DNA of 22,408 nt from a virus (IMGVR_UViG_3300042467_001008:1-22408); one strand, 5' to 3'. Shown: positions 1 to 22,408, counted from the first letter of the stretch. The notes: a model not told the origin generated them from the letters alone. Numbers and translations are program-made.

Positions 1-1706
1 AACGCGACATATCCGGGTGTCTCTTCACCATCTTTGTCCCAACCTGTCACCTTGTCGCTCGCGTGCCGCGCGTGCCAGGCTCTCATCTTGCGCGCTTTGT
101 CTGGCGTGATCGCCTCACCGGCAGCAAGCCTACGTGCCCATCGGATCGTCGCAGCCACCAGCCCATCTCCACCACGCCCTGCTTCGTACAATTCGATACC
201 CTTCCTGAACGCGCTCCGCACTCGTCCGCCCGGCCTGAAGTCTATCCCGTCATAACCTGCCGCCTTCGAACCCTGCTCCGCAACGGCTGCCGCGATGGCA
301 TCACCCTGCTCCTGCATCAGCTCGCTCAAGATGCGCACAAACTGTGTTTCGATGCGTTTTGCACGCAAATCAAACTGCTTCCAGATGGCGACGTGCTCAG
401 GAGACCCAAACTCGATGAATCCACGACGTCCCATCGTGCCCGACATCTTTTTGATCGCCCTTGTTTCGTCTTGCCTGTTATCTTGATTTGTCGCTGGCGG
501 AAGCACTGGCATCATCGGGGTGTTACCCCACGGGTATTCGCCGCCCTCAGGAAGCATTTGCGGAGCAATTTGCGACAAAACGCGATTAAGCGGAACACCC
601 ATCGCCACCCACTTACCTGCCTGATCGGCAAGGCTCGCCTTGTCAGGCTGCAGTGCGCTTACGTGCGTGGTGTCGAACTCCACAAGGTCAACATCCGGAA
701 AAAACTTGAGCATTTGCTCGGTGATTTCAGATGCAATCATCGCTCCCTCGGGAATCAGGCAATCCGTCCACAAACCTTTGTAAGCTTGCTCGATATTGCT
801 ATATGTCGCGTGTTCGTGGTCACCAATCAGCTCAGGCGGAACACCATAGACTGAGGCCACATCTGAGCGCGTCCACTTCATCAGCTCGATAAACTGAGCA
901 TCCTTTGGCGAGACACCCATCGTCTGAAAGTTTGCCGCTTGACCAAGCACGGCCAGACGGTGCGCTTTGTCTGCCCCCTTGAAGCGCCGCTCAAGGCTTT
1001 CGCGCAACTGCTCTGTTTGCTCGCGTGACCACGCGGTTTCTTTATCCTGCGGCGAGACAACGCCTGCAATTTGCAGCCCGTTTTTAAAGATCGAGTGATT
1101 CGATTGCAGCGCTCCGTGCGCCGTGTCAATGGCCAGCCTAGTCGCCGCGATCGGAGACAAGCCCATAAACTCGTCCAGCGGGTTTGGGTGCCTGAACCAG
1201 ATCACCTCATCAGGCGTGAACGGAAGCCGCTCGTTATCCCAGTCGTATATCCACCCGGCAATGTAATCCTGCTCGTGTGGGACAAGACGCATCCTGTCCG
1301 GCCGTGCCCACCATATCTCTCGTGGCGTCCCTTGCCCGTTGGGTCCACGCTCCAAAACCCAGAATGCCTGCCCCCATAGGCACAAGCTCAACTCGGTCAT
1401 TTGCATCAAACGGTTGTACGTCCAATGAGGATTCACGCTTTGCATCAAGTCCGTGAACGGACCATCCGTTACCTCAACGCGCTCGCCATTGACCATCCGG
1501 TAGGCCCTAAGCGGGAGGCTTGCTACGTTGCGGGCACGAAGTGTGCTACACGCATAAACGCTTGATGACGTTGCGATATAGTCGCCATACGCTGGCGGTG
1601 CGAACGGTTCGGGGTCTTTGCCCCAATAGGTATCAGCGGGCTCGACAACCGCAGGCCCAAGCCGGAACGCCTTGAGCGCGTGCTGTATTCTGTCGATCCA
1701 TCGCAT
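1..1706 (-). CDS. Phage portal protein, HK97 family (3' end off window)
   Basis: The reading frame opens with ATG at 1706 (MRWIDRIQHALK) directly after an in-frame TAG and stays open for 568 codons to the left edge, so the C-terminus is missing. Residues 48-70 (SSVYACSTLRARNVASLPLR), the WGQAFW segment near 111, the FRHPNPLDEFMGLSPI stretch near 171 and SVYGVPPELIGD near 285 are typical of HK97-type portals, the dodecameric ring through which DNA is packaged and which joins head to tail. The usual portal core seems to end near residue 400. About 170 further residues follow, including a TPDKARKMRAWHARH segment near 534. The ribosome binding site is weak (GGGGGT), and a terminator lies only 17 bases upstream. 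Its place just after the terminases fits the normal order. Confidence 0.93.
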   Translation of the reverse strand, partial: MRWIDRIQHALKAFRLGPAVVEPADTYWGKDPEPFAPPAYGDYIATSSSVYACSTLRARNVASLPLRAYRMVNGERVEVTDGPFTDLMQSVNPHWTYNRLMQMTELSLCLWGQAFWVLERGPNGQGTPREIWWARPDRMRLVPHEQDYIAGWIYDWDNERLPFTPDEVIWFRHPNPLDEFMGLSPIAATRLAIDTAHGALQSNHSIFKNGLQIAGVVSPQDKETAWSREQTEQLRESLERRFKGADKAHRLAVLGQAANFQTMGVSPKDAQFIELMKWTRSDVASVYGVPPELIGDHEHATYSNIEQAYKGLWTDCLIPEGAMIASEITEQMLKFFPDVDLVEFDTTHVSALQPDKASLADQAGKWVAMGVPLNRVLSQIAPQMLPEGGEYPWGNTPMMPVLPPATNQDNRQDETRAIKKMSGTMGRRGFIEFGSPEHVAIWKQFDLRAKRIETQFVRILSELMQEQGDAIAAAVAEQGSKAAGYDGIDFRPGGRVRSAFRKGIELYEAGRGGDGLVAATIRWARRLAAGEAITPDKARKMRAWHARHASDKVTGWDKDGEETPGYVA

Positions 1707-1722
1707 ACGCTACCCCCAAACT

Positions 1723-1763
1723 AAAAAGCGCCGCCCCAGGAGGAGAACAGCCACCAGGGCGGC
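1723..1763 (-). terminator. Rho-independent terminator immediately upstream of the portal gene
   Basis: On the minus strand GCCGCCC and GGGCGGC (1757-1763 and 1730-1736) pair around a 20-base loop and are followed by GCTTTTTAG. A G-U pair can extend the stem. The loop reads CTGTTCTCCTCC, the complement of the ribosome-binding leader used by many genes here. The terminator ends only 17 bases before the portal start codon. Confidence 0.75.
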
Positions 1764-1774
1764 AACTATCTTGG

Positions 1775-1780
1775 ATTGTA
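1775..1780 (-). promoter_or_regulatory. Possible extended -10 promoter (TGATACAAT)
   Basis: The minus strand reads TGATACAAT, an extended -10 element (TGn before TACAAT), between the end of the 113-residue gene and the terminator. No acceptable -35 is present at 16-18 bases. GTATCAC occurs twice on the plus strand (1778-1784 and 1798-1804), exactly 20 bases apart and overlapping this element. Transcription from here would give an RNA of about 50 bases ending at the terminator. Confidence 0.35.
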
Positions 1781-1814
1781 TCACAACGGCTGGTCAAGTA
1801 TCACGCAAGTGCAC

Positions 1815-2156
1815 TCACACCACATCACCAAACTGCCGGCAATGCTTCTCCATCTCCCACTTGGCAAACCCATTGCGCATCATCGCTTGCTTCAGGAGCG
1901 GATTGACATCATCTGGCAAGGATTCTGCAAGCTGCATCCACTCGTTACCTGATACCAAGTGTGGTCTGTCGAGCGCTTGCCACACGGGGTCGGGTAATTC
2001 ATAGGTGCAATTTAAGCGCTCGAGTACCTCAATCAACAACTTCAGCGTCTTGCGCTCGCGCGACACAAATCCACGCAACACCTCACGGTTGTCTGCCTTG
2101 CGCCCTGTATCCTGCAGCACTGACGCGAACTTATTCATCGAATGATTCAAATGCAT
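1815..2156 (-). CDS. Hypothetical protein, 113 aa, between terminase and portal
   Basis: I do not recognise this protein. It starts at ATG 2156 behind the leader GAGGAGAACAAAA, one of the best ribosome binding sites in the window; a second methionine at codon 7 (2138) is less well placed. The sequence is charged and probably helical, with no membrane segment and only two cysteines. A middle stretch (RERKTLKLLIEVLERL, about residues 33-48) could form an amphipathic helix. It is separated from the terminase gene by an 85-base leader with a nested hairpin, and from the portal by a terminator, so it may be its own transcription unit. Genes between TerL and portal in related phages are often unknown small proteins. 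No function can be assigned. Confidence 0.7.
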   Translation of the reverse strand: MHLNHSMNKFASVLQDTGRKADNREVLRGFVSRERKTLKLLIEVLERLNCTYELPDPVWQALDRPHLVSGNEWMQLAESLPDDVNPLLKQAMMRNGFAKWEMEKHCRQFGDVV

Positions 2157-2177
2157 TTTTGTTCTCCTCTAACAGTG

Positions 2178-2229
2178 ACCGCCCAGTTTGAGCGTTTCAC
2201 GGCGCGACCGTAAAAGAGGCTTGGGCGGT
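2178..2229 (-). other. Structured leader with nested inverted repeats
   Basis: Outer arms ACCGCCCA (2178-2185) and TGGGCGGT (2222-2229) pair perfectly over 8 bases. Inside them, TTTCACGG (2195-2202) and CCGTAAAA (2208-2215) form a second 8-pair stem (one G-U pair in the minus-strand RNA) with a 5-base loop. No U-run follows in the minus direction, so it does not look like a terminator. It would lie in the 5' leader of the 113-residue gene. Confidence 0.45.
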
Positions 2230-2235
2230 GCTGTG

Positions 2236-2241
2236 ATTATA
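2236..2241 (-). promoter_or_regulatory. Possible extended -10 promoter (TGATATAAT)
   Basis: Immediately after the terminase stop codon the minus strand reads TGATATAAT: a perfect TATAAT with an extended TGn. The site is also a short dyad (TGAT-N3-ATCA). The -35 region at 17 bases is GTGGTG and does not match consensus, so activity would depend on the extended -10. It resembles the TGATACAAT element at 1775. Confidence 0.4.
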
Positions 2242-3540
2242 TCACGCAAACGCCACCTCACCACGACCAAGCATCAACTCCGTCATGGCCCAAACCAACG
2301 CATCCATCCTGTCAGGCGAGGCCATACCAGGCTGCCAAGTACACAGCTGGTCCTCCAGCTTCGCGTGACTCCCGACGTGTGACACCTTGCCCTGTTCGTA
2401 GAGTGCCGCCACCGGCTCCGCTCTGGCCACCTTGCCACGACTCGCGTGAACCAGCCGCAACGGAACGTCAACATCCACCGTCCTAAGCACGTGCTGTACC
2501 ATCTCACCGCCTTGGTTGCTTTCAGCCACAATCCTATCCGCCTTGTACTCGTGGTACGCCCCGATCGCGATCCTTGCCCACTCGTCAGGCTTGTATCGTC
2601 CCGAGAGGTCGGCCAGCACGTACCCGCGTCGATCAACGCCAACACCAGCCACGATGATACCAGTCTCGTCACTGTCGTCACGTGACGTCACTGCCGGGTC
2701 GATGGCCACCACCACGCGCGCCAGCTGTGGTTCCATCCTCGCCCTGCGATCATCCAGTCCTGAGCGGCTCCACAAGGCGTCAGGATTATCGACAAGGTCC
2801 TCACCCTCCAGCTCTTGCCTACCTAGTCGGGTGCCCTCGTAACGTGCCATCAAAGCCGTTAGGAATGTGGGTGCGAGGTTAATCGCGTTGTCTATCGTTC
2901 GCCCACGGGTGATCACGATTCCAGGCGTTGACTCAATCGAGCGCATCAACGCCACGGGCTTTGGCGTGGTCGTCACGACAACTTGCGGGCGCTGGCCCAG
3001 CCGGAGGCCCATCATCAGCATGTCCCACGCGTCAGGGTAGCGCCACGCCGCGGCCTCGTCACACCAAGCGTGCGTATGCTGTGGCCCACGAAGCCGGTCT
3101 GGTTCGTCAGCCGAGTAGGCAACAGCCATCGCCCCGTTCGGCCACGTAACGCGCCGCTTGGAGGGCTCGTAATGAGGCACGGCCCACGGTGGGGCGATAG
3201 CACGGATGCCTGACTCGCCTTCAATCATTACGTCCCTCACGTCCGCTGCCGTCGGCCCCACAAGGGCGATTCTCGCGTTCGGAGTAGACTCAGCGATCAT
3301 CCGCACCCATTCAGCACCGCAACGCGTCTTGCCCCATCCACGACCCGCTTTGATAAGCCAGCACGTCCAGTCAAGCTCAGGCGGCAGCTGGTCTACCCGA
3401 CCGACGCACAGCCAGTCATACGCTAGGATCGCTTGATCGTCCGGGCTCAAGCTCAGCAGCAGCTTCGGTATTATCTCGCGCCTCAATCTCGGAGGCAATC
3501 TGTGCAACGAGTCGAGCCAGGCGGGCTTCAGTCTGACCAT
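2242..3540 (-). CDS. terL: Terminase large subunit (packaging ATPase/nuclease)
   Basis: A 432-residue terminase motor with both enzyme halves visible. The ATPase part has Walker A AGRGWGKT at residues 65-72, Walker B HAWCDE ending at D161-E162, and a VVTTTPKP coupling-type motif near 188-195. The RNase H-like nuclease begins with VVVAIDPA (D281), with further acidic residues at VAESNQGGE and SPDRMDALVWAM. It drives DNA into the prohead at the portal and cuts concatemers. The start at 3540 follows GGAGGT nine bases upstream. The first 125 bases lie inside the 3' part of the small subunit gene in another frame, so translation is probably coupled. The length is usual for the family. The type of end produced (cos or pac) cannot be read from the protein alone. 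Confidence 0.97.
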   Translation of the reverse strand: MVRLKPAWLDSLHRLPPRLRREIIPKLLLSLSPDDQAILAYDWLCVGRVDQLPPELDWTCWLIKAGRGWGKTRCGAEWVRMIAESTPNARIALVGPTAADVRDVMIEGESGIRAIAPPWAVPHYEPSKRRVTWPNGAMAVAYSADEPDRLRGPQHTHAWCDEAAAWRYPDAWDMLMMGLRLGQRPQVVVTTTPKPVALMRSIESTPGIVITRGRTIDNAINLAPTFLTALMARYEGTRLGRQELEGEDLVDNPDALWSRSGLDDRRARMEPQLARVVVAIDPAVTSRDDSDETGIIVAGVGVDRRGYVLADLSGRYKPDEWARIAIGAYHEYKADRIVAESNQGGEMVQHVLRTVDVDVPLRLVHASRGKVARAEPVAALYEQGKVSHVGSHAKLEDQLCTWQPGMASPDRMDALVWAMTELMLGRGEVAFA

Positions 3541-3853
3541 CGTTTATTACCTCCACTGTGGCTTCGGTCTGGGTTTTTTCCGAGCGGCCCTCGCGCGTCA
3601 TCTCCCACCAGCGGATTGCAGGAACGTCTCCATCTTTGGCGCGACCAAATAAAGACTTGCCAACAATAGCCGCGGCTTTCGCTTTGCCGCGCTGTATGGC
3701 TGCAACAAGTTCGTCTGTTTTTTTGTTGTGCAAAGTGCGTTCGCTGAATCCCAAGACGGCTGCAATTTGGCCCATTGTGAGGCCATACCCGGCCAGCTCT
3801 TCGACCTGCCGCAGTGCGTTTTCATCAAGCTCAGGAGTGCGTTTGCCAGGCAT
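3416..3853 (-). CDS. terS: Terminase small subunit
   Basis: A 145-residue protein with an N-terminal helix-turn-helix near residues 27-45 (MGQIAAVLGFSERTLHNKK), followed by RGKAKAAAIVGKSLFGRAKDGD and an IRWWEMT segment, the usual layout of phage terminase small subunits that recognise viral DNA and present it to the large subunit. The acidic C-terminal tail is typical of the TerL-contacting region. The start at ATG 3853 follows TGGAGAACAC, a form of the shared leader. It overlaps the large subunit by 125 bases, longer than most overlaps in the window. The 63 bases upstream, between this gene and the Mom-like gene, show no convincing promoter. Confidence 0.9.
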   Translation of the reverse strand: MPGKRTPELDENALRQVEELAGYGLTMGQIAAVLGFSERTLHNKKTDELVAAIQRGKAKAAAIVGKSLFGRAKDGDVPAIRWWEMTREGRSEKTQTEATVEVINDGQTEARLARLVAQIASEIEARDNTEAAAELEPGRSSDPSV

Positions 3854-3916
3854 GTGTTCTCCATTAAGCGCCAGGGTCGGACTTGCACCGCCATCACCAA
3901 ACGGATGTTTGGTATG

Positions 3917-4537
3917 CTACTCTTGCACCACTGGCGCGCGTTTCGGATATGGTAACGCTTTTTTGGCAATAATTCCAGCCATTTCATCATCGAGCGGCAT
4001 AAGATACTTGTGCTTGCCGATTGATTTTTGCATTTGAATATTTTTGCATTTTTTTTTCAAGACATCAATTTTGTTAGTCCCAAATAGTCCCGCAATTGTT
4101 CTGGGATGTGTTTTTTTTCCATCAATTAAAAATGATGTTATGTCAATGGCAGTCATCCCGACATAAACCCAATTCGTCGCTTGATAGATACCGCCATGAT
4201 GATTTTGGTCACAATCAGCATAACTGACAATCAAGCGAAGACCTGGGCAAGTTTTTTTGACCATCTTAAGTGATATTGCCATGATCCTGCTCACTGGTGC
4301 CACGTGTTTCGTGAGTGCTACACGTACCAGCTCGCACACTTGGTGCATTTTTAGACTGTACGGTCTTGCGATATTTCGGTTTGCTCCTTGCGAAAAAATG
4401 ACAGCACCAATGAATTTTTCATTTTCCCACACGCCAATTTTTACGCTCTTGCCCGCTGGCAAGCTCTTGCTGTAGTGCCACTTTTCGCAAGCAAAACGCG
4501 CCGCTTCGGCTGAGCAAAAATCAAGGCGTAAAGTCAT
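3917..4537 (-). CDS. Mom-family DNA adenine modification enzyme (GNAT-like)
   Basis: This 206-residue protein resembles phage Mu Mom, an acyltransferase-fold enzyme that converts adenines in phage DNA to a carbamoylmethylated form and so blocks host restriction. Visible landmarks are WHYSKSLPAGK at 20-30 (the His-Tyr pair expected at the active site), IGVWENEKFIGAVIFSQGA at 34-52, VCELVRVAL near 67-75, IVSYADCDQNHHGGIYQATN at 103-122 with S105 and D108, and a lysine-rich C-terminus. The gene overlaps the ParB-domain gene by 17 bases with no clear ribosome binding site of its own, so coupled translation is likely. It is visibly richer in A and T than the terminase genes and has a run of nine A residues (coding KKK near residue 161). 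The family call rests on recognised motifs, not a search. Confidence 0.8.
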   Translation of the reverse strand: MTLRLDFCSAEAARFACEKWHYSKSLPAGKSVKIGVWENEKFIGAVIFSQGANRNIARPYSLKMHQVCELVRVALTKHVAPVSRIMAISLKMVKKTCPGLRLIVSYADCDQNHHGGIYQATNWVYVGMTAIDITSFLIDGKKTHPRTIAGLFGTNKIDVLKKKCKNIQMQKSIGKHKYLMPLDDEMAGIIAKKALPYPKRAPVVQE

Positions 4538-5012
4538 GATTGCACTTCGGGCAAGTTACCATCTTCTTTTCGTCTAGTTTGCCAATTGACGAATCGTCTG
4601 GCTGAAAATCCGGCACAAACTCCTCTCCGCTGATTGCAAGCCACTCATTCTCCGCGAACCCGGTCAAACTCAAGTCCAGCCCTGCCGCCTGCACGTCCTC
4701 CAGAACGCCCCTCAACAAGTCCAAATCCCACTCACCGCTAATCTTGTTCAGCGCGACATTCAGCGCCTTCTCCTCGCCCTCATCAAGATTGACGCCAACC
4801 ACCGGCACGGACTCCAACCCCAGCTCCTTGGCTGCCTTGATGCGCTGATGCCCGCCAACAAGTACGCCAGTTCGGTCATTGACGATGACTGGATCCACAA
4901 AACCAAACCGCTCAATGCTTTGTTTTAGCGACTTAAGCGCCTGGTCACTTATCTTGCGTGGATTGTACTTGGCTGTCTTGATGCCTTTTATCGGCCTGAT
5001 GTCAACTTGCAT
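4521..5012 (-). CDS. ParB-like nuclease-domain protein with C-terminal zinc ribbon
   Basis: About residues 1-95 form a ParB/sulfiredoxin-like domain: KTAKYNPRKIS, then FGFVDPVIVN, and the hallmark GGHQRIKAAKELGLESVPVV. The segment LNVALNKISGEWD followed by LSLTGF is the form usually fused to, or beside, phage DNA methyltransferases. The last residues carry CPKCNHDF, half of a zinc ribbon. The start at 5012 is preferred because GGAGG sits seven bases upstream; an in-frame ATG at 5033 overlaps the stop of the preceding gene and would add seven residues. No methyltransferase is present; the partner gene is instead the Mom-like enzyme, which overlaps its 3' end. A role in targeting or assisting modification is inferred from that pairing. 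Nuclease activity is not shown. Confidence 0.8.
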   Translation of the reverse strand: MQVDIRPIKGIKTAKYNPRKISDQALKSLKQSIERFGFVDPVIVNDRTGVLVGGHQRIKAAKELGLESVPVVGVNLDEGEEKALNVALNKISGEWDLDLLRGVLEDVQAAGLDLSLTGFAENEWLAISGEEFVPDFQPDDSSIGKLDEKKMVTCPKCNHDFTP

Positions 5013-5029
5013 CACTTTACCTCCACTAC

Positions 5030-5344
5030 TCATGACTTAGGAATTTTAAATGGCTCCCAAGAAGCCTGTTTTTTGCTTGGTTCTGGCAGTTTTTCATCAC
5101 GCTCTTTTTTTACCAAATGCGCATAATACGACACTTCTTTCGCTGCCTTGCGCAACAACGGGTGAATCAAATCCATTGACGAAAGCACGTCCCAAATGCC
5201 CGGCTTTATCCGCTCTTCGTGCGAGTAAATTAGCGCACGATACATCGGATGAATCCATGTATCCTCTCTCAGCTTCAACAAAACCTCGTAGGCGTTGAAA
5301 AACAAATCAACCGCCCGCTTAAATTCTTCTTCGTAATCCTGCAT
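5030..5344 (-). CDS. Hypothetical protein, 104 aa
   Basis: No family recognised. The protein is predicted to be mostly helical and highly charged, begins MQDYEEEFKRAVDLFFNAYE, and ends with a lysine/proline-rich tail (LPEPSKKQASWEPFKIPKS). There is no membrane segment and no cysteine. The ATG at 5344 shares one base with the stop codon of the preceding 222-residue gene (TGATG), with GGAGG seven bases upstream inside that gene. Its own stop overlaps the alternative ATG of the ParB-domain gene at 5033. The close packing of the 222-residue, 104-residue, ParB and Mom genes suggests one translation unit and possibly a shared role. Confidence 0.7.
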   Translation of the reverse strand: MQDYEEEFKRAVDLFFNAYEVLLKLREDTWIHPMYRALIYSHEERIKPGIWDVLSSMDLIHPLLRKAAKEVSYYAHLVKKERDEKLPEPSKKQASWEPFKIPKS

Positions 5345-6012
5345 CACACCACCTCCACAAACGGTTGCTGCATCACACCAGTAACTGTGATGTCGCTAAA
5401 ATTGTAGTTGCGCTTGATCAGCGAATCGCTGATAACAAGCGTCACGTCTGGCTCTTCACCTGTAAAGTTTCCATCGGCGTCAAAGCCAAACTGCTTGCTA
5501 CCGTGATAAATGTACGCGACTGCCGTTCCGCTGTCCGAGCAGTCACACAACATCTCTGTACGCATGTGATGGACAGCGATCGTCAGCGAATCGAATGTCC
5601 TGTTCATTCTTTTTACGTCACCTGTTCCACTCAGCATCGCGCCAAAGCTGCGTGTGAAAATGTGGTAGACGCTGTAGTCATGTAAATCTTTATCCGCATT
5701 TTCAAGCCGCATCGCAGCATCCGAAACGGCACGCACCAGTTTGCGGCCGTCTGGATGCAATTCCGTTTCGCACGCCAGCATGTGCCAGTCAGTCCAATGG
5801 CAGACCGCCTGGTCGGCTTCTTTGCTTTCGACAATAATATGAGCCCGCTGCTGGCTAACGTTCAGCCTGTTACCAGCCGCCATCCAGTCTCGCAAGTCAA
5901 ACCACGCTTGCGCAATCTCATCTTCCGCGTCCTGCGCGGCCTGTCTCAATTCATAAGCTAGCGCATCCTTCGCTTCCTGCTCGTCGTGTTTTGATTCATC
6001 AGATTTTTTCAT
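5344..6012 (-). CDS. Hypothetical protein, 222 aa
   Basis: I do not recognise a family. The start is placed at ATG 6012 because it sits just behind the leader GAGGAGAACACG; the frame is open further upstream but has no ribosome binding site there. The N-terminus is strongly charged (MKKSDESKHDEQEAKDALAY) and probably a helix. The central part is rich in His, Trp and Cys (VCHWTDWHMLACE near residue 70; MLCDCSD near 155), which could bind metal or a nucleotide, but no known motif is evident. The C-terminal third (TLVISDSLIKRNYNFSDITV) looks beta-rich. It is the first gene of a tightly packed run leading to the ParB and Mom genes. Confidence 0.75.
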   Translation of the reverse strand: MKKSDESKHDEQEAKDALAYELRQAAQDAEDEIAQAWFDLRDWMAAGNRLNVSQQRAHIIVESKEADQAVCHWTDWHMLACETELHPDGRKLVRAVSDAAMRLENADKDLHDYSVYHIFTRSFGAMLSGTGDVKRMNRTFDSLTIAVHHMRTEMLCDCSDSGTAVAYIYHGSKQFGFDADGNFTGEEPDVTLVISDSLIKRNYNFSDITVTGVMQQPFVEVV

Positions 6013-6052
6013 CGTGTTCTCCTCAGCCAATTCTAGTACGCCACAACCACCG
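6010..6052. repeat. Imperfect direct repeat, copy 1 (gene end plus leader)
   Basis: This stretch covers the 3' end of the 36-residue gene, the short spacer and the leader/start of the 222-residue gene. It matches 6141-6185 over about 40 bases, differing by a few substitutions and small indels. Shared parts include CATCGTGTTCTCCTCA and TCTAGTA (plus strand). Confidence 0.75.
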
Positions 6053-6143
6053 AAATCACGTCCATCCAAGCATCGTGCCACTCTTTCTCCTCGCGTGGTG
6101 ACACCTCATACTCGACCCGGTAAGCGTCCATCCAGTCATCCAT
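6033..6143 (-). CDS. Small hypothetical protein, 36 aa
   Basis: A 36-residue ORF starting at ATG 6143 behind GAGGAGAACACG. The frame is open upstream but the leader clearly marks this start. The protein is strikingly acidic and tryptophan-rich (MDDWMDAYRVEYEVS, KEWHDAWMDV) and ends in VVVAY, exactly like the next gene upstream (6163-6399). It lies between two near-identical 40-base repeats, so gene end and leader were probably duplicated together. No function is assigned; small acidic early phage proteins sometimes act as inhibitors of host proteins, but nothing here shows that directly. Confidence 0.65.
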   Translation of the reverse strand: MDDWMDAYRVEYEVSPREEKEWHDAWMDVISVVVAY

Positions 6144-6185
6144 CGTGTTCTCCTCATCCAATCTAGTATGCCACCACAACCGAAT
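6141..6185. repeat. Imperfect direct repeat, copy 2 (gene end plus leader)
   Basis: Second copy of the 40-base module at 6010-6052. It carries the leader/start of the 36-residue gene and the 3' end of the 78-residue gene. The distance between copies, 131 bases, equals one small-gene cassette. Confidence 0.75.
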
Positions 6186-6399
6186 CATCCAGCGTGAAAA
6201 CTTTTCTGAACGCATCAGCGTGATGAAGCACAACTTCTTCGCCATTAACCCAAGTCTTGAGCGGGTACCACTTGCCACCTGGTGCCACCTGCTCGATCAC
6301 ATTCACAAACTTAGCGATGCATTCCTCGATCGTCTCACCTTCCGCAGTCATCGGGATGGATTCTTTGTGATCGATTCCCCAAAAAGCCTCGGCTCGCAT
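6163..6399 (-). CDS. Small hypothetical protein, 78 aa
   Basis: Start set at ATG 6399 behind AAGGAGAAGAAG; an upstream TTG at 6420 lacks a site. The protein begins MRAEAFWGIDHKESIPMTA, then has a helical, acidic part (TIEECIAKFVNVIEQVAPGG), and KWYPLKTWVNGEEVVLHHAD, which reads like a small alpha/beta fold. It ends DDSVVVAY, matching the C-terminal VVVAY of the following gene. No family is recognised. It sits between the PLD-like gene and the small repeat-flanked gene in the short-gene part of the second early transcript. Confidence 0.7.
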   Translation of the reverse strand: MRAEAFWGIDHKESIPMTAEGETIEECIAKFVNVIEQVAPGGKWYPLKTWVNGEEVVLHHADAFRKVFTLDDSVVVAY

Positions 6400-6416
6400 C
6401 TTCTTCTCCTTGAGCC

Positions 6417-7043
6417 TCAAAGCCCACTAAATTCAATTGCTGCCCAATCATTAGAATTTTTCTTTTCTCCACCATCCAGATTAAATCTTTTAAACGCCTC
6501 ATAACTATCCTCCGAGGGCTGAGCAAAATGAAAATCAGTTATTTCTTTCAGAAATCCACTGATTTGCGTCCCTTCAGATACCTCGTAAAACTCAATTCGT
6601 TGGTTCAAATTCAAATTCATACTAGTCCTGACAGCGACAGAAAACTTATCGTTGTGAAGATGGATGAATTTTGCGTGGAACCGAGCCAGACGAACACTAT
6701 TTTCCCCGAACCGATTTAAAAGAGCTGCGTAGTATTTCTCTTGGCGCTGCGGAAAACTACGATCCACAAGCCATCGCATAGACAGAATGTCGTCATCTTT
6801 CAGCATGTCAAAGGCTATCTGGATATCCGCGCTCGCCGCAGTCCATGTCCCGATGTCTATATGACACGGACCAATTTCCCGGACGATATGACGCAAAATA
6901 TCGATCATCGAAAAATCACCTTTTGTTATACCGAATATTTCGCATCCCTTTTCTATTTTCCCAATGCACCGCTGTGCACTTTCACCGCGCATTTCATGCC
7001 GGTAAGTGCGACTAACATTTTTTCTCTTGACACTGTCACGCAT
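6417..7043 (-). CDS. PLD-superfamily-like protein with a degenerate HKD motif
   Basis: A 208-residue protein starting at ATG 7043 behind GAGGAGAACAAATAAACA. Residues 123-145 read HAKFIHLHND then TSMNLN, which matches the phospholipase D superfamily pattern HxKx4D followed by a Ser...Asn segment (as in Nuc-type nucleases), except that the aspartate position is a histidine (H130). Only one such motif is present; single-motif members act as dimers. An earlier block (HIDIGTWTAASADIQ, residues 61-75) fits the first strand and helix of that fold. Possible activities are phosphodiester cleavage or DNA binding without catalysis. The gene is A/T-richer than the structural genes. The assignment is by pattern only. 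Confidence 0.5.
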   Translation of the reverse strand: MRDSVKRKNVSRTYRHEMRGESAQRCIGKIEKGCEIFGITKGDFSMIDILRHIVREIGPCHIDIGTWTAASADIQIAFDMLKDDDILSMRWLVDRSFPQRQEKYYAALLNRFGENSVRLARFHAKFIHLHNDKFSVAVRTSMNLNLNQRIEFYEVSEGTQISGFLKEITDFHFAQPSEDSYEAFKRFNLDGGEKKNSNDWAAIEFSGL

Positions 7044-7095
7044 TGTTTATTTGTTCTCCTCACGCCGGATTGCCCGCCGGCTCGGCAAGCATTGA

Positions 7096-7251
7096 CTATT
7101 CTGCGTAAACGGTACCTTTGTATCCGAATTCCGCCCCATCAACAGCACCGGTGTGGGTCCAATCATCTTCGATCATCGCGAGGTATTTAACGCTTTCTGA
7201 CTCGCTCATCTCTCTGATTGTCTCGGCGGTGTGGTAATCGATAAGAATCAT
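7096..7251 (-). CDS. Small hypothetical protein, 51 aa, first gene of the second early transcript
   Basis: The start is ATG 7251 behind GAGGAGAACAAAA; an upstream in-frame start would fall inside the promoter. The product is a 51-residue acidic protein (MILIDYHTAETIREMSESES, ending FGYKGTVYAE) with no cysteine or membrane segment and no recognised family. It is the first gene after the strong promoter at 7289-7317, so it should be among the earliest and best expressed products. That position is typical for small host-directed phage proteins, but the role is unknown. Confidence 0.7.
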   Translation of the reverse strand: MILIDYHTAETIREMSESESVKYLAMIEDDWTHTGAVDGAEFGYKGTVYAE

Positions 7252-7287
7252 TTTTGTTCTCCTCTGTGATGTTCCCCTGACACTTTT

Positions 7288-7323
7288 AATGATATAACAA
7301 CTTAGCACAATTGTCAACAACTT
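7288..7323 (-). promoter_or_regulatory. Strong promoter with three phased operator-like repeats
   Basis: The minus strand has TTGACA (7312-7317), a 17-base spacer and TATCAT (7289-7294). The plus strand carries ACAACTT at 7297, ACAATTG at 7307 and ACAACTT at 7317, exactly one helical turn apart, covering the spacer and the -35. The 36-base region is 27/36 identical to the promoter at 14032-14067. It lies between ThyX and the 51-residue gene and should start the second early transcript. Confidence 0.8.
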
Positions 7324-7344
7324 TATTATTATTTGCACGAAGAA

Positions 7345-8028
7345 TTATCCGCCTGGTCGTACACGCTCCCTCCACGCCGCCACGCTCACTGGCGCGATGC
7401 CATCTGCGATCTGAAGCAAAGCCTGAGCGTAAACTCGAATCTCGTGCTGCGCGTGCGGGTGATCACGCAGCTCGATGAACCGCAGCAAATTGTGGAGGTC
7501 CATCTGCCAGAAACATTGTGTGTACAGATTCTGCGGCAAGACCATCCGCGCCTGTTCGCGGCAGACGCCCATCTCAAGCAGCTCCAGGTACGTGTTGTAT
7601 GCCCGGTGGCTAATCCAACGCATCTCACTGGCAGCCTTGCGCGATACCTCTTCAGTCAAAATTCCATCGCCGACCTGTTTATTGCCCGTACCCTGCCCTC
7701 GCATTTGGTCCGGACCGGGTAGGTAAAAGTCATTCGTCATCGTCGTGTACCGGGCAGATTGAGCGTTCAGACGCGCTGTCCGATGCCGCGCAAGCTGGGC
7801 GAACACGAACAGCGGCAGTTTGATGTGGAACACCAGCACCACCTGCTCAAACGGTGATGTGTGCTGATTGCGCATCAAGTAGCGGATGAGGCGGGCATCC
7901 TCTTCCGGCGTCTTGGTGCCGGCATCGTATGAGACGCGGGCTGCACGCACCACGCTCGCGTCGTCCCCCATTGAATCGACCAGGCGGACAAACCCGTGGT
8001 CAAGCACGTCGATAACATCTGTGCTCAT
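7345..8028 (-). CDS. thyX: FAD-dependent thymidylate synthase
   Basis: A 227-residue ThyX that makes dTMP from dUMP using FAD, NADPH and methylenetetrahydrofolate. Residues 56-62 are HTSPFEQ, and the ThyX signature RHRx7S is present at 81-91 (RHRTARLNAQS). The C-terminal LHNLLRFIELRDHPHAQHEIR matches the usual substrate-binding end. Within the signature the common Ser and Glu (RHRxxSxNExS) are Arg86 and Ala89, so the usual Glu is missing although Asn88 and Ser91 are kept. The start at 8028 overlaps the stop of the 60-residue gene by four bases (ATGA) and has GAGGA upstream. It is the last gene before the second early promoter and probably supplies dTMP during phage replication, with MazG nearby. 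Confidence 0.95.
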   Translation of the reverse strand: MSTDVIDVLDHGFVRLVDSMGDDASVVRAARVSYDAGTKTPEEDARLIRYLMRNQHTSPFEQVVLVFHIKLPLFVFAQLARHRTARLNAQSARYTTMTNDFYLPGPDQMRGQGTGNKQVGDGILTEEVSRKAASEMRWISHRAYNTYLELLEMGVCREQARMVLPQNLYTQCFWQMDLHNLLRFIELRDHPHAQHEIRVYAQALLQIADGIAPVSVAAWRERVRPGG

Positions 8029-8207
8029 GGCGTCCTCACATAATGCGCATAGTCCTCGGCGATCTCGCGTATGGCATCCAGCCGGTGTGCCATCTGATAG
8101 ACCAGCTCACTGCCGTATCCTTCGGACTTTGCGGCTAGCTCGTCTAGCGCCTCGCGGCACGCCGTCAGCGCTGCGAATAAAAATTCAGATGATGCGGTTT
8201 GTTTCAT
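8025..8207 (-). CDS. Small hypothetical protein, 60 aa
   Basis: A short helical protein starting at ATG 8207 behind AAGGAAAAAACC. The frame is open upstream, but that part lies within the MazG gene in another frame and has no start site. The sequence (TACREALDELAAKSEGYGSE, ending AEDYAHYVRTP) suggests two amphipathic helices. No family is recognised. It starts 10 bases after the MazG stop and shares ATGA with ThyX, so it is probably cotranslated with both nucleotide-metabolism genes. Confidence 0.65.
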   Translation of the reverse strand: MKQTASSEFLFAALTACREALDELAAKSEGYGSELVYQMAHRLDAIREIAEDYAHYVRTP

Positions 8208-8217
8208 GGTTTTTTCC

Positions 8218-8685
8218 TTAGATTTGCTTCGCCCAGTGGGTCGCATTGCCGATGCTGTCACGCAGCTGGTGCAGCGTATTCCGGTCTCGCCCCGACCAGT
8301 CAAGGCGCTCCACCTCGGCCAGTGCGTCGGCCAGTAGGTCGCGCAAGACCGTGGTCGGACGACTATCACTAGAATGATAAACCGCACCACCATTAAAACC
8401 ATCAGGGTAACGCTCGCGAAGCTTGCGGATATTGTTTGCGGCGATGCCGTCGAGATTCAAATCATAGCGGCTGGCTATATCTGCGACGTACCAGAGTACG
8501 TCACCGAGCTCCTCACTGATGCGCGTCGGGCTCGGTGTCTTTCCGTGCCCCACATATTTTTTTATCAACTCGACGACCTCACCGGTCTCACCAGCGAGCC
8601 CGCAAGCGGATATTAGCAGCTCTTTATCGTCGCCATTAGGCGATGCTGTTCTCTTTGCGTCGTCTTGATACTCGGTCAATGTCAT
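8218..8685 (-). CDS. MazG-like nucleoside triphosphate pyrophosphohydrolase
   Basis: A 155-residue protein; residues 1-95 form an all-alpha MazG-type domain. The metal-binding pattern is clear: AGETGEVVE at 31-39 (E33, E36, E39) and EELGD at 58-62 (E59, D62), followed by LWYVADIASRYDLNLDGIAA and the usual RYPDGF near 92-97. Such enzymes hydrolyse NTPs or dNTPs to monophosphates; phage forms may clean up unusual nucleotides or lower (p)ppGpp. A C-terminal helical extension (residues 100-155) is not part of the minimal domain. ATG 8685 overlaps the previous stop (ATGA) after AAGAAAGGC and nine A residues; the frame is open further upstream but without a site. Confidence 0.88.
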   Translation of the reverse strand: MTLTEYQDDAKRTASPNGDDKELLISACGLAGETGEVVELIKKYVGHGKTPSPTRISEELGDVLWYVADIASRYDLNLDGIAANNIRKLRERYPDGFNGGAVYHSSDSRPTTVLRDLLADALAEVERLDWSGRDRNTLHQLRDSIGNATHWAKQI

Positions 8686-8966
8686 TTTTTTTTGCCTTTC
8701 TTTTTTGTCGCCCAGGTCACGTGACACTCCATGTCGTCGTGGACAATTGTTGCCGCGTACTCGATCAGCCGCATCGATTTGTCATCGCGCAGTAGCTCGC
8801 GCGCATCCGATTCCTCCAGAATAATCTGTAGTAGCAGCTCCTCCTCGTGTACCGTCACACACAGACACACCCTGTCAATCCAGATCGCGAGCGCTTCATC
8901 CTCAGCTGCCACCGCGCTGAGAAACCAATCGCTGATATCTATTTCGTCTCGGTCATCGGCATCCAT
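8682..8966 (-). CDS. Acidic hypothetical protein, 94 aa
   Basis: Start assigned to ATG 8966 behind GGAGGG. An open frame extends upstream to 9236 but overlaps the zinc-finger gene 8939-9205 completely, and that part is basic and low-quality, so it is not taken as coding. The protein is strongly acidic (MDADDRDEIDISDWFLSAVA, then LLLQIILEESDARELLRDD) and ends in a lysine-rich tail GKKK. A hydrophobic stretch (AIWIDRVCLCVTV) is too polar for a sure membrane helix. No family is recognised. It overlaps the previous gene by 28 bases and MazG by four, so it belongs to the same translation unit. Confidence 0.6.
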   Translation of the reverse strand: MDADDRDEIDISDWFLSAVAAEDEALAIWIDRVCLCVTVHEEELLLQIILEESDARELLRDDKSMRLIEYAATIVHDDMECHVTWATKKKGKKK

Positions 8967-9205
8967 AGCGCGCTTGCCCTCCCCGGCTGACAGAGAAGCG
9001 TGCGCCAGATACCGCACAGGTATGCTGAACCGTCTACGACACGTCCTTCGCCCGGTGTCGAGGATAGCACGCCGTGCCGGCAATTGTGACAGTCGCGCGA
9101 TGCCGCCCAAGCCTCCCAGCACCACGCGCACAGCTTCATTTCTGCGCTCCTGCCACGCATCACGTATCCACGCCCACATTGTGCGCATCTCCTCTCGGTA
9201 CTCAC
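8939..9205 (-). CDS. Zinc-finger protein, 88 aa (third of three paralogue-like genes)
   Basis: GTG start at 9205 overlaps the TGA of the previous gene (GTGA) and follows GAGGAGG. Cysteines fall in two four-Cys clusters: C7-C10 with C26-C29, and C39-C42 with C64-C72. Each could hold one zinc ion. The C-terminal cluster (CxxC, a gap, an aromatic residue before Cys, then 7 residues to Cys) has the same layout as the C-termini of the two genes before it. The protein could bind nucleic acid or a protein partner. No named family is recognised. ATG codons at about residues 16 and 23 would cut off the first cluster, which supports GTG as start. Confidence 0.7.
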   Translation of the reverse strand: MSTERRCAQCGRGYVMRGRSAEMKLCAWCWEAWAASRDCHNCRHGVLSSTPGEGRVVDGSAYLCGIWRTLLCQPGRASALWMPMTETK

Positions 9206-9471
9206 GTGACCACCTCCTCAAGTAGCCTTGCGTCATATCTCGGACGGCAAACGGCAGCGTTCAGCTCGCACACATAGCCAAGCCAAGCCTGATCATTTTT
9301 AGTGCCCCACTTGCAGCGACCACATGGTACAGGCTTGACGGTGATGGATACTGATGTGTCGCGCGGAGCATTTTTTTTAGCCCGATTGCACTTTGTACTG
9401 CAATACGCGCGATTGCCTGGTGTGATAAAATACCGCCTACATAGTTTGCACTGCCTTCTATCGCTGCTCAT
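9202..9471 (-). CDS. Zinc-finger protein, 89 aa (second of three paralogue-like genes)
   Basis: Start chosen at ATG 9471, inside the end of the 282-residue gene (overlap 14 bases); an upstream start at 9510 would add residues with no conserved pattern. The N-terminal cluster is C8-C11 with C24-C28 (CKLC...YCSTKC), like the first cluster of the 282-residue protein (CKRC...FCSHRC), a treble-clef-like pattern. The C-terminal cluster is C50-C53 with C68 and C75 (CGRC...YVC...VC). Basic residues between clusters suit nucleic acid binding. The protein looks like the first and last modules of its larger neighbour with the middle removed. Function unknown. Confidence 0.7.
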   Translation of the reverse strand: MSSDRRQCKLCRRYFITPGNRAYCSTKCNRAKKNAPRDTSVSITVKPVPCGRCKWGTKNDQAWLGYVCELNAAVCRPRYDARLLEEVVT

Positions 9472-10306
9472 GCAATATTGCCCCCGCCCACGGCTTGCAA
9501 ACCGTAGCACTCCTCAAGCACTCCCACCCTATATCCGACGCAGGGTTTGGCTTTCCAGCCCTGCAGCTCGCGCACGGATAGCTAGGATATGATGGCGGTA
9601 TAATTTTCTCGGCCTTTGCCTTGGCGCGAGGAAGATTTTGCTGGCGCGGACGCTCCTGACAATAGGTACACCGAGTATGGCCAGGTCGCCTGATGACTGC
9701 CTCGCACAGATCGCACTTGACGACTGGCTTCTTTTCAGCACCCTGTTCACAGGAGATGCATTTTGTGCGGCCACCAAAGCTTCGCGTCCGCAATCCGCAT
9801 TTATCGCAATTGATCGTCTTGGCGGTCGAGTAAAGGCATTGGTGGCAAATCCATCGTTTACTCTTGAGCGATTTCGAGTCTGCGCGAGCAAGCATCTCGG
9901 CTCCACACTCGCACCTTATCGTATAACACTTTATGCCTTTTTTTTCATAATACGCGGTCTTGCACGCCAGACTGCACGTGTGAGCCGAATGCCCCGTGTA
10001 GTGGAATTCCGACCCGCATATCTTGCAATCCCGTAACGGTTTTGAGGCGCGTTGTGTGCGCTTGACGTATTCCCGGTAGCAATCTTGACTGCAGCAAAAT
10101 TGCCCAGGGCTCGTGACTCGCTTCAAGAATTCTTTGGCACATTGCCTGCACTCATGCGTGATCGTCTGCATCTCACCGACACGGCGCAAGTAAGACTCGA
10201 CAAGCGGTGCCTTGCATCGATGCGAACAAAAAATTTGATTTGACGTCTTTGCGATGAATTCTGAATCACAGCGCTTGCATCGCAATATTTTGGGCTCGCG
10301 CATCAT
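9458..10306 (-). CDS. Multi-zinc-cluster protein, 282 aa (first of three paralogue-like genes)
   Basis: Seven four-cysteine clusters run along the whole protein: C10-C13/C27-C31, C53-C56/C72-C76, C94-C97/C111-C115, C132-C134/C154-C157, C167-C170/C183-C186, C198-C201/C213-C216 and C245-C248/C263-C270. The first three share CxxC...CxxxC with an aromatic residue in between, like treble-clef fingers; the next three are zinc-ribbon-like. The last matches the C-termini of the two following genes. Between them are basic, lysine/arginine-rich segments. ATG 10306 overlaps the DUF1064 stop (ATGA). So many zinc sites in a small phage protein suggest a nucleic-acid or scaffold role. No named family is recognised. 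The position between a nuclease and nucleotide enzymes suggests DNA metabolism or regulation. Confidence 0.8.
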   Translation of the reverse strand: MMREPKILRCKRCDSEFIAKTSNQIFCSHRCKAPLVESYLRRVGEMQTITHECRQCAKEFLKRVTSPGQFCCSQDCYREYVKRTQRASKPLRDCKICGSEFHYTGHSAHTCSLACKTAYYEKKGIKCYTIRCECGAEMLARADSKSLKSKRWICHQCLYSTAKTINCDKCGLRTRSFGGRTKCISCEQGAEKKPVVKCDLCEAVIRRPGHTRCTYCQERPRQQNLPRAKAKAEKIIPPSYPSYPCASCRAGKPNPASDIGWECLRSATVCKPWAGAILHEQR

Positions 10307-10614
10307 GACTTCACGACCTCGATCACGATCGGCGCGTAAAGCTCCTCCACCTGCTTGCGCTTCATCTTGGACATCGGAGTGTCGACGCCTTTAACGTCAA
10401 CCCACCTAATGGATCCACCAGACTCAAAAATGCAAAAGTCACAAACGTACTTCACTCCGCCAGGCAAATGAAACGGCACCTGCCGCAAGTACTGCACCAC
10501 TTCACCAGCCGCCTTGGCCCGGTCAAGCTGCTCCGCGAAGGCCAGCTCAGCCTTACTGTCGAATCGATGTCCGTCCCGCTTTTGCGGTGACGCATTGTAT
10601 TTGTGTCTGATCAT
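10303..10614 (-). CDS. DUF1064 family protein, PD-(D/E)xK nuclease-like
   Basis: A 103-residue protein with the DUF1064 pattern: KYNASPQKRDGHRFDSKAEL at the start (E23), VCDFCIFE with D59, and IRWVDVKG with D73 and K75. Together E, D and DxK make a PD-(D/E)xK-type active site. Family members are phage proteins found in replication modules and are thought to act as endonucleases or junction resolvases. The length is normal. The start is ATG 10614, joined directly to the shared leader (GAGGAGAAC-ATG), an unusually short spacing. It follows the helicase-loader-like gene by 46 bases and overlaps the large zinc-cluster gene. Confidence 0.85.
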   Translation of the reverse strand: MIRHKYNASPQKRDGHRFDSKAELAFAEQLDRAKAAGEVVQYLRQVPFHLPGGVKYVCDFCIFESGGSIRWVDVKGVDTPMSKMKRKQVEELYAPIVIEVVKS

Positions 10615-10660
10615 GTTCTCCTCAAATGTTGAAAAGTGAATAACTCGATAAGCGCCTGTT

Positions 10661-11227
10661 TTAGGCCTTCATTTTATCCGCAACGTCTATAATCACCTTG
10701 GACGCATACAACAAGCCTTGTTGGGCATCCTGTTGCGGTAGAACGCGCATTGATTCGCACCTCAATCGTTGCGTTTCAGCAAAGTCACGCAATTCCGTGA
10801 CGGCGCGCTGGAAAGTCTTGGCCATAAAGTCCAACTGCTTTTGATCGTGAGCCTCAAGGATCGCCCTTGCGCCACCAATCCTGTCGAGACCAACACGTTG
10901 CTCAGTCGTCAATTGCGGTTGCGTGGTCGTCCGGGTCTCGCTGTCCCACCTGCCGTGCGGACCATACTCGCAAACAAGGCGCACCGTGTCGGCCCACAAT
11001 TGCGCCGTGTCCTCCACCGGAGCGGCCCACCTGCGTATTTGTGCCAGCGTTGGCCATTGGTCGCTTGTTCGAGCCATATGGCGCACCGCAGCCAAAACAG
11101 CTTCGCCGGGTAGGTCTTGTAGTTCTCGGTACCACATCTCGACAACCGCTTTGTCCTGCATTCGGATTCGGCCTGGGTGATAGGCCTCCAACAAGGCCAT
11201 CAATGCCACGTGTTCTTCGCGTGTCAA
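10661..11227 (-). CDS. Replicative helicase loader-like protein (G39P-like N-terminus)
   Basis: 188 residues. The N-terminal 65 residues (LLEAYHPGRIRMQDKAVVEM, then WYRELQDLPGEAVLAAVRHM and WPTLAQIRRWAAP) match the helical pattern of the phage SPP1 G39P family, which binds the replicative helicase and brings it to the initiator at the origin. The rest is helical and variable, as in the family. The start is TTG at 11227, after AAGGAGAACAAAA; TTG overlaps the TGA of the initiator gene (TTGA). That order, initiator then loader, is standard. With no helicase or polymerase gene in the window, it may load the host helicase. Confidence 0.7.
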   Translation of the reverse strand: MTREEHVALMALLEAYHPGRIRMQDKAVVEMWYRELQDLPGEAVLAAVRHMARTSDQWPTLAQIRRWAAPVEDTAQLWADTVRLVCEYGPHGRWDSETRTTTQPQLTTEQRVGLDRIGGARAILEAHDQKQLDFMAKTFQRAVTELRDFAETQRLRCESMRVLPQQDAQQGLLYASKVIIDVADKMKA

Positions 11228-12144
11228 TTTTGTTCTCCTTCTGCTAGCCAGCTGGCCAGCGATGCCCTCACCACGTCGCCGTGATGCATCTTGCGCTCTG
11301 GCGGTTTGAATTGTATCGGGTCGTCAAGCCAACCGACCTGGTTCAACCAGGTGGATGCGTGTCGCCATTCTGGTACCCAAGCGCCAGCTCGCCTGGCAGC
11401 CTCGCGCTGAATCACCTGCTGCTCGACTGCCTCAATCACGTCCTTGGCCATGTCGTCGCTCTCGACGATTTTATCCCACATTTGCTTTGCTTTTTGCTTG
11501 CTGCCTTTACCGGGGTGCGCAAGCCAAAACTCGGAAAAACGTAAATCGAGTATTTCAGCGTGCGGACGCGCGCGTTTACTCTCTCGTTGTTTTGGTTTTG
11601 GTACTGGATTTGGAGACGGAATTGGATTTGGTATTGGATATGGATTTGGTATTGGTATTGGTATTGGTATTGGTATTGGGGCATTGCCCTCCGCATCAGT
11701 CCGCAATGCGGTGTGCATGCGCTCCGCATGCGAGTCGCATAATTCCGCATTGCGCTCCGCATCATCAGTATCATTTGACTCAACGCCAGAACGCTTGTCC
11801 CACCTTGACTTTGCGGCTTTTTTTGCTGCCTCACTCCGTTGCGCGCTGTGGTAGCACCATGGTTGATGCTCTGCCCAGTCGTGGATAGCAAACCCACCAT
11901 CGATCTCGTCAACCAAACGCAAATCAACCAAGATTTGCACGATATTTTCTTGACCTTCCCAATCAGCTGCAAGCATCAAGTCATCTTCGTCAAGTCCAGA
12001 CAGATCACCATCTGGCTTGTGCTTTGCAACCCACGACCACAAACAAAGCAACGCAATAACGCCTTCAGCACCGAGTCTGCGCTTGAGTTTTTTTATCTTA
12101 GTGTGACTAAAAACATCAGCGTTTATGCGAAGGTCATTCGGCAT
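11224..12144 (-). CDS. Phage replication initiator (replisome organizer-like), contains candidate origin
   Basis: 306 residues in three parts. Residues 1-100 (MPNDLRINADVFSHTKIKKL, GVIALLCLWSWVAKHKPDGD) resemble the winged-helix N-terminus of phage replisome organizers. Residues 120-190 are low-complexity: first repeats around DAERNAE, HAERMHT and DAEGNA, then a Pro-Ile/Asn run (from about 155 to 185). Residues 195-280 (FSEFWLAHPGKGSKQKAKQMW, ending WRHASTWLNQVGWLDD) match the C-terminal region seen in many phage initiators. The peptide repeats are coded by DNA repeats that look like an origin (11689-11762). ATG 12144 follows the stop of the HTH gene with no gap (TAAATG). Its role would be to bind the origin and recruit the loader coded next. 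Confidence 0.8.
   Translation of the reverse strand: MPNDLRINADVFSHTKIKKLKRRLGAEGVIALLCLWSWVAKHKPDGDLSGLDEDDLMLAADWEGQENIVQILVDLRLVDEIDGGFAIHDWAEHQPWCYHSAQRSEAAKKAAKSRWDKRSGVESNDTDDAERNAELCDSHAERMHTALRTDAEGNAPIPIPIPIPIPNPYPIPNPIPSPNPVPKPKQRESKRARPHAEILDLRFSEFWLAHPGKGSKQKAKQMWDKIVESDDMAKDVIEAVEQQVIQREAARRAGAWVPEWRHASTWLNQVGWLDDPIQFKPPERKMHHGDVVRASLASWLAEGEQN
11588..11680. repeat. Degenerate hexanucleotide tandem repeat (GGTATT)
   Basis: Five perfect GGTATT units occupy 11648-11677, and variants (GGATTT, GGTACT, GGATAT) extend back to about 11588. They code for the Pro-Ile/Asn run of the initiator. The block is A/T-rich with strong strand asymmetry and directly adjoins the iterons at 11689. 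Copy number is likely to vary by strand slippage. It may also ease DNA unwinding. Confidence 0.85.
11689..11762. other. Candidate replication origin: iteron cluster inside the initiator gene
   Basis: The plus strand shows CTCCGCAT at 11689, 11722 and 11755, TTCCGCAT at 11743 and TCCGCAAT at 11700. In the same stretch are dyads: GCATGCG-ctc-CGCATGC (11715-11731, perfect), CCGCA-a-TGCGG (11701-11711) and CGCA-t-TGCG (11746-11754). Repeated initiator-binding sites inside the initiator gene beside an A/T-rich repeat follow the lambda O / ori pattern. Origin function is an inference. Confidence 0.55.
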
Positions 12145-12318
12145 TTATTGGCGCTCCGTCAATGACTTTACGTCGTTCTCATTGATTCGCCACACCCTTG
12201 AATTCAGCTTAGCAGCCGGCAAGATTCCATTTTTGACCCAATTGCGAACTGTCTGCGTGCTAACCTGCAGCTTTTTCGCTACTTGGCTCACAGTCAAAAA
12301 TTGTTGATATTCTGTCAT
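12145..12318 (-). CDS. Small helix-turn-helix DNA-binding protein (excisionase-like fold)
   Basis: A 57-residue ORF from ATG 12318, behind GGAGGGCGAT, to TAA, with the next gene's ATG following directly. The sequence LTVSQVAKKLQVSTQTVRNW, then VKNGILPAAKLNSRVWRINEND, is the HTH_17/MerR-type winged helix used by excisionases and small regulators: a first helix, recognition helix STQTVRNWV, and a beta wing containing RVWRI. In an integrase-containing phage this would be called Xis, but no integrase is visible, so an autoregulator, replication helper or repressor of the early promoters is just as likely. It lies first after the promoter at 12333-12361 and in front of the initiator. Confidence 0.85.
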   Translation of the reverse strand: MTEYQQFLTVSQVAKKLQVSTQTVRNWVKNGILPAAKLNSRVWRINENDVKSLTERQ

Positions 12319-12332
12319 ATCGCCCTCCTATT

Positions 12333-12361
12333 TGTATAGTCTCGCAAAACAATGGTATCAA
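12333..12361 (-). promoter_or_regulatory. Probable promoter for the HTH-initiator-loader genes
   Basis: Minus strand: TTGATA (12356-12361), a 17-base spacer, and TATACA (12333-12338), 15 bases before the start codon of the HTH gene. Both hexamers are near consensus. It lacks the 10-bp-phased ACAANTT repeats of the other two promoters, so it would be controlled differently. Confidence 0.5.
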
Positions 12362-12400
12362 AGCGGAAACAAAATGCAAAGACTTTATCTCCGCTTTTTT
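12360..12400. terminator. Weak hairpin after SSB, possible terminator
   Basis: AAAGCGGA (12360-12367) and TCCGCTTT (12390-12397) are perfect inverted arms with a 22-base loop. A T6 run follows on the plus strand; on the minus strand the tail is only CTTTGAT. It lies just after the SSB stop. The long loop makes it a weak candidate, and one arm touches the promoter. Confidence 0.3.
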
Positions 12401-12407
12401 CGGCTCT

Positions 12408-12755
12408 TTAAAACGGCATCTCGTCAGAATCGCTTGACGGCGCATCAATTCCTGGCGCAACGCGTTTCGTTCCACCGTCGATTTCGATCAATCGTGCGTA
12501 CATTTGAAGCTTGCCTTCAGTTGAGACGATGCGACGAATCTCGACGATGCAGCTTACCTTATCTCCTTTTCTGAGGTTCGCTAGCACGTATTGTGCCTTC
12601 GTGCCCATTGCATCGACTGTGACCCACTGAGTCAAATTCCCTTGTGATTTCGTGTATCCGTACTTGACAGCGCAAGAAAATTGCACGCCTTCATACTCCC
12701 CAGTCTTTGCCTCCGGGTCGCGTCCGACATTTCCTGTTATAGTTGCGATAAACAT
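12408..12755 (-). CDS. ssb: Single-stranded DNA-binding protein
   Basis: A 115-residue OB-fold SSB: MFIATITGNVGRDPEAK at the start, then FSCAVKYGYTK...TQWVTVDAMG and LANLRKGDKVSCIVEIR, as in bacterial and phage SSBs, with the acidic tail SDSDEMPF that normally contacts host replication and repair proteins. It is short, with a reduced linker, as is common in phages. ATG 12755 shares one base with the TAA of the annealing-protein gene, whose last codons also form the ribosome binding site AAGGAGAACAAATA. The pairing of SSB with an annealing protein suggests a recombination-linked replication mode. Confidence 0.95.
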   Translation of the reverse strand: MFIATITGNVGRDPEAKTGEYEGVQFSCAVKYGYTKSQGNLTQWVTVDAMGTKAQYVLANLRKGDKVSCIVEIRRIVSTEGKLQMYARLIEIDGGTKRVAPGIDAPSSDSDEMPF

Positions 12756-13369
12756 TATTTGTTCTCCTTTTTGGCTTTGCGGTCTGTGATCAGCGCGAGT
12801 TCGATCTTGGCAACATCATTTAGGGTCAGGTCGGCCGTGGCACCTGGCATACCGTGCGTCGCCAAGAATACTTTGAGCCACTCGGCATCATAGCCGGCTT
12901 CGCGGATTTTGCTCCAAAGTGTGAGCGTGTCCTCTTTGGTGGCTTTTTGCGCGCCAAGGTCTTTTGACTTTTCAGCCTTGACCTGCTTTGCATGGACTGG
13001 AGGCACTGGCTGTGGGGCATCAGCTAGCTTGCTGTCTGCAGATTCGTAAAAGTCCGCCACCGCGAACGCCGTGCCGAACCCAGCAACCGCAAGCGCACGG
13101 CCCACCGCCACCGTCTCGGCCTTTTCGACCCAGCCAGGCGGGAAGCCTTTTTGCGTCTCGCTGCCGTAGGCTGTGCCGAGAAGCTTGCCCTCACCGTCGA
13201 TCACGGTGGCGCGGTAAAGTGCGAAGCCGGCTTGCAGATCAAGCTGCACCAATTCAGTCGTGATCGCACCGCCAGGGTGCTGGTCGCGGAAAAGCAGCAC
13301 GCGCCCACTAACCTTGAGATACTGCTGCCCCTGCAGGGACATGAAGTGCGGTTTTAAGTCGACGCTCAT
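12755..13369 (-). CDS. Rad52-like single-strand annealing protein (probable)
   Basis: 204 residues from ATG 13369 behind GGAGG; a TTG at 13381 has no site. The core reads YLKVSGRVLLFRDQHPGGAI near residues 17-36, then YRATVIDGEGKLLGTAYGSE, and VEKAETVAVGRALAVAGFGT near 81-100. The last block (KAET-AVGRALA-GFGT) is characteristic of phage proteins related to Rad52-type annealers, which bind single strands and pair complementary DNA. A linker rich in Ala, Lys and Pro follows, then a helical C-terminal part (TLWSKIREAGYDAEWLKVFL). It directly precedes ssb, which supports a role in recombination. The family call is by motif; no nuclease partner is visible except the DUF1064 protein. Confidence 0.65.
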   Translation of the reverse strand: MSVDLKPHFMSLQGQQYLKVSGRVLLFRDQHPGGAITTELVQLDLQAGFALYRATVIDGEGKLLGTAYGSETQKGFPPGWVEKAETVAVGRALAVAGFGTAFAVADFYESADSKLADAPQPVPPVHAKQVKAEKSKDLGAQKATKEDTLTLWSKIREAGYDAEWLKVFLATHGMPGATADLTLNDVAKIELALITDRKAKKENK

Positions 13370-13370
13370 T

Positions 13371-13505
13371 TTAGCCTCCAATCAAGCGCTTGACGATGCG
13401 CAACAAGTTGATTCGTTTTGAGGCGCGCTCACGAGCCGCCTGGAGCCTGCGATCGAGTTCTTTTTGGCGGCGTTCGGCGTGGATGTCGTGCAACAAAGTG
13501 TTCAT
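13371..13505 (-). CDS. Small basic protein, 44 aa
   Basis: Start ATG 13505 behind AGGAGACTACTAGA. The product is almost one basic helix (HAERRQKELDRRLQAARERA, then SKRINLLRIVKRLIGG), with Arg/Lys spaced as in a coiled coil or nucleic-acid-binding helix. It ends one base before the ATG of the annealing-protein gene's leader region, and its last codons (ATT GGA GGC TAA) supply that gene's ribosome binding site. Longer in-frame readings upstream overlap the 33-residue gene and lack a start site. No family is recognised. Confidence 0.6.
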   Translation of the reverse strand: MNTLLHDIHAERRQKELDRRLQAARERASKRINLLRIVKRLIGG

Positions 13506-13506
13506 T

Positions 13507-13608
13507 CTAGTAGTCTCCTTCAAAGACGTACGGGTCAGTACCGTATGCATCGTCTCGCTGCTGGTCATAATCCTCGGCAGCGACATCTTGTCTAACAATT
13601 TCAGTCAC
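13507..13608 (-). CDS. Very small acidic protein, 33 aa
   Basis: A GTG codon at 13608 directly follows the full leader GAGGAGAACACA, and the frame runs 33 codons to TAG at 13507. The product is very acidic (VTEIVRQDVAAEDYDQQRDD, then AYGTDPYVFEGDY). Its last codons overlap the ribosome binding site of the next gene, GGAGACTACTAG. The exact leader, the clean stop one base before the next ATG and the spacing all support real translation. No homology is recognised; a small acidic protein could imitate DNA, but that is a guess. Confidence 0.6.
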   Translation of the reverse strand: MTEIVRQDVAAEDYDQQRDDAYGTDPYVFEGDY

Positions 13609-13639
13609 TGTGTTCTCCTCTTCGTGGTGGCGGTGCGTC
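13609..13639. repeat. 31-base perfect direct repeat, copy 1 (gene leader)
   Basis: Identical over 31 bases to 13987-14017. On the minus strand it holds the untranslated leader, including GAGGAGAACACA, of the 33-residue gene. The copies are 378 bases apart, enclosing the 102-residue gene. Confidence 0.9.
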
Positions 13640-13644
13640 AGTGT

Positions 13645-13662
13645 GCGGGTATCACTACCCGC
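13645..13662. other. Perfect hairpin/palindrome GCGGGTA-N4-TACCCGC
   Basis: Seven-base perfect arms with a four-base centre, 14 bases before the 102-residue gene's stop in plus coordinates (that is, just downstream of that gene). No U-run follows in either direction, so it is not a standard terminator. It could be an RNA processing or stability hairpin, or a dimeric-protein binding site. Confidence 0.5.
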
Positions 13663-13675
13663 GGTGTGTGTGTGC

Positions 13676-13984
13676 TCAGACTAAATCCGCAACCCTGAAA
13701 ATGACATCTGACAGACTGAAATCGTTGCTGCTGAATTTCTGGGCGATGGTGTAGCCATTTTCATCGCGGACCGATACTTGATTTGGGGTTATGCCTGCCT
13801 GATGTAACTTTGCTGCAGCTTGCGCTTCAAAACAGCCAGCTCTGATAAATTCTGCGATAAGATATGGTCGCAAGCCTGTGTCATACCAAGCTTGGACCGT
13901 GCTATCAATTTGCGATTCTGGCAACCATTCTCCAAGAGTTTCGACGATCCAAAGAATTGCCTGGCGACGATCTGCTAAGTACAT
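13676..13984 (-). CDS. Hypothetical protein, 102 aa, first gene of the early transcript
   Basis: Start ATG 13984 behind GAGGAGAACACACA; an in-frame start at 14044 lies inside the promoter and is rejected. The protein begins MYLADRRQAILWIVETLGEW, continues with helical segments (YDTGLRPYLIAEFIRAGCFE, AQAAAKLHQAGITPNQVSVR) and ends DVIFRVADLV. The part around LIAEFIRAGCFEAQAAAKLHQAGITPNQV reads like small paired helices of a DNA- or protein-binding kind, but no family is recognised. As the first gene after the strong promoter at 14033-14061 it should be made very early. Confidence 0.75.
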   Translation of the reverse strand: MYLADRRQAILWIVETLGEWLPESQIDSTVQAWYDTGLRPYLIAEFIRAGCFEAQAAAKLHQAGITPNQVSVRDENGYTIAQKFSSNDFSLSDVIFRVADLV

Positions 13985-13986
13985 TG

Positions 13987-14017
13987 TGTGTTCTCCTCTT
14001 CGTGGTGGCGGTGCGTC
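13987..14017. repeat. 31-base perfect direct repeat, copy 2 (gene leader)
   Basis: Second copy of the 31-base leader repeat found at 13609-13639; here it is the leader of the 102-residue gene and lies about 10 bases after the expected transcription start. The two copies could recombine and delete the gene between them. Confidence 0.9.
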
Positions 14018-14031
14018 CGCCTTGATGTATT

Positions 14032-14067
14032 CAATATACCACAAATTATCACAAGTGTAAACAACTT
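14032..14067 (-). promoter_or_regulatory. Strong early promoter with three phased operator-like repeats
   Basis: Minus strand: TTTACA (14056-14061), a 17-base spacer and TATATT (14033-14038). The plus strand has ACAAATT at 14041, ACAAGTG at 14051 and ACAACTT at 14061, exactly 10 bases apart. The region is 27/36 identical to the promoter at 7288-7323. It stands between the late-gene terminator and the first early gene. Confidence 0.8.
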
Positions 14068-14091
14068 ATGCAAATTTATCCGCACACAGCA

Positions 14092-14124
14092 AAAAAGCCT
14101 CGTGCATGGCGGCCGAGGCTTTTT
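14092..14124. terminator. Strong rho-independent terminator ending the tail-lysis operon
   Basis: AAAAAGCCTCG (14092-14102) and CGAGGCTTTTT (14114-14124) are perfect 11-base arms with an 11-base loop. On the minus strand the hairpin ends in a T-run, so it stops transcription coming from the holin gene; the A-run on the other side makes it work in both directions. It insulates the early promoter at 14032-14067 from late transcription. Confidence 0.92.
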
Positions 14125-14169
14125 CGTTTTGCGCCCATTGCCAGCGAAACGCTCGATGGCAAAAGTATT

Positions 14170-14481
14170 CTACCGCTCCTGGTCTCCTCTTGGCAAGACC
14201 GGCTTGTCGGATTGTATGAGGCTGTATCCGCCAGCCGCTGCCAACGCGGCCGTAAACGCCTCACCGAAAAGCGTCAAGTCTCCCGATAGGTCAAGTGTCG
14301 CCAGTTGGCCCGTGTAGGCTGCTATGCCAAAGCGCACCGCGATGGATGCTCCAAGCAAGACGGCTGTTATACCTGCCTTGCTTTTTGCCTGGTACGGAAT
14401 ACCAGGTGCTGCCTCGATCCCCTTGGCTACTGTGCTAACTGCCGGTGCGAGCACCAGCGGCAAAATTGTGTTCAAGTCCAT
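14170..14481 (-). CDS. Putative holin
   Basis: A 103-residue hydrophobic protein with two to three likely membrane helices: ILPLVLAPAVSTVAKGI (about 6-22), GITAVLLGASIAVRFGIAAY (about 37-56) and FTAALAAAGGYSLI (about 76-89). The tail is short and charged (PVLPRGDQER). This layout and its position directly after the endolysin gene fit a holin that permeabilises the inner membrane and releases the enzyme. ATG 14481 overlaps the endolysin stop by 10 bases and follows AAGGAGAATACGGAG. No named family is certain. The coiled-coil membrane protein upstream of the endolysin may work with it or be the true holin. Confidence 0.6.
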   Translation of the reverse strand: MDLNTILPLVLAPAVSTVAKGIEAAPGIPYQAKSKAGITAVLLGASIAVRFGIAAYTGQLATLDLSGDLTLFGEAFTAALAAAGGYSLIQSDKPVLPRGDQER

Positions 14482-14990
14482 CTCCGTATTCTCCTTCGGC
14501 CCTGAGCGACTTCGTTGGCGTACCAGCGTGCCTTGCGTGTAATCTCTTCAGTATAGCGCCCGCAGTCCCATCGATCAGGATAGTACCCGTCACAGCGAGC
14601 GTACGCGGCGTGATCGGTGATGCGCGCGATTTCGATTGTGCCATCATCAGGGATGCGCGATCCCTTGATTACCTTGTGACGCCGGCAGGTATGCGTCGCG
14701 TCAAATGCAATTGCGTATTGCACCGATAGGTCAGCAATCAAAGCCGCGGTCTCTTCAATTTGCCGCTGGGTCGGTAGGGTGCGTGCGTTGGCCATCGCGC
14801 ACATCGCGATCCCGATGTTGCCCGTGTTCCGCCCCCAAACGTGACTCCCCTTGAACGCAAGCCCCAGGGTCTGAACCGTGCGGCCATCGCCAGTTACGCA
14901 GAAGTGGTAACTGTCGTGGGTCTGCGTGTAGCTGCCTGCCGTCCAGTGCAGCGTGATAAGCGTAGGTGTCCCGAGAGATTCATTTTGCAT
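14472..14990 (-). CDS. Endolysin: N-acetylmuramoyl-L-alanine amidase (Amidase_2 type)
   Basis: 172 residues from ATG 14990 behind GGAGGCCCAC; a longer frame to 15050 has no site and overlaps the preceding gene. LITLHWTAGSY at 11-21 gives the first zinc ligand (H15), YHFCVTGDGRTVQ at 28-40 is the usual second strand, GNIGIAMCAMANAR at 57-70 is the core of the family, and HTCRRHKVIKGSRIPDDG at 100-117 gives the second histidine and the acidic loop. It cuts the bond between N-acetylmuramic acid and L-alanine in peptidoglycan at lysis. The basic C-terminus (AQGRRRIRRW) may bind the wall. There is no signal peptide, so release depends on a holin. It overlaps its neighbours on both sides. Confidence 0.88.
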   Translation of the reverse strand: MQNESLGTPTLITLHWTAGSYTQTHDSYHFCVTGDGRTVQTLGLAFKGSHVWGRNTGNIGIAMCAMANARTLPTQRQIEETAALIADLSVQYAIAFDATHTCRRHKVIKGSRIPDDGTIEIARITDHAAYARCDGYYPDRWDCGRYTEEITRKARWYANEVAQGRRRIRRWT

Positions 14991-15225
14991 GTGGGCCTCC
15001 CCACCATATCGCCCAAGCGGACACAAGTGCAGCCACCGCACCGCTGGCAAGAGTCCGCCCCCAAGTCGTCAATGCTTCCAGACGGCTCACGCGACCCTCC
15101 AGGTCGTCCAGGCGGCGCACTAGACCGGTCTTGCCGTTCAGGTCGCCAACAATCGCGGTGTGGATTGCCTCCACACGGCGCTCAATGTCGTCCAGTTTTT
15201 TTGCAAGCTCTTCGTTCGGCGCCAT
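14980..15225 (-). CDS. Coiled-coil protein with one C-terminal membrane helix (XhlA-like)
   Basis: 81 residues: a long heptad-patterned region (LAKKLDDIERRVEAIHTAIV and LVRRLDDLEGRVSRLEAL), followed by one hydrophobic helix (TLASGAVAALVSAWAIWW, about 58-76) and a short tail. This matches the layout of XhlA-type hemolysin/lysis proteins and of phage Rz-like spanin helpers placed beside endolysins. It probably assists lysis or modulates the holin. ATG 15225 lies 9 bases after the previous stop and has no clear ribosome binding site, so translation may depend on reinitiation. It overlaps the endolysin start by 11 bases. Confidence 0.65.
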   Translation of the reverse strand: MAPNEELAKKLDDIERRVEAIHTAIVGDLNGKTGLVRRLDDLEGRVSRLEALTTWGRTLASGAVAALVSAWAIWWGGPHAK

Positions 15226-15234
15226 GTCACAATG

Positions 15235-15510
15235 CTATGCGTCTTGTTCCGGTTGTGTCAATAATTCGGATTCTGGCTCAGGTGGTGAAGGAGGCAAAAA
15301 GACGTCAGCATCCGGATCATAGGTCCAGCCGATGCCAGGGTACGCGCCTCGAATCGAGCCATTGTAACTGCATTGAACCCACTGGCCTTCACCAAGTAGC
15401 GGCCAGGCCAATTCTGCGCGCTCGATGCCGTCCTCGTCGGTAATATCAGAGTTGTTAATGACGTTGACCGTCACAACCAAGCCATCTTCGATTTTCGCAA
15501 AATGTGCCAT
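15235..15510 (-). CDS. Small virion-type protein, cyanophage-like MAHFAKI family
   Basis: 91 residues. MAHFAKIEDGLVVTVNVINN at the start, WVQCSYNGSIRGAYPGIGWT in the middle and YDPDADVFLPPSPPEPESEL at the end form a pattern I recognise from small proteins in the tail-fibre regions of marine and freshwater phages, including cyanophages. They are probably structural or fibre-associated; the exact role is unknown. ATG 15510 is preceded by a weak GGGGTAAATCAA site and lies 5 bases after the stop of the glycine-rich adhesin gene, suggesting that the two are made together. The proline/glutamate tail looks disordered. Confidence 0.7.
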   Translation of the reverse strand: MAHFAKIEDGLVVTVNVINNSDITDEDGIERAELAWPLLGEGQWVQCSYNGSIRGAYPGIGWTYDPDADVFLPPSPPEPESELLTQPEQDA

Positions 15511-15515
15511 TTGAT

Positions 15516-16358
15516 TTACCCCGTGTAGGTGAATGTGCCGTTGCCCGTGAAAGTATGCAGTGTAAAGCCGTCTTGGCTTGTGATGGTGCCGCCCGTGCCC
15601 TTTGTCGCGCCAGGGTAGGATACGATCACGAGACCTGAGCCACCTGCTCCGCCAGTGCGAGCCGTGCCAGAGTTGTTGTTTTGGGCGCCGCTACCACCAC
15701 CACCCGTGTTGGCGGTTCCGGCTGTACCACCTGATGGCTGAGCGGCTGCTTGCCCTGCACCACCACCAAGGCCGCCAAGTCCGCCTTGGGATCCTCCAGC
15801 GCCACCGCCGGCATATGTCGTGCCGAAAAACCTTATTCCGCAGCCGCCACTTGCGATTATTCCTCCGGGACTAAAGCCACTCGCATCTTTACCACTTTCG
15901 CCGGCACCACCACCGCCACCGCCGTAGTTTATGCCATCGCAAATTCCACCGTGTGAGCCTTGACCAGTCGTGCCTGCACCAGCTGCTGTGCTAGAAACAC
16001 CAGCGCCACCGCCAGACCCACCAGTTCCTCCAGACGTGGCCGTATCACCGCCACCACGGCCGCCACCTGTAGACGTATATGAACCAAATGACGTGTTGCT
16101 ACCCTGTGTCTGTGCGCCACCACCTGCGCCGATTGTGACCGAGAAGGCATCACTTGTGCTGACTGCTATTCGTCGTATCTGTGCGCCACCAGCACCACCA
16201 CCTCCACCAGAACCATTGGTAGTGCTATTCACGCTGCCACCACCACCGCCGCCGGCGACAATCAGAACCTCGATGACGTTCTGAGCCATCTGCTCGATTC
16301 GATTCAATCGCGCGGAGGTGATCGTATCGCCATTTACCCAAGTGTAATACGCCGGCAT
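15516..16358 (-). CDS. Glycine-rich tail protein, likely receptor-binding adhesin
   Basis: 280 residues. The N-terminal 35 residues (MPAYYTWVNGDTITSARLNR) form a short attachment region. From VIEVLIVAGGGGGG near residue 32 the protein is dominated by glycine runs (GGGGAGGAQ, GGRGGGD, GGGGGGAGESG, GGAGGSQGGLGGLGGGAG) and ends with a beta-rich LVIVSYPGATKGTGG...TLHTFTGNGTFTYTG. This fits the glycine-rich adhesins in which polyglycine II helices form a tip and loops between them contact the receptor. ATG 16358 follows AGGGGGCAAA. It comes after the fibre-like gene, as expected for a host-range determinant. Loops between glycine blocks would be the receptor-contact candidates. Confidence 0.75.
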   Translation of the reverse strand: MPAYYTWVNGDTITSARLNRIEQMAQNVIEVLIVAGGGGGGSVNSTTNGSGGGGGAGGAQIRRIAVSTSDAFSVTIGAGGGAQTQGSNTSFGSYTSTGGGRGGGDTATSGGTGGSGGGAGVSSTAAGAGTTGQGSHGGICDGINYGGGGGGAGESGKDASGFSPGGIIASGGCGIRFFGTTYAGGGAGGSQGGLGGLGGGAGQAAAQPSGGTAGTANTGGGGSGAQNNNSGTARTGGAGGSGLVIVSYPGATKGTGGTITSQDGFTLHTFTGNGTFTYTG

Positions 16359-16366
16359 TTTGCCCC

Positions 16367-16816
16367 CTATGTCGCGCTAAAATTAATCGTCCAAGTGAAT
16401 GTCGCCGTCACGCTCGCTGTCTTGACGATAGGTGATGCAAGCAGTGCGCGTGCGATCATCGTGCCGCCAGTTGATGCCGTGAAAAGCCCAATCTCGCGCA
16501 AAGTGTTGCCGTTCGCGCTACCTGCCGCAAGGTAGTATTTAAGCGTTGCAGCCTTGCTTGACGTCGTTGCGCTTGTAAGCGCATCACGGAATACCTCAGT
16601 AGCAAGCGTGGTCTGTGCTGCCGAGACGGCCGTGGTTCCTGTCCCAACGGCCAAATGTGTAGCGTACGCGCTTGACAGCCCCGCAAGGCGATCACGTAGT
16701 AGATTTAGACCGGCATCCACCACGAGATTCTTTATCTCCTGGTCGTCATACACGATGTTTCCATTCGGGCTCATCCAGCACTGGCGGATGTGTACGTTTG
16801 CGCTCAAGTCGATCAT
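16367..16816 (-). CDS. Tail fibre-like structural protein, 149 aa
   Basis: Motifs HLAVGTGTTAVSAAQTTLAT near residues 54-73 and TLREIGLFTASTGGTMIARA near 104-123 are shared by many phage tail fibre and tail-tip proteins. The ending TASVTATFTWTINFSAT is beta-rich. The N-terminus (HIRQCWMSPNGNIVYDDQE) is probably the tail-binding part. ATG 16816 overlaps the stop of the hub-like gene by four bases (ATGA), so the two are cotranslated. It lies 9 bases before the glycine-rich adhesin, suggesting that it is the stalk or connector to which the adhesin attaches. Confidence 0.7.
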   Translation of the reverse strand: MIDLSANVHIRQCWMSPNGNIVYDDQEIKNLVVDAGLNLLRDRLAGLSSAYATHLAVGTGTTAVSAAQTTLATEVFRDALTSATTSSKAATLKYYLAAGSANGNTLREIGLFTASTGGTMIARALLASPIVKTASVTATFTWTINFSAT

Positions 16817-18240
16817 GAGGTCAGCTCCGAGAATCCGCAGATAGCCGTGCCGACAAGCGGCGCTGTGGGTGCTGCTGTAGTATACGACGATGTGTCGGTG
16901 AGTGCCACCTGCTCGCTCGGATTGCGCAAAAGCAGGATGACTTCATTCTCACGGAACTCGACTTTACGCGCTTGCTGACTGAGCGACCCGAAGAATCCTT
17001 GCCAACCGCCAACGGCTTCCCCGTCAAGCAGGGTCACGTCAAACTCCATCGTCTGTCCATTGTAGTCTCGGAAAGAAACCGACTCGACCAACCAACTTCC
17101 GGTCAGGCCGTGTTGAGTTATAGCGACCGTGCAAAGCTGGCCAGCCCGGAGGCCAGATGTCAGCGTGCGCACGCGCAAGCGTCTGTTGATGCGAGCGTAT
17201 CGACGCAGTAGCGCGTTGGCATAATCCGTGGCTGAGTTGGTGTCTATGATGTCGGGCGCGTCCACGATCTCATCGTAGTACCCACTCGTGCCTTCGACTG
17301 ACGCCCGCTGGGCCACTTGGAGGTCGTCCTGTGCAGCAACAAGAATCGGGTACTGCCCTTGATAAGTCACAGCGATAGCAGTCCCGCTTGTTACCGCAGC
17401 CGCGCCATTGTCTTGGCTCAAGACAGGAGACCCAGCTTGCCAGTACCAGTCCTTGCCGGTATCAACCTCTCGAATTCCGATCGTTCTCCCCACACCTCCG
17501 ACTGTGATGAATGTCGGGACGCGACCAACTGGATAGGCCACGGTAAAGGATTTTCGAGTGCCGTCGCCGACGAAGTTTTCAGTGCGAGATGTCGTCAGGC
17601 CGAGTCCTGCCTTGATGTATTGTCTGTTGCGGTAGTCCTGTTTGAGATGCTCGACCTCACAAGACATGAAGTTTGGCGATGCGCTTGTTAGTGTGTACGG
17701 AGCCGCAACTGTCGATCTGTCAACAAAGTAAAGATTTTTGTCAGGGTCAATCCACCAGCTATAGCCGGTCAGTTCAGCCAGAAGGTCAAACGCAGCATTT
17801 CCGCGGAGGTAGTTGAACACGATCTTTGAAAGTATCGGGCCCGTAGCAACGTTTGTCGTGCTGATGCCGTCGCCAACAAAGTCATTGGTGACGATGTCGG
17901 TCACGATGCTGCCGAGCGTTTGTGTTGGCGATTCGTATGTTCTGGCGATCACCCGGATGTCTGCAAGGCTATCAAAACTAACGCAATCGACATCAAATTC
18001 AAGGTGGGCCGCTTGATTGACGATCACGCGCTCACGCATCGAATCAATCAGGCCTCCGAATATTTTTGAGCCACTCAGCTCGACGATCACCGGATTGCCG
18101 ATGGCGGGCCGATAGGAACCGTTCAGGCTCACGATCGTAAAGGATGCACGATCACGGCTGTTTAGCGCGGACGATACCTGCAGGCTACCCGCCATCAGGT
18201 TAGACGTCCTGTTGACTGTGGCGATGGTCAGCGTGATCAT
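16813..18240 (-). CDS. Tail hub/tip protein, 475 aa
   Basis: A beta-rich protein (MITLTIATVNRTSNLMAGSL at the start, FTIVSLNGSYRPAIGNPVIV, IFGGLIDSM near 67, FLVES-like SWLVESVSFRDYNGQTMEFD near 385). Short strand/turn segments followed by a gpD/hub-like region are common in proteins encoded right after the tape measure, which form the tip and hub of siphovirus tails (Dit/Tal or distal tail group). A middle section (SRTENFVGDGTRKSFTVAYP, about 215-240) has the signature of an inserted carbohydrate-type or small beta domain. The gene shares ATGA with the tape measure gene and the following fibre gene. The exact family is not certain from the sequence alone. Confidence 0.75.
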   Translation of the reverse strand: MITLTIATVNRTSNLMAGSLQVSSALNSRDRASFTIVSLNGSYRPAIGNPVIVELSGSKIFGGLIDSMRERVIVNQAAHLEFDVDCVSFDSLADIRVIARTYESPTQTLGSIVTDIVTNDFVGDGISTTNVATGPILSKIVFNYLRGNAAFDLLAELTGYSWWIDPDKNLYFVDRSTVAAPYTLTSASPNFMSCEVEHLKQDYRNRQYIKAGLGLTTSRTENFVGDGTRKSFTVAYPVGRVPTFITVGGVGRTIGIREVDTGKDWYWQAGSPVLSQDNGAAAVTSGTAIAVTYQGQYPILVAAQDDLQVAQRASVEGTSGYYDEIVDAPDIIDTNSATDYANALLRRYARINRRLRVRTLTSGLRAGQLCTVAITQHGLTGSWLVESVSFRDYNGQTMEFDVTLLDGEAVGGWQGFFGSLSQQARKVEFRENEVILLLRNPSEQVALTDTSSYTTAAPTAPLVGTAICGFSELTS

Positions 18241-21194
18241 CGAATACCACCAGCTTTGAGCTCGCCGACGATTAGTTGGCCAAGCGCTTGCGCATCATCG
18301 CGAGTCCACTTGCCGTTTCCAGTGTAATTTATGACGATTTGAGGTGATGCTTGATTTCCGGCGATGGTTCCGTCTTTGACCGCTTGCTGCAGTGCTTCGG
18401 TTGCGCGGCGCTGTGACATGTCACCTGCTATGGCACTTGCATTAACTGGTTCGCTTGCGGACGGGGATTCTTGATCACGCTTGAACAATTTTCCAATTTC
18501 CTCTATCGGATTCGAAACGCGCCACGGTTGCATACCGGGAGCATCCGCCAGCTTTTGCTCTGTCTGTGCAATGTCTGCCGCTATTTTTGATGAGAAGTCC
18601 ATCATCACTGGCTTGAATTCGGCGTATGCGAACTCTTCCATCTCTTTCAACCCGGCATTCCATTTATTGCCGCCGATTAACGGCACCCAATCAGGAACGT
18701 CAAAACTAATGGCATTGATTGCCCTGATAACCGCGTTGACTGCTTTAATTATCAGATTAGTGCCACCGATTAGTAGGTTCTGGTACCCGACCCAAGATGC
18801 CGTCAAGTAATTGATTATCCCGCCGATCACCACTTCACCAACCTTGGCAAACCCATAACTAAATTTCTGCCATCCAAGCGTCAAAATGTCCCATACCTTG
18901 CTCCATCCGCCAAACGCCTGCGCTGCATCGTGCGCCGCCCATACAATCAAGCCAATTCCGACGGCTATTAACGTGATCGGTGCCGTCACCGCAGCCAATA
19001 TTGCGCCGAATATACCAGTGACACCACCGAGGGCTTTAACTGCTGCTGCCGCGCCCGTGATTGCGTTGCCCCATTGACCAAACAATGATATTCCTGATGT
19101 AACTTTTCCGATCATTGCGACAATTGGAGAATCACCAGAACCGAGAAACGTGAATGTCTCGCTTGTCGCGCGCAACACACCTTGGAGTGCATCACCAGCT
19201 TGGCTGAAGTCAATCGTTTTCTGTATCGCATTTGCTTGGCCTGTTGCAAGCTCATCATATCGCCTGCGTAGGTCGTCGATTCGTTTATTCTGAGGGTCTA
19301 GGCCAGACGTGTTCAGTTCATTGATGGCCTCGCGCAAAATATCTTGCTTTCGCTTGTTTTCGTCAGTAGTTTCTCCCCAATACTTTGAAACTTTATCAAT
19401 TCCATCGATTTTGGCTATCGCATCCGATACTATTTTGTTTGCTTTTTCCTGCACCGCAACATATTCGGCTGTTTCCTTTTCTAAGCGTTTCCAAGTTATT
19501 TGCGTGTCAAGTAACCGCTTCAGATCGCCAGCTTTAACCAAAAAGTTTGTGATGTCACGACCTGCAACAAGATACCCGCTTGCCAAGCTCTCGAGTGACT
19601 GCTTGTGCTCTTTAGTTGCGGCAACCGCCTTGCTTCCGGCCTGCTTTGCGGATTCACCCATCCTTGCGCCACTGGATGAGATTGCACCAAGTGATTTAAC
19701 CGACTCAACTGATGAAGCCGAAAAAACGCCGGTCACGTTATTCATCACCTTGCGGATGTCTCCCGGTAGGCCACCCCAGGTCGAGGCAAAATTCTCTTTT
19801 GCGATCATCGCGGCACCGCGCACGGTGTCAAGCGCTCCTACTGCCGTCGCCTTAAAGGTCTCAAACGCAGCCCCTGCGCCTGAGCCAAGCTCAAACTTCG
19901 GCATCGTGAACTTCAATCCGCCAAGAGCCGTTTTAATCGAGTCTGGCAACGAATTAAACAGCGCATTGAAGGAGCGCGTTAGCGGGCCGATGAAAAACGA
20001 TACCGCATTGTAGTATGCAGCTCGAAAGTTTCCGCTCAGAATTTCGAACGCGTTTTTGGCAGCACTCGTGATCGTTTGCCACGCTGAATTAACCCCATTG
20101 ACCATCGACTGCCACGCGGCTATGAACAAGTTTTTTACCGTATCCCAATTTTTGATGAACGGGTAAGCGGCGAAACTTATAGTCGCAATCGCAGCCACAA
20201 GCGGTGCATTAGCCGCAGCCATTGCAACCAGTGCCCTGGTGTATGTTGCAGCCATCGCGACGGCTTGGCGGCCGACATTGACAATGCTCGGCGCGAGTGA
20301 TGCCGTCATCACTGCAGCCAAACCGACAACAAGTGATTTAGTGCCAGGACCAAATGCCTGATTGAACAGTTGGATAAGCTGACCATCCGTGATCGCGTCA
20401 CTGATGGCATACGCGGCATTCGAGACCTTGATGAGTGCCGCTGTGAATATCGGCACAGCCGGTCCAACCATTGCCTCGGAGATAGATCCGATGGCGTTTT
20501 TTGCTCGATCGAGGGCGCCTGCAAATGTCTTTCCTGCCGCGTCCGCACTTCCACCGAATTCCTTGCTGAGCTCAGCCAAGATGATCTTTTGCGCGCCCAT
20601 CAGGTCGCCCGATTCCTGCAACGATTTGATCGTCGCCTTCTGGGCGTCGGTGAACGTAACGCCAACTCGGGTGAGCGCGGTGATACCAGCCGTTGGATCG
20701 TTCAGTGCCTTGCCCAACTGGATTGCAGCGCCGCTTGCGTCTGTGCCCATTGCCGTGCCAAGGTCGGCCATAATGGCTGTCGCCTGGTTGAAAATGTCGT
20801 TGTTTGCGCCTGCCGCGTTCTTGATGTTCGTGAACGTTAAGAGCAGGTTCTGCCCCTTCTGGATGCTCTCAGCCTCGATGCCGGTCTTGCGCTCAATCGA
20901 ATCTGCGAGCAACGCCACATCTGCTGCCGCGACACCAGCGGCTCCACCTGTTGACTTGATAACCGCCGCCGTCTGGCCAGATATTCTATCTACCTCGGCG
21001 AGGGCGTGGATTGCATCCGTGATGCCACTTGTGAACGCACCAAAAGCGCGCGCCGCTAGGTCAGCACCAAGCCCACCTAGGAACGCGCCCTTGAGTGTAT
21101 CGCCAAAGCTGCTAACTTGCCTTGCCGCATCGTTCAGCCCGCTACCAAGACCTGATAGGTCGGCGTTAATCTTGATAGTCAGCTGTTCTGCCAC
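18237..21194 (-). CDS. Tail tape measure protein, 985 aa
   Basis: The largest gene in the window. The N-terminus (MAEQLTIKINADLSGLGSGL, then AARQVSSFGDTLKGAFLGGL) and the following block (FTNIKNAAGANNDIFNQATA, TAMGTDASGAAIQLGKALND) are typical tape measure sequence. Hydrophobic segments at about 300-350 and 735-770 (GAILAAVTAPITLIAVGIGL) are expected for the part that enters the host membrane. The C-terminus (IVINYTGNGKWTRDDAQAL) is a common tail ending. At about 0.15 nm per residue, known for this family, the tail would be near 145 nm. The GTG start at 21194 shares its first base with the TAG of the frameshifted chaperone gene, so translation is coupled to chaperone frameshifting. Confidence 0.93.
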   Translation of the reverse strand: MAEQLTIKINADLSGLGSGLNDAARQVSSFGDTLKGAFLGGLGADLAARAFGAFTSGITDAIHALAEVDRISGQTAAVIKSTGGAAGVAAADVALLADSIERKTGIEAESIQKGQNLLLTFTNIKNAAGANNDIFNQATAIMADLGTAMGTDASGAAIQLGKALNDPTAGITALTRVGVTFTDAQKATIKSLQESGDLMGAQKIILAELSKEFGGSADAAGKTFAGALDRAKNAIGSISEAMVGPAVPIFTAALIKVSNAAYAISDAITDGQLIQLFNQAFGPGTKSLVVGLAAVMTASLAPSIVNVGRQAVAMAATYTRALVAMAAANAPLVAAIATISFAAYPFIKNWDTVKNLFIAAWQSMVNGVNSAWQTITSAAKNAFEILSGNFRAAYYNAVSFFIGPLTRSFNALFNSLPDSIKTALGGLKFTMPKFELGSGAGAAFETFKATAVGALDTVRGAAMIAKENFASTWGGLPGDIRKVMNNVTGVFSASSVESVKSLGAISSSGARMGESAKQAGSKAVAATKEHKQSLESLASGYLVAGRDITNFLVKAGDLKRLLDTQITWKRLEKETAEYVAVQEKANKIVSDAIAKIDGIDKVSKYWGETTDENKRKQDILREAINELNTSGLDPQNKRIDDLRRRYDELATGQANAIQKTIDFSQAGDALQGVLRATSETFTFLGSGDSPIVAMIGKVTSGISLFGQWGNAITGAAAAVKALGGVTGIFGAILAAVTAPITLIAVGIGLIVWAAHDAAQAFGGWSKVWDILTLGWQKFSYGFAKVGEVVIGGIINYLTASWVGYQNLLIGGTNLIIKAVNAVIRAINAISFDVPDWVPLIGGNKWNAGLKEMEEFAYAEFKPVMMDFSSKIAADIAQTEQKLADAPGMQPWRVSNPIEEIGKLFKRDQESPSASEPVNASAIAGDMSQRRATEALQQAVKDGTIAGNQASPQIVINYTGNGKWTRDDAQALGQLIVGELKAGGIR

Positions 21195-21735
21195 TAGCGC
21201 CGCCCTCTATTTGCTTTGGCGGCCTTCGCCGCTTTTTCTTCTGCATCAGCTTTCAGACTGTAGTATGCCACCCAATCCGTGTACTCGTCGATACTCATGC
21301 GGGTGCGCAGGTCAGCGCGCGTGATTCCAAGCTGGGAAGCCAAGTGCAGCTCGAACCACGCATCGCTATCCCGCGTCAGTCTTTTTTTGCTGCAGCCACA
21401 TCCGTCTTGAGCACTCGACCGATGGCCTCATAAACGCGATTCAACGCAGCAATGCTCTTGTCGCGCAACGGACCGATGTGCTCCTCGCTGAATTTTGGCT
21501 CGATAACGCAAGCCAAGAAAAGCGCCTCACTGAACTTAGCCTCGTCTTTTTGCGCCGTCGGAGACTGGCCAGGGCCAGTGGCTGGTATGATCACCTCAGA
21601 TGCTTTGTTGATTCTCTCAAAAGCAGCACGCGATAATCCGCGCACCTTCACCTTGCCGCCCCACTCAGGGACGTCCACCACCTCAGACGGGATGTCGTCA
21701 GCCGCCAGGATTTGCTCGACGCTCAAGAACTCCAT
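21194..21735 (-). CDS. Tail assembly chaperone G-T, -1 frameshift product
   Basis: In the -1 frame after the slip site (A AAA AAA G on the minus strand, 21381-21388), codons run 62 residues to TAG at 21194: RLTRDSDAWFELHLASQLGI, then TRADLRTRMSIDEYTDWVAY, ending in a lysine/alanine-rich tail. The join would give a protein of about 180 residues (118 of G plus 62). In lambda and many siphoviruses a fixed fraction of ribosomes slips here, making G-T, which binds the tape measure and tail tube subunits. The downstream frame has no ribosome binding site of its own, its WFELHLAS pattern is typical of T-type domains, and it ends exactly at the tape measure start. All of this supports programmed frameshifting. 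Confidence 0.88.
21376..21735 (-). CDS. Tail assembly chaperone G (unshifted product), 119 aa
   Basis: MEFLSVEQILAADDIPSEVV at the start and VKVRGLSRAAFERINKAS near 29-46 match phage tail assembly chaperones of the gpG group, non-virion helpers that wrap the tape measure during tail assembly. The end KTDVAAAKKD lies on the slippery run, followed by TGA. ATG 21735 follows GAGGAGGACAA. Normal termination gives this form; slippage gives the longer product above. It follows the tail tube gene and a hairpin terminator, and precedes the tape measure, which is the standard order. Confidence 0.9.
   Translation of the reverse strand: MEFLSVEQILAADDIPSEVVDVPEWGGKVKVRGLSRAAFERINKASEVIIPATGPGQSPTAQKDEAKFSEALFLACVIEPKFSEEHIGPLRDKSIAALNRVYEAIGRVLKTDVAAAKKD
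21381..21388 (-). other. Programmed -1 ribosomal frameshift (slippery) site
   Basis: Seven A residues followed by G on the minus strand, read in the zero frame as GCA AAA AAA GAC TGA. The heptamer A-AAA-AAA lets both Lys-tRNAs re-pair one base back. The stop codon follows one codon later. Confidence 0.85.
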
Positions 21736-21750
21736 TTGTCCTCCTCATGC

Positions 21751-21780
21751 AAAATACCGGATAGCGCGTGCTACCCGGTA
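21751..21780 (-). terminator. Hairpin terminator/attenuator between tail tube and chaperone genes
   Basis: Minus strand: TACCGGGTAGC and GCTATCCGGTA (11 pairs with one G-U), a four-base ACGC loop, then TTTT. It would trim or reduce transcription after the abundant tail tube protein so that the chaperone and tape measure are made in lower amounts. The short T-run suggests partial read-through. Confidence 0.7.
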
Positions 21781-21802
21781 CATTGTATCAAACTTGAGAG
21801 AA

Positions 21803-22213
21803 TTAGTACGTGCCGCGGGTAACGTTGCCAGTCACTTGGAACTCCGCGCTAAACGTTACGACGTCGCCAACCGCACCGGCGACCTGGTACGACGTGCAAA
21901 AGCACTCGCCAGTATAGCGAACATTGCTAACTGTGCTGCCCGCCGGCCCATATTGGAAGCTAACCGATGCAGCCTGGCCAAGGATTGGCGCAAGCACGGC
22001 GTCAAGCACGGCGTCCCATTTACCGCCGATGGAGATCGTGGCGTCCCGAAGGCCCACAATGTAGTCTTTCGAGGCATCACCAAACGTCGTGGTTTCAGCT
22101 GTCTCAACGACTTGTGGGAAGTCTACGTTGTCGCAGTAGGCGCTGATGTCAGTCAGCGTGCCACCGCTATTGTCCACCCGGAAGTCAGTAGTCCGACCGT
22201 GTACGAAAGGCAT
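21803..22213 (-). CDS. Tail tube (major tail) protein, 136 aa
   Basis: The protein begins MPFVHGRTTDFRVDNSGGTL, continues TDISAYCDNVDFPQVVETAE, and has FGDASKDYIVGLRDATISIG near 45-64 and GNVTRGTY at the end. It is a compact beta-rich protein like the tube subunits of siphoviruses with no added Ig-like domain, which polymerise around the tape measure. ATG 22211-22213 is preceded by GGAGGGAAATACC. Position directly before the chaperone and tape measure genes supports the call. The terminator after it is typical for a highly expressed structural gene. Confidence 0.8.
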   Translation of the reverse strand: MPFVHGRTTDFRVDNSGGTLTDISAYCDNVDFPQVVETAETTTFGDASKDYIVGLRDATISIGGKWDAVLDAVLAPILGQAASVSFQYGPAGSTVSNVRYTGECFCTSYQVAGAVGDVVTFSAEFQVTGNVTRGTY

Positions 22214-22225
22214 GGTATTTCCCTC

Positions 22226-22408
22226 CTATTTCCTTGCCGCTGTGACGGCCAGTGTGCGCGTCCCTGATGCTGCCGAGACATTTACCCGTAAATACCGATT
22301 GACCGTACCAGTGGTTGTCTTGTGTTCCCCGCCCGTGCTTGCGTTGGCCGTGAAAGTAATCAGGTCAACCCAGCTTACGTTGTCGGTGCTGTGCTGTATC
22401 TTAACCGT
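22226..22408 (-). CDS. C-terminal part of a tail-region protein (5' end off window)
   Basis: The last 60 codons of a reading frame entering from the right edge: TVKIQHSTDNVSWVDLITFT, then VNRYLRVNVS and SGTRTLAVTAARK, ending in TAG at 22226, 13 bases before the tail tube start. The pattern (KIQHS-DNVSW-DL-TF, then TVNRYLRV) is common in small beta-sandwich proteins coded beside phage tail genes, often annotated as minor tail or virion proteins. Function and full length cannot be judged from this fragment. Confidence 0.65.
   Translation of the reverse strand, partial: TVKIQHSTDNVSWVDLITFTANASTGGEHKTTTGTVNRYLRVNVSAASGTRTLAVTAARK

Follow-up and report, generated by a model that had tools for sequence, protein, structure and literature searches.

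A probable phased direct-repeat operator shared by two phage promoters, with a small winged-helix protein as its candidate regulator

Two promoters of a phage, one ahead of its early/replication operon (P1) and one ahead of its packaging and late genes (P2), carry the same array, in which TTGT recurs three times at a pitch of exactly 10 bp, and we propose that this array is the operator of a small winged helix-turn-helix (wHTH) protein. That P1 and P2 share a phased direct-repeat operator is well supported and, in our judgement, highly probable; for the whole explanation, in which a filament of an HTH_17 protein on the shared operator represses both promoters, we estimate a probability of about 0.58. 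Early and late control is mostly unknown in uncultured phages without an RNA polymerase of their own. If the explanation is true, a promoter overlain by TTGT at 10-bp intervals would be a short, searchable signature of a phage regulon class, would tie that class to a tiny regulator, and would make the binding mode of Xis, Cox and BldC a general means of multi-promoter control, beyond excision or a lysogeny switch.

The DNA analysed (hereafter the window, 22,408 nucleotides) is a 22.4-kb phage fragment from IMG/VR that carries nearly all of its genes on the minus strand, and a search of phage GenBank entries with it returned no near match. In the direction of transcription, tail genes are followed by an endolysin, a likely holin, a terminator, P1 and the replication cluster, and these by P2, small ORFs and then endonuclease-like, ParB-like, Mom, terminase and portal genes (Table 1). 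Judging from this arrangement, the genes behind P1 and those behind P2 are each likely to be co-transcribed. P1 and the HTH gene are 1.7 kb apart and the gene does not come first in its operon, which counts against the proposed regulator.

Table 1. Promoters, operator units and neighbouring genes in the window.
Feature	Position	Strand	Details
P1, promoter and operator array	14032..14067	-	Ahead of early/replication operon
P1 hexamers	14061-14056 (-35); 14038-14033 (-10)	-	-35 TTTACA, 17-bp spacer, -10 TATATT; TG precedes -10
P1 operator unit 1	14061..14064	-	TTGT, covers first base of -35
P1 operator unit 2	14051..14054	-	TTGT, in spacer
P1 operator unit 3	14041..14044	-	TTGT, in spacer, two bases 5' of -10
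P1 possible fourth unit, degenerate	14031..14034	-	TTGA, beyond -10, one-mismatch match
P2, promoter and operator array	7288..7323	-	Between thyX and packaging/late genes
P2 hexamers	7317-7312 (-35); 7294-7289 (-10)	-	-35 TTGACA, 17-bp spacer, -10 TATCAT
P2 operator unit 1	7317..7320	-	TTGT
P2 operator unit 2	7307..7310	-	TTGT
P2 operator unit 3	7297..7300	-	TTGT
57-residue wHTH protein, proposed regulator	12145..12318	-	P1 operon; HTH_17, Xis/BldC fold
Amidase endolysin	14472-15050		
Likely holin	14170-14481		Identity from context alone
Bidirectional intrinsic terminator	14092..14124	.	Gap between lysis genes and P1; AAAAAGCCTCG...CGAGGCTTTTT, direct sequence reading
First P1-operon gene	13676..13984	-	102 aa, no family found; ORF with GAGGAGAACACACAATG start
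Early/replication cluster behind P1	7345..14031	-	SSB, HTH, replication initiator, helicase loader, DUF1064, MazG, ThyX
First gene behind P2	7096..7254	-	52 aa, no family found; ORF with GAGGAGAACAAAAATG start
Cluster behind P2	3..7254	-	Endonuclease-like, ParB-like, Mom, terminase, portal

Read on the minus strand, P1 and P2 alike take the form AAGTTGTTKACAMTTGTGMTAAKTTGT-N2-(-10), in which three TTGT units start at 7320/7310/7300 (P2) and 14064/14054/14044 (P1) and span the -35 through the spacer. An earlier note on this DNA had listed six heptamers on the plus strand; all six are where it placed them, transcription from the two promoters would run to the left, along the minus strand, and the 10-bp pitch across -35 and spacer holds at base level. 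Both promoters score among the region's best sigma70-type matches (10/12 for P1, 11/12 for P2), the decamer unit approximates NTTGTNNWAA, and the -35 overlaps unit 1 as TTGTTKACA. The two 36-mers are identical at 27/36 positions, as the note had counted, comprising 12/12 positions within TTGT, 8/11 hexamer positions outside TTGT and 7/13 of the remainder. The flanks, by comparison, are identical at 13/60 and 16/59 positions, which is the level of chance; a long duplication, such as that of an extended promoter cassette, is therefore ruled out, and the likeness is sharply limited to promoter and array. With the triplet exact at both sites and the flanks at chance, the note's proposal of two operons under one shared phased direct-repeat operator gains support.

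The exact pattern TTGT-N6-TTGT-N6-TTGT occurs in the whole window at P1 and P2 only, and with up to one mismatch there are 3 triplets, as against 0.14 +/- 0.45 in shuffled versions of the window. With the hexamers held fixed and at local base composition, the probability of a TTGT triplet is ~4e-5 per promoter, and with the hexamers fixed that of any tetramer at a 9-11 bp pitch is 0.008. Having two triplets is not unique to this tetramer, since other tetramer/pitch pairs in the window also have two; the array carries weight because its register is identical on both promoters and because other phages have it.

Among relatives of the phage, the arrays are unchanged in L003 (100% identical), L005 (~92% DNA identity) and L004, the last with a P2 -10 of TATTAT, one base off, and its array intact. 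The 10-bp pattern is kept in these close kin, and this conservation is weak evidence because the relatives that keep the array are at least about 92% identical to the window. In L005, P1 is identical at 36/36 positions within a 289-bp identical run, adjoining genes being 84-97% identical, and as the run includes terminator, promoter and leader it is not operator-specific evidence. The TTGA fourth unit of P1 is the same in L003 and L005. Additional contigs of this phage (G001, G028-G030), judged from their overlaps to extend ~9 kb past the window, hold no third array, and terminase relatives at 45-59% identity hold no TTGT arrays.

The earlier note had suggested a search of the complete genome for further triplets; the window and the adjoining ~9 kb have none beyond P1 and P2. 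A set of large phages has many. One of these, G009, was found by scanning viral contigs for array plus promoter, and G025 and G026/G027 by a separate scan with a large-phage HTH protein and not the DNA motif. Together with G019 they form four related lineages of 72-107 kb with 4-11 triplets per genome, mostly at promoters (11 in G009, 8 in G019, 4 in G025, 6 and 7 in G026/G027), as against 0-1 in controls (0 for G025 and G026/G027). In G009 (106 kb, 55% GC), where promoters are overlain by arrays of 3-5 units, TTGT at 10-bp pitch is the top triplet among 256 tetramers x 9 pitches, and the reversed-pattern control gives 0. G019 is related to G009, and their orthologous promoters retain the arrays with different bases between the TTGT units; blastp gave no link from either to the window phage. 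The decamer consensus in the large phages is approximately NTTGTNNANA.

These lineages resemble the window in that TTGT at 10-bp pitch is mostly in the same -35 register and an array precedes their own small HTH gene, whose promoter holds one in 4/4 lineages, some units being degenerate. In 15/24 array promoters, P1 and P2 included, the best -35 match begins at one and the same phase against TTGT (3 mod 10), an agreement that follows in part from letters common to TTGT and TTGACA. They differ in their much larger genomes, their many array promoters and their HTH proteins, which are weakly HTH_17-like (25.3 and 18.8 bits, below the curated cut-off). A model of the large-phage HTH protein had no significant PDB match, and hhalign of these proteins with the window HTH protein gave no significant direct homology, so that direct homology between them was dropped as a candidate relationship. 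Because a second phage family, unlinked to the first by BLAST, uses such ladders at many promoters, the TTGT ladder probably serves as a track on which a small phage-encoded filament-forming regulator lands, and the observation made on the DNA by the earlier note, read from sequence as it was, is more general than the window alone.

The 57-residue protein that the note had named as candidate has become the leading one, on the strength of its Xis/BldC fold and of the HTH-gene arrays in other phages. It belongs to Pfam HTH_17 (PF12728), scoring 54.6 bits against a cut-off of 27 over residues 7-57, and the solved protein closest to it, by fold as well as by sequence, is Pukovnik Xis (4j2n, E 4.6e-5 by sequence). 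Its AF2 model (pLDDT 79.8) retrieved 4j2n and BldC (6ama/6amk) in Foldseek at an rmsd of ~1 A, and has the wHTH fold of Xis and BldC, with 48-49 residues superposed at 1.0 A on 4j2n and on 6ama.

The closest GenBank relative by E-value (43.5% identity, E 1e-6) is the HTH protein of Oceanospirillum phage vB_OsaM_PD0307, whose 44-kb genome has its sole TTGT triplet at 10-bp pitch (11/12) directly upstream of that gene, and which is also like the window in the order HTH then primase gene. It is unlike the window in having a single array in the genome, with weak promoter hexamers; we found no function study of it. PD0307 was the only positive among eight HTH-relative loci inspected; with that allowed for, we estimate from the counts that its array would arise by chance about once in 50 to 100 cases. 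Intergenic stretches near the HTH genes of mycobacteriophage MA5 and six other relatives (Gordonia and gut contigs included) held no TTGT arrays, which is expected if specificity differs and yet weakens the link between HTH protein and array. The case for the window HTH protein as array binder is circumstantial, and we lean towards it.

Several known systems bind DNA in a comparable way. BldC assembles head-to-tail on 9-bp direct repeats or with one molecule per helical turn (PMC5859096), RdfS binds at about one per 10 bp (PMC11963761), and Pukovnik Xis, as cited in PMC7498355, assembles head-to-tail on tandem sites one turn apart. Apl of coliphage 186, whose repeats are 10-11 bp apart, binds only with three adjacent operators and represses pR and pL (PMC7498355), so that three in-phase units are what a protein of this type would require. 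Apl and P2-type Cox are like the window in their one-turn direct repeats, and the cooperative three-site binding of Apl and its repression of phage promoters (PMC7498355) are what we propose for P1 and P2. Both, however, serve temperate phages as excisionases, at a single switch region and at attP, whereas in the window the array is repeated at promoters kilobases apart and no tyrosine integrase is found in the sampled sequence. Streptomyces BldC matches the window HTH protein as a small HTH_17/MerR-like wHTH with a fold within ~1 A, and its head-to-tail assembly on direct repeats, by which it regulates several promoters, is what we propose here; it differs as a bacterial developmental regulator of AATTXXXX(C) 9-bp repeats rather than TTGT decamers, a specificity that the window units do not share. 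Pukovnik Xis, in turn, differs as the excisionase of an integrase system, and MA5, which has a related protein, lacks a TTGT array in the stretches searched.

As in excisionase sites, the direct repeats are about one turn apart, here at exact 10-bp pitch at two promoters; they do not lie within an attachment site, both arrays overlapping promoters ahead of genes. No tyrosine integrase (PF00589) was detected in the window, in relatives' contigs or in the other array phages tested, contigs that are possibly incomplete. Because none was found in any array phage tested, a role as excisionase only is unlikely; we accordingly do not claim strict membership of the excisionase family, and with none in the window or related contigs a temperate life is not established.

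In the mechanism that we propose, P1 and P2 would be strong minus-strand promoters of the host sigma70 type with one common operator, made of three TTGT-centred decamers at a pitch of one helical turn and in a register fixed to the -35. The regulator would be a small wHTH protein produced in early infection, the likeliest candidate being the HTH_17 protein of 57 residues encoded in the P1 operon. It would place one protomer per decamer, head-to-tail, along a single DNA face in the manner of Xis, Cox, Apl and BldC, and would cover the -35 and spacer and bend the DNA. About three adjacent sites would be needed for binding, which would thus be switch-like. Once the protein had accumulated, P1 would be repressed in negative feedback on the protein's own operon, and P2 would be repressed as the entry to the late operon. 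The repeats, with their register and conservation, the HTH fold and the occurrence of similar arrays beside HTH genes in other phages are observed, and from them we infer binding by the 57-residue protein, filament formation and repression as the effect. On our best reading the regulator is a repressor of the Xis/BldC type that forms filaments, is no longer tied to an integrase and controls early and late operons; most likely it works as Xis/Apl/BldC-type filaments do, here to switch transcription at several promoters. Xis, Cox, Apl and BldC have made this binding mode familiar, and its use in a multi-promoter regulon of phages where no tyrosine integrase is found appears to be undescribed; the open-licence literature that we searched gave no account of a phage regulon of this kind. 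More tentatively, and at slightly less than even odds, integrase-less phages may repeatedly have recruited excisionase/BldC-type wHTH proteins as global regulators, TTGT decamer ladders that differ between promoters in number of rungs and position giving graded, cooperative control of a regulon that includes the regulator's own gene.

Two other explanations concern the DNA itself. It is highly unlikely that there is no operator and that P1 and P2 are merely strong sigma70 promoters, alike by descent or composition, with chance TTGT in T-rich spacers: the 36-mers are 46% T, -35 and -10 account for part of their identity, and TTGTTGACA-like promoters with an extra TTGT occur singly in many bacteria, but the triplet probability given the hexamers is low, beyond the close kin, ~0.4 Mb of sequence from terminase/ThyX relatives contains no triplets even at up to one mismatch, and an unrelated phage family has many arrays where controls have 0-1. 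We give very little weight to a functional dyad (TTGT-N2-ACAA or ACAATTGT) for an ordinary symmetric dimer, since the perfect TTGTTGACAA and ACAATTGT of P2 are both broken in P1 (TTGTTTACAC, ACACTTGT), the ground on which we rejected a palindromic operator, whereas all three direct units are exact in both, and units in the large phages are NTTGTNNAAA-like, without the ACAA half. The inverted-repeat operators of temperate repressors are thus not what P1 and P2 hold, and the direct-repeat reading of the earlier note agrees with this; its contrast of such sites with the usual paired dyads of temperate phages has to be corrected by the phage precedents of 186 Apl, P2 Cox and Xis (PMC7498355).

Others accept the operator and differ on its binder or its effect. 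An unlikely binder, though one that still deserves some weight, is a regulator of the host or else a phage protein encoded beyond the contigs sampled: unrelated phages have TTGT at 10-bp pitch in common while their HTH proteins lack significant homology, which fits a common host factor, ~31 kb of this phage and not its whole genome is sampled, and the conserved small proteins of G009 include an HU-type protein. HU, however, lacks such sequence specificity, arrays precede HTH genes in two independent groups, and no host regulon is visible by the array-plus-hexamer pattern, which across 84,980 bacterial and archaeal species matched 23 scattered single promoters, mostly in Firmicutes; we read these relaxed-pattern singletons as strong-promoter background, and the strict pattern had 0 matches in the bacterial genome scan. 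We consider activation or timing of the promoters by the filament, or a role for it in shaping DNA, distinctly unlikely as alternatives to repression. RdfS does activate transcription (PMC11963761), BldC sites may lie away from the -35 (PMC5859096), and in some promoters of the large phages (for example G009 83277 and G019 29703) most units are upstream of the -35; but every unit of P1 and P2 overlaps the -35 and spacer, a position from which bound protein should keep RNA polymerase away, and two promoters this close to consensus have no need of an activator.

Some contigs have a single array and no detected HTH_17, which counts against the main explanation. A four-unit scan of viral contigs returned many simple-sequence repeats beside the informative G009 and G019 matches, and the matches to short promoter queries, in Aeromonas, Enterococcus and other phages, were all weak, so that we read them as ordinary promoters.

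Repeated leaders lie in both of the window's gene clusters behind array promoters. In the early/replication operon behind promoter P1, a perfect 31-bp repeat, GACGCACCGCCACCACGAAGAGGAGAACACA, supplies two consecutive genes with their leader and ribosome-binding site, and GTG appears to be the start codon of the operon's second gene. In the late/packaging cluster behind promoter P2, each of two adjacent genes is preceded by one copy of a duplicated leader/start region (89% identical). The same cluster holds a Mom-family gene that adjoins a ParB-like gene, upstream of the terminase.

Coordinates of repeated leaders, neighbouring genes and one further array
Feature	Location	Strand	Match
P1 operon leader repeat	window 13609-13639, 13987-14017	minus	
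P2 cluster leader/start copies	window 6010-6054, 6141-6184		
Mom-family DNA modification protein and ParB-like neighbour	window 3917-5033		PF25680, 150 bits (Mom)
G020 (L119) five-unit array	4038-3990	minus	

In the 106-kb uncultured phage G009, the nonamer TTCGACAAG / CTTGTCGAA is repeated in stretches close to the array promoters (L074-L079), where it may serve as an additional regulatory element or belong to the array unit. The 33-kb contig G020, in which an HTH_17 gene was not detected, carries five TTGT units in phase, TTGTTTTAAATTGTTGGGCTTTGTGCAAAATTGTGCTATTTTGT. HTH_17 was likewise not found in the 30-kb contig G017 (L134/L135), which has several TTGTAATRTA decamer arrays of 10-bp pitch at separate places within 21.1-29.8 kb; these may represent another direct-repeat system, or repeats of a different nature.
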